64,000 nucleotides of DNA from Sulfuriflexus mobilis (GTDB lineage: Bacteria > Pseudomonadota > Gammaproteobacteria > AKS1), in NCBI RefSeq assembly GCF_003967195.1, contig NZ_AP018725.1:868001-932000 (forward strand), given 5' to 3'. Below, piece after piece: positions 1 to 64,000 of the stretch (positions are counted from its first letter, which is position 1; each line of letters opens with the position of its first letter). The notes beneath the pieces are model-generated. The model ran no database searches. It saw only the letters and a list, made by a program, of their open reading frames with translations, and had not been told where the DNA came from. The position numbers were made by a program, and so were the translations under genes.

Positions 1-17
1 ATTTGGTTTCTAAAGGC

Positions 18-353
18 TCAACCAGACCGACTGTAATCGGCGGCCTTACCACTGATAAGATAAGCGAAGGCAATCACTTCGGCAACTGTAATATAGAGTT
101 CACGGGGGATTTCATCACCGATATCCAGCCTTGAGAGCAGGGCGGCGAGGTCGGCATCTTCATGCATGGGGACATCATGTTCACGTGCCAGCTCAAATAT
201 GCGTTTGGCAATCTCATCAGAGCCCTTGGCCGTGATCTTGGGGGCATTCTTGCCGTCGTATTTGAGTGCGATGGCGCGCGTGACCTCCTCCGGGACAGGA
301 CCACCGACGACCTCGCCGTGCAGGCTGCGGTGCTGGTGATTAGGCTTCTTCAT
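18..353 (-). CDS. FlhB C-terminal-domain-like protein (EscU/YscU/HrcU family)
   Basis: This 111-residue protein matches only the cytoplasmic C-terminal domain of FlhB, the substrate-specificity switch of the flagellar type III export gate. There are no membrane segments. Residues about 25-100 carry the recognisable fold pattern (VTRAIALKYDGKNAPKI, then a GDEIPRELYITVAEV motif), but the NPTH autocleavage loop of full FlhB is absent. It starts 3 bases after the stop of the FliK-like gene, so the two are almost certainly co-translated. Stand-alone FlhB-C proteins next to FliK-like proteins are common in Gammaproteobacteria. A role in hook-length or export switching is inferred from family and context. 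Confidence 0.85.
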   Translation of the reverse strand: MKKPNHQHRSLHGEVVGGPVPEEVTRAIALKYDGKNAPKITAKGSDEIAKRIFELAREHDVPMHEDADLAALLSRLDIGDEIPRELYITVAEVIAFAYLISGKAADYSRSG

Positions 354-356
354 ACC

Positions 357-1760
357 CTATGCCTCGGTGCGCACCAGTCCGCTGGAGGCGGGCTGGTCCA
401 TGGTGTTGTGTGCGCTGCCGGTAGTAAAACTAAACGCGACACTTTCGAGTCCCGCCAGCTGTAATCGTTTTTTGAGCAGGCCGATATGATGACGAAACAG
501 TTCGGTCGTAGCCGGGTCTTCACTCTTGAACTCCGTGCTGAGCAGACCGCCGCGGACACCGATAAGGGCCTGTACCTTGCCTATTTGCGGCAGGTCGAAA
601 TTGATAACGGCACGCCACTGATGCTGATGCTCTTTTTGTTGTTGCTGGCTGGTTTCCTGTTCGATGCGGATACCGATATTGGTGAATTGTTGCTGATAGA
701 AGACCGGTAACTCTGTATTGATAAGGGTGCGTACGGGTTCGTCACCGGGCATGGCGCTGAGTTGGTGGTGCTGAATCCGCGCCAGCCCGGCCTCGAGCTG
801 GTTGAGGATATCGGCGGCGATCCGTAACAATGCCTGGGCCGGGGTCGCGGCGGTGTTACCGGTATTAGCGGTGACCACGGGGGACACCTTCGGTGTGGTC
901 GCCAGTCCGGCCGGTAACAGGCGCTCGAGTAAGTGTTGCAAGCCCCCGAGTAAGCCCTTGCCCTGGCCAGGGTCTGCTGGGGCCGGCGACAGCAGTGGCG
1001 GCAACAGGGGGCGTGATGACGGGGTCAGCGGTGCTTGTCCGGCGAGTTTGCTGTTCGCGGCATTGACTAAGGCATTATACAGTTCAAGCCCGGCAGGCTG
1101 CTTAGTGGCATTGCCCGGTAGCCCGTTCGAGGTGGACTGCGGGGCACTGGTCTGTTGGGATTGCCATTGCAGGACCTGCCGGGCCAGACGCAACAGGCCG
1201 GCCTTGAGGTCCTGCAGGGTGTTGGGAGGCGGCTGGCCTGGCGCAGTTTGTAGCAGACGGGCCTCCAGTTGCGGGCCAGACTGATTCAGGGCCAGGCGTA
1301 GGCCCTCAGGCCTGGACAGCGTGGTCAGGTTGGGGCTGTGCTGAATCAGTTGGCCAATGGCCTCACGAATGGGTCGAGGCAACTGTTCTGCCCCGGGTTG
1401 TGCCAAGGCCCGCTGTAATTGCGTAAAGACCTCGGCCAGGGGTTTTTGCCTGGGCAGGGCACTACGCCAGGCACTGGCAAGGGTTTCCAGTTGTTGTGCC
1501 GCCTGACGGGCGCGTAACAGGGGGCCCTCGCTGGAGTTTTCCACTTGCAGCGACAGGGGCTGGCCGGGGGCGAGGTTTAGCGGTGACTTGACCCGCAGGG
1601 TTGCCGTGCCAATCCGCAGTTCTGCCTCGCCACCGGGCAAGAGCCGTTCCACACTGGCCTGCAGGGTTTGCCCCGGAGGTAATTGCTGTAGCAGCTCGCT
1701 GGGGCGAGAGGGGGTCAGCAGGGGGTGAGCTGACAGGATGTTGGGACCAATTGTACTCAT
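357..1760 (-). CDS. fliK: Flagellar hook-length control protein FliK-like
   Basis: A 467-residue protein with a long Gln/Pro/Ala/Leu-rich, low-complexity N-terminal two thirds and a compact C-terminal Flg_hook domain at about residues 355-445 (key stretch WRAVINFDLPQIGKVQALIG, then an LLKKRLQLAGL helix). That layout is typical of FliK ruler proteins, which are secreted during hook assembly and trigger the export switch through FlhB. The next gene encodes an FlhB-C-like protein 3 bases downstream, which supports the assignment. No other flagellar structural genes lie nearby, so this may be a second FliK-like protein rather than the main-operon one. The start is the ATG at 1760. Confidence 0.8.
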   Translation of the reverse strand: MSTIGPNILSAHPLLTPSRPSELLQQLPPGQTLQASVERLLPGGEAELRIGTATLRVKSPLNLAPGQPLSLQVENSSEGPLLRARQAAQQLETLASAWRSALPRQKPLAEVFTQLQRALAQPGAEQLPRPIREAIGQLIQHSPNLTTLSRPEGLRLALNQSGPQLEARLLQTAPGQPPPNTLQDLKAGLLRLARQVLQWQSQQTSAPQSTSNGLPGNATKQPAGLELYNALVNAANSKLAGQAPLTPSSRPLLPPLLSPAPADPGQGKGLLGGLQHLLERLLPAGLATTPKVSPVVTANTGNTAATPAQALLRIAADILNQLEAGLARIQHHQLSAMPGDEPVRTLINTELPVFYQQQFTNIGIRIEQETSQQQQKEHQHQWRAVINFDLPQIGKVQALIGVRGGLLSTEFKSEDPATTELFRHHIGLLKKRLQLAGLESVAFSFTTGSAHNTMDQPASSGLVRTEA

Positions 1761-1858
1761 GACGGGCTATACCGGTGTTGTTTGAACCGTTATTATGACT
1801 AGTATATATAAAGTATAGGGACTTGCCCGATTACTCTGATTAAAGTGATGTAAAGCGT

Positions 1859-2761
1859 ATGAATGAGCAGATAGGCGGTCGTTGGTATACAAGGCGCGGG
1901 GGTAAGGTCAGCGGGCCTTTTGCCGCGGGCCTGGTCAGTCGCCATATTCTCGTCGGTCGTCTCGACCCCAAGGATGAAGTTAGCAACGACAAGGAAAACT
2001 GGCGGCCGATCATCAAAGTCCCTGAATTGATCCCCGAGGTCATGAAAGGGGATCAGGATGACCCCTTCATTCATGAGCGTTTACTCGCGGCACAACGGTG
2101 GGCAGATGAGCGCCTGCAGGCAGACCGACGCCTGCAACAGGAAAATAGCGAATTTGCCGGGCAGCGTCGTGAGGGTGATCGACGTGAGGGTGAGTTTGAT
2201 GAGGTGCTCGGGCATCGTGGTGTGCTCCGCGACCGTGAGCTGGATATCAATGCCGAAAATACCCGTCTTGGTTGGGTATTTCTGTTACTGGTCCTGATCA
2301 GTATAGGGTGGGGTGGGTATTATGCCTACCATAACCGGCCGGAAGAGGTGGTGATTGACTGCCTGGCTAAACCGCTACCGGGTGTGAACTGGCAAAACTG
2401 CAGCTTGCAGGGTAGCGAGCTTAATGCCGTCGACCTGACGGCGGCAAACCTGCGTAATACCAACCTTACCGGTGTGCATTTGCAATCGGCTATGTTGACG
2501 ACGGTGAATGCCGACTTTACCAATATGAGTCTGGGTAAACTGGCGAATGCCGATTTGAGTCATGCCAGCCTGCTGGGGGCGAATCTGCGCAATGCTGATC
2601 TGCGTAATGCCAATCTTGAAAATGCCAACCTGTCTTTTGCCAATCTGAGCGGGGCCAACCTTGAAGGCGCCAACCTGCAAGGCACCATCCTGCATAAGGC
2701 CATCTGGACGGATGGTAGCAACTGTGCGGAAGGCTCGGTGACAGTGTGTAGCCAGCCCTAG
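1859..2761 (+). CDS. GYF-like / transmembrane / pentapeptide-repeat protein
   Basis: A 300-residue protein with three parts. Residues about 5-58 resemble the bacterial GYF_2-type domain (GGRWYTRRGGKVSGPF and a later NWRPI). A charged Arg/Glu/Gln-rich linker follows to about residue 130. One transmembrane helix lies at about 138-156 (VFLLLVLISIGWGGYYAY). From about residue 175 there are pentapeptide repeats of the A(N/D)Lxx type (ANLRNTNL, NADLRNANLENANL) that would form a right-handed beta-helix. The helix would be periplasmic if the N terminus is cytoplasmic. The partner is unknown. It runs opposite to the fliK-like gene upstream and converges on the methyltransferase gene. Confidence 0.8.
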   Translation: MNEQIGGRWYTRRGGKVSGPFAAGLVSRHILVGRLDPKDEVSNDKENWRPIIKVPELIPEVMKGDQDDPFIHERLLAAQRWADERLQADRRLQQENSEFAGQRREGDRREGEFDEVLGHRGVLRDRELDINAENTRLGWVFLLLVLISIGWGGYYAYHNRPEEVVIDCLAKPLPGVNWQNCSLQGSELNAVDLTAANLRNTNLTGVHLQSAMLTTVNADFTNMSLGKLANADLSHASLLGANLRNADLRNANLENANLSFANLSGANLEGANLQGTILHKAIWTDGSNCAEGSVTVCSQP

Positions 2762-2791
2762 ATAAGTTGTACTGCGTGGGTCTCCAGCCGC

Positions 2792-3640
2792 TTACTTCTC
2801 GGCGACAATATAACAGACCCAGCCGGCATCGGCCTCACCGACCTCGGTGGCTTCATAGTTGCCATCGCCTTCACCGTCTTCATCTTCGCCTTCCCAGTAG
2901 GCCTGTACTTTGGCAAAACCGGCCTCTTTGAGCAGTTCAAGCAGCTCCGGCATGGTCCACAGACGCCACTCATAGGTGAAGGCCTCTTTCATTTTTGAAC
3001 CATCAGGAAATTCGAAGTGAATATGGCAGACATAATCACCGTTAATCGGATTGTATTCTGACTGGTCCCAGGTATAGGTGAAGTCATCGTGCTCGGTGCT
3101 TTCTTCCAGCAGACGGAAGGCTTCGTAACCACCGAAACAATCGAGAAAGAATATACCATCATCCTTCAAAACTTCATGAATGCGCTTGAAGTAACCTCGC
3201 AGGGTGTCACGGTCCTTGAAACACCAGTAGCTGAAGTTCATGGCCAGTACCGCGTCCATCGGCTCGGTCTTCACGGTCAGGACGTTATCTTCCAACAGCG
3301 TGACGCGGGAAAGTTGCTCGTCGTTGAGCTTTGAAAGGTTGTGTTCACGCCCCCATTGCAGCACCTCCGGGTCCAGGTCGACACCAATGGCCTTGTTATC
3401 GGGACGGCGTTGTACCCATTCACAACAGACCTGCGAGGTGCCGGAGAAGTCCTCGCGCAACAGGCGCATCTTGCGGCCGCGAATGGCCTCGAAGGTCTCG
3501 TCGACAAAATCGATCTCGGTTTCGGCGTTTTGCACAGCCTCCTGGTAGAAGACATGGCGGTCGGCCTGTTCGGCCATGGTTGGGCCACTTTGTTGCTGTG
3601 CGCTGGATTGCTTGCGTTGTTTTCGTGATTGCTTAGCCAT
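2792..3640 (-). CDS. Class I SAM-dependent methyltransferase
   Basis: A 282-residue Rossmann-fold methyltransferase. The N terminus (about 25 residues) is basic and Gln/Ser-rich. Motif I is divergent (LREDFSGTSQVCCEWV instead of the usual D-x-G-x-G), followed by an acidic motif II (GVDLDPEVLQWG) and a motif IV region (MDAVLAMNFSYW). The C-terminal part is very acidic (EGEDEDGEGDG) before the last strand. The substrate cannot be read from the sequence. It shares its strand with the downstream fliK-like gene only beyond the oppositely oriented pentapeptide gene, and is probably its own unit or follows the aminopeptidase gene 26 bases upstream. Confidence 0.85.
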   Translation of the reverse strand: MAKQSRKQRKQSSAQQQSGPTMAEQADRHVFYQEAVQNAETEIDFVDETFEAIRGRKMRLLREDFSGTSQVCCEWVQRRPDNKAIGVDLDPEVLQWGREHNLSKLNDEQLSRVTLLEDNVLTVKTEPMDAVLAMNFSYWCFKDRDTLRGYFKRIHEVLKDDGIFFLDCFGGYEAFRLLEESTEHDDFTYTWDQSEYNPINGDYVCHIHFEFPDGSKMKEAFTYEWRLWTMPELLELLKEAGFAKVQAYWEGEDEDGEGDGNYEATEVGEADAGWVCYIVAEK

Positions 3641-3666
3641 AATGTTAACTACTTTACCATAGCCCT

Positions 3667-5145
3667 TTAAAGTTTGTCCTGTACCTGTCGTGATAATAAC
3701 AGTTCGAGTGTGAAACGTACGCCAAAACCGGTGATGTCAGTCGGGATGTGTGCCAGTCCCCCCTTATTGTTGCCTGCCGAGAGGTCAACATGTAACCACG
3801 GCACATCATCGACAAAGCGCTTGAGGAAACGGCTGGCAAGAATGTGATCAGCACCGCCATCCAGTGAGCACTGTTTAACATCAGCAATGTGGCTGTCGAG
3901 TGCCTTGTCGTAATCGTCGTCAATCGGGAAGGGCCAGACACGTTCGCCACTGTCACGACCGGCCTGGATGATGTCATCGATCAAACTATCACGATTGGTA
4001 AAGGCGCCACTGTAATTCGTACCGAGTGCGGCGACACAGGAACCCGTCAGCGTGGCGTAGTCGATGATCATGGCCGGTTTTTTCTTTGCCGCGAAGGCCA
4101 GTGTATCGGCCAGTACCATGCGTCCCTCGGCATCGGTGTGGATGATCTCGATGCTGGTACCGTTACTGGCGGTGACGACGTCATTCTGTTTATAGGCCTT
4201 CGGACCGATATGGTTCTGCGCCAGGGCCAGCCAGCAATCAACCGGGAAGTTGACCCTGAGCTCACTGAGGGCGAGGAAGCTGCCGAGTGCCACGGCACTG
4301 CCTTCCATATCCTCATGCATGCCGTGCATGTAACGCGCCGGTTTCAGGTTCATGCCGCCGGTATCAAAACAGATCCCTTTGCCGACCAGAGCGTAGGCCG
4401 GCTGGGCAGATTTTTTCTGCGGCTCGTAGCGTAGGTGCAGGATACCGGCATCTTCTTCCGGGCTGCCCTGGGCGACAGCGACGAAGGCACCGGCCTTTTT
4501 CTTGCGCAGCGCGGCCATGGTATGGAACTGCATCTTCCAGCCATGCTGTTTGGCCAGTTTGGCGACGCGTTTTCGGTATAAGCCGGGCGTGAGCTCGTTG
4601 GGCGGCAGGGTGGTGAGGTATCGGGCCAGGTTATTGCCGGCGGCCGAGGCCTCGACGCGGCGCGTATCCAGGGGTTTTTTCTGGTTATATATAAGAATAG
4701 ATTTAAGCTTACTGGCCGGGGCGGGCTTGGACTTCAGGCTCGGCATGCGTTCACTGGCGGCGAGCAGGGCGGCGAGCAGGGCCTCGGAGACGCGGCTGGC
4801 CAGCTTCGCCGGCAGGCCGGGCATACACAGGCTGAGGCTGGCCGGGTTTTGTGCCAGTTGTGGGGCGATCAGCTGGCGGGCCAGGCCGAGCAGGGCAAAC
4901 GGGCTGATATCCTCTTTCACGCAGCCGAAGCTGATATGGGTGCGTGTGGCGTTGGGCAGGTCACATTCGAGCACCGCCGATTCGGCCGGATCCCGGCTTA
5001 AACGCTCCTTGAGGACCTCGCGCCAGGCCACGGTAGGCCATTTTTCGTTCCGAATCCCCTCCGGCAGCACCATGACGAGGTTCTGACAGGTCTCCAGATC
5101 TGACTTTGTAAGTGTGCTTACATGTTGTTTTATCTTGATTTTCAT
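3667..5145 (-). CDS. Leucyl aminopeptidase, M17 family
   Basis: A 492-residue cytosolic M17 metallo-aminopeptidase. The catalytic C-terminal domain shows the metal-ligand and active-site signatures GKGICFDTGGMNLKP and HTDAEGRMVLADTL (family consensus NTDAEGRL). The N-terminal domain is divergent, and the first position of the signature is His rather than Asn. It releases N-terminal residues from peptides using two divalent metal ions. It is transcribed divergently from pdhA, with 98 bases between the starts, and is followed 26 bases later by the methyltransferase gene. The family call is firm; the symbol pepA is withheld because the N domain is divergent. Confidence 0.9.
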   Translation of the reverse strand: MKIKIKQHVSTLTKSDLETCQNLVMVLPEGIRNEKWPTVAWREVLKERLSRDPAESAVLECDLPNATRTHISFGCVKEDISPFALLGLARQLIAPQLAQNPASLSLCMPGLPAKLASRVSEALLAALLAASERMPSLKSKPAPASKLKSILIYNQKKPLDTRRVEASAAGNNLARYLTTLPPNELTPGLYRKRVAKLAKQHGWKMQFHTMAALRKKKAGAFVAVAQGSPEEDAGILHLRYEPQKKSAQPAYALVGKGICFDTGGMNLKPARYMHGMHEDMEGSAVALGSFLALSELRVNFPVDCWLALAQNHIGPKAYKQNDVVTASNGTSIEIIHTDAEGRMVLADTLAFAAKKKPAMIIDYATLTGSCVAALGTNYSGAFTNRDSLIDDIIQAGRDSGERVWPFPIDDDYDKALDSHIADVKQCSLDGGADHILASRFLKRFVDDVPWLHVDLSAGNNKGGLAHIPTDITGFGVRFTLELLLSRQVQDKL

Positions 5146-5243
5146 ACCATTAGCCGCCTTGAGTGCTGGTGATTTTCTTGACCTTGAGGTCTAAAACGCC
5201 GATCATAGCGCGCCTATTTGTTAACGGGTAGCAAAGGATCCGA

Positions 5244-6236
5244 ATGAAAGCCGCTGACAAGAAACGAGTTTTACGCGAAATGCTTTTCGCGCGCCGCTTC
5301 GAAGAACGTTGTTACGAAGCCTATGTTGAACGCAAAATTGGTGGATTCCTCCATTTGTACCCCGGTGAAGAGGCCTGTGCCTTCGGCGTACTCGAGGCCG
5401 CCAGGCCTGGTCATGACTATGTCATCACCAGTTACCGTGACCATGTGCATGCCATCAAGTGTGGGGTGCCACCGAAGGCCGTCATGGCCGAATTGTTTGC
5501 CAAGGAAACCGGTGTTTGCAAGGGCCTCGGTGGTTCCATGCACATCTTCGGTACCGAGCAGCGCTTCATGGGGGGCTACGCCCTCGTTGGCGGGCCGTTC
5601 CCGCTGGCCGCTGGTATCGCCAAGGGTATCAAGATGAAGGGGGGCGATGAGATCAGCATCTGCTTCCTCGGTGATGCCGCGAATAATCAGGGTGTCTTCC
5701 ACGAGAGCCTCAACATGGCCAAGCTCTGGGACCTGCCGGTGCTCTATGTGTGTGAGAACAACCTGTATGGTATCGGCACGCGTATCGATCGATCGACGGC
5801 CGTGATTGACCAGTACAAACGTGTCAGTGGTTATGATATCCCCTCTGCGCAGGTCGATGGTCAGGATATCGATAAGGTCTACGAGGCCGCCCAGATTGCC
5901 GTTGACCATGTGCGCAGCGGCAAGGGTCCGTACTTCCTCGAGCTGATGACCTACCGCTATCGCGGTCACTCCATGTCTGACTCGAATGCCTACCGTACCA
6001 AGGAAGAGGAACGCATGTGGGGTACGCGTGACCCGATCATCATTCTGCGTGACCGCCTGATCGAGGCCGGTGAAATAACGCTCGATGATTACAGTGCCAT
6101 GGATACCGAGATACTGGAAGAGATCGAGAACGAGGTGATCAAGTTTGCTGAAGAATCCCCGGAACCGTCTGCCGAACTGCTGCATAAGTATGTGCTTGCA
6201 GAGAACGACCCATGGGTTCACGGAGGTGCCAAGTAA
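5244..6236 (+). CDS. pdhA: Pyruvate dehydrogenase E1 component, alpha subunit
   Basis: A 330-residue thiamine-diphosphate enzyme subunit of the alpha2-beta2 type. It shows GLGGSMHIFG, the ThDP/Mg motif region FLGDAANNQGVFHESLNMA ending in a CENNLYGIG loop, and the lipoyl-docking/phosphorylation-loop-like stretch YRYRGHSMSDSNAYRTKEE. Together with the beta subunit it decarboxylates pyruvate and reductively acetylates the lipoyl arms of E2. The stop codon overlaps the next start by one base (TAATG), which implies translational coupling. Pyruvate is inferred from strong similarity to PdhA proteins and from the downstream acetyltransferase; a branched-chain or acetoin substrate is less likely. 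Confidence 0.93.
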   Translation: MKAADKKRVLREMLFARRFEERCYEAYVERKIGGFLHLYPGEEACAFGVLEAARPGHDYVITSYRDHVHAIKCGVPPKAVMAELFAKETGVCKGLGGSMHIFGTEQRFMGGYALVGGPFPLAAGIAKGIKMKGGDEISICFLGDAANNQGVFHESLNMAKLWDLPVLYVCENNLYGIGTRIDRSTAVIDQYKRVSGYDIPSAQVDGQDIDKVYEAAQIAVDHVRSGKGPYFLELMTYRYRGHSMSDSNAYRTKEEERMWGTRDPIIILRDRLIEAGEITLDDYSAMDTEILEEIENEVIKFAEESPEPSAELLHKYVLAENDPWVHGGAK

Positions 6237-7222
6237 TGGCTGAGATTATGTACTGGGAAGCCTTGCGTCGTGCACACGATGAAGAGATGACCCGTGACCC
6301 ACTCGTTATTTGTATGGGCGAAGACATCGGAGTTGCCGGTGGTACCTATAAGGCAACGAATGGCCTGTTCGACAAGTACGGTCCGGAACGCGTGATCGAT
6401 ACACCCATTTCAGAAGGCGGTTATACCGGTCTGGGTATCGGTGCATCGTTTCTCGGTGTGCGGCCGATCATTGAAATCATGTCGGTGAACTTTGCCTGGC
6501 TGGCGATGGATCAGATCTTCAACACAGCCGCCAAGGTGCGTTATATGTCCGGCGGTCAGCTGGAGGCCCCCGTTGTGATTCGTTCACCGGGTGGTACCGC
6601 GCATCAGTTGGGTGCCCAGCACTCGGCGCGTATGGAAAAGGTCTTTATGGGTGTGGCCGGTCTGCGTTCTGTGACGCCGTCGAATCCACGTCAGGCCTAT
6701 GGCCTGCTGAAGTCTGCGATTCGTTGTAACGACCCGGTGTTCATTAATGAACACGAACTCATGTACAACATGAAGGGTGAGGTACCGGACGAAGAATACT
6801 TCATGCCCTTGGAGGGCAGTGAAATTGCCCGACAAGGAACGGATATTACCTTGTTTGGTTACAACATCTCGGTGCACTGGTGTACGCAGGCCGCCGAAAT
6901 TCTGGCCAGCAAGCACGGTATTAACTGTGAGGTGATCGACCTGTATTCACTGGCGCCACTGGACCGTGACGGTATCAAGGCATCGGTCAGCAAGACACAC
7001 CGTGCCATTATTGTCGAGGAAGCCGAACCGGCTGTCGGTGTGGGTTCCGAGGTCATGGCGATCATCAACGAAGAATGCTTCTTTGAACTGGATGCAGCAC
7101 CTGTGCGGGTATCGGCACAGAATGTGCCGATACCGTATAACCACACACTGGAAAAGATGGCGATCCCGAATGCACAGGACGTGGTTAACAGCGTGCTGAA
7201 GATGTTTGGTCTCACAGGGTAG
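6236..7222 (+). CDS. pdhB: Pyruvate dehydrogenase E1 component, beta subunit
   Basis: A 328-residue transketolase-like beta subunit. The pyrimidine-binding part includes CMGEDIGVAGGTYKATNGL, DTPISEGGYTGLGIGA and IRSPGGTAHQLGAQHS. The C-terminal domain includes CEVIDLYSLAPLD and VEEAEPAVGVGSEV. I chose the ATG at 6236, which overlaps the pdhA stop as TAATG. An upstream in-frame ATG at 6212 would add eight residues that read through the end of pdhA. It forms the E1 heterotetramer with PdhA. The following gap of 109 bases contains a strong hairpin before the fused E2-E3 gene. Confidence 0.93.
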   Translation: MAEIMYWEALRRAHDEEMTRDPLVICMGEDIGVAGGTYKATNGLFDKYGPERVIDTPISEGGYTGLGIGASFLGVRPIIEIMSVNFAWLAMDQIFNTAAKVRYMSGGQLEAPVVIRSPGGTAHQLGAQHSARMEKVFMGVAGLRSVTPSNPRQAYGLLKSAIRCNDPVFINEHELMYNMKGEVPDEEYFMPLEGSEIARQGTDITLFGYNISVHWCTQAAEILASKHGINCEVIDLYSLAPLDRDGIKASVSKTHRAIIVEEAEPAVGVGSEVMAIINEECFFELDAAPVRVSAQNVPIPYNHTLEKMAIPNAQDVVNSVLKMFGLTG

Positions 7223-7277
7223 TTTGTTCCAAATAAATATTTGGCGCCTTAAGGCAAATCATTTCTGAACTTCTGTT

Positions 7278-7305
7278 GTGCCAGGGTAGTAAAATACCCT
7301 GGCAC
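7278..7305 (+). promoter_or_regulatory. Intercistronic hairpin between pdhB and the E2-E3 gene
   Basis: A perfect 11-bp stem (GTGCCAGGGTA / TACCCTGGCAC) with a six-base loop lies 26 bases before the start of the fusion gene. No U-run follows, so it is not a classical terminator. It could stabilise mRNA ends or tune E2-E3 expression relative to E1. The function is inference. Confidence 0.45.
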
Positions 7306-7331
7306 GGCACAACCAACATAACGACAAGACT

Positions 7332-10300
7332 ATGGCCGAATCATACATGATTAAAATGCCACAGCTCTCGGACACAATGACCGAAGGCGTGGTGGTGACC
7401 TGGGAAAAGAACATCGGTGACAAGGTGTCACGTGGTGATATCGTCGCGACGGTCGAGACCGACAAGGCGATTATGGATGTGGAAGTCTTCCGTGAGGGAT
7501 TCCTCTCCGGGCCGCAGGCCGCTGTCGGTGACACGGTTGCTGTGGGTGATTCGATTGCCTTTCTTGTTGCCACCGAGGCCGAAATCCAGGCTGCCGATTC
7601 AGCGGCACCTGAAGATTCTGCAAGCGCCGAGTCCGAAGGCAAGCCAGAGATTGAAGTCGATGCCAATGCCGATGTCGGTGTGCCGGCTGGTGTTACGTAC
7701 ACCATCAAGATGCCACAGTTATCCGATACCATGACCGAGGGTCTGGTGGTGAGCTGGGAAAAGGCCATTGGTGACAAGATCGAACGTGGTGATATCGTTG
7801 CCACGGTAGAGACCGACAAGGCCGTGATGGATGTCGAAGTCTTCCGTGATGGTTTCCTCTCCGGCCCGATTGCCGCTACGGATAGCACAATCGCCGTCGG
7901 TGAAGCCATGGCCTATCTGGTGGACAATGCGGAGCAGGTTGTAGCGGGTGAACACACGGGTGGCGGTGCTACGGCCGCTGCTGCCGAGAGTCATACACCA
8001 GCAGCAGTGATGAAAAAGGCTTCAGCACCGATGCCGGCCGTCAGCGCTGATGTGGCCCCGGCGGCACGTCCGGATAACAAACAGGCCACGCCGTTTGCGC
8101 GCAAGCTGGCAACTTCTCTACACGTGAACCTGAATACTCTGCACGGTAGTGGCCCGGACGGTGTGATCACCGCCGATGATGTACGCTCCGCGCAACCGAT
8201 CGAGCGCCCAACCGAGATCGGTGCCCAGGTCCCGGCGCATGTCATGCCGGAGATCCAGGTGCCGGGTCATGGCCGCGATATGACCGCGATGGAAAAGGCC
8301 GTCAGCCATTCGATGACCGCGTCCTTAACGATGCCAACCTTCCGCGTCACCATTAATGCCAAACCCGGTGCGCTGATCAAGGCTGCCAAGGCCAACGGTG
8401 TTTCCGTAACGGTTGCAATTGCCAAGGCCTGTGCCGTGGCGATGGCAAAACACCCGAACATGAACTGGGCCTACCAGCCGGTCGACAAGATCGTTGAGCG
8501 CGACAATATCGATATCGGTATGGCCGTGTCTGCCGATGGCGGTGGTCTGGTCGTACCGGTGCTGCGTCATTGCGAGTCACGCAGTCTCGAAGAACTCAAC
8601 GATAGCTGGGGCGACCTCGTCGGCCGTGCGCGCAAGCGTCGTCTGGCACCGGAAGAATATGCCAACCCGACCTTCATGGTCTCGAACATGGGCATGATGG
8701 GCGTCAGTTACTTTGATGCCATCCCGACCCCGGGCACGGCGGCGATCCTCGCGATCTCCTCGGCCGGTCCGGAGGGTATGCCGCTGACCATTACCGCCGA
8801 TCACCGTGTGGTGAATGGTGCCGAGGTTGGCATGTATCTGAACACATTAAAAGCCGCCATCGAACAGCCGGAAGAGTGGATGGGCCCAAGTGGCCCGGCG
8901 ATCCCGGAAGGTGACTGGGACTATGACGTCGTCGTCATCGGCGGTGGCCCGGGCGGTGAAGACTGTGCCCGTGACCTGGCCGGTCATGGCATCAAGGTCG
9001 CTATGATCAACGATTCGCCATTCCCGGGCGGTGAGTGCCTGTGGCGTGGTTGTATCCCGTCCAAGGCCTGGCGTGCTGCAGCGGATCGCATTCGCGACCG
9101 TGCCCACGATGAACACCTCGGCGTCACCGGCACCAACAAGGCCAAGCTCGACTGGGCGGCTTTGGAAAAGACCCGTCGTCACGTGCTTGAAACCCGTGGT
9201 GAGATGGCCCTGAAGACCGACAAGGGTGTCAAGGTCGATGTCATCCAGGGTTATGCGTTGTTTGAAAGTGAGCACCGCGTGTTTGTTGATACGAGTGCCA
9301 ACAACGATAACCCGCATGCACGTGCACCTCTCGGTGATGCCTCGCAGGGTCGCCACATCAGCTTTGGTTGTGCCGTGATCGCCACGGGTGCACCACCCTT
9401 TATTCCGCCGATCCCGGATGCCGCCGAAGGCGTCGAGAACGGCAGTGTGCTGACCTCCGACACCGTCTGGGGCCTGGATGGCGTGCCAAAGAAACTTGCT
9501 GTCGTTGGTGGTGGTGCCATCGGTGTCGAGATGGCGCAGATCTTCCAGGACTTTGGTAGCAAGGTGACCCTGTTCGAGGCGCAGGACCGTATCCTCGCCG
9601 AGGTCGAACCAGAGATTGCCAAGAACCTTACGGCGATCCTCAATGACGACCCGAACCTGACCATCCTGACCTCGACCGGTCTTGCCAGTATCAAGGGCAA
9701 GCCGGGGGCGGTGAAGTTGTCTTATAAAGATAGCGACGGTAAGTCACACAGCCAGACGGTTGACTACGTCATCATGGCCACCGGTAAGCGCCCGTTACTC
9801 GAACCGCTGCAACTCGATAAGGCCGGTGTCGCCGTTGAGAACGGTATTATCAAGGCCGATGCCCGTTGCCGCACCAGCGTGCCGCATATCTTCGCCGTCG
9901 GTGATGTCATCGGTGGTCTGATGCTGGCGCATACTGCCGGTCAGCAGGGCCGTGTTGCTGCCATGACCATCCTCGGCGAGGATATGCAGTACGATCAGGA
10001 TATGGACTCCGGTGTGATCTTCTCGCGCCCAGAGGCCGCCTTTGTTGGCCTGTCGGTCGAACAGGCCAAGGCCAAGGGCATCGATGCGGTTGAGGTGAAG
10101 ATGCCGATGAGCATCGACGCCAAGGCCATGATCACCAACGAGACCCACGGCATGATCAAGATCGTCGCCGACAAGAGCAGTCAGCGTGTGATCGGGGTTC
10201 ATTATCTGGCCGATCACGCCGATACCCTTATTGGTGAGGGTGTGATGATGGTCTCCGGGCGCATGAGCCTGGAGCAGGTGGCGAATGCCATCCACCCACA

Positions 10301-10376
10301 CCCGACCCAGACTGAAATGTTTGGTGAAATGGCCCGACGCCTGTTATCACGTCTGCGTCGGAGCAAGAAAAAATAG
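7332..10376 (+). CDS. Fused dihydrolipoamide acetyltransferase (E2) - dihydrolipoamide dehydrogenase (E3)
   Basis: A 1014-residue protein that carries both E2 and E3 of pyruvate dehydrogenase. Two lipoyl domains occupy residues about 1-80 and 122-198, each with an ETDKAxMDVEVF arm (Lys45 and Lys163). A peripheral-subunit-binding domain lies at about 252-287 (ATPFARKLA, GPDGVITADDV). The acyltransferase core spans about 315-515 with a DHRVVNG motif, where Asn495 stands in place of the usual Asp of DHRxxDG. From about residue 529 a flavoprotein disulfide reductase follows: GGGPGGEDCARDL, redox pair GGECLWRGCIPSK (Cys569/Cys574), an NAD-site GGGAIGVEMAQIF and a C-terminal HPHPTQTE active-site His-Glu. 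No frameshift or stop separates the halves. Lipoyl-E3 fusions are well known; complete E2-E3 fusions are unusual. Confidence 0.93.
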   Translation: MAESYMIKMPQLSDTMTEGVVVTWEKNIGDKVSRGDIVATVETDKAIMDVEVFREGFLSGPQAAVGDTVAVGDSIAFLVATEAEIQAADSAAPEDSASAESEGKPEIEVDANADVGVPAGVTYTIKMPQLSDTMTEGLVVSWEKAIGDKIERGDIVATVETDKAVMDVEVFRDGFLSGPIAATDSTIAVGEAMAYLVDNAEQVVAGEHTGGGATAAAAESHTPAAVMKKASAPMPAVSADVAPAARPDNKQATPFARKLATSLHVNLNTLHGSGPDGVITADDVRSAQPIERPTEIGAQVPAHVMPEIQVPGHGRDMTAMEKAVSHSMTASLTMPTFRVTINAKPGALIKAAKANGVSVTVAIAKACAVAMAKHPNMNWAYQPVDKIVERDNIDIGMAVSADGGGLVVPVLRHCESRSLEELNDSWGDLVGRARKRRLAPEEYANPTFMVSNMGMMGVSYFDAIPTPGTAAILAISSAGPEGMPLTITADHRVVNGAEVGMYLNTLKAAIEQPEEWMGPSGPAIPEGDWDYDVVVIGGGPGGEDCARDLAGHGIKVAMINDSPFPGGECLWRGCIPSKAWRAAADRIRDRAHDEHLGVTGTNKAKLDWAALEKTRRHVLETRGEMALKTDKGVKVDVIQGYALFESEHRVFVDTSANNDNPHARAPLGDASQGRHISFGCAVIATGAPPFIPPIPDAAEGVENGSVLTSDTVWGLDGVPKKLAVVGGGAIGVEMAQIFQDFGSKVTLFEAQDRILAEVEPEIAKNLTAILNDDPNLTILTSTGLASIKGKPGAVKLSYKDSDGKSHSQTVDYVIMATGKRPLLEPLQLDKAGVAVENGIIKADARCRTSVPHIFAVGDVIGGLMLAHTAGQQGRVAAMTILGEDMQYDQDMDSGVIFSRPEAAFVGLSVEQAKAKGIDAVEVKMPMSIDAKAMITNETHGMIKIVADKSSQRVIGVHYLADHADTLIGEGVMMVSGRMSLEQVANAIHPHPTQTEMFGEMARRLLSRLRRSKKK

Positions 10377-10425
10377 ACATTTTCCCGTGCCTGCGCGGAC
10401 AGGTATATAACCGTGGGATGTAAGG

Positions 10426-10569
10426 GTGTCTGACGGTCTGGAAAATCTTGAACAATTGGGCGTGGATGAAGGTTCGCGTGTCCAGTTGTGCCGCATGCTG
10501 GAGAGCATCCCGCTGCCCAGTGATTTCTGCCGGAATGAGGTCGAGCGCCTGGCCAGTCATTTAGGCTGA
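10426..10569 (+). CDS. Possible small protein downstream of E2-E3
   Basis: A GTG-started frame encodes 47 residues (start MSDGLENLEQLGVDEGSR, then a CRMLESIPLPSDFC segment). The composition is protein-like, acidic and helical, and the frame lies on the same strand as the pdh genes and motY. A stop codon at 10408 prevents a longer version. The Shine-Dalgarno-like GTAAGG abuts the start codon too closely to be convincing. I do not recognise a family. Confidence 0.35.
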   Translation: MSDGLENLEQLGVDEGSRVQLCRMLESIPLPSDFCRNEVERLASHLG

Positions 10570-10659
10570 GCCCCTGTTGTAAGGCTAAAGATTTGCCGCC
10601 TGCTACCGCTATATAAAGTATATAGCTCGGTTGTTGTTAGCGGGAAAGGGAACGGCTTC

Positions 10660-11529
10660 GTGTCTAAGTACTTGATTAATATTATAATTATTCTGGTTGC
10701 GTGGTTGGCAGGCGGTCCCGCCTCAGCCAATGCCCTGCGTTACGAGGCACCCCTGCATGAATCGAGCTGGCAAGTAAGCGCCTCACCACTGGTTTGCCGT
10801 CTGCGCCACGAGATCGGCTTTTATGGCAATGCCGAATTTGTCCGCTATGCCGGTCGCGAGATTTACCTGAGTGTGCATGTCGATCAGGGTGGGCCACGCT
10901 CCGGTAAGGCGCAATTACGGGCCCGGCCAGCCGCCTGGCAACACGGTGCGCAGGAAAGAAATTTTGGCAGCGTACGCTATCTGGGCGGCCGAGACCCTTT
11001 CCGCTTCAGCCGCACCCAGGTGCGCCGTATCCTGGCCTCACTGGAACAGGGCATGCTGCCGGCCTTGCATTATCATAGTGTCCTGAGTGGGGTAAAAGAG
11101 GTTGAGGTTGTCCTGTCGGCAGTAAAATTTCGTGATGGCCTGGCCGATTTTCGCACCTGTATGGCCGGTTTGATCCCGGTTGATTATAAGTCTGCCAGCG
11201 ATAGCCATATCCTCTTTAGCACGGCCGACAACAAGCTGGACAGCAAGGCCCGTGCCCGTCTGGATGCGATCGCCGCCTTTGTCGCCAATGACCCAGAGAT
11301 CAAACAAGTCAGTATTGAAGGTTATAGCGATAACATTGGTACACGCGGGGAAAATTATGCCCTCTCGCGTGAGCGTGCCGTGGCCGTACGTGAGTACCTG
11401 CTGGAGCGTAAGGTGCCGGAGGGCATGCTGCGATTCGACTACTATGGTGAGCACAAGCCCGCCCAGCCTAACCGTAGCGCCAAGGGGCGTGCTGCCAACC
11501 GCCGCGTGGAAGTGCAGTTGCACAAGTAA
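10660..11529 (+). CDS. motY: Sodium-type flagellar motor protein MotY (OmpA family)
   Basis: A 289-residue exported protein with a GTG start and a signal peptide of about 23 residues (IIIILVAWLAGGPASA). The N-terminal domain begins LRYEAPLHESSWQVSASPL and continues with CRLRHEIGFYGNAEF, which is characteristic of MotY. The C-terminal peptidoglycan-binding OmpA domain (about residues 175-289) includes VSIEGYSDNIGTRGENYALS and RAANRRVEVQL. MotY forms the T-ring around the basal body of sodium-driven polar flagella and anchors the PomAB stator. This suggests a polar, sodium-driven flagellum. It is monocistronic or follows the small frame at 10426. Confidence 0.85.
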   Translation: MSKYLINIIIILVAWLAGGPASANALRYEAPLHESSWQVSASPLVCRLRHEIGFYGNAEFVRYAGREIYLSVHVDQGGPRSGKAQLRARPAAWQHGAQERNFGSVRYLGGRDPFRFSRTQVRRILASLEQGMLPALHYHSVLSGVKEVEVVLSAVKFRDGLADFRTCMAGLIPVDYKSASDSHILFSTADNKLDSKARARLDAIAAFVANDPEIKQVSIEGYSDNIGTRGENYALSRERAVAVREYLLERKVPEGMLRFDYYGEHKPAQPNRSAKGRAANRRVEVQLHK

Positions 11530-11552
11530 GCGACAAGCCCCTCCTGTCTGGG

Positions 11553-11558
11553 TATAAT
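11553..11558 (+). promoter_or_regulatory. Candidate -10 box upstream of argG
   Basis: A TATAAT hexamer lies 82 bases before the argG start. I see no convincing -35 hexamer at the right spacing, so this is only a candidate. Confidence 0.25.
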
Positions 11559-11639
11559 TACGGGCTATCTTGTTAATTTACAGTCACTTTCATGTTTGGC
11601 AGCAGTGCCGAGCGTGATCAAAATGCTCAGGAAAACAAC

Positions 11640-12860
11640 ATGGCTACGCGTAACATCAACAAAGTCGTTCTCGCCTATTCTGGCGGTCTGGATACCTCCG
11701 TGATCTTGAAGTGGTTGGAAGATGTGTATGGCTGCGAGGTCGTCACCTTTACCGCCGATATTGGTCAGGGTGAGGAAGTCGCCCCGGCACGTGCCAAGGC
11801 AGAGGCCATGGGCATCAAGGAAATCTATATTGAAGATCTGCGTGAAGAGTTTGCCCGTGATTACGTCTTTCCGATGTTTCGAGCCAATGCGATTTATGAA
11901 GGTGAATACCTGCTTGGCACCTCGATTGCCCGTCCCCTGATTGCCAAACGCCTGATTGAAATTGCCAACGAAACCGGCGCCGATGCCATTTCACATGGCG
12001 CCACCGGCAAGGGAAATGACCAGGTGCGTTTTGAACTGGGTGCCTATGCCCTCAAGCCTGGTGTCGAAGTGATTGCACCATGGCGTGAATGGGATCTGAA
12101 CTCACGTGAAAAGCTGATGGCCTATGCCGAGCAACACGGTATTCCCGTTGAGATGAAGCAGGGCAAGAAGTCACCGTACTCCATGGATGCCAACCTGTTA
12201 CATATCTCCTACGAGGGCGGGATTCTCGAAGACCCATGGGCCGAGCCGGAAGACAGTATGTGGCGCTGGACGGTTTCTCCCGAGCAGGCCCCGGACCAAC
12301 CGACCTATATCGAGCTGGGTTACGAGAAGGGTGACATCGTCAGTATTGATGGCGTGGCCCTGTCGGCGGCAGAGGTCATGGAAACCCTGAACAAAATAGG
12401 TGGTGAGAATGGTATCGGTCGTGACGATATTGTCGAGAATCGTTTTGTCGGTATGAAGTCACGTGGTTGTTACGAAACACCTGCGGGCACCATCATGCTT
12501 AAGGGGCACCGCGCCATTGAATCGATCACCCTCGATCGGGAAGCCGCGCACCTGAAGGACGAACTGATGCCGCGTTATGCCAGTATTATCTACAACGGTT
12601 TCTGGTGGAGCCCGGAACGTGAAATGTTACAGGAGATGATTGACAAGTCTCAGCAATACGTAAACGGTATGGTGCGTCTCAAACTCTATAAGGGAAATGT
12701 CGTTGTTGTTGGCCGTAAGTCAGAGACCGATAGCCTGTTTGATGAAAGTATTGCCACCTTTGAAGACGATGCCGGCAGCTATAACCAGCAGGATGCAGAA
12801 GGCTTTATCAAACTGAATGCCCTGCGTATGCGTATCGCAGCGCGTAAACGTCTGAAATAG
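11640..12860 (+). CDS. argG: Argininosuccinate synthase
   Basis: A 406-residue ATP-dependent ligase that joins citrulline and aspartate in arginine synthesis. It has the N-type ATP pyrophosphatase motif [15 protein letters not shown], a [13 protein letters not shown] motif and the [12 protein letters not shown] region. I chose the ATG at 11640 ([16 protein letters not shown]), which matches the usual family N terminus and length. An in-frame ATG at 11592 would add 16 atypical residues. The gene stands alone between motY and a cyclic-di-GMP gene. Confidence 0.95.
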
Positions 12861-12905
12861 CCCCACTGGTCGCACTGGTGGGGTAATGCGGGTGGAAACT
12901 GCCAA

Positions 12906-15900
12906 GTGACAGGGAATCATACAATAAAGCCTGCTAGCGAAGAGATTCAGAGACAGGATACTGTCGATGAAGAGGCCTTGTTGGATGAGCGCGTGCGGAT
13001 ATTGTTTGCCCAGGCACCGTTGGCCCTGTTGGGCAGCATGCTCTGTGCCTTTGTGGTGACTTACTTTCTACTGGGTAAGGCCGATACGCAGACATTGCTG
13101 GTGTGGTGCGGTGTCTTGCTGCTGCTAACACTCATCAGATATACCCAGACCGCTGTTTTTCGTGCCGTATCCCCCCAACCTGTTCGGAAACACTGGCTGA
13201 CGTTGTTTGAGGTCGGTGCTGCCCTGTCCGGCCTGACATGGGGGGCGCTGGCCCTGTTTGCCTTCCCGTCCGGACTGATTCTCTACCAGGGCTTTATTGC
13301 CGTGGTGATTGGCGGACTTGGGGCTGCCAGTGTCATGGTCTACGCCATGAGCCGCTACGCCGGACAGGCATTCATACTGTTGTCACTGGGGCCCGTGGCA
13401 GTGCGTTTCTTACTTGAAGGTAGTGCGCCGGCCACCTCATTGGGTTTGCTGGTGGCATTTACTGTTATTGCGTCAATATACATATCAGGGCGGGTGCATC
13501 ACTCGCTTCTAAGTACGTTACTACTTTCCCGTAAAAATCTAAAGCTGGCTGAACAGCTTACCCGCTCGAAGGAAGATGCGGAAAGATTCAGCCAGAGATT
13601 ACTTGAAGAGAATAAAGCGCGAAAAAAAATCGAAGCAACGGCACTGGAGGCCGAGGCGCGTTTCAGGAACCTCTCCGACGCAGCCTTCGAAGGCATTATT
13701 ATTCACAATGAAGGCCAGGTGCTGGATATTAACTTTGCCATGGCTGATATGGTCGGTTTTGATCAGAGTGAATTGATAGGTCACAGTGTGCTCGAACTGG
13801 TTGCGCCAGAGTCGCGGGCACTGGTGATTGAAAAATTATCGCATCCTGATGAGAAGGCATTTGAAGTAATAGGTCTGCGTGCCAATGGTGAACGATTTCC
13901 CGCCGAGGTCTGTGGGCGCGACTATCCCTATCGTGGCAAGCGAGTACGTGTCAGTGCCATTCGTGATATCAGTCACGAACGTCAGGCTGAGCATTCCCTC
14001 TACAAGTATGAACAACATATGCGGCTGTTGGTAGAAAAGACGCCACTGGCGGTTATCGAGTGGGATGCTGATTTCAGGGTCAGGGAATGGAATCCTTCTG
14101 CAGAGCATATTTTCGGTTATACGCGGAATGAAGTGCTGGGCCGACATGCTATTGAGCTTATCATACCAAATCATGTAGTCGAACTGGTTGACTCAATCTG
14201 GAGACAGATTACGCGTGGTGAGGGCGGTGAGAGAAGTACCAATGACAACAAGACCAAGTCAGGCGAGATTATCATTTGTGAATGGTACAACACCCCGCTT
14301 ATTGATAGTAATGGTGACCTTGATGGTGTGGTGTCATTAGCCAGTGATATTACTGAACGTGTCCAGGCGCAGGAAGCGCTGTTTAATGAAAAAGAGTTTG
14401 CCGAGACCACACTGGCCTCAATTGGTGACGGCGTTATTACTACGGATGAAAAAGGTAATCTTACTTATCTTAACCCGGTTGCTGAGGCCCTGACAGGCTG
14501 GAGTCTGGACGAGGCAGAGGGCAATACACTTTACAAAATATATCAGGTGACGGATGAATTTGGTCATCGTCTGAGTGTAGACCCGGTTCAGCGTTGCATG
14601 GAGAATGCCGAACGCATTGAAACGAATCAGAATCTGTCACTGCAGAATCGTGATGGCAGGCGTTTCCCTATAGTGCATACTATTTCTCCCATTTTTGATA
14701 CCAATGGAGTCGTTATCGGTTCCGTATTGGTGATCAGGGATATCTCCGAGTTGAAATTGCTGGAAAATCAGCTGGTCTACCAGGCTTCACATGACCCACT
14801 GACAGGCTTGGTGAACCGGCATGAATTTGAGCTTCGTGTTGAACGAAGTATCGCCTTGGCATCGGCCGAGAATATGCGCCATGTATTGATGTACCTTGAC
14901 CTCGATCAGTTTAAAGTTGTGAATGATACTTGCGGGCATATTGCCGGGGATGAATTGCTTAAACAAATCAGTACGCAATTACATCGCCATTTGCGTGATA
15001 CGGATACCCTGGCCCGCCTGGGTGGTGATGAATTTGGAGTGCTTCTTGAAGGTTGTCCGATAGAGAAGGGGGAGAATATTGCCGAGGTGCTGCGAGAGAC
15101 AATTCGTGATTACCGTTTTGTCTGGCAAGACAAAACATTTGAAATTGGTGTCAGCATTGGACTTGTCGCGATCACCGCAGAGGGGGGTTCCCTGACAGAC
15201 ATCATGAGCGCAGCTGATTCGGCCTGTTATGTGGCCAAGGACCTGGGGCGTAATCGTAGCCATATTTATCTGGAGAGTGATGACATCCTCGCTGCCCGGC
15301 ATGGTGAGATGCGCTGGGTGCAGCGAATTAGTGAGGCCATTGCTGATGACCGGCTGGTGCTCTATGCACAAAAGATTGAATCACTGGATGCCGCTAATAA
15401 CGAACTGCACTTCGAGGTGCTGGTGAGGATGTTAGACGAAGAAGGTAATATCATTCCTCCAGGGGCATTTATCCCTGCGGCGGAACGCTATAATCTGATG
15501 TCAAATATTGATCGCTGGGTGATCAGAAATGCACTACAGAATATAGATACGGTGCTTGCCGATAATCCTGAACTGGATTTTGTCTGTGCGCTGAACATAT
15601 CCGGGCAGTCGCTTGGTGACGATGACTTTCTCGATTTTGTCATGCAGCAGATTAATCTTTCCCGTGTTGAATCGACCTCGATTTGTTTTGAGATCACGGA
15701 GACTGCCGCTATCGCTAATCTCAATCAGGCTATGCATATTATTGATACCTTGCATGGCATTGGTTTTCGTTTCTCGCTGGATGATTTTGGCAGTGGCCTG
15801 AGTTCGTTTGCCTATCTAAAAAATCTTAAGGTGGATTATCTGAAGATAGACGGTGGTTTTGTGCGCAATATTATTGAAGAGCCGGTAAACAGCGCCATGG

Positions 15901-16067
15901 TTGAGGCCATAAACAAGATTGGCCATGTCATGGAGATAAAAACCATTGCTGAATTTGTTGAGGACCGCATAGTTCGCAATTACCTGCGCGGCATCGGTGT
16001 TGATTATGCACAGGGTTACGGTATTCAACGCCCCATACCGCTGATGGAAATATTCGAAAATGATTGA
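12906..16067 (+). CDS. Membrane PAS-GGDEF-EAL cyclic-di-GMP protein
   Basis: A 1053-residue sensor with a GTG start. About six transmembrane helices lie between residues 35 and 195, followed by a coiled coil and three PAS domains up to about residue 620. The GGDEF domain has an intact active site (LARLGGDEFGVLL, about residue 705) and an I-site-like RDTD five residues upstream. The EAL domain starts at about residue 835 with the variant FEVLVRM, and retains DDFGSGLSSFAYL and KIDGGFV. Diguanylate cyclase activity is likely. Phosphodiesterase activity is plausible because the metal-binding Glu remains, but is unproven. The signal sensed is unknown. Confidence 0.92.
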   Translation: MTGNHTIKPASEEIQRQDTVDEEALLDERVRILFAQAPLALLGSMLCAFVVTYFLLGKADTQTLLVWCGVLLLLTLIRYTQTAVFRAVSPQPVRKHWLTLFEVGAALSGLTWGALALFAFPSGLILYQGFIAVVIGGLGAASVMVYAMSRYAGQAFILLSLGPVAVRFLLEGSAPATSLGLLVAFTVIASIYISGRVHHSLLSTLLLSRKNLKLAEQLTRSKEDAERFSQRLLEENKARKKIEATALEAEARFRNLSDAAFEGIIIHNEGQVLDINFAMADMVGFDQSELIGHSVLELVAPESRALVIEKLSHPDEKAFEVIGLRANGERFPAEVCGRDYPYRGKRVRVSAIRDISHERQAEHSLYKYEQHMRLLVEKTPLAVIEWDADFRVREWNPSAEHIFGYTRNEVLGRHAIELIIPNHVVELVDSIWRQITRGEGGERSTNDNKTKSGEIIICEWYNTPLIDSNGDLDGVVSLASDITERVQAQEALFNEKEFAETTLASIGDGVITTDEKGNLTYLNPVAEALTGWSLDEAEGNTLYKIYQVTDEFGHRLSVDPVQRCMENAERIETNQNLSLQNRDGRRFPIVHTISPIFDTNGVVIGSVLVIRDISELKLLENQLVYQASHDPLTGLVNRHEFELRVERSIALASAENMRHVLMYLDLDQFKVVNDTCGHIAGDELLKQISTQLHRHLRDTDTLARLGGDEFGVLLEGCPIEKGENIAEVLRETIRDYRFVWQDKTFEIGVSIGLVAITAEGGSLTDIMSAADSACYVAKDLGRNRSHIYLESDDILAARHGEMRWVQRISEAIADDRLVLYAQKIESLDAANNELHFEVLVRMLDEEGNIIPPGAFIPAAERYNLMSNIDRWVIRNALQNIDTVLADNPELDFVCALNISGQSLGDDDFLDFVMQQINLSRVESTSICFEITETAAIANLNQAMHIIDTLHGIGFRFSLDDFGSGLSSFAYLKNLKVDYLKIDGGFVRNIIEEPVNSAMVEAINKIGHVMEIKTIAEFVEDRIVRNYLRGIGVDYAQGYGIQRPIPLMEIFEND

Positions 16068-16094
16068 TGCTTGATATATTTATCAAGCATCAAT
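16063..16094. terminator. Hairpin between convergent genes
   Basis: A perfect 14-bp stem (ATTGATGCTTGATA / TATCAAGCATCAAT) with a four-base loop begins at the stop codon of the GGDEF-EAL gene and lies just beyond the end of the convergent DoxX gene. There is no long T-run. A bidirectional terminator is the simplest reading. Confidence 0.55.
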
Positions 16095-16111
16095 CCGAAA
16101 CTATCAATCCT

Positions 16112-16702
16112 TTATTTACACTTCTGTCCGAGCCAGTAGTCAACACTGACGTATTTACCACTGCCGATAAAGAACAATACCAACAGCATGATGAAGTATG
16201 TGGCACCAAACTCGATACCGTTATTAAGGATGGCAATACCCCCCTGTTCGGTCAGCCAGTCATAATTACCGTGCTGTTGGAGAAGTTCCTTGGCAGCGGC
16301 CAGGCGTTCAGCGGCAGCATTGGCATCGGCGCAATTGAACAGGCAAAATTTTGCGTCGGCGATCGCCTGCCAGCCGTTGCCCCAGTGGACGCTAAACATG
16401 GCAACCAGCATGGTGAACATGAGAGGGATGGAGAACCAGCGCACACCGAGGCCAATCAGCAGGGCAATGGCCCCCAGCATCTCCGTAGACATGGCAAGGA
16501 AGGTCATTAGCTCCGGCGCAGGCAGACCCAGGCCCCAGTCTGGGTTGCCAAACCAGGCCGCGGTATCTTCAAAGGCATTGAATTTGCTCATGCCGGCCAT
16601 CCAGAATATCGGGGCCAGGTAGAGTCTCATGGCCAACGGGCCTAGAAAATCAAATGTACGGGTGCGGTCGAGTAGTTGTTGTAATTGGCACAGAAAACCC
16701 AT
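16112..16702 (-). CDS. DoxX family membrane protein (HvfX/HvfD-like)
   Basis: A 196-residue integral membrane protein of the DoxX/DoxD family with about four hydrophobic helices (RLYLAPIFWMAGMSKFNAF, LTFLAMSTEMLGAIALLIG, IPLMFTMLVAMFSVHWGNG, YFIMLLVLFFIGSGKYVS). It is the last gene of the precursor-hvfB-hvfC-doxX operon. In MNIO RiPP loci a DoxX protein commonly accompanies the maturation genes and has been linked to redox steps or copper handling. Its exact role here is inferred from context. Confidence 0.85.
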   Translation of the reverse strand: MGFLCQLQQLLDRTRTFDFLGPLAMRLYLAPIFWMAGMSKFNAFEDTAAWFGNPDWGLGLPAPELMTFLAMSTEMLGAIALLIGLGVRWFSIPLMFTMLVAMFSVHWGNGWQAIADAKFCLFNCADANAAAERLAAAKELLQQHGNYDWLTEQGGIAILNNGIEFGATYFIMLLVLFFIGSGKYVSVDYWLGQKCK

Positions 16703-16741
16703 GAGATTACCTCCTTTTTGATTATTGTAAATATAGGTTCC

Positions 16742-17530
16742 TTATGTACGGCTGGTACCTAAGATAATATTCCTGTCCTTTAGTTCCCTTAATGTCTGTA
16801 AGCCGGCATTGACGACGGCCTCGGCAGAGGGGTGCTGTAGCTCAGCGGCGATTTGTTCGAGCGCAGCCTGGCCCGTCAGTGTTTCATCTTCGTTGAGCAG
16901 AAACAGCAGACGTGCGGTGACAGCATTAACCTCCATAAAGCGCACTTCGTCATCCATGTCGCGGTAGACAATCAAATGGCAGCCCTGTGCAGCAGGTGTA
17001 TCGGGCAAATACTCAGGTGCTATTTTGTGCACCTCGAACTGGTAACTCAGTGGCCAGGCCAATGCCGAGAGTTGTGGGTGAGCGCTGAGCAGATCACCAT
17101 CAGGGTCGACGCTAGCCAGATCATTTTCAGTCTCATCGATCTCAATGGCGAGTTCCACCCATTCATAATGAGCGAGTTCGAGCATGAAGGGGTAGTCGCA
17201 ATCCCGCATCTCATGCTCGTTTTGCAGGTAGTTGATAAATTCCTGGGAGATTTCGAGGAAGTAGGGTGTATGGCACTTGTGCTTGATAAAGAAGCTGCGC
17301 ACCATGCTGTGCCAGTCAGTATCATTATAGAGTGTGCGCAGAACCGGGAAGCCACTGCTGATAAAGCCCTCTATATTATTGTAGAACAGGCTGCGATAGA
17401 TATTGATACGACGATCTTCGATCCCTTCTGGGGCGGGACAGTTCTCGGGGTCACGGATATGCGCCGTAAACGCATGTTGTACGGACTTGAAGTCGTCGTT
17501 ATCAGGCGTGGCTGGCAAGGGCGGGCGCAT
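16742..17530 (-). CDS. hvfC: HvfC-type RiPP maturation partner (DUF2063)
   Basis: A 262-residue protein with the DUF2063 N-terminal domain (QHAFTAHIRDPE, INIYRSLFYNNIEGFISSGF) and a C-terminal HvfC-like region with VEVNAVTARLLFLL-type core strands (here FMEVNAVTARLLFLLNED). HvfC-type proteins bind the precursor peptide and hand it to the MNIO enzyme. Its start lies 29 bases inside the upstream hvfB gene, so the two partners are translationally coupled, consistent with an obligate complex. Confidence 0.88.
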   Translation of the reverse strand: MRPPLPATPDNDDFKSVQHAFTAHIRDPENCPAPEGIEDRRINIYRSLFYNNIEGFISSGFPVLRTLYNDTDWHSMVRSFFIKHKCHTPYFLEISQEFINYLQNEHEMRDCDYPFMLELAHYEWVELAIEIDETENDLASVDPDGDLLSAHPQLSALAWPLSYQFEVHKIAPEYLPDTPAAQGCHLIVYRDMDDEVRFMEVNAVTARLLFLLNEDETLTGQAALEQIAAELQHPSAEAVVNAGLQTLRELKDRNIILGTSRT

Positions 17531-18365
17531 CGTTTTGTTGGGTCCACTTTTTCTGGTATTCGCTGATGGTATCGACTTCCTTGAGGAGTTCCTCGAGAGG
17601 CGGAATATTAAAGTCCCTTTCTAGCAGGGTCGGGATCACCCCGAAGCGTTGGTAGGTCTTATCGAGCAGGTCCCAGACCGGGTTGATGACATCGGCACCG
17701 TGGGTATCGACGACCAGGTCTTCGGCCTCGTTATAGTGGCCGGCGATGTGGATATAGGCGCAGCGTTCCACCGGCATGGCATAGAGGAACTCCTCGGCGT
17801 TATAGCCGTGATTGATGCTGTTGACGTAGATATTGTTGACATCGAGGTGCAACAGGCAATCGGCCTGTTCCAGCACGGCCTTCAAAAAGTCGATTTCCGC
17901 CATCTCCTGACCGGGGGCGGCATAGTAGGATACATTCTCCATGGCAATGCGCTCACCGAGGATGTCCTGCACACGAAGGATACGCTCAACGACATGTTTG
18001 ACGGCTTGTTCGGTAAAGGGGATCGGCATGAGGTCATAGAGATGCCCTTCATCACTGCAGTAGCTCAGGTGTTCGCTATACAGCTTGATATCATGCGCGC
18101 GCATGAATTTTTTGACACGTCTGACAAATTCTTCATCAAGGGGGGCCGGGCTGCCAATCGACAGTGACAGGCCATGACAGACGAAATCGTGTTGTTCGGT
18201 AAAGGCGCGGAACTCGCGGCCCATCTTGCCTCCGAGACCAATCCAGTTCTCGGGAGCGACTTCATAGAAATTTACTTGAGAGGGGTTTTGCTCGGCCAGC
18301 GGACCCATAAGGGCCCGCCGGTAACCGAGACCGGCACCATGAACAGGAAAGCGATTCATGTCCAT
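17502..18365 (-). CDS. hvfB: HvfB-type MNIO peptide maturase (DUF692)
   Basis: A 287-residue multinuclear non-heme iron oxidase of the DUF692 TIM-barrel family. Visible landmarks include GAGLGYRRAL, FYEVAPENWIG, CHGLSLSIGS, LYSEHLSYC, MENVSYYA, LHLDVNNIYVNSINHG, YIHIAGHY and VDTHG, which supply the His/Asp/Glu metal ligands. The Haemophilus HvfB-HvfC pair turns cysteines of EGKCG motifs into copper-binding oxazolone-thioamide groups. An EGKCG-repeat precursor sits 31 bases upstream in the same operon, so the same chemistry is strongly implied. The start could also be the Met two codons later. Confidence 0.92.
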   Translation of the reverse strand: MDMNRFPVHGAGLGYRRALMGPLAEQNPSQVNFYEVAPENWIGLGGKMGREFRAFTEQHDFVCHGLSLSIGSPAPLDEEFVRRVKKFMRAHDIKLYSEHLSYCSDEGHLYDLMPIPFTEQAVKHVVERILRVQDILGERIAMENVSYYAAPGQEMAEIDFLKAVLEQADCLLHLDVNNIYVNSINHGYNAEEFLYAMPVERCAYIHIAGHYNEAEDLVVDTHGADVINPVWDLLDKTYQRFGVIPTLLERDFNIPPLEELLKEVDTISEYQKKWTQQNDAPALASHA

Positions 18366-18396
18366 AGTCCTTAAGTATTACCCGTAAGGAGACGGC

Positions 18397-18729
18397 TTAC
18401 TTACTGCCGCACTTGCCTTCGCCACACTTACCTTCTGTGCCTTTCTTCTGGGCTTTACCCTGTGCGCCGCACTTACCTTCCATGTTTTTCTCCATTTCCT
18501 TTTTGCCGCCGCACTTGCCTTCGCCACACTTGCCTTCCATTGCCTTCTTTTCTTTCTTACTGCCGCACTTGCCTTCGCCACACTTGCCTTCAGCTATCTG
18601 CTGGTAACCGGCAGACAGGTCAGTCATGCCAAAAGGGTTGACGTCAGCAGAAACGGGGGCGGCGGCGATTGACAGGGCAAAGGCAGTACCGATAGCCGCA
18701 GCCAGTGGAGTTACAGTTTTCTTAGACAT
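18397..18729 (-). CDS. hvfA: HvfA-type EGKCG-repeat RiPP precursor, 7 motifs
   Basis: A 110-residue secreted precursor. A Sec signal peptide of about 28 residues ends near APVSA. A conserved-looking leader NPFGMTDLSAGY (residues 31-42) follows. The rest is a Lys/Gly/Glu-rich tail with seven EGKCG motifs, two of them tandem pairs at the start and end; every cysteine is in such a motif. HvfA peptides bind Cu(I) after the cysteines are modified. It is the first gene of the hvfA-hvfB-hvfC-doxX operon. Copper sequestration is inferred from the family. Confidence 0.9.
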   Translation of the reverse strand: MSKKTVTPLAAAIGTAFALSIAAAPVSADVNPFGMTDLSAGYQQIAEGKCGEGKCGSKKEKKAMEGKCGEGKCGGKKEMEKNMEGKCGAQGKAQKKGTEGKCGEGKCGSK

Positions 18730-18941
18730 GGGGTGTTGTCTCCTGAGTTAATGTCCTAATTAAGTTTTTGTTGTGATTATTGTGGTAACAATTACCACTG
18801 CCCGTTATTCGGTAATCACGTGATAAATATGACAGTCCCTGTCTAGGTTAGTTCCTGGGTAGCAGTGGACTGGCCGGCTCATTATTATCCCAATGCGGCA
18901 ATGCTGACAAGAACAAGTTTCCGTTGCTGTGAAGTGCGCTC

Positions 18942-18980
18942 AAAAATAATGCCCTGCCTTCGGAATAAACAGGCAGGGCA
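18942..18980 (-). terminator. Rho-independent terminator after the second precursor
   Basis: On the minus strand a stem GCCCTGCCT / AGGCAGGGC is followed by ATTATTTTT. It lies 24 bases after the stop of the 89-residue precursor and separates it transcriptionally from the main hvf operon. Confidence 0.75.
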
Positions 18981-19003
18981 TTGATTCTACAAGGTATTAT
19001 GAT

Positions 19004-19273
19004 TTACTTAGCGCCGCACTTGCCTTCCATTTCCTTCTTGGCTTTATCACCGCCGCACTTGCCTTCCATTTCCTTCTTGGCTTTATCACCGCCGCACTTG
19101 CCTTCGCCACACTTGCCTTCAGCTGGCTTGTCATCGGAGGGCTTGTCGCCCCAGGCAACACTGTAGCCGTTGGCCAGGTCAGAGACGGCAAACGGGTTTT
19201 CAGCGGCGGCCAGAGGTGTAGCGGCAATCGAGACAACAAAGGCGGCGGCAATAGGGGTAAGGGTCTTCTTCAT
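19004..19273 (-). CDS. Second HvfA-like EGKCG-repeat RiPP precursor, 4 motifs
   Basis: An 89-residue secreted peptide with a signal peptide ending near PLAAA and the leader NPFAVSDLANGY (residues 26-37), which has the same NPF-x3-DL-x2-GY spacing as the first precursor. Four EGKCG motifs follow, the last two inside an exact 39-bp DNA repeat. It is upstream of the hvf operon on the same strand but is closed by its own terminator. No second maturase is nearby, so it probably uses the same HvfB-HvfC pair. Confidence 0.88.
   Translation of the reverse strand: MKKTLTPIAAAFVVSIAATPLAAAENPFAVSDLANGYSVAWGDKPSDDKPAEGKCGEGKCGGDKAKKEMEGKCGGDKAKKEMEGKCGAK
19013..19090 (-). repeat. Exact 39-bp tandem repeat, two units, in the second precursor
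   Basis: Units 19013-19051 and 19052-19090 are identical and encode 13 residues containing one EGKCG motif each. Recent in-frame duplication is the likely origin and a means of varying copper-site number. Confidence 0.9.
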
Positions 19274-19443
19274 GGTATTTCTCCCAAAACTGATTAATTA
19301 ATTGTAATTGCCTTCTATGGCAAATGAATAATACTAACAGTCGGTTACTGCGTCTGTGCAGACATGACCGTATTGTCATAAATAGGACACAGCGATGGGG
19401 GAAAAGTTCAGTGGGGTCGCAAGGGACCTGTGACCCGGATTGT

Positions 19444-19875
19444 TTATTTTTTGAGCAGTTTGCGCAGGCAGTCCAGATAACCCTGTTCATCGGGCATGCG
19501 GCCATCGCGCTGGGCACGCCAGAGCATTTCACCGAGGCATTCCATGACCTGGTGCTCGGCCACATGCGGATCACCGGCCTGCATGACCAGTTGCTGGAAC
19601 AGCCCGGCGATCCCCTGCGGCCGGTCGGTGCTGAGTTGTTCATGGATGGCGATGTGCATGCCCATGTGCAGGAAGGGGTTGGTCTCGCCGGCCTCGGGCA
19701 GGTAGTCGCGTGCCAGGGCCTTGTCTTCATTCTCCAGTAAGGGCTGGTATTCCGGATGCTGGCTGAGAATGCCGGCGATCAGTTCCTCAATCGGCTCTAA
19801 GGCCTGATTTTTATTGTATTTTTCCCAAGCCTGGAGAAACACCTGACGCATCTGGTTACGGTCGTTACTAAACAT
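19444..19875 (-). CDS. DUF1841 family protein
   Basis: A 143-residue helical protein beginning MFSNDRNQMRQVFLQAWEKY, with PYQ-like HPEYQPLL, the family core NPFLHMGMHIAIHEQLSTDR and a C-terminal helix. DUF1841 proteins are widespread in proteobacteria and often sit beside nth, as here (53 bases downstream of it). No function is established. Confidence 0.88.
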   Translation of the reverse strand: MFSNDRNQMRQVFLQAWEKYNKNQALEPIEELIAGILSQHPEYQPLLENEDKALARDYLPEAGETNPFLHMGMHIAIHEQLSTDRPQGIAGLFQQLVMQAGDPHVAEHQVMECLGEMLWRAQRDGRMPDEQGYLDCLRKLLKK

Positions 19876-19928
19876 AGTTATTCAAATTGATGATTTAGGA
19901 TGGATGATCGATGATTTTACCTGGATCA

Positions 19929-20567
19929 TCAATCGCTTTTTGTCTTTGGGCGATATTCACAGAGATCGGCGATGATACACGTTGGGCAATCAGGCCGTCT
20001 CGCTTTACAGACATAACGTCCGAGCAGGATCAGCCAATGATGGGCGTCGAGCTTGAATTCATCCGGGATGAATTTGGTTAATTTCTTCTCGACCTCGACC
20101 ACATTCTTACCCGGGGCGATACCGGTGCGATTACTGACCCGGAAGATATGTGTGTCGACGGCGATGGTTGGTTGACCAAAGGCCGTGTTCAATATCACAT
20201 TGGCGGTTTTGCGCCCGACCCCGGGCAGGGCCTCGAGCGATTCGCGATCCTGTGGTACCTCGCTGCCATGTTGCTCGATAAGCATCCGACAGGTCTTGAT
20301 GATATTCGCGGCCTTGCTGTTAAACAGGCCAATGGTCTTGATGTATTGTTTCAGGCCCTTTTCGCCGAGGGCGAGGATGGCCTCGGGCGTATTCGCCACC
20401 GGGTAGAGTTTATCAGTGGCCTTGTTAACACCGACATCCGTGGCCTGGGCGGAGAGGATCACGGCGATTAGCAACTCGAACGGGCTCTGATAATTCAGCT
20501 CCGTAGTGGGCTTTGGATTCTGTGCCCGCAGGCGGGTGAAGATTTCAGTACGTTTTGTTTTATTCAT
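19929..20567 (-). CDS. nth: Endonuclease III
   Basis: A 212-residue bifunctional DNA glycosylase/AP lyase for oxidised pyrimidines. It has the HhH motif with the catalytic Lys (LEALPGVGRKTANVILN), the catalytic Asp in AVDTHIFRVSNR, and a 4Fe-4S loop (CKARRPDCPTCIIADLC). It lies directly downstream of rnfE on the same strand, an arrangement conserved in E. coli and many relatives, although a dispersed repeat of about 86 bp has been inserted between the two genes here. Confidence 0.96.
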   Translation of the reverse strand: MNKTKRTEIFTRLRAQNPKPTTELNYQSPFELLIAVILSAQATDVGVNKATDKLYPVANTPEAILALGEKGLKQYIKTIGLFNSKAANIIKTCRMLIEQHGSEVPQDRESLEALPGVGRKTANVILNTAFGQPTIAVDTHIFRVSNRTGIAPGKNVVEVEKKLTKFIPDEFKLDAHHWLILLGRYVCKARRPDCPTCIIADLCEYRPKTKSD

Positions 20568-20580
20568 AGATCGAGTATGT

Positions 20581-20666
20581 AACGCAAAGGTCGCAAAGGC
20601 GCAGAGTTCGCAAAGTTATTTTAAAGTATTCCTGGCGTGGTTTGCGCCTTTGCGTTCTCTGCGTCA
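20581..20666. repeat. Dispersed CGCAAAGG-type inverted repeat, copy 1
   Basis: A left arm with AACGCAAAGGTCGCAAAGG faces a right arm with TTTGCGCCTTTGCG and CTCTGCGTC. It sits between rnfE and nth. A longer copy lies upstream of rnfA, and a divergent one near 52.36 kb. Confidence 0.7.
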
Positions 20667-20676
20667 AAATTCGGAT

Positions 20677-21366
20677 TCAGGCCGGTTTACTTTCGGCGAT
20701 GCTGTCACGGGTAATGATAACTGAGGTCTTTTTGAGCCTATCATCAATAATATTCTTCACCGCGATCAACAGCCCAAGACCTAAAAACGCCCCCGGTGGC
20801 AGGATGGCAAGCAGGAAGCCGCGGTAATCACCGATGAGGGTAATGGTCCAGTCACGGGCGACCTCGCCGAACATGAGGTGGGCATTGGCAAACAGGGTGC
20901 CCTGGCCCAGGACCTCACGCAGCGCACCGAGTAATAACAATACCAGGGTAAAGCCCAGGCCCATCATAAAACCATCCATGGCGGCACGGTCTACTGTGGT
21001 CCGTGAGGCATAGGCCTCGGCGCGGCCGAGTATGGCGCAGTTGGTCACAATCAGCGGGATGAAGATGCCAAGCACCTTGTGCAGTTCAAACAACCAGCCC
21101 TGCATGGCGAGGTCGATCGCGGTAACAAATGAGGCGATGATCATCATAAAGGCCGGGATGCGGATTTCCGGACGCACCAGGTTTCGGATCAATGATACCG
21201 AGGTATTCGAGGCCAGTAACACCAGTGTTGTCGCCAGGCCGAGACCCAGGGCATTGACCACGGTCGATGAGACCGCGAGGAGTGGGCAGAGGCCGAGTAG
21301 TTGCACGAAACCGATGTTATTATCCCAGAGGCCATTACGGCTTAGTTTTCCGTAGCTGTCAGTCAT
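20677..21366 (-). CDS. rnfE: Rnf electron-transport complex subunit E
   Basis: A 229-residue integral membrane subunit (RnfA/RnfE family) beginning with the typical [20 protein letters not shown], where the conserved Cys participates in a membrane Fe-S site shared with RnfA. About six helices follow. Rnf moves electrons between NADH and ferredoxin, coupled to ion movement. The start overlaps the end of rnfG by 8 bases. Confidence 0.95.
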
Positions 21367-22000
21367 CCTCTACCTCCTTTACAAACAAGGCCTCGCCCTG
21401 TTCACGATAATATTGCAGAACCCTGAATACAGCCTTGACCACGGCACGTGGGCTGATCGTCGCGCCGGTGAACTGGTCAAAGTCACCGCCATCCTTTTTT
21501 ACCCGCCAGCCATTGGCTGATGGATTGTCGAGGGAGCGGCCGACAAAGCCCTGTATCCAGTCAGAACGATCCACATCGATGGCATCCCCGAGCCCCGGGG
21601 TCTCGCGGTGCTGGCTGACACGAACGCCAAGCAACTCGCCATTGTGTTTGATGGCCACCAGTAAGTGGATATTACCGTTATAACCGTCCGGGGCGATCGT
21701 CTCAATGACAATAGCCACCGGCTGCTGCTTTTGCCTGGCGCGAAACACGCGCATGGGTTTAGCGCTGCCAAGGCGGCCATCACTGACCTCGATAATGTCC
21801 GTGAACAGGTCATTGTCATGCAGGGCCGGGGGAACCAGTGCATGCAGGCTGCGTAACAGGGCAGCGCGCTGGCTCTCGGCGATCGGTTGCTCGGTCGCCT
21901 TAAAGGTGTAGGCGACCAGGCCGGTACCGATAATGGCAAACAGGCCCAACAGCAGCGCCGTACGCAACATGTGTTGCATGAGTGCGGTCCTGGCCGACAT
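21359..22000 (-). CDS. rnfG: Rnf electron-transport complex subunit G
   Basis: A 213-residue periplasm-facing subunit with one N-terminal membrane anchor and a covalent-FMN site in [15 protein letters not shown], where the second Thr would carry the flavin phosphodiester. I chose the ATG at 22000 ([19 protein letters not shown]), one base after the rnfD stop and near the usual family length. The frame is open to an ATG at 22027 that would overlap rnfD by 26 bases. GGAGG at 22012-22016 could serve the chosen start. Confidence 0.9.
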
Positions 22001-22001
22001 C

Positions 22002-23027
22002 TTACGGCTTGCCTCCGCCAAAGACACGTGGTTGCGTAAAGTAATCGATGGTCGGTGCCGTCATGTTCATGAGTAATACGGCAAAGGCAATGCCATCAGG
22101 ATAACCACCCCAGTTTCGAATGGCGTAGGTGATGACGCCGATACCGATGCCAAACAGGATACGCCCGCGTGGTGTGGTGCAGGCACTGACCGGATCGGTG
22201 GCAATGAAAAAGGCCCCGAGCATGGCCGCGCCACCAAACAGGTGCAACAGTGGTGAGGCATATTGCTGCGGGTCGAGAAGGTGGAACAGGGTCGCGAGCA
22301 AGGCCAGGCTGCCGAGCATGGCCAGCGGGATCTGCCAGGCGATGCGCCGTGTCAACAGCAGGTACAGGCCACCGAGCAGGAAGGCGATATTGATAGCCTC
22401 CCAGCCGACACCGGCAATCTGCCCGAACAGTTTACCGGTCTCGGCGCCGGTGCGGGTGGCGTCGATGCCGACGCCCAGGGCAAGTTGGGTCTTCAGGGTA
22501 TCGAGCGGGGTCGCGGCACTGATGGCATCCATCGAGACACCACTGGCGAAGATCAGCGAGACGCTGTCGCTGAGGCTGGGTGCCTGCGTCAATAGGCTAT
22601 GGGCGGCGGGCCAGCGCGTCATCTCCAGCGGGAAGCTGATCAACAACATGGCGTAACCGAGCATGGCCGGGTTAAAGGGATTGTAGCCGATTCCGCCATA
22701 GAGCTGTTTACCAAAGAGAATGGCGAAGCCGGCACCGAGTACGGTAATCCACCAGGGCGCCAGTGGCGGAATGGCCAGGGCAAGTAATACGGCGCTCAGT
22801 ATCGCGCTGCCATCGGCGAGTGTGCTGGCCATCGGTCGTCGGCGCAACATCAGCACAAGGGCCTCAGCCGTCATGGCCGTGACACTGGCGAGCAGGATAT
22901 GCACGAGGACCCCGGCACCGAATAACCAGGCATAGGTGGCGATGCCGGGAATGAGCGCATAGCCAACGTGCAACATGAGGCGACTGACGCTGTTGGGGGT
23001 ACTGAGATGGGGTGAGCTGGTCGTCAT
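22002..23027 (-). CDS. rnfD: Rnf electron-transport complex subunit D
   Basis: A 341-residue polytopic membrane subunit related to NqrB. It starts SPHLSTPNSVSRLMLHVGYALIPG. The presumed FMN-linking segment reads DAISAATPLDTLKTQ, where the family usually has S-G-A-T; the candidate flavin Thr is retained. The start overlaps the rnfC stop by four bases (ATGA). Confidence 0.94.
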   Translation of the reverse strand: MTTSSPHLSTPNSVSRLMLHVGYALIPGIATYAWLFGAGVLVHILLASVTAMTAEALVLMLRRRPMASTLADGSAILSAVLLALAIPPLAPWWITVLGAGFAILFGKQLYGGIGYNPFNPAMLGYAMLLISFPLEMTRWPAAHSLLTQAPSLSDSVSLIFASGVSMDAISAATPLDTLKTQLALGVGIDATRTGAETGKLFGQIAGVGWEAINIAFLLGGLYLLLTRRIAWQIPLAMLGSLALLATLFHLLDPQQYASPLLHLFGGAAMLGAFFIATDPVSACTTPRGRILFGIGIGVITYAIRNWGGYPDGIAFAVLLMNMTAPTIDYFTQPRVFGGGKP

Positions 23028-24679
23028 GATGAGGGCTCTTGATCCTGTTTGTGTGCCGCGGCACGGCGCGCATTGACTTCATCGATCTCGCGTTGCTGCG
23101 CCTCGGTCAGGTGGTCAACATTCTTCGGCTGTATATGACTTTGTTGTTTCTTTTGCTGCGCGCGTTCGAGTGCCGCCATGATCGCGGCCTTTTTCGGGTC
23201 GTTCTTGATGTCACCTTTGTCGGCCCCTGCTGGCTTTAACGCCTCGGCCTTGCGGGCATGGCGTTGCTTCTTCTCCTGCTTTTCCCGTTCCAGGCGTTCC
23301 AGGCGGAATTCGTGGCGTTGGCGTGCGGCATCCGATTTTTGCTTGTCGCGTTCCTGTTGCCATATCTCGGTCTTGGCGAACCGATAATACTGTACCAGCG
23401 GGATATGGCTGGGGCAGACATAACTGCAACAGCCGCACTCGATACAGTCAAACAGGTGATAATCCTGCACACGATCAAATTCGCGGGCCTGCGCATACCA
23501 GAAGAGTTGCTGGGGCAGGAGCAGGGCCGGGCAAACCGTGGCGCAGTCACCACAACGGATGCAAGGCATTGCCGCCGGTGGCTGAACAAGGTCACGTCGG
23601 TGTTCGGCGAGCAGGCAGTTGCTGGTCTTGATGACCGGGGCGTGGCTATCGGTGATCTCGAAACCCATCATGGGGCCACCCATAATGAGCTTGCCGATGT
23701 CACCGGCTTTGGCATGCACCTGCTCGAGCAGTTCACACATGGCTGTGCCGAACAGGACGTCGAGATTACGTGGCTGCGGGATACCGGAGCCGGTGAGGGT
23801 GATAATGCGCGACAGCAGTGGTTCACCATGGACGATGGCGCGATAGATGGCCGCGGCCGTGCCGACATTGTGACAGACCACGCCGATATCGAGCGGCAGG
23901 CCATGACTGGGTACCTGTTTACCGGTCAGCGTATAGATGAGTTGTTTTTCCCCACCGGCCGGGTAACGGGTGGGAATGCGGACCAGTTGAATATCGTCGT
24001 TCTCGGCAAGGGCCTCACGCAGGGCGGCAAAGGCCTCGATCTTGTTGTCTTCAATGCCGATCAGACAGTGTCTGGCCTGCAGGGCATGTTGCATGATACG
24101 CATGCCCTGGATGATCTCACCGGCACGTTCACGCATGAGCATGTCATCACAGGTGATATAGGGTTCGCACTCGGCACCATTGAGGACCAGGGTCTCGACC
24201 GCGCTGGTGCCGGGGTTGAGCTTGATGTAACTCGGAAAACCGGCACCACCCAGACCAACGATACCGGCCTCACGGATCTTGTTACGCAACTCGCTGGCAT
24301 CCAGTGTCCGGTAGTCTTCACAACCCGAGTGTTCAATCCATTCCTCTTTGCCATCAACACGGATGGTGATGCATGGTGCATGCAGACCGGAAGGGTGCGG
24401 AACAGGCTGCTCATCTATAGCGGTTACCGTTCCGGATGTTGGGGCATGCACGGGCGCGCTGACATAACCATCACCCTTGGCGATACGTTGTCCCTTGAGG
24501 ACAGGATCACCGACCGCGACACAGGCAATGGCGGCGTTGCCGATGTGTTGCGAGAGCGGCAACACCAGTTGCCTGGGAAGTTCTGCGCGGGTGACATGGT
24601 GTGTATTGGAAATCGATTTGTGATCGTCCAGATGCAGGCCACCGGGAAATGCCCAGGTCTTTGTCGTCTCATGACTCAT
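23024..24679 (-). CDS. rnfC: Rnf electron-transport complex subunit C
   Basis: A 551-residue peripheral subunit that binds NADH and FMN ([30 protein letters not shown]) and two 4Fe-4S clusters ([33 protein letters not shown]). A long Lys/Arg/Gln-rich coiled-coil tail of about 110 residues follows, as in other gammaproteobacterial RnfC. I chose the ATG at 24679 because it overlaps the rnfB stop as ATGA and begins with the typical [16 protein letters not shown]. Upstream in-frame codons read through rnfB. Confidence 0.95.
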
Positions 24680-25230
24680 GTGGGCTCCCGGGAAGGCTGT
24701 TCCGGTATGGGCCATTTCCAGTCGGCGACGGTTTCCTCTACCGGCACGATATAAATACAATCGACCGGGCAGGGTGGGATACACAGGTCACAGCCGGTGC
24801 ACTCATCGGTGATAACGGTGTGCATCTGCTTGGCGGCGCCGAGGATGGCATCGACCGGACAGGCCTGGATACACAGGGTGCAACCGATGCAAAGTTTTTC
24901 ATCGATAATGACCACGGTTTTTTGTTTTTTGACCTCACCGTGTTCCGGATTGAGTGGTAGGGGGTCACGACCGAGCAGGTCGGCGAGGGCGATGATGGTC
25001 GCTTCACCACCAGGCGGACACTGGTTGATCTCGGCCTCACCATTGGCAATGGCCTCGGCATAGGGACGGCAACCCGGGTAGGTACACTGGCCACACTGGG
25101 TCTGAGGCAACAGCGCATCGATCTTGTCGACCACCGGATCAGACTCGACCTTGAAGCGGATGGCGGCATAACCCAGCACCAGGCCGAAGACGGCGGCGAT
25201 GGCGAGTAATGTCAGGATGGCGGCGAGCAT
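24676..25230 (-). CDS. rnfB: Rnf electron-transport complex subunit B
   Basis: A 184-residue membrane-anchored ferredoxin-like subunit. An N-terminal helix is followed by a four-Cys cluster ([19 protein letters not shown], then NQCPPGG) and two ferredoxin-type 4Fe-4S motifs ([32 protein letters not shown]). It passes electrons between soluble ferredoxin and the membrane complex. It begins 10 bases after rnfA. Confidence 0.96.
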
Positions 25231-25240
25231 GTTGCTGTTG

Positions 25241-25831
25241 TTAACCCCTCACCAGGCCGCTGAAGCCCATAAAGGCCATCGACATGAGACCGGCAGTGAT
25301 GAGTGCAATCGCCGCACCGCGAAATGGCTTTGGTACATCGGCGGCGGCGATACGTTCGCGCATGGCAGCGAACAGTATCAGCACCAGCGAGAAACCGATC
25401 GCGGCACCAAAACCGTAGATGGCGGATTCGAGAAAGGCATGTTGCTTTTGTACATTGAGCAGGGCCACACCAAGCACGGCACAATTGGTGGTGATCAGTG
25501 GCAGGAAGATCCCCAGCACCTGATAGAGCAGCGGACTGCTCTTGTGCACAACCATCTCGGTAAATTGCACCACCGCGGCAATGACGAGAATAAAGGCAAT
25601 AATGCGCAGGTACTCAAGCCCGAGCGGCAGGAGGATGTATTCATTCACCAGGTAACTGCTGATCGAGGACAGCGTCAGCACGAAGGTTGTTGCCATCGAC
25701 ATGCCGATGGCGGTCTCCAGCTTGCGCGAGACACTCATGAACGGGCACAGGCCGAGGAACTGCACGAGAACAAAGTTGTTCACGAGCACAGTGCTGACGA
25801 GGATGAGTAGGTAGCCTGTTATCGATTCCAT
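25241..25831 (-). CDS. rnfA: Rnf electron-transport complex subunit A
   Basis: A 196-residue membrane subunit with six helices. It starts with [20 protein letters not shown] and the conserved [12 protein letters not shown], whose Cys contributes to the intramembrane cluster. I chose the ATG at 25831, which gives the normal length. The open frame extends upstream to 25966, but only through a dispersed repeat that is translated as nonsense ([11 protein letters not shown]). First gene of rnfABCDGE. Confidence 0.95.
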
Positions 25832-25872
25832 CGCAAATCCAGTAGAGTGGTGTCTATCCAGTGTCCTGAAAT

Positions 25873-26009
25873 TAACGCAGAGGGCGCAAAGACGCAAAGG
25901 TCGCAAAGAAAAAACTGATAATAACCCCACCTCATATTGGATAAAGATAAGGGAACCCGCATTCATGTATCCTTTGCGTTCTCTGCGTCTTTGCGGCCTT
26001 TGCGTTTAA
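25873..26009. repeat. Dispersed CGCAAAGG-type inverted repeat, copy 2
   Basis: The left arm (AACGCAGAGGGCGCAAAGAC, then GCAAAGGTCGCAAAG) and the right arm (CCTTTGCGTTCTCTGCGTC, then TTTGCGGCCTTTGCGTT) flank about 65 unrelated bases between rnfA and metG. It probably carries the rnf promoter region inside or beside it. Confidence 0.7.
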
Positions 26010-26032
26010 TACTGGATATCAGGTTGTACGCC

Positions 26033-28087
26033 TTATTTTATCTTCATCCCCGGCTGCGCACCCTCGTTTGGCTCAAGAATGAACAGGTCCTTGCCCCCCG
26101 GGCCGGCGGCCAGCACCATGCCCTCGGAGAGACCAAAACGCATCTTGCGCGGGGCGAGGTTGGCGACCATCACGGTCAGCTTGCCTTCGAGGTCTTCGGG
26201 GGCGTAGGCGGACTTAATCCCGGCAAAGACGTTGCGGGTCTCCATGCCGATATCCAGGGTCAGTTGTAACAGCTTGTCGGCGCCCTCAACGTGCTCGGCC
26301 TTGACGATCCGCGCCACGCGCAGGTCGATCTTGGCAAAGTCATCAATGCTCATGGTCTCGCCGATCGGCGGGTGCTCCTGCTGCTGGTGACCGGCATGGC
26401 GCGTCGGTGAGGATTCGGTAGGCTTGTCGCCGAGGGTTTGTTTGTTGTCTTCGACCATGGCGTCTACCTGTGTGCTTTCAATGCGCTGGGCAAGGTGTTG
26501 GTATTTGTTTATGGCGTGATCGGCCAGTAGCGTGCCGGCATCTGACCAGACCATGGGCGCAATATTCAGGAAGGCCTCAACGCGTTCGCTCATGACCGGC
26601 AACACCGGCTTTAGATACAGGGTCAGCAGGCGGAAGGCGTTGATCGCCGTGGTACAGACCCGGTGTGCCTCGGGCAACAGGGCCTCGTCTTTCACCATCT
26701 TCCAGGGTTCGAGTTCGGCGATGTATTCATTCACCTCGTCGGCGAGCGCCATAATGATGCGGATCGCCTCGCTGAACTGGCGGTTGTCATAGCGCTCGGC
26801 GATGGCCTCGGCCTCGGCCTGCAGGGTGCGGATCAAGGTGGCGCCGGCGGTATCCATTTCCGCGGCCAGCTTGCCATCAAAGCGTTTGCTGATAAAACCG
26901 GCGGCACGGCTGGCGATGTTGATGTATTTACCCACCAGGTTGCTGTTGACGCGGGCAACGAAGTCCTCGAGGTTGAGGTCGATGTCTTCGATCTTGTCAT
27001 TGAGCTTGGCGGCGTAGTAGTAACGCAGGTACTCAGGCTCTAAATGCTTCAGGTAACTGCTGGCGGTAATGAAGGTGCCGCGTGACTTCGACATCTTCTG
27101 CCCGTTGACGGTCAAAAAGCCGTGCACGCACAGGCGGGTCGGCGTGCGGTAACCCGCGTAGTGCAGGGTCGCCGGCCAGAACAGGGCATGGAAGTTGAGG
27201 ATGTCCTTGCCGATGAAATGGTACAACTCGGCCTCGCTGTCCGGCGACCAGAAGCTGTCGAAGTCGAGGCCTTCTGTGCGGTCGCAGAGATTTTTGAAAC
27301 TCGCCATGTAACCGACCGGCGCGTCGAGCCAGACATAGAAGTACTTGCCCGGCGCATCCGGGATCTCGAAACCGAAGTAGGGCGCATCGCGGGAGATGTC
27401 CCAGTCTTTCAGACCGGCCTCGAACCATTCCTCGAGCTTGTTACGCGACTCGACGGGCAGGCGGTCACCCGCCATCCACTCGCGCAGGAAGGCCTCGCAA
27501 TCACCGAGTTTGAAAAAGAAGTGCTCGGACTGCTTCATAACCGGTTTGGCCCCCGACAGGGCCGAGAACGGCTTGATCAGTTCGGTCGGCGCGTAGGTCG
27601 CACCACAGACCTCGCAGGCATCGCCGTACTGGTCCTGGGCGTGGCACTTCGGGCACTCACCTTTAATAAAGCGGTCCGAGAGGAACATTTCCTTCTCGGG
27701 GTCGTAGAACTGCTCGATGGTGCGGGTCGTGATCTTGTCGTCCGCGACCAGTGCCTTATACATCCCCGTGGCCAGTGCCTGGTTTTCCGGCGAATGGGTC
27801 GAGTGGTAGTTATCAAAGGCGATGTGGAAACCGGTGAAATCGGCCAGGTGCTCCTCGCGCACGCGGGCGATCAGCTGTTCCGGGGTAATGCCCTCGCTCT
27901 CGGCGCGCAGCATGACCGGGCTGCCGTGGGTATCGTCGGCACAGACGTAGTAGCACTCGTGACCGCGCAGCTTCTGGAAGCGGGCCCAGATATCGGTCTG
28001 CAGGTACTCGACGAGGTGGCCGAGGTGGATACTGCCATTGGCATAGGGAAGGGCGCTGGTAACGAGGATTTTTCGGGTATCTGGCAT
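26033..28087 (-). CDS. metG: Methionyl-tRNA synthetase
   Basis: A 684-residue class I synthetase. It has the HIGH-type motif ([13 protein letters not shown]), the zinc knuckle ([20 protein letters not shown]), KMSKS ([12 protein letters not shown]) and a C-terminal EMAP-like tRNA-binding domain from about residue 580 ([20 protein letters not shown]). It charges both initiator and elongator tRNA-Met. It is divergent from the apbC gene. Confidence 0.97.
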
Positions 28088-28265
28088 CTGTTCGACCGGT
28101 TTCTTGTTATTTTCCTGGCTAATTACCTAACAAAACAGTCGGGAATATCCGACTGGAATTGTCTGGAATAGGCATATCATGGTAATCTAATATATTAACC
28201 GAATTCAGTCCCGCAGTGTTACCCGACACTGCCGGTTTAGCAATGATTTTGCAGGAGTAAATGAC

Positions 28266-29351
28266 ATGGCAGATGTAAGCAAAGAGCAGATCGAGGCCAA
28301 GCTCAAAGAGTATATCGATCCCTACGTGGAAAAAGACCTGGTCAGCGCCAAGCTGGTCAAGGATATCGCCATTGATGGCGGCAAGGTAACACTCGGCATC
28401 ACGCTTGGATTCCCGGCCAAGGGCTATTTTGACACCCTGCGTAGCAAGCTCACAGAACTACTCAGCAGCCTGGACGGCGTCAGTGAAGTGGTTGTGAATA
28501 TCGAGACCAAGATCGCCGCCCACAAGGCACAGAAGGGCGTTGCGCCGATTGAAGGCATCAAGAATGTCATCGCCATCGCCTCCGGTAAGGGCGGTGTGGG
28601 TAAATCCACCACCTCCGTCAACCTGGCGCTGGCCCTGTCTGCCGAGGGTGCCAAGGTCGGTATCCTCGATGCCGACATCTACGGCCCCAGTCAGCCACGC
28701 ATGCTCGGTGTGAGTGGTCGCCCGGAATCAGAAGACGGCAAGACCCTTGAGCCAATTAACAGCTACAACCTGCAGGCCATGTCGATCGGTTTCCTCGTCG
28801 ATGAAGAGACCCCGATGATCTGGCGTGGCCCGATGGTGACCCAGGCCCTGAACCAGTTGCTCAATGACACCAAGTGGACGGATCTGGATTACCTGATCAT
28901 CGACCTGCCGCCGGGCACGGGTGATATTCAGCTGACCCTGGCCCAGCGTGTGCCGGTCAGTGGTGCCGTGATCGTCACCACCCCGCAGGACATCGCCCTG
29001 CTGGATGCACGCAAGGCATTGAAAATGTTTGAAAAGGTTGAAGTGCCGATACTGGGTATTATCGAAAACATGAGCATCCATATCTGCAGCAAGTGTGGTC
29101 ATGAAGAGCACATCTTCGGTGAAGGTGGTGGCATGAACATGTCCGAGCAGTACGACGTCGACTTCCTCGGCGCCCTGCCGCTGGATATGGCCATTCGCGT
29201 GGATACCGATGGCGGCAAGCCCACCGTAGTGGCCGACCCGGATGGTCGTATTACCCAGATCTACCGTGAGATCGCCCGTCGCGTGTCCGGTAAGATGTCC
29301 ATGCAGGCCAAGGAATACGCCAGCAAGTTCCCGAATATCGTTATTCAGTAG
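28266..29351 (+). CDS. apbC: Mrp/ApbC iron-sulfur cluster carrier ATPase
   Basis: A 361-residue Mrp/NBP35-family P-loop ATPase. An N-terminal DUF59/MIP18-like domain (about 1-85) precedes the deviant Walker A (IASGKGGVGKSTTSVNLA) and ends with the paired Cys motif that binds a bridging 4Fe-4S cluster (ICSKCGHEEHIFG). It delivers clusters to apoproteins. The gene is divergent from metG, a common pairing in Gammaproteobacteria, and ends at a strong terminator. Good ribosome binding site GCAGGAG. Confidence 0.95.
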   Translation: MADVSKEQIEAKLKEYIDPYVEKDLVSAKLVKDIAIDGGKVTLGITLGFPAKGYFDTLRSKLTELLSSLDGVSEVVVNIETKIAAHKAQKGVAPIEGIKNVIAIASGKGGVGKSTTSVNLALALSAEGAKVGILDADIYGPSQPRMLGVSGRPESEDGKTLEPINSYNLQAMSIGFLVDEETPMIWRGPMVTQALNQLLNDTKWTDLDYLIIDLPPGTGDIQLTLAQRVPVSGAVIVTTPQDIALLDARKALKMFEKVEVPILGIIENMSIHICSKCGHEEHIFGEGGGMNMSEQYDVDFLGALPLDMAIRVDTDGGKPTVVADPDGRITQIYREIARRVSGKMSMQAKEYASKFPNIVIQ

Positions 29352-29365
29352 CTTAGAAACAGCTT

Positions 29366-29409
29366 AAAAAAAGGGACGTCGCCGGGTTTTGGCGACGTCC
29401 CTTTTTTTA
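29366..29409 (+). terminator. Rho-independent terminator of apbC
   Basis: A 13-bp stem (AAGGGACGTCGCC / GGCGACGTCCCTT) with flanking A- and T-runs directly follows apbC. Confidence 0.9.
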
Positions 29410-29410
29410 T

Positions 29411-29453
29411 GTTCCCCTCCCCCCTTCGGGGGGAGGGTGAGGGAGGGGGGAAC
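29411..29453. repeat. GC-rich palindromic repeat (CCCTCCCC-type)
   Basis: An inverted repeat CCCTCCCCCC-TTC-GGGGGGAGGG with outer arms GTTCCCC / GGGGAAC. Related palindromes occur near 39.70 kb and as a tandem array at 62.77 kb. Confidence 0.65.
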
Positions 29454-29535
29454 AGTGAATGCTTTGCCAAAACATCCCCAATCCTGTCTAATACTGCCAA
29501 CAAAATGACAGCTTATTCCTAATTAAAGAGCAGCT

Positions 29536-30102
29536 ATGAGCATCAAAGCAGATAAGTGGATTCGCCGCATGGCGGAGCAGCACGGCATGATCGAGCCCTT
29601 CGAGCCGGGTCAGGTCAAGGAAAACGAGACAGGTCGCATCGTTTCTTACGGCACCTCGAGCTACGGCTACGATATCCGCTGTGCCGACGAGTTCAAGATC
29701 TTCACCAATATCAACTCGACCATTGTCGACCCGAAAAACTTCGATGAAAACAGCTTTGTCGACGTGAAGTCCGATGTCTGCGTGATCCCGCCGAACTCGT
29801 TTGCCCTGGCGCGCACCATTGAATACTTTCGCATCCCGCGTAATGTGCTCACCATCTGCCTCGGCAAGTCCACCTATGCGCGTTGCGGCATCATCGTCAA
29901 CGTCACGCCATTTGAACCGGAGTGGGAAGGGCACGTCACGCTCGAGTTCTCTAACACGACACCACTGCCGGCAAAGATCTATGCCAACGAGGGCGTGGCA
30001 CAGGTACTGTTCTTCGAGTCGGATGAGGAATGTGAGACCTCGTACAAGGATCGCGCTGGTAAGTACCAGGGGCAGGAAGGGGTTACTTTGCCGAAGACGT
30101 GA
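29536..30102 (+). CDS. dcd: dCTP deaminase
   Basis: A 188-residue homotrimeric enzyme converting dCTP to dUTP. It shows [15 protein letters not shown], the catalytic [21 protein letters not shown] segment read in two parts around the motif Glu, and the C-terminal [14 protein letters not shown] that closes over the nucleotide. The last 19 codons exist again, with seven synonymous differences, at 39633-39689. The codons here (GGG, TTG, ACG) look less native than those of the orphan copy, so this 3' end may be imported. Confidence 0.96.
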
Positions 30103-30384
30103 GACATCAAACCCTCTCGCTTGCTTGAGAGGTGCCCTGACGCCGAAGTCGTAGGGTACTCACAATGAAGCCGTAGGATTCTGTGAGAAAAGGGTGAGGG
30201 TGATATTTTATTTAAAAGCCGGGCAATGCCCGGCTTTTTTATTAGCTAAATCTAATGGAGCTTGATTATATAGTCATTTAGCGCAATGCTTTAGATAGCC
30301 TCTGGGGAAAGGTAAGTCATTCGTACAATAGGCCGCGGCGGCCTATTACTCAATAGTAACGACGCGGCCTAACAACTGTTATGC
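30046..30384 (+). repeat. Long direct repeat, left copy (dcd 3' end to GTTATG core)
   Basis: It contains the last 19 codons of dcd, an extra segment of about 50 bases, the dcd terminator, about 130 highly conserved non-coding bases (including the near-palindrome AATAGGCCGCGGCGGCCTATT) and a final CCTAAC-AACT-GTTATGC core. The right copy is at 39633-39919. The first cassette-like gene begins in the core. Confidence 0.9.
30214..30240 (+). terminator. dcd terminator
   Basis: Stem AAAAGCCGGGCA / TGCCCGGCTTTT followed by T-residues, 112 bases after the dcd stop. It is duplicated at 39747-39774. Confidence 0.88.
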
Positions 30385-31004
30385 CAAGAGAATCTGATTT
30401 CATGCCTAAACCCAATGCACCTAAAGCGATGACCTTTAAGTCACCAAAAGAGCTGAGTAAGTGGCTGCAAGCGAACCATGCCACCGAAAGCGAACTTTTG
30501 ATCAAGATGTTCAAAAAGGGATCTGGGATTCCGAGCGTGAACTGGAACGAAGTCGTGATTGAGTCGCTGTGCTGGGGGTGGATTGACGGTGTCAAGAAGT
30601 CGCTCGATGACCAAGCCTACCTTCAACGGATTACTCCGAGAAAAGCTCGAAGCAATTGGTCAAAGAGGAATACCGAACATGTCGATCGCCTGATAACTGA
30701 GGGACGGATGAAGGAGCCGGGGCTTGCGCATGTTCGTGCGGCGAAAGAGGACGGTCGTTGGAAAAACGCCTATACCACTAGTGAGATGAAGGTTCCAGCG
30801 GACTTTCTAGCCGCTCTTGAGAGCATGCCGAAGGCGAAACAGTTCTATGAGACGCTAACCAAATCCAATCGCTACGCAATTTCTTATGGATTGGAATCTG
30901 CAAAGAAACCTGAAACCAGACAGAGGAGGTTTAAAAATTTCATGGATAAGCTAATCCGCAAAGAGAAGCCTGACCTTGGCATCAATAAGGGGAAAAAGGC
31001 ATAA
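30381..31004 (+). CDS. YdeI/OmpD-associated family protein (cassette gene)
   Basis: A 207-residue cytosolic protein. Family landmarks are KSPKELSKWLQANHATESEL, VIESLCWGWIDGVKKSLDD and an ITPRKARSNWSKRN motif with a C-terminal KNFMDKLIRKEKP. YdeI-type proteins have been tied to stress or peptide resistance, but the biochemical role is unclear. The ATG at 30381 lies in the GTTATGC recombination core, so the Met at 30402 (MPKPNAPKAMTF) could be the original start. An attC-like site begins at the stop codon, which makes it a typical integron cassette gene. Confidence 0.82.
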   Translation: MPRESDFMPKPNAPKAMTFKSPKELSKWLQANHATESELLIKMFKKGSGIPSVNWNEVVIESLCWGWIDGVKKSLDDQAYLQRITPRKARSNWSKRNTEHVDRLITEGRMKEPGLAHVRAAKEDGRWKNAYTTSEMKVPADFLAALESMPKAKQFYETLTKSNRYAISYGLESAKKPETRQRRFKNFMDKLIRKEKPDLGINKGKKA

Positions 31005-31098
31005 CAAAAAGTTCAAGAGGGATTTCGAGAACACGCATTTTTTTGCAAAGAGCGCGAAAAACCGCCTGTTCTCGAAACCCCTTAACTAAGCGTTATGT
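30999..31098 (+). other. attC-like recombination site 1
   Basis: A 100-bp imperfect inverted repeat. The left end GCATAAC overlaps the stop codon, followed by AGTTCAAGAGG and ATTTCGAGAAC. The right end mirrors it with GTTCTCGAAA, CCTTAACT and the core GTTATGT. The order R''-L''...L'-R' and the size match integron attC sites. No conventional terminator or gene is present here. Confidence 0.65.
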
Positions 31099-31221
31099 GC
31101 CTTCACAGTTTATCAGAATCAGTCTCGTAAAATTTCACTGTACAAATATTTTGAATATTGACGCACTTGCATAAGGTAATCCGTCTTTATATTACTAATT
31201 GATATTCCGGATGGAGGCAAT

Positions 31222-31583
31222 ATGAAAAGCTATACATTAATTTTAACTGCCTACACAGGCGCTGGCCCCGAATTTGGTAGCGAAGAGTGGAAAGCCTATG
31301 CAGCAAAATGGGGGAGTTTAATGAAGAGGCAGGAAAGGCGGGTATTCTTAAAGCCGGTCAGGCAATTCAAGATCCGCACACAGCGAGAACCGTCAGAGTT
31401 AATGACGGAGCGATAGAAGTTCACGATGGTCCGTTCGCTGAAATTAAGGAAAATATCATTGGGTGGTATCAGATTGAATGTGAAGATATAGAAACCGCGA
31501 TCGAATGGGCCGCCAAAGTGCCCAATGCAAAATGCGGCTATGGTGCAGTTGAAGTTCGACCCGATATTAATCATGATACGTAG
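31222..31583 (+). pseudogene. DGPF/YCII family protein, frameshifted
   Basis: Two overlapping frames together encode one DGPF (YCII-related) protein of about 120 residues. Frame one gives MKSYTLILTAYTGAGPEFGS up to AYAAKWG; the second continues EFNEEAGKAGILKAGQAIQ, the diagnostic VHDGPFAEIKE and a C-terminal YGAVEVRPD. The break is in a run of five G at about 31310-31315, where six would restore the frame. It may be inactivation, phase variation or a sequencing error. DGPF genes always partner ECF42 sigma genes, as here 5 bases downstream. Confidence 0.8.
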
Positions 31584-31588
31584 TCACC

Positions 31589-32809
31589 TTGGATAAGGCG
31601 TTTTTTGAAAATGCGCTGAATGACGTCTACCAAAAGGAATGGAGTCGTACACTTGCCTTTCTTGTAAAAAGAACGGGGGATATATCCAAAGCGGAAGATT
31701 GTGCACAAGATGCATTCGAGCGTGCCGTCCAGCACTGGCGAAAAGAGGGTTTTCCTGATAGTCCTGGCGCATGGCTTCGAACCGTTGCCTTTCGTCAGTA
31801 TATCGATCAGGCCAGATCGGCAAGTTCCAGATCCGATGTCTTGAAGCGTCTAAAATTACTTGAAGAAGATCAGCATTGGGATATAGATGAAGTTGATATT
31901 GATCAGGAAGAGTTATCGTTATTATTTTACTGCGCTAACGATTCTCTAGACAAGTCCTCACAGGTTATGTTGATGCTCCGTGTATTTGGAGGTTTAACAC
32001 CGCGAGAAATAGCCTTTACTTTCTCATTGGAAAAAGAAGCGATCCGATCTCGTTTACTGAGAGCGAAACGAAAACTCAGGGAAAAGGGTTTTCCTCCGCT
32101 TAGTGAGAAAGCGGTGCGTGAACGCATTCCTCAGATACTTGCCGCTATCTATATCATGTACAATGAGGCTACATTTTCCAGCGTTGAATCGACCAATCAT
32201 CGTCATGATATGGCCACAATTTCGTTACGTTTGGCCGACAGATTGTCAGTTTTACTACCTTTAGAATCTGAAGTGCATGGGCTTTTGTCTTTGATATTAT
32301 TTGTTGAGGCGAGAGTCGCGGCAAGATCGGTTGATAGGAAAACGCTGATCCCTCTGCCAGATCAAGATAGAAGTTTGTGGTCAAAAGGCCTGATTTCTCG
32401 AGCCAATAAGCATCTCACCATAGCAAGCAAACTATCCGATCCAGGTAAATATATGCTAGAAGCAGCCATTCAAGGGCATCATTGTGATGCTGACAGCATT
32501 GAAGAAACCGATTGGAATGCGATACTAAGCTTATATAACCGACTATTACTTATTACATCCGATTGCTATGTCCAACTAAATCGTATTTATGCACTTAGTA
32601 AGGTCGTGGGACCTTCCAAGGCATTAACAGAACTTGAGGAATATTACACGATAGGTATTGAGGAAAATTACTTGTACCTCCTTGTGAAAAGCGAACTACA
32701 TGAACAGTTGGGTCAACGTGATAAAGCCAGAGACCTGCTTAAGCGTGCGATAGATAGAGTAAATAACGAAATAGTTAAAGGTGTGTTATTGGAGAGGCTC
32801 AAGAAATGA
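31589..32809 (+). CDS. ECF42-type RNA polymerase sigma factor
   Basis: A 406-residue ECF sigma factor with a TTG start right after the DGPF gene. Sigma region 2 includes DISKAEDCAQDAFERAVQHW and PGAWLRTVAFRQYIDQARS; region 4 includes LTPREIAFTFSLEKEAIRSR. The C-terminal half is the long DUF6596/TPR-like extension typical of ECF42 (IYIMYNEATFSS, LYNRLLLITSDCYVQLNR). There is no anti-sigma gene, as usual for ECF42, whose extension controls activity. An attC-like site follows, suggesting that the sigma/DGPF pair moves as a two-gene cassette. An upstream stop excludes a longer start. Confidence 0.88.
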   Translation: MDKAFFENALNDVYQKEWSRTLAFLVKRTGDISKAEDCAQDAFERAVQHWRKEGFPDSPGAWLRTVAFRQYIDQARSASSRSDVLKRLKLLEEDQHWDIDEVDIDQEELSLLFYCANDSLDKSSQVMLMLRVFGGLTPREIAFTFSLEKEAIRSRLLRAKRKLREKGFPPLSEKAVRERIPQILAAIYIMYNEATFSSVESTNHRHDMATISLRLADRLSVLLPLESEVHGLLSLILFVEARVAARSVDRKTLIPLPDQDRSLWSKGLISRANKHLTIASKLSDPGKYMLEAAIQGHHCDADSIEETDWNAILSLYNRLLLITSDCYVQLNRIYALSKVVGPSKALTELEEYYTIGIEENYLYLLVKSELHEQLGQRDKARDLLKRAIDRVNNEIVKGVLLERLKK

Positions 32810-32835
32810 GCTGTGATGGTCTAGTAAGGAATAAA

Positions 32836-32919
32836 ATATAACAAGCCAATCAAGATCGCACGCAAAAGGCGCGTGCTGGGACCGCCAAACTGCGCCGGCC
32901 CCTTATTGCAACGTAATAT
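32836..32919 (+). other. attC-like recombination site, degenerate
   Basis: Left end ATATAAC-AAG-CCAATCAAG; right end CCTTATTG-CAAC-GTAATAT. The L'' and L' arms pair with one extra base, as in attC sites, while the right core is GTAATAT rather than GTTRRRY. The central part holds GCACGC / GCGTGC complementarity. It begins 27 bases after the sigma gene. Confidence 0.5.
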
Positions 32920-32997
32920 ACACACAAAGAAAAATAATGGAGTAATGTAGATGATCGTAAGATCAAACTTACTACAGCACTTAAATGGAGAAAGGAA

Positions 32998-33669
32998 ATG
33001 AACAAGATCATACAGTTTGGTGAAGTTGTTGATGGTTATGACATACCGGTTTTAAACGAGCGCGAAATACGTGCCGCTGCAGGGCTATTGTTTCTAATGA
33101 TGTTTATCTCGGTGATGAGCGCAGCGTTGATTGCGAACTTTGTCATGCTGAAGTTTGCGGTCATTATATTCCTGACCGATATTATCATCCGCGTGTTTAT
33201 CAGCCCACGCTATGCACCCACGTTAATTCTTGGACGTTTAATTGTAAGAAATCAGAATCCTGAATATGTTGGTGCTGCACAGAAAAAATTTGCTTGGTAT
33301 ATCGGTATCGTATTGGGTGTGCTTTTTTTTACCTTTACCGTTGTGATGAATTCAGTTAGCCCGATCTCCGGAATTATTTGTTTTACTTGCCTGATCTTCC
33401 TGTTTTTTGAAGCTGCCTTTGGTATTTGCCTGGGCTGCTTGTTCTACCCCATGTTTTTCAAAGATAAGGTGCAATACTGCCCGGGTGAAGTTTGTGATGT
33501 AAATGACAAACAGGACATACAAAAAACATCTTGGTCACAGATACTCATCATGCTTGGCTTTATTGTGTTTATTATTATAATAGTAAATATATTTCATGAA
33601 AGCTTTAGCGAAATTCCTTATGACCTGTTCGGATTGGATGACACAGGCGTATTTAGGGAGTGGAAGTGA
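32998..33669 (+). CDS. DUF4395 family membrane protein
   Basis: A 223-residue protein with about five helices. The DUF4395-like pattern includes PVLNEREIRAAAGLLFLMMF, TDIIIRVFISPRYAPTLILG and the conserved GICLGCLFYPMFF with a CxxC-like pair. A C-terminal extra helix (LIMLGFIVFIIIIVNIF) precedes an acidic tail. The function is unknown; DUF4395 proteins often sit with thiol-redox proteins. It has a plausible GAAAGGA ribosome binding site and AT-rich codons like the rest of the island. No attC-like site is seen after it. Confidence 0.75.
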   Translation: MNKIIQFGEVVDGYDIPVLNEREIRAAAGLLFLMMFISVMSAALIANFVMLKFAVIIFLTDIIIRVFISPRYAPTLILGRLIVRNQNPEYVGAAQKKFAWYIGIVLGVLFFTFTVVMNSVSPISGIICFTCLIFLFFEAAFGICLGCLFYPMFFKDKVQYCPGEVCDVNDKQDIQKTSWSQILIMLGFIVFIIIIVNIFHESFSEIPYDLFGLDDTGVFREWK

Positions 33670-33722
33670 AATTAAAGGGGCTGCCAATATTTAATCAAAA
33701 CCAAGGTATTAAATAATGATTC

Positions 33723-34151
33723 TCATTTGTCACTGACTCCTTTTATTCCCGACCCATCGGCGATGGGTGAGGTACTCACAATGCACTTACAGGGTTCTGT
33801 GAAGTGTAGACAGAATGTGAGAGTGAGTTCTTTATAAGCAAGAATGTCTCGTAAACGAAAGTTTGTGCATAAAAGTGCTGGTATTGCGTTGACCAATTGA
33901 ATCCGCAGCCAAAAGCGGTCATTTGAAAAAGGGTACTGATCCCTTTCGGTTGTAAATTCGCGTCGACGCAAAGTCAAAGTGCGTCGTTCCGGGCCGCTAT
34001 AGATATTTTTAGACTCAAAGCTTCCCGGGCCCTGATTATTATCCATTGTTTTGAGTGAGAGCTCTCCGAAGTCAAAATCCGTACCTATTATTCTTCTCCT
34101 TCCATGTGGCAGTGATGTTTGGGGGGCATAAATACTATTAGATATTCGCAA
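33723..34151 (-). CDS. Doubtful hypothetical protein
   Basis: A 142-residue frame opposite to its neighbours. The first 110 residues look protein-like (SLPHGRRRIIGTDFDFGEL, SGPERRTLTLRRRE), whereas the C-terminal end is encoded by dispersed repeat sequence near 33.72-33.81 kb. No family is recognised. It may be a truncated gene that ends in a repeat. Otherwise the stretch 33670-34339 contains only repeats and the TetR operator. Confidence 0.3.
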   Translation of the reverse strand: MRISNSIYAPQTSLPHGRRRIIGTDFDFGELSLKTMDNNQGPGSFESKNIYSGPERRTLTLRRREFTTERDQYPFSNDRFWLRIQLVNAIPALLCTNFRLRDILAYKELTLTFCLHFTEPCKCIVSTSPIADGSGIKGVSDK

Positions 34152-34271
34152 TCAAGAATCGACCGCTACGCGGAAAATCAGGGCCGTTCGTCTTGACCGG
34201 AATCTCGCAAGTGCCAAAGCTATACCGTGTATTATTAATAACCAATAATTAATATGGTTATTGTGTTCTGA

Positions 34272-34303
34272 TAATATATTTGACTAATTAGTCAAATATA
34301 TTA
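34272..34303. promoter_or_regulatory. Perfect 32-bp palindrome, probable TetR operator
   Basis: The half-site TAATATATTTGACTAA is followed by its exact reverse complement, centred 52 bases before the TetR start. TGAC-TAAT-TAGTCA cores are typical TetR-family operators. It probably mediates autoregulation and control of the downstream pump. Confidence 0.75.
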
Positions 34304-34339
34304 TGATTGAAAAACATTGAATACACTATGGGAATATAT

Positions 34340-34969
34340 ATGGGGCGTTCACCCACCAACACAAAAGCCAAGCTTATTCAGACCGCGAATGACCTGATCT
34401 GGAAAAACAGCTATGGCTCTGTGAGCGTCGATGACATATGTACCTCCTCTGGAGTAAATAAGGGAAGCTTTTACTACTACTTTCCATCTAAAGTGGATCT
34501 GGCTATTGCTACCATGGAAGAGGCTTATCAAAGTTTTGAGCCAGAAATGGAAAAGGTATTTTCTGCAAGTGTTTCAGCAGCTGAACGTTTTGAGCGTCTG
34601 GCGGCTTTTGTCTATGAGAAGCAACTAGAAACATATAACAAATATGGACGTGTTTGTGGTTGCCCTTTTGCCTCGTTGGGTTCTGAGATGGCAGGAAAAG
34701 AGGAGGCTATACGAGAAAAAGTTGACGAAATTTTTCGTCGACAGGAGCAACTTCTCACAAGAACCATACAAGAGATGGCGGATGCCGGTCAGTTACCGCT
34801 GGAAACAGACTTCGCTGCCAAAGCTTCAGAGATCCATACGTTTATTATGGGGCAAGTTATGATGGCACGCATTCAAAATGATTTAACGAGCCTGAAGGAT
34901 GATGTAAGAACCGGTTTATTTCGCATCCTCAATATAGAAGAGCAAGTAACTATAGAGCCTCCAGAATGA
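34340..34969 (+). CDS. TetR/AcrR family transcriptional regulator
   Basis: A 209-residue regulator. The N-terminal helix-turn-helix reads SVSVDDICTSSGVNKGSFYY followed by YFPSKVDLA. The ligand-binding domain contains VCGCPFASLGSEMAG, with two cysteines in a position seen in redox- or electrophile-sensing relatives. I chose the ATG at 34340 (MGRSPTNTKAKLIQ); in-frame ATGs at 34307 and 34328 are possible. A perfect palindrome lies just upstream, and an RND adaptor-permease pair follows 79 bases downstream on the same strand, so it is the likely repressor of the pump. Confidence 0.9.
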   Translation: MGRSPTNTKAKLIQTANDLIWKNSYGSVSVDDICTSSGVNKGSFYYYFPSKVDLAIATMEEAYQSFEPEMEKVFSASVSAAERFERLAAFVYEKQLETYNKYGRVCGCPFASLGSEMAGKEEAIREKVDEIFRRQEQLLTRTIQEMADAGQLPLETDFAAKASEIHTFIMGQVMMARIQNDLTSLKDDVRTGLFRILNIEEQVTIEPPE

Positions 34970-35048
34970 TACGAGTTTCCCAAGGTAGTAGTAAGTTAAT
35001 CACTAAGTTGCCAACTAAAAGTACGGATAAGCGATTGGAGCTATTCTG

Positions 35049-36239
35049 ATGACAAAGACATTAAAGGGAGCCTCTTTCATAGGTGCAGCAATAACTATTG
35101 TTGTACTGGGAGTGGTTGGTGTCGTTCTAATTTTACAGGGTGTATCTGCATCAGAAACCAAATCTAATGCAAATGCAGAACAGCAGGCTATGCCTGTTGA
35201 AGTCGCGATTATCGAAGAACAAGCCATACGACTATGGAAGGATTTTTCAGGACATCTGACAGCCGTGGATTATGTCGAAATACGACCTCAGGTAACAGGC
35301 CTCATTACGGATGTGAAATTTGAAGATGGGCAGCTCGTCAGCAAGGGTGACATTTTATATATTATCGACCCTCGTCCACTTAAGGCAGCTGTTGATAAGG
35401 CAGAGGCAGAATTGATGGTTGCTCGTAACCGGTATACTTTAGCGGATAAAGAATACAAAAGGGCAAAAGACCTGATCAAGACAAATGTGATTTCGCAACG
35501 AATCTATGACGAGCGCATGAACACTAAATTGGTGTCCGAAGCGACAGTGAAGAGTGCTGCGGCACAATTATCAGAAGCAGAAATTAACCTGGGTCATGCT
35601 TACGTAAGGGCGCCTGTATCTGGTCGCGTCAGTCGCGCTGAAATAACTGAAGGTAACCTGGTTTCTGCAGGCCCCAATGCGCCTTTACTTACTGCGATTG
35701 TATCAAGTAAAAATATCTACGCAGACTTTGAGGTTGATGAGCAGACTTACCTGCGTTATGTACATGCTATTTCTCCGTCCAGGCAAAAGACGGCGAATAA
35801 AATTCCTGTAGAGCTTCGTTTGCAGAGTGATGAATTGATGTATCGAGGTAAAATTCATGCATTTGATAACAGAATAGACCGCTCATCAGGCACAATTCGT
35901 GCCCGTGCTATTTTCGATAATCCAGAAAATAAATTATTACCCGGCATGTACGTGCGCCTGAGGCTGGGGAGTGCTACTGAAGAAAACAGGATTTTAGTAA
36001 GTGAACGTGCTATTGGTACGGATCAGAATCGTAAATTCGTTTATGTCGTTAATGCTGAGAATAAAACGACTTATCGTGAAGTGCAGCTTGGCGACAGTAT
36101 CGATGGAGATCGAATAGTACGCTCTGGCCTGACAGTTGGGGACAAGGTAATTATACGTGGGCTGATGAGAATAAGACCTAATATGCTTGTTGAACCAAAA
36201 GTGTCTATAACGGCAAAGAAGGCTGCAGCCAAGTCCTGA
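35049..36239 (+). CDS. RND efflux periplasmic adaptor (MexE-like)
   Basis: A 396-residue membrane-fusion protein with an N-terminal anchor (GAAITIVVLGVVGVVLIL), a split lipoyl/barrel-sandwich domain (DYVEIRPQVTGLITDVKFED, then HAYVRAPVSGRVSRAEI), an alpha-hairpin between them and a C-terminal beta-barrel and membrane-proximal domain. It links the inner-membrane pump to an outer-membrane channel. The next gene is the cognate permease, 75 bases downstream. Confidence 0.92.
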   Translation: MTKTLKGASFIGAAITIVVLGVVGVVLILQGVSASETKSNANAEQQAMPVEVAIIEEQAIRLWKDFSGHLTAVDYVEIRPQVTGLITDVKFEDGQLVSKGDILYIIDPRPLKAAVDKAEAELMVARNRYTLADKEYKRAKDLIKTNVISQRIYDERMNTKLVSEATVKSAAAQLSEAEINLGHAYVRAPVSGRVSRAEITEGNLVSAGPNAPLLTAIVSSKNIYADFEVDEQTYLRYVHAISPSRQKTANKIPVELRLQSDELMYRGKIHAFDNRIDRSSGTIRARAIFDNPENKLLPGMYVRLRLGSATEENRILVSERAIGTDQNRKFVYVVNAENKTTYREVQLGDSIDGDRIVRSGLTVGDKVIIRGLMRIRPNMLVEPKVSITAKKAAAKS

Positions 36240-36314
36240 TTTACTAATTACAAAAACCAGCAGAGGATATGGTTTGGTGCCTATCTGTAGCAGGTTCATT
36301 TCCTAGGGTGAATT

Positions 36315-39300
36315 GTGAGTTTTTCAAGTCATTTTATTGACAGGCCAATTTCAGCGAGTGTGATCTCGTTATTGATATTTGTATTTGGTTTTGTCGCAAT
36401 GTTTCAGTTGCCGATTGCGGAATATCCGGAAGTGGCACCACCTTCAGTGATCGTCAATGCCTCATTCCCTGGCGCAAGTCCGTCTGTTATTTCAGAAACT
36501 GTAGCGACGCCTTTAGAAGAACAGATTAACGGTGTAGAGAATATACTCTATATGAATTCCTTGGCATCGGCGGATGGAAAACTGACACTGACAGTCACCT
36601 TTGCTATCGGCACCGATCCGGACTTATCACAACAATTAGTACAAAACCGTGTTTCGCAAGCACTACCAAGATTACCCGAGATCACTCGCCAACTTGGCGT
36701 TACCGTTGCAAAGAGCTCGCCTGACTTAACGATGGTAGTGCATTTACGCTCTCCCAATGAACGTTATGACATGCTTTACCTGCGTAACTACGGGACCTTA
36801 CATGTACGCGATCAACTGGCACAAATCCCCGGGATTGGACAGGTCAGGTTATTTGGTTCGGGTGATTATGCAATGCGTATCTGGCTCAATCCCGACAAGG
36901 TTGCCGAACGGGGGATGACGCCAGGCGAAGTCGTTAACGCGATTCGTGGGCAAAATATCCAGGTGGCTGCAGGAGTGATTGGCGGTCCACCTTATAAAGA
37001 CAATATAGAGTTGCAGCTGCCCATCAATATTCAGGGACGCTTACGCAGTGTGGAAGAGTTCGAGCAAATTCTTGTCAAGCGGGATAATAATGGAACTGTG
37101 ACGCGACTCGTTGATGTTGCCCGTATTGAACTGGATGCGCAGAGTTACGGACTGCGTTCTTTACTGGACAACAAACCCGCTGTTGCCATTCCTGTTTTCG
37201 CAGCCCCTGGCGCTAATGCACTTGATATTTCGGATAATGTGCGCAAAACCATGAAGAGGCTAAAAAAGAATTTCCCGGAAGACATGGACTACAGCATTGT
37301 CTACGACCCTACTGTTTTTGTCCGCAGTTCTATCAAGTCTGTCGTCGTGACTTTACTGGAAGCGATTGCCCTGGTCGTGTTGGTCGTCATAATCTTCCTG
37401 CAAACATGGCGAGCGTCAATTATTCCCCTGCTTGCTGTGCCGGTCTCAATTATAGGCACATTTGCATTTATGTATTTTCTCGGGTTTTCAATTAATGTCT
37501 TGTCATTATTTGGTTTGATATTGGCGGTAGGTATTGTTGTTGATGACGCAATCGTGGTGGTAGAAAATGTAGAACGAAATATCCGGCACGGAAAAACGCC
37601 GCGCGATGCGACTGTGCAAGCGATGAAAGAAGTGACGAGCCCGATTATTGCAACGTCATTAGTAGTGGCGAGTGTATTTATTCCTATCGCCTTTATCAGT
37701 GGCCTGTCTGGGATGTTTTATAAGCAGTTTGCATTAACAATTGTTATTGCCACCTTTATATCAACCTTGAATTCACTGACACTAAGCCCAGCTCTGTGTG
37801 CATTGTTGTTACGCTCGTCAGATGCCCCGAAAGATAAAGTATCCAAAGTTATGCAATATCTGTTTGGTTGGTTATTTAATCTATTCAATAAGGCATTTGA
37901 TAAAAGCCAGCACAGTTATACGAAACGCGTTCATGTATTTGCCACCCGTAAATTCATAATGATGGTAATCTTTACTGTCCTTGTTGGCTTTACCGCGTAT
38001 AGCTTTAAATTAGTACCACCCGGATTTATACCTGCACAGGACAAACAGTACCTGATCAGTTTTGCCCAATTACCAACAGGTGCAACGCTGGAGCGTACTG
38101 AAAAAGTGATGCGGCAAATAGCGGATGCTGCCCTCGCGGAAGAAGGTGTTGTGAGCGCGGTACAATTTCCGGGCTTATCCGTTAATGGATTTGTTAATTC
38201 GGCAAGCGCCGGTATCGTATTTGTTACCTTAGAGGACTTCGACAAACGAAAAGAACCAAGACTAAGTGCAGGTGCCATAGCAGGGCGATTGCAACAAAAA
38301 TACGGCGCTATTGAAGAGGCATTCATTGCTATATTTCCGCCGCCGCCGGTGCGAGGCCTGGGTACAACAGGAGGTTTTAAATTACAGATACTGGATCAGG
38401 CTGACCAGGGTTATAAGGCCCTGGATGATGTGGTTAATCAGGTTAAGAAAAAGGCGTCTACTGATCCTGCATTGACGCGTGTTTATTCTAATTACAATGT
38501 CAATGTGCCACAGTTATTCGCTAACCTTGATCGCACCAAGGCTGTACAACTCGGTATTCCTGTTGAAGAAGTGTTTCGTACAATGCAGATTTATCTTGGG
38601 TCTTTATATGTTAATGACTTCAATCAATTTGGCCGCACCTATCAAGTCATTGCGCAGGCCGATAAAGAGTTTCGTTCTACACCGCAAGATATTCTACGCC
38701 TGCAAACACGTAATAACGAAGGTCAAATGGTTCCATTGGGCTCAGTTATAAAGGTAGAAGAAGCATTTGGGCCTGAGGTCGCGATGCATTATAACACCTA
38801 CCGTTCAGCTGATTTGAACGGCAATGCTGCCCCCGGCTTTTCTTCCGGCGAGGCGCAACAAGCGATTGTGAAAATACTTAATGATACCTTGCCAGCGGGA
38901 ATGAGCTACGAATGGACTGAATTGACTTATCAACAAATTTTGGCTGGTAATACAGCAATATACATATTCCCATTATGTCTGTTTCTGGTTTTCCTCGTGC
39001 TTGCTGCGCAGTATGAAAGCCTTGCCTTGCCACTGGCCGTTATCCTGATTGTCCCGATGAGTATCTTATCGGCTATTGTAGGCGTCTACATTTCAGGTGG
39101 GGATAATAATATTTTTACACAAATAAGTTTATTCCTATTGGCAGGTTTGGCCTCTAAAAATGCAATCCTTATCGTTGAGTTTGCTCGTGACCTGGAGCGT
39201 TTGGGACGTACAACAATAGACGCCGCTGTTGAGGCTTCACGTCTGCGCTTACGCCCCATTCTGATGACGTCTTTTGCATTTATCATGGGCGTGTTGCCCT

Positions 39301-39473
39301 TGGTAATCACTCAGGGTGCTGGGTCAGAAATGCGTCAAGCCATTGGTGTGGCAGTTTTTTCCGGTATGCTTGGCGTAACCTTTTTTGGTTTGATATTCAC
39401 CCCTGTGTTTTATGTGGTGTTCAGAAGGCTTGAAATTGCCTTTAGTAAAGGAGAGAAGACAAGCAATCTGTAA
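36315..39473 (+). CDS. RND multidrug efflux permease (MexF-like)
   Basis: A 1052-residue hydrophobe/amphiphile efflux permease with a GTG start (MSFSSHFIDRPISASVIS). It has 12 helices in two repeats, large periplasmic loops after helices 1 and 7, and the proton-relay region of helix 4 with paired Asp (LILAVGIVVDDAIVVVENVE). It exports drugs or lipophilic compounds using the proton gradient. No outer-membrane channel gene follows, so the pump would use one encoded elsewhere. Codon use is AT-rich compared with the flanking core genes. Confidence 0.94.
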   Translation: MSFSSHFIDRPISASVISLLIFVFGFVAMFQLPIAEYPEVAPPSVIVNASFPGASPSVISETVATPLEEQINGVENILYMNSLASADGKLTLTVTFAIGTDPDLSQQLVQNRVSQALPRLPEITRQLGVTVAKSSPDLTMVVHLRSPNERYDMLYLRNYGTLHVRDQLAQIPGIGQVRLFGSGDYAMRIWLNPDKVAERGMTPGEVVNAIRGQNIQVAAGVIGGPPYKDNIELQLPINIQGRLRSVEEFEQILVKRDNNGTVTRLVDVARIELDAQSYGLRSLLDNKPAVAIPVFAAPGANALDISDNVRKTMKRLKKNFPEDMDYSIVYDPTVFVRSSIKSVVVTLLEAIALVVLVVIIFLQTWRASIIPLLAVPVSIIGTFAFMYFLGFSINVLSLFGLILAVGIVVDDAIVVVENVERNIRHGKTPRDATVQAMKEVTSPIIATSLVVASVFIPIAFISGLSGMFYKQFALTIVIATFISTLNSLTLSPALCALLLRSSDAPKDKVSKVMQYLFGWLFNLFNKAFDKSQHSYTKRVHVFATRKFIMMVIFTVLVGFTAYSFKLVPPGFIPAQDKQYLISFAQLPTGATLERTEKVMRQIADAALAEEGVVSAVQFPGLSVNGFVNSASAGIVFVTLEDFDKRKEPRLSAGAIAGRLQQKYGAIEEAFIAIFPPPPVRGLGTTGGFKLQILDQADQGYKALDDVVNQVKKKASTDPALTRVYSNYNVNVPQLFANLDRTKAVQLGIPVEEVFRTMQIYLGSLYVNDFNQFGRTYQVIAQADKEFRSTPQDILRLQTRNNEGQMVPLGSVIKVEEAFGPEVAMHYNTYRSADLNGNAAPGFSSGEAQQAIVKILNDTLPAGMSYEWTELTYQQILAGNTAIYIFPLCLFLVFLVLAAQYESLALPLAVILIVPMSILSAIVGVYISGGDNNIFTQISLFLLAGLASKNAILIVEFARDLERLGRTTIDAAVEASRLRLRPILMTSFAFIMGVLPLVITQGAGSEMRQAIGVAVFSGMLGVTFFGLIFTPVFYVVFRRLEIAFSKGEKTSNL

Positions 39474-39567
39474 AATTAGTAATACCCAGCCTATATTATA
39501 AGCACCATCCGGGTTCGATGATTTGCGCTTGGAAAATTGTTAGGCAAGTAATCGTTGCCTAAGAATA

Positions 39568-39624
39568 AAAGGGGTCGGTGACAAATGATTATGATAATGA
39601 TTCGTATTTGTCACCGACCCCTTT
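39568..39624. repeat. Palindromic element with 19-bp perfect stem
   Basis: AAAGGGGTCGGTGACAAAT pairs exactly with ATTTGTCACCGACCCCTTT around a 19-base loop. Related palindromes lie at 42364-42419 and, degenerate, near 33671-33747. It could also terminate the RND operon. Confidence 0.8.
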
Positions 39625-39632
39625 CTTGATAT

Positions 39633-39689
39633 AAGGACCGTGCTGGCAAGTACCAGGGTCAGGAAGGCGTTACTCTGCCGAAGACCTGA
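39633..39689 (+). pseudogene. Orphan 3' end of dcd
   Basis: This encodes [18 protein letters not shown] and a stop, identical in protein to the end of dcd at 30046-30102 but with seven synonymous changes. There is no start or upstream dcd sequence. It is the relic of a displaced or foreign dcd allele. Confidence 0.9.
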
Positions 39690-39746
39690 TCTCATCGACC
39701 CTCTCCCTTGACGGGAGAGGGCCAGGGTGAGGGTGATATTTTATTT

Positions 39747-39774
39747 AAAAGCCGGGCATTGCCCGGCTTTTTTT
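39747..39774 (+). terminator. Duplicated dcd terminator
   Basis: Stem AAAAGCCGGGCA / TGCCCGGCTTTT with a T-run, a copy of the terminator at 30214-30240. Confidence 0.85.
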
Positions 39775-39932
39775 ATTAGCTAAATCTAATGGAGCTTGAT
39801 TATATAGTCATTTAGCGCAATGCTTTAGATAGCCTCTGGGGAGAGGTAAGTCATTCGTACAATAGGCCGCGGCGGCCTATTACTCAATAATAACGCCGCA
39901 ACCTAACATACTGTTATGTTTAAAAGGAAAAA

Positions 39933-40499
39933 ATGGTGGAAATAATTATCATAAGACATGGAAGGCCAGTAATTGAAACATCACGGGCAATTTCAGCTAG
40001 CGATTTTAACAAGTGGGTACAGGCATATGATCAGGCGACTATAGATCAAGAGTATCAACCATCAAGTGAAACCATAAATATAGCCTCCCGCTGTACAAAA
40101 ATAGTCTGTAGCCATTTACCTCGCTCCATTGAATCTGCCAAGGCATTAAAAAAGACCCCTGATACAACGGAGTTTCTATTCAGGGAAGCCGAGATTCCAA
40201 GCGGAAGATGGACATATCCAAAATTTAAACCAAAAACATGGGCGATTATTTTTAGGGTTCTTCAACTATTCGGTTACAGTGCAAATGCGGAATCACTTTC
40301 AGAGATAAAAAATCGTGCACTGACTTGCGCTAATCAGCTCATTACATATGCAGAGCAACATGGTTCAGTTCTGTTCGTCGGTCACGGGACACTAAATTGG
40401 TTTATTCATAAACAGTTGATATCCATGGGGTGGCATGGGCCAACTAAAGCAAATAGTAAGCATTGGGGTTATGGGATATACCAATACAATCAAACATAA
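39933..40499 (+). CDS. Histidine phosphatase family protein (cassette gene)
   Basis: A 188-residue branch-1 phosphoglycerate-mutase-like phosphatase. The catalytic IIIIRHGRPVIET near the N terminus, the SHLPRSIESAKAL helix and the C-terminal VLFVGHGTLNWFIHKQ supply the two His and the Arg residues. The substrate is unknown. It starts 14 bases after the GTTATGT core and stops inside an attC-like site, so it has the layout of an integron cassette. AT-rich codons. Confidence 0.85.
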   Translation: MVEIIIIRHGRPVIETSRAISASDFNKWVQAYDQATIDQEYQPSSETINIASRCTKIVCSHLPRSIESAKALKKTPDTTEFLFREAEIPSGRWTYPKFKPKTWAIIFRVLQLFGYSANAESLSEIKNRALTCANQLITYAEQHGSVLFVGHGTLNWFIHKQLISMGWHGPTKANSKHWGYGIYQYNQT

Positions 40500-40590
40500 C
40501 AAGTGCATTAATTCGTTTGCTTTGCTCTCTTGGACAACCAAAAGCCGTGCTCTGCACGTTTTTGGCTGCCAATTATGCTAATCGTTAGGT
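40494..40590 (+). other. attC-like recombination site 2
   Basis: Left end ACATAAC overlaps the stop codon and continues AAGTGCATTAATTCG; right end mirrors it as AATTATGCTAATC with the consensus core GTTAGGT. The centre holds CCAAAAGCCGTGC / GCACGTTTTTGG pairing. At 97 bp it fits the attC pattern well. Confidence 0.72.
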
Positions 40591-40596
40591 GACACG

Positions 40597-41328
40597 ATGT
40601 TTGAAAGGAGTGCGTCAGATGATGGTTTTAAAACATGCCCAATCTGCAATTCTAAGGATGGGTTGGTAATTCGCTGGTACCCAGATCTTGATTATCATGT
40701 TCATGAATATACAGAAGTTGGATGTACTACATGTAATGTACTATTTCGTGGAGAAGAAGATAGGTATGCAGTTTCTGACTGGAATAGATATGTAATATCA
40801 GAGAACGAGAAGAAAGGAATTACAGAGTCACATGCAGACTTATATAGACTTCTACATGAGCACTATATAAATGAGAGAAATGAGAAGGATTCGAGACGAA
40901 AAATAGATGATTATTTAAAGGCGCATATTGCATCAACATGCCCTTTTAAAAAAAGTGATAGATTTAAAATACGTACTCGCCAAAACGGAATATGGTCTGT
41001 TGAATCAGTATATGCAGTATATGATTATACTAAGGGGCCATTTTGGATCATTAAAGCAATAAATGTTTTAAAAAGTGGCCGGATCGGGGATATTAGGAGA
41101 GAGATATGGCAGCGTGATCAACATTTGTTGACACCTCTTAAGCCATTTTGGAAACCATATAAGTGGAGTCAAGTAGTTAAAGGTGATACATGCCTATACA
41201 AAAGTAATACTGGTGAAATCGTCAATGTAGATCGCTTCTCGCGAGAAATAGAAATAGAAATAAATGAGAAAATAATAAACTTGAGTAGAATTAGCGATTT
41301 AATGGTACCAATATCAAGAGTTGAATAA
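40597..41328 (+). CDS. Zinc-ribbon protein with unknown C-terminal domain (cassette gene)
   Basis: A 243-residue protein. Residues about 12-65 form a Lar-like zinc ribbon: CPICNS, then VGCTTCNVLF and a following SDWNRYV that matches the WNR end of restriction-alleviation (Lar) zinc ribbons. The rest is charged and AT-rich, with an aromatic-rich segment (YDYTKGPFWIIKAINVL) and no family I recognise. It starts 7 bases after attC-like site 2 and ends 7 bases before an ACCTAAC half-site. A role against restriction or phage is only a guess from the ribbon. Confidence 0.75.
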   Translation: MFERSASDDGFKTCPICNSKDGLVIRWYPDLDYHVHEYTEVGCTTCNVLFRGEEDRYAVSDWNRYVISENEKKGITESHADLYRLLHEHYINERNEKDSRRKIDDYLKAHIASTCPFKKSDRFKIRTRQNGIWSVESVYAVYDYTKGPFWIIKAINVLKSGRIGDIRREIWQRDQHLLTPLKPFWKPYKWSQVVKGDTCLYKSNTGEIVNVDRFSREIEIEINEKIINLSRISDLMVPISRVE

Positions 41329-41738
41329 GATGTCACCTAACAAATTATATGGACTCCCTCCCGAGTCAAGTGATCAATAATAAATAATCATTGCTGATCT
41401 CCTATCTGTACTGACACACGCAATAGATGAAGGCAGGATCAATAACTGGGGCCAGAGCACACTTAGAATCTCTAACGAGCTTCATTAAGTACTTTCTTGA
41501 CCAAAGAACCCTTGCAGGTTTCACCATAGAACCTTCGCAGGTTACACCATAGAGCCTTGCAGGTTCATTATGGATACCCTATTCCTCCGGAGTCAGGGCA
41601 ATTATGGATACCTTACCCATCTATGAAGGGTCAAGGCAATTATGCTGTCTTGCAGAACCCTTCGGGTCCAGGCAACTCATGATATTCGTTCTGGTCACAG
41701 TTTTCTTTAATATAGGGGTGAGGTTAATATAAGTCACC
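41329..41738. other. Non-coding right end of the island
   Basis: No gene is seen. ACCTAAC at 41335-41341 is the left half of an attC-like site whose right half is missing, so the array appears truncated here. From 41506 the stretch holds short tandem repeats and then three looser units that share GTC(A/C)AGGCAA(T/C)T-like ends up to about 41690. The metallophosphoesterase gene follows. Confidence 0.6.
41506..41574. repeat. Degenerate 23-bp tandem repeat, three units
   Basis: Units 41506-41528, 41529-41551 and 41552-41574 share the pattern GA(A/G)CC-TT-GCAGGTT-CACCATA with a few changes each, the third being the most diverged. Confidence 0.7.
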
Positions 41739-42359
41739 ATGACAACCCGAATCGGCCTGATCAGTGATGTCCATGCCACGCCTGCTCCGGTGGCGGAGGC
41801 CCTGTCTCTGTTTGGCCTGCAGGGGATCGAGCAGGTCTTCTGCTTGGGGGATATCGCCGGTTACGGTGAGGCACTCGAACCGACCGTCGCCTTGTTAGAG
41901 GAGAGCGGCTGCCTGTCTATCCTCGGCAACCATGACCAGTGGTTTCTTGAAGACCATGCCGACAGTCCCCTGGCCGATTTCTTCCAGGCCTTGCCGACCT
42001 CAAGGCAACTGACGATTGAAGGCGTGTCGGTTTATATGGTGCACGCCAGCCCACCGGATTCCTGTATCGACGGCATTCGTTTACTCGACCAGCAGGGCGA
42101 GAAGATCCTCGTGCAACAACTCGCCTGGGCAGGGGAGTTGGAGGGTTTTCAACATGATGTGTTGATCGTCGGCCACACGCACCAGGTCTTTGCCGAGCCC
42201 ATGGCCAACACGCTGGTGATTAACCCCGGCAGCACCGTCTTCAACCATAGCTGTGCCATCCTAAGCTTGCCCGACTGCAGCGTGGAATGGTTAGCCTTAT
42301 CCGGCGAGGAGATACAGCGCAGCTGGAACTGGAGTGGCGGTATGCCCGGCACGCCCTAA
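41739..42359 (+). CDS. Metallophosphoesterase family protein (YfcE/MJ0936-like)
   Basis: A 206-residue calcineurin-like phosphoesterase. Metal-ligand motifs are all present: IGLISDVHAT, CLGDIAGYG, ILGNHDQWF, MVHASPP and IVGHTHQVF, with INPGSTVF near the end. The substrate is not evident; relatives hydrolyse phosphodiesters or symmetric dinucleotides. Native-looking codon use marks the return to core chromosome after the island. Confidence 0.88.
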   Translation: MTTRIGLISDVHATPAPVAEALSLFGLQGIEQVFCLGDIAGYGEALEPTVALLEESGCLSILGNHDQWFLEDHADSPLADFFQALPTSRQLTIEGVSVYMVHASPPDSCIDGIRLLDQQGEKILVQQLAWAGELEGFQHDVLIVGHTHQVFAEPMANTLVINPGSTVFNHSCAILSLPDCSVEWLALSGEEIQRSWNWSGGMPGTP

Positions 42360-42363
42360 CAGA

Positions 42364-42419
42364 AATAAAAGCGGTCGGTGACCAATGGGCATGATCCTGA
42401 TTGGTCACCGGCCCTTATT
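42364..42419. repeat. Palindromic element related to 39568-39624
   Basis: AATAAAAGCGGTCGGTGACC and GGTCACCGGCCCTTATT form imperfect arms around a GGGCATGATCCTG-centred loop. It sits between convergent genes and may end both transcripts. Confidence 0.65.
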
Positions 42420-42457
42420 CCTATAATGCCGTTAAGAAGCGGGGAAGACAGCTGTAG

Positions 42458-43054
42458 CTATCGGGTGATATGTCGGCATTCGTACAGGTGCCGGCTTCTT
42501 TCTTCGCGTATTCTGAAATCAGGCAGCTCCGGGGTACCCACGTTCTCGCGTCTGCGTATTATTCGCACCAGCACCATATCCGGTTTAAGCACTCTTGATG
42601 CGGCAGACCAATCTATCCGCAATTGGATTGGGCGATTATTTCTGGGCAAACTTATATCGCCTATAACATCGTCAAGTGACAGGTGGGCGGTCTGATTGGG
42701 CTCTATGATGTTATCGGGGCCGAGTACGTCATTATTAAAAGTCGGTAGTCCACTGATGGCGGTATCGTAAAGCGTTGCCCCCTGGGCATCGAAGAATTGC
42801 ATGCGGTCAATGCTGATATTACCGTTCGCATAGTTTCTAAACACATAGTTGGCGCGGTGTGCCTCAGTGCCGTTGGCGGCGTTTGCATCGCTCCCCGGCA
42901 GGCGGTTGAGTTGGTTACCACCACACACTACGGTACCGCTACGGGCCTTGTCATCTTTGTCGGCATGACCGGCCAGGCTCAAGGCAGGCATGCTTAGTAA
43001 GATAGCAGATACGGCGGTGATCAGGGTTTTATTCAATACATTAGATGTGTTCAT
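42458..43054 (-). CDS. Secreted hypothetical protein beside the spondin-domain gene
   Basis: A 198-residue protein with a Sec signal peptide (LITAVSAILLSMPALSLAG). The mature part contains VVCGGNQLNRLPG, RANYVFRNYANGNISIDRMQ and a C-terminal ERSRHLYECRHITR; two cysteines lie near the ends. I do not recognise a family. It resembles a beta-rich surface or periplasmic protein. The spondin-domain gene lies 269 bases upstream on the same strand. Confidence 0.75.
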   Translation of the reverse strand: MNTSNVLNKTLITAVSAILLSMPALSLAGHADKDDKARSGTVVCGGNQLNRLPGSDANAANGTEAHRANYVFRNYANGNISIDRMQFFDAQGATLYDTAISGLPTFNNDVLGPDNIIEPNQTAHLSLDDVIGDISLPRNNRPIQLRIDWSAASRVLKPDMVLVRIIRRRENVGTPELPDFRIREERSRHLYECRHITR

Positions 43055-43323
43055 TGTAGTCCCCCTTGCGAATTGAGTTATTCCACTAGACGTACACAGA
43101 TTAATGATTGAACGGTGCGATTAATTTGATCTCTGTCAATATTTTTGCCGGGCAAATAAAAATCAAAAGCTATTGTTATGCTTGCAAATTCTCGGTTGAG
43201 CAGGCCGTTTAAAGCCTTGGGAACACGTCGGGAAGGTTAGTCATTGCTGATATACGCGGCAAGGGGACGGAGGGATGAACGTCCATCCACTCCGCCCGTT
43301 TGGCTTACTGCCGCCGGTTACTG

Positions 43324-44001
43324 TTAGTCGTCGAGGCGTTTTACAACAATTTGCGCAACCGGGTTACGCCAGTCATTGTCAGCGGCGTTGAGATCGCCAA
43401 TACCGTGAATGCCCGCATGGATGTGCACGTAGCCTTCACCATCTACCTCGGGTGAGTAGCCCTCGCCACTACAAATGGTGTCGGGGCCGGGGATGGAAAC
43501 ACAGAGTTCGTCATTCGGTTCGCTGCCGGCATCGTAGGCAGGCGAGGTGTAGGTCACGCTGCGCTTGCCCTTGGGTAGTTTGACACCATTGAGGGCAAAG
43601 AAGCCGTCGTTGGTGGGCAGGAGCATGGCGACAAGGCTAAGACGCCTGGCGCGTTCACCATCGAGGGTCAGGGTGACGGACTGACCCGGGCCGAGCAGAC
43701 CCTCCGAATGGGTGATGGCGGTTACATTGCTGCGCGTCGAGAGTTCGGCCGCTAACGGTGCGATATTTCCACCTTCTGCGATCATTGCCAGATTATCGCT
43801 GGCGGGTGTGCCGAGGGTGAACAGGTTGATCCCCCCTCTATGTGTGGCCGTCAGGATCGGGGTAAAGTTCTGGCCCCGGGTAATATTGGTAATCGTGACA
43901 CTGTATAACGTGTCCTCATCAGCGGCCTGTACGAGTGGTGCAGTGACAATCAGCGTTGAGGCGAGTAGTAATGGGCTGACAAATGAAAGGGACTTTTTCA
44001 T
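43324..44001 (-). CDS. Secreted spondin-domain protein
   Basis: A 225-residue exported protein: signal peptide to about residue 26 (LLASTLIVTAPLVQA), then a Spondin_N-type domain (YSVTITNITRGQNFTPILTA, GINLFTLGTPASDNLAMIAE, LSLVAMLLPTNDGFFALN, YDAGSEPNDELC) and a His-containing C-terminal part (GYVHIHAGIHGIGDL). In bacteria such proteins are cell-surface or extracellular and of unknown function. A good AAGGAGA ribosome binding site precedes the ATG. Confidence 0.85.
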   Translation of the reverse strand: MKKSLSFVSPLLLASTLIVTAPLVQAADEDTLYSVTITNITRGQNFTPILTATHRGGINLFTLGTPASDNLAMIAEGGNIAPLAAELSTRSNVTAITHSEGLLGPGQSVTLTLDGERARRLSLVAMLLPTNDGFFALNGVKLPKGKRSVTYTSPAYDAGSEPNDELCVSIPGPDTICSGEGYSPEVDGEGYVHIHAGIHGIGDLNAADNDWRNPVAQIVVKRLDD

Positions 44002-44425
44002 GGTATATCTCCTTATACGTTGTTATATCCAGATTAAAGAACAGCCTGTGGGCACGCTTATAGCGGGCGTGTATTAACACAGAGAAAATATATAGACAGA
44101 GTCTAGGGACGTTCGTTCAGCAAAGACGAAAGAAATGTTTCCAAGCGGGTTATGGCGTGGCGTCTTTCAGGTTTTCTATCCATATAGCAAGGATGATCAT
44201 GGCAAGGGGAGAGGTTGAGGTAACCGCTATCACAGTGGGGTAGAAGGGGCTGGCGACATTTGTTTTTTATCTCCCTGTTGTGACGAAAAGCATAACACCC
44301 CGATATTATAGAGCCAAGGTTCCCGTCAGAATGAGATGTCACTAAACTGCCGTGCCGGGTTCATCATCTTGTCATAATCCTTACCGAAAATGTACTTCAT
44401 CTACTGATGAGAAGGAGTGTACAGG
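44002..44425. other. Intergenic region, divergent promoters expected
   Basis: It separates the spondin gene (minus) from the small-protein cluster (plus). A short minus-strand frame at 44103-44342 is not convincing. I see AT-rich patches but no clear promoter hexamers or repeats. Confidence 0.4.
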
Positions 44426-44647
44426 ATGAATACACAGACAGAAGTCAACCAGGAAAATATTAAAAAGACCCTCGGCAAGCTGGAGTGGCTATTGGCACGC
44501 TCGGAACAGGCAAACCGCCGTTATTCCCGTGCGCAGATGGAGGCCTTTGCCATCCTGCGGGATAGCTTCAAAGAGCGTCTGGATAACAGCGATGTCAGGG
44601 GTGCAGGTGTTCACAGGGAGAGGAGAGACGAGACATGTCACGCATAA
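44426..44647 (+). CDS. Small hypothetical protein
   Basis: A 73-residue, charged, helical protein (MNTQTEVNQENIKKTLGKLE; then WLLARSEQANRRYSRAQM). The ATG at 44426 has a strong GAAGGAG ribosome binding site 8 bases upstream. Its end overlaps the next start by 13 bases. No family is recognised. Confidence 0.65.
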   Translation: MNTQTEVNQENIKKTLGKLEWLLARSEQANRRYSRAQMEAFAILRDSFKERLDNSDVRGAGVHRERRDETCHA

Positions 44648-44817
44648 ATGATTATTACGATGAAGCCTTTCCGGAAGACATGGAGCAGCTGGCGAAAAAT
44701 CTTGACAGGAAAGAGACGTCTGGAAAAAAGCGCCTTAAGGCACGTCGCAAGATTGAAGATATTCGCGAACAGCGACGATTGAAACGGCAACTGGATTTTT
44801 ATGGAACAGATGGCTGA
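44635..44817 (+). CDS. PA3496-like small protein (putative envelope integrity)
   Basis: A 60-residue protein with an acidic N terminus and a basic helical end: RRKIEDIREQRRLKRQLDFY matches the C-terminal signature of the PA3496 family. Function is unproven. It overlaps the preceding small gene and sits 2 bases before the response regulator, so the three form one unit. Confidence 0.75.
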   Translation: MSRINDYYDEAFPEDMEQLAKNLDRKETSGKKRLKARRKIEDIREQRRLKRQLDFYGTDG

Positions 44818-44819
44818 TC

Positions 44820-45209
44820 ATGTCCATGGCGAATAATCATTACACCATACTGGTCGTTGACGATGTGGAAGAAATTGCCGAGCTGGTTGCCCGGGTACTG
44901 AAAACGGCAGGTTACCAGACGCTGATCGCCAATGATGCGAAAACGGCACTGGGGTTTATGGAACAGCAGCTCATAGACCTGGCTGTAGTGGATATTAATA
45001 TGCCGCTGATCAATGGCATTCACCTGCTCAGGCAGATGCGTCAACGAGCAGAGACAGAACGTATCCCGGTTATTATGCTGACCGCATTGAGCGACAGTGA
45101 TACAACGCTGGAGTGTTTACGCAGTGGGGCCTGTGGTTATATCACCAAGCCCTTTAATATGAAGGGCCTGCTCGGTCAGGTGGATCACTGCATCGCCAGG
45201 CCTGCCTAG
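44820..45209 (+). CDS. Single-domain response regulator (CheY-like)
   Basis: A 129-residue receiver domain with no output domain. The acidic pair (ILVVDDVEE), the phospho-acceptor Asp in LAVVDINMPLING, the Thr in VIMLTALSD and the Lys in GYITKPFNMKGL are all present. It would signal by protein contact. No histidine kinase gene is adjacent. It is co-transcribed with two small genes. Confidence 0.92.
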   Translation: MSMANNHYTILVVDDVEEIAELVARVLKTAGYQTLIANDAKTALGFMEQQLIDLAVVDINMPLINGIHLLRQMRQRAETERIPVIMLTALSDSDTTLECLRSGACGYITKPFNMKGLLGQVDHCIARPA

Positions 45210-45415
45210 TCGTTGACGACATCCATTTCCATTTCGGCATCCTTGCGTGGTTGGATACATTCTTTCGGACCGAGGTCGTACAAAGGCACTTTTCAAACGG
45301 CTTCTTTGGTGGCATGGAGTTCCTGGGCAAACTCAGGCGGGCTGGGTAAATTCAGATGGCCAGATTTGGCATCGGCAAGAATTTTATTAATCATTTCGGT
45401 ATCGATTCGTTTCAT
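45206..45415 (-). pseudogene. Possible gene remnant with internal TGA
   Basis: On the minus strand MKRIDTEMINKILADAKSGH and NLPSPPEFAQELHATKEAV are followed by TGA, after which the same frame continues KVPLYDLGPKECIQPRKDAE and ends at TAG. The sequence before and after the TGA looks protein-like, and the N terminus recalls HDOD-type starts, weakly. It overlaps the response-regulator stop. It may be a 40-residue gene or a decaying one. Confidence 0.3.
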
Positions 45416-45439
45416 ATGCCATTCCCGGGATGGGCGACA

Positions 45440-46342
45440 CTACTTGTACTTATCGATATCCTTCCAGCGAACATTCACCGGGCTGGCCAGCCAGTCTTTG
45501 AGACGACTGTAAAAACCACGGTGCATCCGGTTCTGTTCGGTTTCTGCTTGCGTCTCATCCGGGATGACTTGCTCTTCATTGAGCGCATCACTGCCCAGGT
45601 CATAGATCTTACTTTCATCACCCATCTCGATGATCTCAAAGACAATGGGCATCTCTTCAATCGGCCTGCCTGCCAGGAGGTGCTGGCGATTCTTTTGCAG
45701 GGAGGCCTTAACTTCTCGCATCTCTTCGCAGGTGGACGCAGGCAGGCCTTCCGTTTTCAGCAGGCTGTCAACATACGTCTCCATAATGTCGATTTCATTC
45801 TTGATACGTTGCCGACAGTGTTTCTCCTTGCCTTCCAGTTCAGTGATTTTGTCAGTAATGCTCGATTCGGGTATCGGCAGGCTGAAGGGGGCCGTGTTGA
45901 TACCGCGTTTACGCAACAGTAGCCTGACAACGACCGCAGTCTGTGACTTGCGGCGAAAGGTATTCAGGCGACTGTGAATGTCTTTGTGTATATTGCCGAG
46001 TTTTCCGGCATCAACATCGTCTTCGATAAGCAATGTTTCACCCTGGGCAACTAGGTCCATGACACTATGCAGGGCTGTGTTGATATAGGAGTCCAGGTGT
46101 GTGAGGGCGCTTTTTAGCTTGTCTGTCGGCAGGTGCTTGATGCTCTTGCTGATGATCTCAAAGGTTTTTATGTGCCCTTGCGAGAGCTGGCTTGTTTCCT
46201 GGCCCAGTATCAGCATGCTTTCCAGGCCGCTTTGCAGGCGAGTAATGGCCAGGCTGATCTTGACGACCTTCTCCAGCGCAGAACGCTGTTCGGTGATCAG
46301 GGCCAGCTTATTGGCTGAACTAGCAGCTTTGTTATCATCCAT
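45440..46342 (-). CDS. Hypothetical coiled-coil protein
   Basis: A 300-residue cytosolic-looking protein, mainly helical, with heptad-like stretches (ITEQRSALEKVVKISLAITR, TDKITELEGKEKHCRQRI). The C-terminal third is acidic, and the end is aromatic and basic (FYSRLKDWLASPVNVRWKDI). There is no signal peptide, membrane helix or known motif. It is convergent to the response-regulator cluster. Codon use and uninterrupted length support a real gene. Confidence 0.75.
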   Translation of the reverse strand: MDDNKAASSANKLALITEQRSALEKVVKISLAITRLQSGLESMLILGQETSQLSQGHIKTFEIISKSIKHLPTDKLKSALTHLDSYINTALHSVMDLVAQGETLLIEDDVDAGKLGNIHKDIHSRLNTFRRKSQTAVVVRLLLRKRGINTAPFSLPIPESSITDKITELEGKEKHCRQRIKNEIDIMETYVDSLLKTEGLPASTCEEMREVKASLQKNRQHLLAGRPIEEMPIVFEIIEMGDESKIYDLGSDALNEEQVIPDETQAETEQNRMHRGFYSRLKDWLASPVNVRWKDIDKYK

Positions 46343-46396
46343 ACGGGTTATTATTTTATCTGTGCTTGTTGTTCAGAGTTTAATTACAGCCTGATT

Positions 46397-46786
46397 TCAC
46401 TCAATTGCAAGTATTTTATAGCGGATAACCGTATCACCTTGCATCTGGCATTGAAATCGCTGGCGGACCGGGACGTTTTCCTTCGTCGTATAGCGAATCA
46501 GGCCATCAATGCTGTTGTTGCCGACAGGGGGTTGAGCCTCTGGTGAACGACTGATGCTGGCATTCTCGGGAATTTCACCCGACTCCAGCAGGGCCTTATT
46601 ACAGTACAGGTAGGGACAGGCCATAGCGGCATGTTCATCTCGTGGCTGTTCACAATTCACCACGCTAAAGATATTGTTTTTCAGCTTGAGTCCGGGTTGC
46701 GACGTCACCTGGTAAAGTCGCAGGCTAAACCAGCTGATGAGAATGAGCAGCGCAATACCAATAATAGTGCCAAGAGTCTTATGCAC
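46397..46786 (-). CDS. Membrane-anchored hypothetical protein
   Basis: A 129-residue protein with one N-terminal helix (LGTIIGIALLILISWFSLRL) and a periplasmic part with cysteines at VVNCEQPRDEH, MACPYLYCNKALLESGE and RFQCQMQGD. The family is not recognised. It lies 2 bases after the DUF3108 gene, so it belongs to the purM-purN-DUF3108 transcription unit. Confidence 0.75.
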   Translation of the reverse strand: MHKTLGTIIGIALLILISWFSLRLYQVTSQPGLKLKNNIFSVVNCEQPRDEHAAMACPYLYCNKALLESGEIPENASISRSPEAQPPVGNNSIDGLIRYTTKENVPVRQRFQCQMQGDTVIRYKILAIE

Positions 46787-46788
46787 GC

Positions 46789-47565
46789 CTAAGGTCCTTC
46801 AATTTTCTGGATGAGCATGGTGTAAACCGTGTCTTTTTTATGGCGTTCGATTTTTACCGGCAAGTAACCCAGTGACGGGGCGCACCAGATAAATATCTTG
46901 CGATTTTTCTTGCCGACACGAATACGCTGCAGCTTGATGGTCTCAAGTTTACCCAGCACGGTATCGAGCAAGACCTTGCCTTCTGATACGAAGCGATAGG
47001 TTTTAAGTCGGCCACCATCGGCAATCTGGTATTCAGGTGCGGTATTGCCCTGTTGCAGGTCGTGCATGAGGGCCAGCATGTAACCGAATTTATCCTGCGT
47101 GCCGGTCGGGATATCCATGCCCCAGGGTTTGTCGCCAATGCGATTGGTGACGCGCTGATGCTGCCAGTCAAACTGGAGCCTTGTGGTGCGCGAGTTATCA
47201 CTACTATCGAGGTATTCGTAATGTTGTGGCTGGACGCGGTTATTGTTGAGCAGCCAATGACTGCGTTCGGTGACTTCGCCCGGTTTTAACAAGGCGGCCA
47301 GCCCGGTGGTATGCATGCGTGCCTCGAACAGGTAGCCATCGCCGGTTTTACTGAGTTGGTGTATACGTTCGCCGATCTTGCTGTCATTGCGACTGACCTC
47401 ATACTGCGCGGTGAACGGGCGGGTAATCGTCTCGGCGTGAAGGAGGCCGGGGAGGCACAGGCTAAACCCCGCAAGCAGCAGGCTAATCGGCCGAATCAGC
47501 AGGGATGTCCGCAAAGTCGATGCCGCTTGTCGGTAGAGGTTTATCATCAAGTAAGACTTTATCAT
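46789..47565 (-). CDS. DUF3108 domain-containing exported protein
   Basis: A 258-residue protein with a signal peptide (LLLAGFSLCLPGLLHAE) and a DUF3108 beta-barrel-like domain (FTAQYEVSRNDSKIGERIHQ, WLLNNNRVQPQHYEYLD, WCAPSLGYLPVKIERHKKD). It lies directly after purN in many gammaproteobacteria. The start at 47565 overlaps purN by 83 bases; the Met at 47547 is an alternative. Confidence 0.85.
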   Translation of the reverse strand: MIKSYLMINLYRQAASTLRTSLLIRPISLLLAGFSLCLPGLLHAETITRPFTAQYEVSRNDSKIGERIHQLSKTGDGYLFEARMHTTGLAALLKPGEVTERSHWLLNNNRVQPQHYEYLDSSDNSRTTRLQFDWQHQRVTNRIGDKPWGMDIPTGTQDKFGYMLALMHDLQQGNTAPEYQIADGGRLKTYRFVSEGKVLLDTVLGKLETIKLQRIRVGKKNRKIFIWCAPSLGYLPVKIERHKKDTVYTMLIQKIEGP

Positions 47566-48169
47566 ATTGCATCTTCAGGCGACCCTCGGCAAACCAGCGA
47601 ATCGCTTGTGGAAATATCCGGTGCTCCTGTTCCAGTACCCGTGCAGCGAGGTCGTCCGGGCTGTCACCTGCCCGTACCGGCACACGTGCCTGGAGTACCC
47701 GTGGGCCGCCATCCACCTCGGTGGTGACAAAGTGCACCGTGGCACCGTGTTCTTGGACACCATCTTGCAGGGCGCGTTCATGTGTATTCAGGCCGGGGAA
47801 ATGTGGCAGCAGGGCCGGGTGGATGTTGAGCATGCGGCCAAGGTAGTGTTCGACAAACGCGTGGCTGAGGATACGCATGAAACCGGCGAGTATGACCAGC
47901 GCCGGCTCGTGGGCATCTATGGCCGCCTGCAGGGCACGGTCAAAGTCTTCCCGGCTCGGGTAGTCACGGTGGTTGACCACCTCGGTATGGATGCCCGCGG
48001 CCTTCGCACGTTGTAGCCCGTGGGCCTCGGCCTGGTTGCTGATGACGGCGCGGATGTCGATAGGCAGGTCGCCGGCCTGCACGCCATCAATGATGGATTG
48101 CAGGTTACTGCCACTGCCCGAGATCAGGATAACCACCGGCATGGCGTTAGGCGCAGGGGGAGTACTCAC
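47483..48169 (-). CDS. purN: Phosphoribosylglycinamide formyltransferase
   Basis: A 228-residue enzyme of purine synthesis that formylates GAR with 10-formyl-THF. It has the N-terminal VVILISGSGSNLQSIIDG, the catalytic Asn/His/Asp region LVILAGFMRIL, MLNIHPALLPHFPGLNTH and VHFVTTEVDGGPRVLQARV. It starts 2 bases after purM and overlaps the DUF3108 gene. Confidence 0.95.
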   Translation of the reverse strand: MSTPPAPNAMPVVILISGSGSNLQSIIDGVQAGDLPIDIRAVISNQAEAHGLQRAKAAGIHTEVVNHRDYPSREDFDRALQAAIDAHEPALVILAGFMRILSHAFVEHYLGRMLNIHPALLPHFPGLNTHERALQDGVQEHGATVHFVTTEVDGGPRVLQARVPVRAGDSPDDLAARVLEQEHRIFPQAIRWFAEGRLKMQYDKVLLDDKPLPTSGIDFADIPADSAD

Positions 48170-48171
48170 GT

Positions 48172-49224
48172 TTAGTAGAGCACGACCTGTGGGCTGTTAC
48201 CTTCGGCGGCAACGATCTCGCCAATGCGGCCGGCCTGTTCACCGCTGTCATTCAGAATTTCCAGGGCCTTGTCGGCATCGGCAGCGGTGACACACACGAC
48301 CATGCCAATGCCGCAGTTAAAGGTGCGATACATCTCGCTGTCTTCGACATTGCCGTGTTGCTGCAGCCAGTCGAACACGGCCGGGCGTTGCCAGCTCGAG
48401 GTATCGATACGGGCGACGGCATTGTCCGGCAGCACGCGCGGCAGGTTTTCGGTCAAACCGCCACCGGTAATGTGGGCCATGGCGTGTACATCCACCAGGC
48501 GACACAACTCCAGCAAGGGTTTCACATACAGGCGGGTCGGGGCCAGCAGGGTCTGGCCAAGTGTGCTGTCACCGAAATCATCACTGAGTTTGGCGCCGCT
48601 GACCTCGATGATCTTGCGGATCAGCGAATAACCGTTTGAATGCGGGCCACTCGATTCCAGGCCAATCAGGACATCGCCGGTGGTGACCTTGCTGCCATCA
48701 ATAATGGCCGCGCGCTCCACCGCACCAACGCAGAAGCCGGCCAGGTCGTAGTCACCCTCATGGTACATGCCGGGCATTTCGGCGGTCTCGCCACCGATCA
48801 GGGCACAGCCGGCCAGTTCACAGCCACGACCAATACCTTTAATAACGTCCGTGGCCGTGTCGAGGTCGAGCTTACCGGTGGCAAAGTAGTCGAGGAAGAA
48901 CAACGGTTCGGCACCCTGCACGATCAGGTCATTGGCGCACATGGCGACGAGGTCGATGCCGATAGTGTCATGCAGGCCGAGGTCGATGGCCAGTCTCAGC
49001 TTGGTGCCGACCCCGTCGGTGCCGGAGACCAGTACCGGGTCAGTGTAATTTTTCGGGATCTCGAACAGGGCGCCAAAACCCCCCAGGCCGTCAAGCATGC
49101 CACTGCGCCGGGTGGCGGCGGCAATCGGCTTGATACGCTCGATCAGGGCATTGCCCGCATCGATGTCAACACCTGCATCGCGGTAACTCAGCGATGAAGA
49201 AGGCGGTTGGTCGTTTTGGCTCAC
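48172..49224 (-). CDS. purM: Phosphoribosylformylglycinamidine cyclo-ligase (AIR synthetase)
   Basis: A 350-residue ATP-dependent cyclase of purine synthesis. It has [55 protein letters not shown] and [16 protein letters not shown]. It is transcribed as purM-purN and is divergent from the DUF2066-AI-2E-hda genes, the conserved gammaproteobacterial order. Confidence 0.96.
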
Positions 49225-49391
49225 GTGTATGGCTCCGGCTGGAAGAAATCAGGGCGCTAATGGTATCGGGGCACCCCGCCTTGTGCAAACAAAGCAGACG
49301 ATTTTGCCTTGCAGGGGGGGCAGATGGGTATAATCAGGACAGGAAAATGGCCATCACCGGGTGGTGGTGCCGAAATCGAGGATGTTGAAAC

Positions 49392-50486
49392 GTGCGAGCG
49401 TTGATTTTACTGGTGTTATTGGGGATCGGTGCATGTCCGCTGTGGGCGGTCGAGGTCACCGACCTCTATGAAACCGAATTGCTGGTGAGCGGACAGGGCC
49501 GTACCGAGCGCCATAATGCGGTGCGTCAGGCCCTCGCCGAGGTCATTATAAAAGTATCGGGCAATGAACAAGCGGCCCTGCTACCCGGGGTTCCGGGTTT
49601 GCTGGATCAGAGTCTGCAACTCCTTCAACAGTACCGCTACCGCAACGAGGCACCGGCGGCCAGCAGTCCGGACGGGGCGCCCCAGCAATGGTTATGGATG
49701 CGCTTTAACCAACAGGGACTGGATAAGGCCCTGAGAGCGATCAATATCCCCGTCTGGGGACGGACACGGCCGAGTACCGTGTTATGGCTGGTCGTTGACG
49801 AGGGTGGGCAACGTCGCCTGCTGGGGGGCAGTGATGAATCCGAGTTGTTGGCAGGATTACGAGACAGTGCCCGTCGACGTGGGATCCCGCTGGTGTTGCC
49901 GCTGTTGGACCTTGAAGACCAGCAGCGATTGAAGGCCACCGATGTATGGATTAACTTTCAGGAGACCATCCGCGCCGCCTCGCAACGTTATGCCCCGGAG
50001 GCCATCCTTGTCGGCCGTTTGTTGGAACTGGACGGGGGACGCTGGCAGGCGCGCTGGAGCCTGAACCTGGCCGGGCAGGTTTATGACTGGTCACACACGG
50101 GTTTGCTGGAAACGGCCCTGAATATGGGCGTCGAAGGGACCGCCTCAACACTGGCGGCGCGTTTTGTCCGCCAGCCACTGGCGAATAACCAGTCCGGCGT
50201 GTTGCGCATCCGCTTGCGGGATATTCGTAACCTGGCCGATTTTGCCCGCAGTGAGCGCTACCTGCGCGGCCTTAGTGGCGTGACCGATGTCCAGGCCGGG
50301 CAGATTGATGCCGAGCAGGTGCTTTTTACCATCAAGACACGTGGTGACCGCCAGGGCCTGCTGGATGCGGTGCGCCTCAGCAGTCAGCCGGTTTTACAGC
50401 TGGCTGAGACGGCTGGGGAGCAGAGACCCGCACCGCCCGCAGCGGTCACCGATGCCGCCGACATCGTCTTTCGGCTTTTACCCTGA
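49392..50486 (+). CDS. DUF2066 domain-containing exported protein
   Basis: A 364-residue protein with a GTG start and signal peptide (LILLVLLGIGACPLWA). The DUF2066 core reads VTDLYETELLVSGQGRTERH, then LAEVIIKVSGN and WINFQETIRAASQRYAPEAI. It is found next to purM and hda in many relatives; function is unknown. TATAAT at 49329-49334 is a possible -10 box, but the -35 candidate is 19 bases away. Confidence 0.85.
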   Translation: MRALILLVLLGIGACPLWAVEVTDLYETELLVSGQGRTERHNAVRQALAEVIIKVSGNEQAALLPGVPGLLDQSLQLLQQYRYRNEAPAASSPDGAPQQWLWMRFNQQGLDKALRAINIPVWGRTRPSTVLWLVVDEGGQRRLLGGSDESELLAGLRDSARRRGIPLVLPLLDLEDQQRLKATDVWINFQETIRAASQRYAPEAILVGRLLELDGGRWQARWSLNLAGQVYDWSHTGLLETALNMGVEGTASTLAARFVRQPLANNQSGVLRIRLRDIRNLADFARSERYLRGLSGVTDVQAGQIDAEQVLFTIKTRGDRQGLLDAVRLSSQPVLQLAETAGEQRPAPPAAVTDAADIVFRLLP

Positions 50487-50532
50487 ACACAGTCGTTACG
50501 GATAAAAATGAAGCATTATGGGGAGACTAGAC

Positions 50533-51627
50533 GTGACTGATAATCGTACCTGGCTGGTGCTGGCCCTGCTCAGCGGGGGCGGGGTCCTGCTTTACCTGTT
50601 GGCACCGGTATTGACCCCCTTCCTGCTGGCGGCGCTGCTGTCTTATATCTGTGACCCCCTGGTCGACCGGATGGAGGCCAGAAAATTCTCGCGAACCCTG
50701 GCGGTGAGTGTGGTGTTTATCAGCCTGAGCCTGTTGCTCCTGTTATTGCTGCTGATACTGGTGCCCTTGATCGAAAAACAAATGGGCACCTTTATCTCAC
50801 GCCTGCCCGCATATATCGATTGGTTACAGGCTACGGTCCTGCCTTGGGTGCAGGCGCGCCTTGGCCTGGAGACCGTACCGGATATCAGTGCACTCAAGCA
50901 GGCCTTGCAGGCGCACTGGCAACAGGCCGGGGGTCTGGCGGTGAGTGTCCTGACCTCCATCAGCCAGTCCGGTGCCACCCTGTTTGCACTACTGGCGAAT
51001 ATCGTCCTGGTGCCACTGGTGACCTTTTATATGCTGCGCGACTGGGACGTGATGATGGCGCGGATACGCGAGTTGTTACCACGCTCCATCGAACCCCTGT
51101 TGGTAAAACTTGCGACGGAGTCGGATGACGTCCTCGGTGCCTTTATGCGTGGCCAGTTACTCGTCATGTTGAGTCTCAGCGTAGTTTACTCGGTAGGTTT
51201 ATTGCTGATGGGGCTCGACTATGCGGTGCTTATCGGCCTCATCGCGGGTCTGGTGAGTTTCGTGCCCTATCTGGGCATGATCATCGGTGTCTTGCTGGCG
51301 GTGGCCGCGGGCCTGTTCCAGTTTCAGGATATTGTTGCCCTCTGGCCACTGCTCGTCGTATTCGGTGTCGGCCAGTTGCTGGAAAGTTTTGTGCTGACGC
51401 CGTTGCTGGTCGGTGACAAGATTGGCCTGCACCCGGTGGCCGTGATCTTTGCCATCGCTGCCTTTGGTCAGTTATTCGGTTTCTTTGGCATCCTGCTCGC
51501 CTTGCCGGTGGCGGCCGTGATCGTGGTGATTATCCGTCATGCCCATGACAGTTATCGTCGCAGTGAGCTCTACGGCGCGACAAACCAGGGCGAAACGGAC
51601 AATGGCCAATGTGGTGATGGTTGCTAA
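50533..51627 (+). CDS. AI-2E family transporter (PerM-like permease)
   Basis: A 364-residue polytopic membrane protein with about eight helices (LVLALLSGGGVLLYLLAPVL, LIAGLVSFVPYLGMIIGVLL, FGVGQLLESFVLTPLLVG). I chose the GTG at 50533 because GGGGAG lies 7 bases upstream; an ATG at 50518 is possible but overlaps that site. Substrates of this family vary and transport of autoinducer-2 cannot be assumed. Confidence 0.88.
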   Translation: MTDNRTWLVLALLSGGGVLLYLLAPVLTPFLLAALLSYICDPLVDRMEARKFSRTLAVSVVFISLSLLLLLLLLILVPLIEKQMGTFISRLPAYIDWLQATVLPWVQARLGLETVPDISALKQALQAHWQQAGGLAVSVLTSISQSGATLFALLANIVLVPLVTFYMLRDWDVMMARIRELLPRSIEPLLVKLATESDDVLGAFMRGQLLVMLSLSVVYSVGLLLMGLDYAVLIGLIAGLVSFVPYLGMIIGVLLAVAAGLFQFQDIVALWPLLVVFGVGQLLESFVLTPLLVGDKIGLHPVAVIFAIAAFGQLFGFFGILLALPVAAVIVVIIRHAHDSYRRSELYGATNQGETDNGQCGDGC

Positions 51628-51648
51628 CGTAGCCTCAATACTTTTTCT

Positions 51649-52338
51649 ATGCCTGCTCAATTACCCCTGCACATCGGCCTGCGTGACAGCGCAACCTTTG
51701 ACAATTTTTATCCCGCCGATAACGAACAGGTACTGGCGCAGTTGCAACAGTGCGCGCGACTGGAGGGCGAAGGTTTTATCTTTGTGCACGGTGCTGTCGG
51801 CAGTGGTAAGAGCCATCTGTTACAGGCGGCCTGTCATGCCGCCAGCGAGTCGGGCCAGTCGGTGGTCTATCTGCCATTGCGCCAGCGCGAACAGTTCAGT
51901 GTTGAGATGCTGGAAGGTCTTGAAGACATGCACCTGCTCTGTATCGATGACCTGGATGCCATTGTCGGTGATGCCGACTGGGAAGAGGCGATCTTTCATC
52001 TCTATAATCGTGTGCGCGATGCCGGGGCACGGCTGATCGTTGCCGCCAATACGCACCCGACAGCACTGGCCGTGAAACTGCCTGACCTGCAATCACGCCT
52101 GGTCTGGGGGCTGGTATTTTTGTTGCAGTCTCTCGATGACGAACAACTCACCGCGGCCTTGCAGTTAAGGGCCAGGGGCCGTGGCCTGGACCTGCCGGGA
52201 GAAGTGGTGGCCTACCTGCTCAAGCGTTGCGCGCGGGATATGAACAGCCTGTTTGACCTGCTGGAAAAACTCGATCGCGAATCACTGGTTGCACAACGCA
52301 AGCTGACCATTCCCTTCGTGCGGCAGTTTGTTGATTAA
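51649..52338 (+). CDS. hda: DnaA inactivator Hda
   Basis: A 229-residue AAA+ protein related to DnaA domain III. It has a clamp-binding-type N terminus (MPAQLPLHIGLRDSATFDNF), Walker A (GAVGSGKSHLLQAA), Walker B (LLCIDDLDAIVGD) and the arginine-finger region. With the DNA-bound clamp it stimulates DnaA-ATP hydrolysis and prevents over-initiation. It follows the AI-2E transporter gene 21 bases downstream. Confidence 0.93.
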   Translation: MPAQLPLHIGLRDSATFDNFYPADNEQVLAQLQQCARLEGEGFIFVHGAVGSGKSHLLQAACHAASESGQSVVYLPLRQREQFSVEMLEGLEDMHLLCIDDLDAIVGDADWEEAIFHLYNRVRDAGARLIVAANTHPTALAVKLPDLQSRLVWGLVFLLQSLDDEQLTAALQLRARGRGLDLPGEVVAYLLKRCARDMNSLFDLLEKLDRESLVAQRKLTIPFVRQFVD

Positions 52339-52360
52339 ACGATAAGCTATAAAAATAACT

Positions 52361-52389
52361 AACCGCAAAGTTCACGAAGGGACACAAAG
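52361..52389. repeat. Dispersed CGCAAAG-type repeat, divergent half copy
   Basis: AACCGCAAAGTTCACGAAGG followed by GACACAAAG, a diverged arm of the repeats at 20581 and 25873. Confidence 0.5.
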
Positions 52390-52440
52390 TAAATCTTTAT
52401 AATGTCACGTTCGCATGCTTTAAATATATTCACTTATCAG

Positions 52441-52509
52441 TAGGGTGCGCTTTGCGCACCACTAACAAACGGACATACTTTTATTTAATGGTGCGCGAAG
52501 CGCACCCTA
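52441..52509. repeat. REP-like GGGTGCGC palindrome pair
   Basis: TAGGGTGCGCTTTGCGCACC faces GGTGCGCGAAGCGCACCCTA across 30 bases. A compact copy lies at 60270-60293. It lies between the convergent hda and DUF2069 genes. Confidence 0.8.
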
Positions 52510-52539
52510 CATGCTGACCCAAGAATAATCCGGTTAATC

Positions 52540-52911
52540 CTATAAGTTCTGTGCGTTCATTCTTTGCTCTCTTGCCCGGTAACGCACATACAACATACTC
52601 CCCATAAACAACATGATACTCAGCACCACCTGGGCGATGGCATACCAGCGTTCTTCACGGTTGGCCGCGGCGATCATGACCCCGACGGTAAAATAAAACA
52701 GGGCCAGGAAATGCACCCAGGCATGGGTATACAAACGCCCGTGTAGCAGGCCTTGCAGGGGCAGCAATAAAGGTCCGATATAAAACAGCAGGACAATGGC
52801 CACCGGGAAGATGGTCGGCGGGTACAGCCACACGTTCCAGACGATTAGCAGACCGAGCAGGCCCAGGTGCCCGCACAGGGCGAGGACATAATAAAACCGG
52901 CTGTTACTCAT
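52540..52911 (-). CDS. DUF2069 family membrane protein
   Basis: A 123-residue protein with four helices (YYVLALCGHLGLLGLLIVWN, FPVAIVLLFYIGPLLLPLQG, HAWVHFLALFYFTVGVMIAA, VVLSIMLFMGSMLYVRY). DUF2069 genes regularly follow wrbA, as here with 2 bases between. No function is established. Confidence 0.88.
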   Translation of the reverse strand: MSNSRFYYVLALCGHLGLLGLLIVWNVWLYPPTIFPVAIVLLFYIGPLLLPLQGLLHGRLYTHAWVHFLALFYFTVGVMIAAANREERWYAIAQVVLSIMLFMGSMLYVRYRAREQRMNAQNL

Positions 52912-52913
52912 CG

Positions 52914-53875
<962 letters not shown>

Positions 53876-54297
53876 CGGGTGCTCCTGTCAGTGCAAAGAT
53901 CAGCATATTTTACCTTGTGCGTGCCTGGCAGCCTAGAGGCCGGCAGCTGGTTTTAGCCGACATTACCCGATATTAGCGGCAAATTGCGGCTGCAGATTAT
54001 CGGCGCGGGCCTGGTGTACAGAGGATAATGTCTGCTCGCTGAGGTCGCAGGCAGGCTAAGGGCAAGCCACCAGGTCCAGATGACGGCGGTCGTTTGCTGC
54101 ACGAGGCCGGAAGGCAGGGCTTTGGCAATAAAAAAAACCGCGTTATAACACCAAATAAGCGGGTAGTTACTTGACAGCCCGCGGGAACGGATGCTAGTTT
54201 TTGAATTAGATATAAGCTGGAAAACCAGCATCTTAGACACATAGTTTAATGACCTATGTACATTGCTGCGATGAGCGGCCTTTGGAGTTATAACACA
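53876..54297. other. Intergenic region before the LysM lipoprotein
   Basis: No convincing gene. It carries the divergent upstream regions of arsC and the LysM gene. TGGAG at 54283-54287 is the ribosome binding site for the latter. No repeat is evident. Confidence 0.4.
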
Positions 54298-54900
54298 ATG
54301 AAAACAACCAACATTCTCAAGCACGGTGCCCTCAGCGCACTGGTCCTTTCCGTCGCTGTCGGTTGTGCCAGCACTCAACAGGAAGAGCCTGCCGCTGCAC
54401 CGGCTGCCAAAGACACCACTTGTCAGGCCGAACTGGCCGCTGCCGAGGCTGCCCGTAAAAAGGCTGCCAGTATTGGTGGTGAATGGCGTGATACTGGCAA
54501 GATTATCAAAAAGGCCAAGGCTGCCCTGAAAGCAGGTGATGCCAGCAAGTGTGTGAAACTGGCTAACCAGGCGCGCCGTCAGGCAGAACTGGGTTATGCA
54601 CAGGCCCTGGCCGAACAAACCAAGTCAGCAAACAGCTACACGGTTCAACGGGGCGATAACCTGTGGAACATCTCTGGTAAGGACAGCATCTATGGCGACC
54701 CATACCAGTGGCCACTGATCTACAAGGCTAACCGCAGCCAGATCAATGATGCCGACCTGATTTTCCCGGGACAGGACCTCTCCATTGACCGTGCCGCCTC
54801 ATCTGCTGATGTCGATGCCGCAATTCGTCATGCCAAGACCCGCGGTGCCTGGGCCATTGGTGTTGTCGAGGAATCTGACAAGGCTTACTTAGCACGCTAA
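54298..54900 (+). CDS. LysM-domain lipoprotein
   Basis: A 200-residue protein with a lipoprotein signal peptide (SALVLSVAVGC, lipobox Cys21), an Ala-rich linker, a helical DUF4398-like segment (IIKKAKAALKAGDASKC) and a C-terminal LysM domain (YTVQRGDNLWNISGK, YKANRSQINDADLIFPGQDL). I chose the ATG at 54298, which gives a clean signal peptide and a good ribosome binding site; the frame is open from 54256. It probably binds peptidoglycan at the inner face of the outer membrane. A terminator follows at once. Confidence 0.88.
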   Translation: MKTTNILKHGALSALVLSVAVGCASTQQEEPAAAPAAKDTTCQAELAAAEAARKKAASIGGEWRDTGKIIKKAKAALKAGDASKCVKLANQARRQAELGYAQALAEQTKSANSYTVQRGDNLWNISGKDSIYGDPYQWPLIYKANRSQINDADLIFPGQDLSIDRAASSADVDAAIRHAKTRGAWAIGVVEESDKAYLAR

Positions 54901-54920
54901 TAAAGCTAAGGCTTTATGAT

Positions 54921-54951
54921 AAAAACGCCCGGCATTGCCGGGCGTTTTTTT
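54921..54951 (+). terminator. Terminator of the LysM gene
   Basis: Stem AAAACGCCCGGCA / TGCCGGGCGTTTT with a T-run, 20 bases after the stop. Confidence 0.92.
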
Positions 54952-55161
54952 GGATCGATGATTTGTACATGGATGTACTTATGCCGTGAAGGCCATGGAT
55001 GGCCGGGAACGGCTCGCAGATCGATGGTTGATGAATTCTTAAATTCATCAATGGTGGTACAAGCCTATCTGCCCATGTTGATACAGGCCGTGGATTGCGC
55101 GTTATGCGCTGAATTGGCCTTCACAATCATCGATCAGCACTCATATAAATCATCAATCACC

Positions 55162-56562
55162 TTACTCTACGATCCCATCCCGCGCGGCCTTGAGCACAAT
55201 GGCATCAAAGTTATCAATGTCCATAAGCCCCTTTTCAGCAACGATGTCACGCACCGGCTTACCACTTTTTTCAGACTCCTTGGCGATCTCGGCGGCCTTG
55301 GCATAACCAATATGTGTATTCAGCAGGGTGGCGAGCCCGACGCTGTTATGCAGGAAACTGGCGCAGCGTTCACGATCCACACGGATGCCTTTGAGATTCT
55401 TCTCGGTGGCGGCATTCATGGCATTACTGAGCCAGTCCATGGCGTCAAACAGGGCCGAGCCCAGGGCCGGCATCATGACGTTGAGTTCGAGCTGGCCGGC
55501 CTGGGTCATGAGGGCAATGGCGTGGTCCTGGCCGAGGACCTGATAACAGACCTGGTTGAGCATCTCGAACATAACCGGGTTAACCTTGCCGGGCATGATA
55601 CTGGAACCGGGCTGCACCGCCGGCAACATGACCTCGCCGAGGCCGGTGCGCGGACCCGAGGCGAGCAGGCGCATGTCGTTACTGATACGCGTCAGCTCCA
55701 GGGTCAGGCCGCGGATCGCCGCGGAGAGGTTTTGCACGTCGCCCATCGACTGCATCTGCGCGGCCAGGTCAGCGGCCGGGCGAATCGCCTCGCCGGTGAG
55801 GCGGGCCAGTTCTTTGGCGACGTTTTCGATATAGCCGGGTGAGGTGTTCAGGCCGGTACCGGCGGCCGAGCCGCCAAGGCCGATTTCACACAGGGGGTCA
55901 TGGCAGGCCTCGATTTGCCTGGCCATCCGGCGCAGGGTAAAGGCATAGGCAGCAAACTCGCGACCCAGCGTGGTCGGTACGGCATCCTGCAGGTGGGTAC
56001 GGGCGCTTTTGACCGTATCGACCTCTTGCTCGGCGATACGGGCATATTCCGCCGCCATGCGCTCCACGGACTCAAGCAGGCGGGGCAGCTTGGCCAGTGC
56101 GGCAAGGCGAATGGCTGTGGGGATGGTGTCATTGGTGCTCTGCCCCATATTGACGTGATCATTCGGGTTAACCGGCTGATATGCCCCGCGTTTACCGCCG
56201 AGGGCGACATTCGCCAGGTTGGCAATGACCTCGTTGCTGTTCATGTTGTGGCTGGTGCCGGCACCGGCCTGGAAGCGGTCGACGACGAACTGCTCCAGGT
56301 ATTCGCCGGCGAGGACCTTGTCGCAGGCCTCGACGATGGCGTCGCGTTGTTGTGCCGTTAACCAGTCCGGCTGGCAATTGGCAACGGCGGCGGCGCGTTT
56401 GATGCGGATATGGGCATGGACAAAATCGACATCCGGGCGGCGGCCACTGATGGGGAAATTGGTGATGGCGCGGGCGGTCTGGATGCCGTACCAGGCATCG
56501 GCGGGCACCTGGAGCTCGCCCAGGCTGTCTTTTTCGATGCGGGTCTTGTTATGATCGTCCAT
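55162..56562 (-). CDS. aspA: Aspartate ammonia-lyase
   Basis: A 466-residue member of the fumarase/aspartase superfamily. DAWYGIQTARAITNFPISG near the N terminus favours aspartase over fumarase. The mobile-loop signature GSSIMPGKVNPV holds the catalytic Ser, and TSHNMNSNEVIANLA and NMGQSTNDTIPTA supply other active-site residues. It interconverts aspartate with fumarate and ammonia. I chose the ATG at 56562 (MDDHNKTRIEKDSLG); an upstream in-frame ATG at 56607 adds 15 atypical residues. It is divergent from a TlpA-like gene. Confidence 0.9.
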   Translation of the reverse strand: MDDHNKTRIEKDSLGELQVPADAWYGIQTARAITNFPISGRRPDVDFVHAHIRIKRAAAVANCQPDWLTAQQRDAIVEACDKVLAGEYLEQFVVDRFQAGAGTSHNMNSNEVIANLANVALGGKRGAYQPVNPNDHVNMGQSTNDTIPTAIRLAALAKLPRLLESVERMAAEYARIAEQEVDTVKSARTHLQDAVPTTLGREFAAYAFTLRRMARQIEACHDPLCEIGLGGSAAGTGLNTSPGYIENVAKELARLTGEAIRPAADLAAQMQSMGDVQNLSAAIRGLTLELTRISNDMRLLASGPRTGLGEVMLPAVQPGSSIMPGKVNPVMFEMLNQVCYQVLGQDHAIALMTQAGQLELNVMMPALGSALFDAMDWLSNAMNAATEKNLKGIRVDRERCASFLHNSVGLATLLNTHIGYAKAAEIAKESEKSGKPVRDIVAEKGLMDIDNFDAIVLKAARDGIVE

Positions 56563-56706
56563 CTTTAGGGGTCTCGTAAGCGCTTGATTGATATATAATA
56601 GGGGCAATTATCCCACAATGCGGCGGCGAACTCAGCCTCGTAGGGAACAGATATTGGCTTTACCGGTCTTAACTTGGGTAGAAAACCGGCAGGCCAGGAG
56701 AATACA

Positions 56707-57207
56707 ATGCGTTTTGCAGTACACAAACTGATTTTTATACTGGGCATCAGCGGCCTGTTGATGGGCAATGTACAGGCCGTGGATTTTTCTATCAAGGATA
56801 TCCATGGCAACACGCACAAACTTTCCGACTATCGCGGTAAGTGGGTGGTGGTGAATTACTGGGCGACCTGGTGCCCACCGTGCCTGGATGAGATCCCGGA
56901 CTTGGTGGAGTTTCATGACAAGCATAAAGACAAGGATGCCGTGGTGCTGGGTATCAACACCGAGGCCCTGACGCCTGAACGATTGCTCGATTTTTCTGAT
57001 ACCTATTTCATCAGCTACCCGGTATTGACGGGGGTCCCGGATGCCGAGGCCGAGTATATGCTGGGGCCGATACCGGGCCTGCCGACCACGTATATTGTTT
57101 CGCCAAAGGGTGAGGTGATGGCGCGCAACGTTGGACCCCTGACGGGTAAGATGATAGAAAATTATATGGCCGAGGTTTGCCGCGATAAATCCAGCCAGGT
57201 ATGTTGA
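56707..57207 (+). CDS. TlpA/ResA-like thiol-disulfide oxidoreductase
   Basis: A 166-residue exported thioredoxin-fold protein. The signal peptide ends near MGNVQA, and the redox motif is NYWATWCPPCLDEIPDL with a later GLPTTYIVSPKG cis-Pro region. The C terminus has an additional CRDKSSQVC pair. It likely reduces periplasmic disulfides, for example in cytochrome c maturation. I chose the ATG at 56707; the frame is open from 56674. The first of five consecutive plus-strand genes. Confidence 0.9.
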   Translation: MRFAVHKLIFILGISGLLMGNVQAVDFSIKDIHGNTHKLSDYRGKWVVVNYWATWCPPCLDEIPDLVEFHDKHKDKDAVVLGINTEALTPERLLDFSDTYFISYPVLTGVPDAEAEYMLGPIPGLPTTYIVSPKGEVMARNVGPLTGKMIENYMAEVCRDKSSQVC

Positions 57208-57303
57208 CTGTTAGTCTGCACAGTCCTGGCTGTGCATCCGGGGCTGGTGTCCTGCCGGGCAGTCGACTATGTTGATGACAGGTTCCTTATAAGGATTTAG
57301 CCT

Positions 57304-57837
57304 ATGTTGCTGCGAAATGTGTTTGCCGGTGTGCTTGCCATGCTGTTTAGTGTTGCCGTTCAGGCCGAAGAAGCGCCGCGTGACCCCTATGTGCATTTCT
57401 TCAACCAGTCACTGGGGGATTTCTCCGAGGAGCTGCAGGTTGCCAGGGAAGAGGGCAAGAAGGCGGTCATGCTGTTTTTCGAACAGGATGAATGCCCGTT
57501 CTGTCATTACATGAAAAATACCGTGCTGAATCAGCCCGAGGTACAGGACTACTTCCGTAAGAATTTTGCCCTGTTCGCCATCGATATCGAGGGTGACGTG
57601 GAAATGACCGACTTTGAAGGTCAGACCATGAAAATGAAGGATTTCGCCTTCAAGCTGAACCGTGTGCGTGCGACACCGGTTATTGCCTTTTACGATATGG
57701 AAGGCAAGCGTGTCGTCCGCCATATTGGTAAGACCTCGGGTAAGGATGAATTCATGTTGCTGGGACGCTTTGTCGCGGAAGAGACATACAAAGAAATGCG
57801 CTTTACCAAGTACAAGCGCGAACAACGAAAAAAATAA
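57304..57837 (+). CDS. Exported thioredoxin-like protein (SoxW-like)
   Basis: A 177-residue protein with a signal peptide (VFAGVLAMLFSVAVQAEE) and a thioredoxin-type CxxC in FFEQDECPFCHYMKNTVL, plus a cis-Pro region RVRATPVIAFYDMEG. The C terminus is basic (KYKREQRKK). It is similar to thioredoxins of sulfur-oxidation loci (SoxW) but no sox genes are visible. It lies 96 bases after the TlpA-like gene and 33 bases before the TolC-like one. Confidence 0.88.
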   Translation: MLLRNVFAGVLAMLFSVAVQAEEAPRDPYVHFFNQSLGDFSEELQVAREEGKKAVMLFFEQDECPFCHYMKNTVLNQPEVQDYFRKNFALFAIDIEGDVEMTDFEGQTMKMKDFAFKLNRVRATPVIAFYDMEGKRVVRHIGKTSGKDEFMLLGRFVAEETYKEMRFTKYKREQRKK

Positions 57838-57870
57838 AAATTATAGAATGCGTTCGGGTAGGTTCTGTTG

Positions 57871-59196
57871 ATGTCACGTACTTCACTGTATAGCCGGTGT
57901 GTGTTGGTAGCGCTAGCTGGCATCGCTACACTGGCCAGCGCCGAAGATGAAACCCTCACCATGCCGGAAACGATTACGCTGGAGTTTGCCCTGCAACAGG
58001 CAGACAGCAGCCACCCGGAACTCGAACAGGCGCGTGCGGCGATCGACCTGGCCGAATCAGAACGTCTGAATGCCGAGGCCCTGACCGGCACGAATGTCTC
58101 TATCGACGCGCGCGTCCGTTACGTCGAGCCGAGCACCAGTGCTGCGGACCAGAGTCACGATGACAGCAGCATCAGCCTGCTGGCGAGTAAAAACCTCTAC
58201 GACTTTGGCCGTAGCGCCGCTGCCGAACAGGCCGCCGCCGCCGTCATACAGGGAGAACAAAAAAACCTCATTGATGCGCGCAACCAGCGGCGTCTGGAAA
58301 TCATGCAGCGCTATTTCGATACCTTGCTGGCGGACCTCGAGTACCTGCGTGATAACGAGGATATGGCCACGGCCTTTATCCGTTTCGACAAGGCGCGTGA
58401 TCGCCGCGAAGTAGGGCAGCTCTCCGACATAGAAGTACTCGATGCACAAAACGGTTACGAACAGGTACGTCTGCGGCGCTATCGTAGTGAGGCCAGCCAG
58501 CGCAGTACCCGGGCACGCCTGGCATTTGCCATGAACCTCCCCAACCAGTTACCCGCCACCCTGCAAGCCCCCGAGCTGGCATCCTTGCAACGTGAGCTCC
58601 CGGATATTGAGCTATTGCAGGAGCAGGCCAGAAAGAATAATCCCCTCCTGCATGCCGCCAAGGCGCGCATACAGGCCGCACAGGCCCGTGTTGATGAGGC
58701 GCATGCTACGTATAACCCGGTTCTGAGTGGAGAGTTCGAGGCCAGTGAATACAATCGTACCTTTGGTTCGCGCGACGATGTGCGCGTGGGTCTGCGCCTG
58801 AATATCCCGCTTTTATCCGGTGGCAGCGACAAGGCACTGGTTGCCCAACAGCGGGCAAAGTTACGTCTGGCACGGGCAAGCCTCACTGAGCAACAATGGA
58901 TACTGGAGCAGGCTGTGCTGGATACCTGGCTGGAACTGGGTTCATTAAAGGCGCAAATGGATCAGGCCACCGCACAGTTGAATTACCGCGAGTTATACCT
59001 GGACCAACGCCGGGCGCTCTATGAACTGGAGACCGAGGCCAATCTCGGTGATGCCATGGTGCAGATTTCAGAGGCACAGCGTTACATGGCCGAAACCCGA
59101 TTTAAAACCGCGATGGCATGGGCGCGTCTTGATGCCTTGCTGGGTAAACCCGTCTATGCACAGGCACCGGTTGCGACCGGGGAGGGCAAACAATAA
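57871..59196 (+). CDS. TolC-family outer membrane channel
   Basis: A 441-residue outer-membrane efflux protein with a signal peptide (VLVALAGIATLASA) and two OEP repeats. The helices and strands are typical: LEFALQQADSSHPELEQARA, SLLASKNLYDFGRSAAAEQA, then VRVGLRLNIPLLSGG and LEQAVLDTWLELGSLKAQM. I chose the ATG at 57871. The stop overlaps the adaptor start by one base (TAATG). No inner-membrane pump is encoded in the window next to it. Confidence 0.88.
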   Translation: MSRTSLYSRCVLVALAGIATLASAEDETLTMPETITLEFALQQADSSHPELEQARAAIDLAESERLNAEALTGTNVSIDARVRYVEPSTSAADQSHDDSSISLLASKNLYDFGRSAAAEQAAAAVIQGEQKNLIDARNQRRLEIMQRYFDTLLADLEYLRDNEDMATAFIRFDKARDRREVGQLSDIEVLDAQNGYEQVRLRRYRSEASQRSTRARLAFAMNLPNQLPATLQAPELASLQRELPDIELLQEQARKNNPLLHAAKARIQAAQARVDEAHATYNPVLSGEFEASEYNRTFGSRDDVRVGLRLNIPLLSGGSDKALVAQQRAKLRLARASLTEQQWILEQAVLDTWLELGSLKAQMDQATAQLNYRELYLDQRRALYELETEANLGDAMVQISEAQRYMAETRFKTAMAWARLDALLGKPVYAQAPVATGEGKQ

Positions 59197-59975
59197 TGGT
59201 GTGTTCACGTAATATTTTTTTGCAAAGTCTAATCGTCGGCGTATCGCTGCTGCTGAGCCTTAATACGGTGCTGGCGGCGAATATCGACGCCACCGTGAAC
59301 TGGTCGCAACGCGTGGAAATGAGCACAGGGGTGTCGGGCATGGTCGCCGAGGTCAATGCGAAGACCGGTGAACGTGTCGAGAAGGGGCAGCTGTTGTTGG
59401 CGCTGGATGCCACACGTTACCAGGCGGCAGTGTTACAGGCCCGGGCCGCACAACGCACCGCCCGATACGCCCTGGCGGAGGCCAAGCGCGAATGGGAACG
59501 TGCCCAGGAACTTTATGACCGTACGGTATTGTCCGATCGTGACCTGCAACTGGCTGAAAATGCCTACGTTGCCGCACAGGCCAGTCAGGCAAAGGCCGAT
59601 GCCGCGCTGGCCAATGCCGACAAGGACCTGGCTGACAGCATGATCCGTGCACCCTTTGCCGCTGTAGTGATCGCTCGTCAGGTCGAGGTCGGACAGACCG
59701 TTGTTAGCCAGTTACAGGCCGTGCCCATGTTGACCCTCGCCGCCAGTGATGCCTACATCGCCCGGGGCCGGTTAACGGTTTCCGATCTGAGTGCCCTGCG
59801 TATTGGCGAGGCCGTTGATGTCAGTACCGGTGGCCAGCGTTACCGGGGTGAGATCGTTGAACTGGGTATGGAACCGGTCGATGCCCAGCAAGGGCTGTAT
59901 GCCGTCGCCGTCCGCTTCCCTGCCGCCACCGATGTGGTACGTTTCGGGCAACACGCGGTGATCCATTTGCCATGA
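59196..59975 (+). CDS. Periplasmic adaptor (membrane fusion) protein
   Basis: A 259-residue HlyD/RND-type adaptor, shorter than usual, with an N-terminal signal (LIVGVSLLLSLNTVLAANI), a lipoyl half VSGMVAEVNAKTGERVEKGQ, a coiled hairpin (RTARYALAEAKREWERAQEL) and the second lipoyl half MIRAPFAAVVIARQVEVGQT. It is translationally coupled to the TolC gene upstream and, by ATGA, to acyP downstream. The missing transporter is unusual. Confidence 0.88.
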   Translation: MVCSRNIFLQSLIVGVSLLLSLNTVLAANIDATVNWSQRVEMSTGVSGMVAEVNAKTGERVEKGQLLLALDATRYQAAVLQARAAQRTARYALAEAKREWERAQELYDRTVLSDRDLQLAENAYVAAQASQAKADAALANADKDLADSMIRAPFAAVVIARQVEVGQTVVSQLQAVPMLTLAASDAYIARGRLTVSDLSALRIGEAVDVSTGGQRYRGEIVELGMEPVDAQQGLYAVAVRFPAATDVVRFGQHAVIHLP

Positions 59976-60247
59976 AGCCGTGTGTCCACTGTATCGTGAG
60001 TGGGCATGTGCAAGGGGTGTTTTACCGTGCCGCCACCCAGGAACAGGCACTGAGCCTGGGCCTTAAGGGCTGGGTAAGAAACTTGGCCGATGGCCGGGTC
60101 GAACTCAAGGCCTGTGGTCCGGCACAACAACTGCAACAACTTCAGGACTGGCTCTGGCAAGGTCCGCCGCATGCGCAGGTTAACGACGTGGTGTGCGAAG
60201 AAGTAGAGGCGCTTGAAGTCAGCACGACATTCGAAGTGCGAGTTTAA
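59972..60247 (+). CDS. acyP: Acylphosphatase
   Basis: A 91-residue enzyme hydrolysing carboxyl-phosphate bonds. The N-terminal CIVSGHVQGVFYRAATQEQA holds the catalytic Arg, and GLKGWVRNLADGRVEL the catalytic Asn. The start overlaps the adaptor stop (ATGA). Confidence 0.95.
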   Translation: MKPCVHCIVSGHVQGVFYRAATQEQALSLGLKGWVRNLADGRVELKACGPAQQLQQLQDWLWQGPPHAQVNDVVCEEVEALEVSTTFEVRV

Positions 60248-60269
60248 GTACACCCATGTGCATCATCAG

Positions 60270-60293
60270 TAGGGTGCGCAAAGCGCACCCTAC
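60270..60293. repeat. REP-like GGGTGCGC palindrome
   Basis: TAGGGTGCGC-AAA-GCGCACCCTA between the convergent acyP and lytic transglycosylase genes; compact form of the element at 52441. It may act as a bidirectional terminator. Confidence 0.8.
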
Positions 60294-60307
60294 TTCTAAT
60301 TCATAAA

Positions 60308-60940
60308 TTATCTGCGATACCAACGCTTGGCCAGCGCATCCAGGACCTTGTCTGAATAACGGGTGCTGCCGAGGCTGCCGTTATAACGCGCCAATCCGCG
60401 CACCAGGTTACCCCGTTCCTTGTTGATATAGTGTCGCAGGATCGTGCAGCCCATACGCAGGTTGGTGCGCAGGTGAAACAGGTTGTCATCCGGCTTGCCG
60501 ATCTCCTTGAGCCAGAAGGGCATGATCTGCATCATGCCGCGGGCACCGACACGCGAGATGGCAAAACGATCAAAATTGCTCTCGACATGAATCACGGACA
60601 GGACCAGCTCGGGGGGCAACTCGGCACGGCTGGCTTCGTAATGGACGTGCTTAAGAAGGTTCAGGCGTTCCCGGGTATCGGGGACACGTTTCTCAAGTCG
60701 GTTCGACATGTCCAGCAGCCAGACCTCGGCATCAAAGCGGTCTTCAAAACTGTCGGCACTGTTAATGGCCTTGCTTAGCAGGTCACGCAGTTCGTTATCG
60801 GGGTGTTCCTGTGTGGCGGCAAGTGCATGCGAGGAAACTACCAAACCGGTGCACACCAGCAGCAGCGCCGCCACGCCGCGCCGTAACCGCAAAAGGGCGG
60901 TTGGAGAATAGAAGGCAAAAAATCGATGTACGGCTATCAT
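60308..60940 (-). CDS. Lytic transglycosylase (SLT domain)
   Basis: A 210-residue periplasmic muramidase. A signal region (GVAALLLVCTGLVVSSHALA) is followed from about residue 85 by a GH23-type domain: PPELVLSVIHVESNFDRFAI holds the catalytic Glu, then RVGARGMMQIMPFWLKEIG and LARYNGSLGSTRYSDKVL. It cleaves peptidoglycan to anhydromuropeptides. The ATG at 60940 gives the cleanest signal peptide; an ATG at 60976 would overlap proS by 10 bases. It follows proS. Confidence 0.9.
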   Translation of the reverse strand: MIAVHRFFAFYSPTALLRLRRGVAALLLVCTGLVVSSHALAATQEHPDNELRDLLSKAINSADSFEDRFDAEVWLLDMSNRLEKRVPDTRERLNLLKHVHYEASRAELPPELVLSVIHVESNFDRFAISRVGARGMMQIMPFWLKEIGKPDDNLFHLRTNLRMGCTILRHYINKERGNLVRGLARYNGSLGSTRYSDKVLDALAKRWYRR

Positions 60941-60966
60941 CTTTGCACCCTTAACCAGAACTCTCG

Positions 60967-62676
60967 TCAGAGACAAATTTTCTCTTTCAGGAACTCAATC
61001 ACGCTGTCCAATGCAATCTCGGTCTTGTCGGTATCGCGGCGGCCCTTGTACTCGAGCGTGCCGGCATCCAGGCCTTTCTCGCCGACGACGATACGGTGTG
61101 GAATACCCACCAACTCCATATCCGCGAACATGACGCCGGGGCGTTCCTTGCGGTCATCAAACAGCACATCAAAACCGGCCGCCTGTAACTGAGTATAGAG
61201 GCTTTCCGTGGCTTCGCGAACGCGCTGCGACTTATGCATATTCATCGGCAGCAGGGCGACGTTAAACGGCGCGATGGCATCCGGCCAGATAATGCCGTTG
61301 TCATCATGGTTTTGCTCTATGGCGGCAGCCACCACGCGGGTCACGCCGATGCCGTAACAGCCCATGGTCATGGTCTGCTGCTTGCCGTTTTCATCCAGCA
61401 CATTGGCATCCATGGCGGCACTGTATTTCTGGCCGAGCTGGAATATGTGACCGACCTCGATGCCACGGGCGATCGACAGTGTGCCCTGGCCATCCGGGCT
61501 GGGGTCGCCTTCAAGCACGTTACGTATGTCCACTATAGCAGCCGGTTCCGGCAGGTCGCGGACCCAGTTCACACCGGTGAGGTGTTTGCCCTCTGTGTTG
61601 GCACCACAGACAAAGTCGGCCAGGGCCGCGGCGGCGCGATCCACCATGACAGGAATATTAAGTCCTATCGGGCCGAGCGAACCGACCTTGCAGCCAATAG
61701 CCTTGTGGATGATTTCTTCATCCGCCATGGTCAGCGGGCTGGCCACGCCTTCCAGCTTTTCGGCCTTGATGCTGTTCAGTTCGTGGTCACCACGTAGCAC
61801 CAGGGCCACCAGGCCATCGTCCTTACCCTTAACAATCAGGGTCTTCAGGCATTGCGAACTCTCCACCTTGAGGAACTGGCTGACCTCCTCAATGCTGTGC
61901 TGGTTGGGTGTCTCCACCGTGGCCATCTCGGCCATAGCGGCAGGGCGTTCGGTCATGCACACGGCCTCGGCCAGCTCGACATTGGCGGCGTAGTCGCTGC
62001 CGTCACTGAAGGCGATGGCATCTTCACCGGAGGCGGCGAGCACGTGGAACTCGTGCGAGACGGCGCCGCCGATGCTGCCGGTATCGGCATGCACGGGACG
62101 GAACTCGAGGCCGAGGCGGCTGAAGATGCGCGTGTAGGCCGCGTGCATGATGGCGTAGGTCTCGTCGAGCGAGTCCTGATCGAGGTGAAAGGAATAGGCA
62201 TCCTTCATCATGAACTCGCGGGCGCGCATGACACCGAAGCGCGGCCGGATCTCGTCGCGGAACTTGGTCTGGATCTGGTAGAAGCTGGCCGGCAGTTGCT
62301 TGTAGCTGCGCAGCTCGCGGCGGATAAGATCCGTGATAACCTCCTCGTGGGTTGGGCCAAGGCAGAACTCGCGGCTATGGCGGTCATGGATGCGCAGCAG
62401 CTCCGGGCCATACTGCTCCCAGCGGCCGGACTCCTGCCACAGCTCGGCGGGCTGGACCACCGGCATGAGCAGTTCCTGCGCCCCGGCGCGGTCCATCTCC
62501 TCGCGGATAATGGCCTCGACCTTGCGCAGCACGCGCAGCCCCATCGGCAGCCAGTTATACAGGCCGGCGGCCATCTTGCGGATAAGCCCGGCGCGGAGCA
62601 TGAGCTGGTGGCTGATCACCTCGGCATCGGCCGGGGTTTCCTTGACGGTGGCGAGCAGGAATCGGGAAGTGCGCAT
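60967..62676 (-). CDS. proS: Prolyl-tRNA synthetase
   Basis: A 569-residue class II synthetase of the bacterial type. It starts [20 protein letters not shown], and has the class II motifs ([32 protein letters not shown]), an editing insertion (INS) at about 225-405, and a C-terminal anticodon-binding domain. I chose the ATG at 62676; the frame stays open to 62757 but the added residues are atypical. Confidence 0.96.
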
Positions 62677-62772
62677 AGCAGTAGTCTTTATATAAGGTGA
62701 TGAAAGAGGGGCTATTCTACTTGGTTTTGGGTCTCTCAGGTACACGCAGTTACTCAAATGCGGCTTTCGATT

Positions 62773-62920
62773 CTCCCCCTTGACGGGGGAGGGCTATCTA
62801 CAATACTTCCCCTCCTCCTCGAAGGGGAGGGCTACCTATAATACTTCCCTTCCCCCTTGACGGGGAGGGATACCTACAATACTTCCCCTCCCCCTTGACG
62901 GGGGAGGGCTAGGGTGGGGG
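62773..62920. repeat. 38-bp tandem palindromic repeat, four units
   Basis: Units begin at 62773, 62811, 62849 and 62887. Each has a hairpin of the CCTCCCCCTTGACGGGGGAGG type followed by a spacer CTA-CTA(C/T)AATACTTCC, the last unit being cut short. Spacers are near-identical, so this is not a CRISPR. It fills most of 62677-62950, upstream of proS and beyond the DUF4124 gene end. Confidence 0.9.
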
Positions 62921-62950
62921 GGGGTAATATATAAAGCAGACCTGAAAAAA

Positions 62951-63220
62951 CTACTTATTCTTCAACTCATCCGGCACAGGCAATACATTCACATCACTGC
63001 GCGCCTCCACGCGCTCAAACGGCGTGCCCTCGGGGGGCGGGGCCTGGGTGTACTGCCACTGGCCAGCGGTATCACGCCATTTATACACCGCCATCGAGGC
63101 CGGCTGCAGGCCCGAGGATTTCAGCAAGTCGGTGGCCTCGCGGCGCAACGCTGGATTCAGGTAAAAAAACACCGCGGCGGCAAGACCGAGTAAGAGCAGG
63201 ATGAGAAGGAGTTTTTTCAT
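62951..63220 (-). CDS. DUF4124-like small membrane-anchored protein
   Basis: An 89-residue protein with an N-terminal helix (LLLILLLLGLAAAVFFYL) and a DUF4124-type core (MAVYKWRDTAGQWQYTQAPP) ending in SDVNVLPVPDELKNK. Function is unknown; these small envelope proteins are widespread in gammaproteobacteria. It is probably its own transcription unit. Confidence 0.8.
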   Translation of the reverse strand: MKKLLLILLLLGLAAAVFFYLNPALRREATDLLKSSGLQPASMAVYKWRDTAGQWQYTQAPPPEGTPFERVEARSDVNVLPVPDELKNK

Positions 63221-63630
63221 AGTGATTAATTATAGGCCTTTGTAAGCCGAAGCCTACCCCTATATGGGAGTTATTCTGAAAGTTAAGGAAGATGTTTGAC
63301 AGGGCTGTGGGCGAGGGGTTTAATCGGCTGAAGGGAAGATATCACTTATAAGGGAATGGTCGGGGGCTCAGGGATGAATAACTATTTCTCATACATCTTA
63401 TCCATCTAGCAGGGCTTTTCTTTTACATGATGGCCTCCTGGCAGAAAAATTTAATAAAAATTGATCCTTAGAGTGTGAAGGTTGGGAAGGTGAAACGGGG
63501 TAGACCGAGGCAGGGTATTGAAGTGCCCCCACTTTTCCGGACACTCGGTTAAGCAACATTTAGCGTCTCAACCGCTACTGGCGAGTGATAGCTTATAAAT
63601 CGGGGAGATAGGTATTTTAATTTCAGATAC
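63221..63630. other. Intergenic region upstream of tRNA-Ala
   Basis: No gene is seen. TGAAGTGCCCCCACTTTTCC at about 63519-63538 recalls the terminal sequence of some IS3-like elements, but no second end or transposase frame is present. The tRNA promoter should lie in the last 100 bases. Confidence 0.35.
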
Positions 63631-63706
<76 letters not shown>

Positions 63707-63814
63707 TTTATAAATACAATGGCCCACAGGCAGGCCAGAGTGGAGCAATAGGTCAGTACACTTGAAATTGCCTGCATATATTCTCACTCAGTCATCATTC
63801 AGGGAGAAATGACC

Positions 63815-64000
63815 ATGCCAGTGATCATCGATTGTCCAGGACAACACACCTTTACCAGTAGCAAGACCCGTACAAGTTGGGGTGTCTCCACGTCTTCAAA
63901 CCGCAGGACGGCGATTGCACGTGCGCAGGCAGCGGTATTGAACGACTTAACCAATCAGATCAATGCGGCGCAGTGCGCGCCGGGTTGCCTGAAGGTGCCG
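63815..64000 (+). CDS. Hypothetical protein, cut by window end
   Basis: A frame of at least 62 codons that stays open at the end of the window. It starts MPVIIDCPGQHTFTSSKTRT and contains CAPGCLKVP. The ATG at 63815 has AGGGAG 8 bases upstream; an ATG at 63809 is too close to that site. It is not recognised. Confidence 0.6.
   Translation, partial: MPVIIDCPGQHTFTSSKTRTSWGVSTSSNRRTAIARAQAAVLNDLTNQINAAQCAPGCLKVP

Follow-up and report, generated by a model that had tools for sequence, protein, structure and literature searches.

Introduction

Few ECF systems are as widespread as ECF42 operons, of which both the signal and the spread are poorly understood. In the window analysed here, a 64-kb stretch of DNA corresponding to C1:868001–932000 of a one-contig 3.11-Mb genome, an ECF42-type sigma-factor gene stands beside a DGPF gene, and the locus raises the question of whether the two have been captured together as an integron cassette. 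An earlier note on this DNA had described the pair as bracketed by attC-like sites, which would make it a mobile regulatory module, with the DGPF gene broken in a run of five G. A cassette copy of this kind would be a complete sigma-plus-partner circuit, with an apparent promoter of its own, that can pass through integron capture, a route thought to carry mostly promoterless single genes.

Genomic setting

The pair lies in a low-GC island of ∼11 kb (36–48% GC versus 53–56% outside) that extends from dcd to a metallophosphatase gene (41739). The dcd gene (dCTP deaminase, 29536–30102, plus strand; TIGR02274, E = 3.5e-51) is the chromosomal gene that immediately precedes the integron remnant described below. 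In three genomes of the same genus (G001–G003), dcd is 94% identical at the protein level and the DNA match stops at the dcd stop codon; the DNA downstream of dcd in these genomes is unrelated and contains neither attI (by eye) nor cassettes, and the attI model R1 matched none of the three. An Rfam search returned one tRNA and nothing else, and PADLOC gave no match for five proteins of the cassette region.

The final 60 nt of dcd recur at 39630–39689 (plus strand, 87% identical). The eight differences over these 60 nt are all synonymous (by eye), as if this end had come from the functional dcd of another strain, and ∼186 bp of the DNA downstream of dcd are also repeated (30191–30376 versus 39724–39911, 96–98% identity). 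The second dcd end suggested an island put into the 3′ end of dcd by a tyrosine recombinase; we do not adopt this as the main reading because the 186 bp downstream of dcd are repeated too and because no such integrase is seen among the ORFs between the repeats. A TetR-type regulator followed by membrane-fusion-protein-like and RND-pump-like genes (34307–39473; recognized by eye, with a search for TetR) occupies part of the low-GC DNA that separates the two attI sites, and hairpin repeats flank this group of genes at ∼33740 and 39570–39625.

The DGPF and sigma-factor genes

The sigma-factor gene (31589–32809, plus strand) has a TTG start and an intact frame encoding a 406-residue protein with sigma regions 2 and 4, a DUF6596 domain and weak TPR matches. 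Region 2 matches Sigma70_r2 (PF04542) with 33.3 bits (cut-off 24) and region 4 matches Sigma70_r4_2 (PF08281) with 24.2 bits, slightly below its cut-off of 25.7; the match to TIGR02937 scores 59.2 bits (cut-off 42.9). DUF6596 covers residues 179–277 (E = 4.7e-23) and the weak TPR matches cover residues 367–392. The protein is thus an ECF-type sigma-70 factor with the C-terminal extension of ∼200 residues and TPR-like repeats that characterizes ECF42. The AlphaFold model (mean pLDDT 82.7) shows helices over its whole length, the C-terminal half included, with helical pairs continuing to the C-terminus, and Foldseek placed TPR superhelices and ECF sigma factors at the top of its matches, none of them at E ≤ 0.001. 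No other gene of the genome carries DUF6596.

A YCII/DGPF gene (31222–31583, plus strand) lies directly upstream, as is usual for ECF42, and is broken as read. Its N-terminal part starts with an ATG at 31222 preceded by a good ribosome site, and the ORF at 31287–31583 matches YCII (PF03795, E = 5.9e-12, profile positions 20–91) and contains the DGPF motif. The sigma start follows the DGPF stop by 5 nt. The matches to PF03795, DUF6596, Sigma70_r2 and Sigma70_r4_2 bear out the earlier identification of an ECF42 sigma factor paired with a DGPF gene.

Relatives of the sigma factor at E ≤ 1e-30 occur in 33 of the 369 class genomes, and the nearest among the matches listed are 34–36% identical to it; 80 loci from genome_contigs are at most 37% identical, and the plasmid search gave relatives of less than 60% identity only. 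Searching viral_contigs with the protein, or genome_contigs with it as the sole query, returned pattern matches and no close relative. A YCII-type ORF is present in 99 of 109 related loci and lies directly upstream on the same strand in 83 of them, in line with the ECF42–DGPF association that the note had taken as its starting point; among the remaining 26, three have less than 700 nt of upstream sequence.

Upstream of the YCII gene in these relatives, the motif TGTCGA-N16/18-CGTC was found at nine or ten of its ten positions in 41 of the 82 regions that could be compared (the upstream sequence was too short at one of the 83 loci), against three of 82 shuffled regions, and the spacer is 17 in 34 of the 41 strong-motif relatives. 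This motif agrees with the S. meliloti RpoE10 promoters as printed in PMC6180224. In the window, a candidate ECF42-type promoter, TGACGC-N17-CGTC (31159–31185, plus strand), is located 36 nt before the DGPF start codon. It agrees at eight of ten positions with a spacer of 17, a score that 103 of 5000 shuffled versions of the 130-bp region also attained, and departs from the motif at position 3, where every one of the 41 strong relatives has T. The pattern TGWCGN-N17-CGTC, in which W was chosen after the site had been seen, occurs once on the two strands of the window against an expectation of 0.85. A scan for sigma-70 promoters gave no plus-strand match near the pair.

attC sites and cassette borders

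A first hand-made attC scan was too strict and missed most known attC sites, and a relaxed version still missed five of 14 hand-picked control sites; a covariance model, R2, was therefore used. The training set of R2 comprised 12 attC sites from the two complete integrons of the genome, from a further array at C1:475 kb and from the cassette located near 39.9 kb; both sites flanking the pair were left out. Its pairs are the seven R′′/R′ pairs only, since the L boxes were too poorly aligned to be written as pairs, and its E-values are rough owing to a shortened calibration. A long, near-perfect intergenic inverted repeat at 25870–26010 with GCAAAGACGC-type arms was considered as an attC and rejected, although a simple hairpin scan had given it a higher score than true attC sites.

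Over the whole window, on both strands and with E up to 10, R2 gave three matches only, namely the training sequence at 40494–40590 and the two sites that bracket the pair. The upstream border, attC 1 (30999–31098, plus strand), scores 33.9 bits (E = 1.5e-5), has the R′ box GTTATGT and gives strand-fold z values of −4.37 and −5.84. The downstream border, attC 2 (32836–32919, plus strand), is degenerate: its R′ box GTAATAT (32913–32919) has GTA in place of the crossover triplet GTT. The bracketing proposed in the earlier note, for which failure in a covariance search had been named as a possible refutation, therefore stands at both ends, with a non-standard R′ and a weak fold (z = −0.01/−1.90) at the second. 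From crossover to crossover, the putative cassette 2 holding the DGPF and sigma-factor genes would span 1821 bp (31093–32913, plus strand).

Upstream of it lies cassette 1 (30379–31092, plus strand), with an ORF (30381–31004) for a YdeI/OmdA-family protein (PF13376, E = 6.4e-20). A copy 95% identical over 30373–31095 is found on the minus strand near C1:2296 kb, within the array of one of the two complete integrons (integron B), the match extending from the crossover to the end of the attC. Similarity between the attC halves is lower, at 74%, which indicates that the exchange was not very recent. Downstream of cassette 2, a DUF4395 membrane-protein gene (32998–33669, plus strand; PF14340, E = 7e-25) may be the remains of a third cassette; with the R2 filters off, no attC above 8 bits was found in 32919–39900.

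attI sites

The array begins at an attI site (attI 1, 30313–30383, plus strand, with the crossover G at 30378), recognized by alignment and by R1, a sequence model of 15 attI sites, with 71.5 bits; the site is itself one of the 15 R1 rows. A second site, attI 2 (39847–39918, plus strand; 69.2 bits, also an R1 row), lies where the attI 1 flank recurs at 96–98% identity. The site of ∼70 bp recurs 9.5 kb downstream, and it is also present at C1:474848 and in seven other genomes of the 369 sampled. At C1:474848–474920 it adjoins a divergent integron-integrase fragment (TIGR02249 positions 9–79, E = 4.9e-4), and in genomes G051 and G336 the motif stands at the beginning of a full-length long-form intI (frames of 518 and 480 codons, respectively), with ORFs on the opposite side. 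Aligned with these two, the window sites have the same inverted arms and the end ACTG^TT. Recurrence in other genomes and next to long integrases shows that 30300–30376 belongs to an attI and is neither a chance secondary site nor the end of an attC.

No integrase adjoins attI 1 or attI 2 in the flanks examined, so that neither begins a complete integron, and for this reason the array of the pair is called an integrase-less integron (CALIN in the usual terms). Two integrases only exceed the TIGR02249 cut-off in the genome, at C1:236895 (integron A) and C1:2300065 (integron B), ∼630 kb and 1.4 Mb distant, and their attI sequences are other ones (by eye). The strong matches to R1 in the genome are three (62.7–71.5 bits), all of them R1 rows; weaker matches are located at C1:2669296–2669366 (25.8 bits, E = 2.1e-5) and C1:572256–572284 (17.1 bits, E = 0.011), and behind each of these two comes an ORF and then an attC or the beginning of one (R2 26.1 bits at the former, locus L258; by eye at the latter). 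One attI type is therefore seen five times in the genome, two of them weak, each time followed by at least one cassette-like ORF and only once with a piece of integrase beside it.

Among the 369 sampled class genomes, 28 have an R1 match at E ≤ 0.001, and 12 of these 28 have it in at least two places (hand count, matches on both strands merged). In other genomes, the 12 loci that score 54 bits or more and have flanking sequence available comprise one with a full integrase, six with an N-terminal fragment and five with none in the flank, the flanks being ∼0.3–1.5 kb and one of the five negatives having 264 bases upstream; R2 finds an attC at E ≤ 0.1 in six of the 12. These counts are a lead and not a result, since many of the genomes are drafts and several of the loci are R1 rows.

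Probable origin of the cassette

Taken together, the attC brackets, the attI site and the copy of cassette 1 in integron B identify the pair, as far as sequence can show, as cassette 2 of an integrase-less integron that still has its attI as well as two cassettes with their attC sites. In our reading, the DGPF–ECF42 operon was probably captured as one two-gene cassette in an integron downstream of dcd, the integrase of which has since been lost. The low GC of the island, the sigma architecture with its DGPF partner and the promoter motif derived from relatives speak for this reading as well. An ordinary chromosomal operon beside integron debris is not favoured because the held-out model finds sites on both sides of the pair and otherwise only its own training site. 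It could also be that cassette 1 alone is a true cassette, that the DGPF–sigma DNA was acquired in some ordinary way after its attC and that the downstream site resembles an attC by chance. The degeneracy and weak fold of attC 2 would fit such a history, as would the absence of cassette-borne pairs among related ECF42 loci (0 of 109), yet we consider it quite unlikely: R2, trained without the site, places it third among its three matches in 64 kb, with 21.4 bits and a window-wide E of 0.012; its R/L-box score, which is independent of R2, was matched by five of 2000 shuffles of its 188-bp gap; its first base lies 27 nt beyond the sigma stop, the place expected for an attC at the 3′ end of a cassette; and the 726 kb of sequence around the 109 other ECF42 genes (609,111 bases for 80 genes and 117,067 bases for 29), serving as a control, yielded no R2 match at E ≤ 1.

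If capture as a two-gene cassette is accepted, the ECF42 literature suggests how the module would work. The operon would be read from its own ECF42-type promoter just inside the cassette, the sigma factor feeding back on itself through that promoter, and the TPR-rich C-terminal half, rather than an anti-sigma factor, may set its activity by protein contacts, as has been proposed for ECF42 (PMC8999054). The cassette would be independent of the integron Pc since it brings its own promoter and sigma factor. As the DGPF gene is broken as read, the host would be left with a sigma factor that lacks its customary partner, and the module may be dead. Exit of the cassette could now proceed only through an integrase supplied in trans, of which the genome has two of another type, and probably poorly because the 3′ attC has lost the GTT triplet. 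Of the 'mobile regulatory module' of the earlier note, carriage on a cassette is upheld by the attC model, the attI and the cassette 1 copy; its present mobility appears doubtful, with no adjoining integrase, GTA at the 3′ site and no second DUF6596 copy in the genome.

A broader possibility is that the genome holds dispersed integrase-less mini-integrons, with one attI type in at least five places, each with one to a few cassettes, and that the ECF42–DGPF pair is the self-promoting cargo of one of them. We regard this as rather unlikely. If it were true, attI platforms lacking their integrase would multiply or persist as landing sites for enzymes acting in trans, and regulators with a promoter of their own would be cargo that does not need Pc. 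Orphan attI sites in any case offer a sequence handle for integron remnants that go unnamed by tools for intI and attC, and raise the question of whether such sites are dead or served in trans.

The frame break in the DGPF gene

The DGPF gene does not form a single intact reading frame. The frame from 31222 ends at 31416, and the YCII frame takes over from the five-G run at 31310–31314 (plus strand), where the two frames join. On a small DGPF profile, the read-through protein scores 104.8 bits over positions 3–116, compared with 96.1 bits for the second part alone and −1.1 for the first part alone; this two-frame fit agrees with the break reported in the earlier note. The read-through gene (31 + 89 codons) contains no further stop. 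A single lesion points to recent decay or to error, and the odds of recent decay and sequencing error are about equal. G/C runs are frequent in the 64-kb window: 53 are five bases long, 18 six, one seven and one nine, and 55 of the 73 fall inside open ORFs of at least 120 residues, a count biased by the fact that broken ORFs would escape it.

A homopolymer error in the assembly, with the gene intact in the living cell, has close to an even chance. The lesion is alone and lies in a G-run, and the candidate promoter, the ribosome site and the 5-nt junction to the sigma gene are all kept; against this, the 55 runs within open ORFs, with the bias noted, imply that such errors are infrequent in the window. 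A true recent pseudogene, as the first decay step of a stranded cassette, we put slightly short of even. The platform has already decayed, being without an integrase, with attC 2 damaged and with no attC after DUF4395, although the sigma frame remains open across 406 codons and the lesion is single. A regulated frameshift or phase-variable tract that couples DGPF to sigma expression is very improbable. A slip at the G-run would fuse two open frames, and with only 5 nt between the DGPF stop and the sigma start translation of DGPF could affect sigma; nevertheless, the upstream DGPF gene is a single open frame in 13 of 29 class loci, namely those for which it was listed, and five G make a short tract for switching by slippage. 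Such runs are common in the window, so that this one is not a special tract, and the suggestion of phase variation in the earlier note is not retained.

Comparison with known systems

The sigma factor resembles the ECF42 proteins S. meliloti RpoE10, P. putida ECF-10 and S. venezuelae Sven_0747, as described in PMC6180224 and PMC8999054 and in our own locus counts, in joining sigma2–sigma4 to a long TPR-type C-terminal extension, and in having a YCII gene directly upstream and no anti-sigma gene among the adjacent ORFs; the known systems have a promoter of the TGTCG-N17-CGTC kind, to which the candidate in the window comes close. Unlike these, the window pair is placed between attC sites behind an attI, its DGPF gene is broken as read, its candidate promoter is one conserved base off and it shares at best 34–37% identity with any relative found. 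With two attC sites (30999–31098 and the degenerate 32836–32919) and no integrase nearby, the locus has the form of a CALIN, defined as a cluster of attC sites lacking an integron integrase (PMC9024848); CALINs are thought to be decayed integrons that can be mobilized in trans (PMC9024848, PMC12444791). It differs from a CALIN in keeping a recognizable attI, twice at the locus and more often in the genome. Integrons A and B share one recognizable attC type with the locus, and B has the cassette 1 copy, whereas their integrases are short (∼330 residues) and their attI sequences different. At the long-form integrase loci G051:C212 and G336:C21, the attI motif occupies the same place relative to the cassette side, but an integrase is present.

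All of the parts are of known kinds: ECF42, integron cassettes, CALINs, two-ORF cassettes (PMC12444791) and cassette-borne regulators, of which a LysR fragment is an example (PMC2669170). Judged from the sequence comparisons, the ECF42–DGPF pair as an integron cassette appears to be an unusual setting for a known module. The literature searched, which included few subscription journals, contained no ECF42–DGPF pair in an integron cassette, a negative that carries little weight. Less expected is how many orphan attI sites there are.

Integron B (L006, G000:C1:2300065–2300952) adjoins an ilvD-like gene, recognized by eye, and Xanthomonas integrons have been reported beside ilvD (PMC12444791). 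The same transposase-like ORF pair is seen by eye inside an attC in both complete integrons (L057, ∼17340–16030, minus strand; L058, ∼3180–4480), in the same kind of position within the attC. Behind attI 2, the first cassette contains a histidine-phosphatase-like ORF (39933–40499), and its attC (40494–40590, plus strand) is the R2 training sequence noted above. The second cassette (40597–41328) has a weak N-terminal match to a Lar restriction-alleviation protein (E = 0.0015, below the cut-off), and its attC is truncated at ∼41350.
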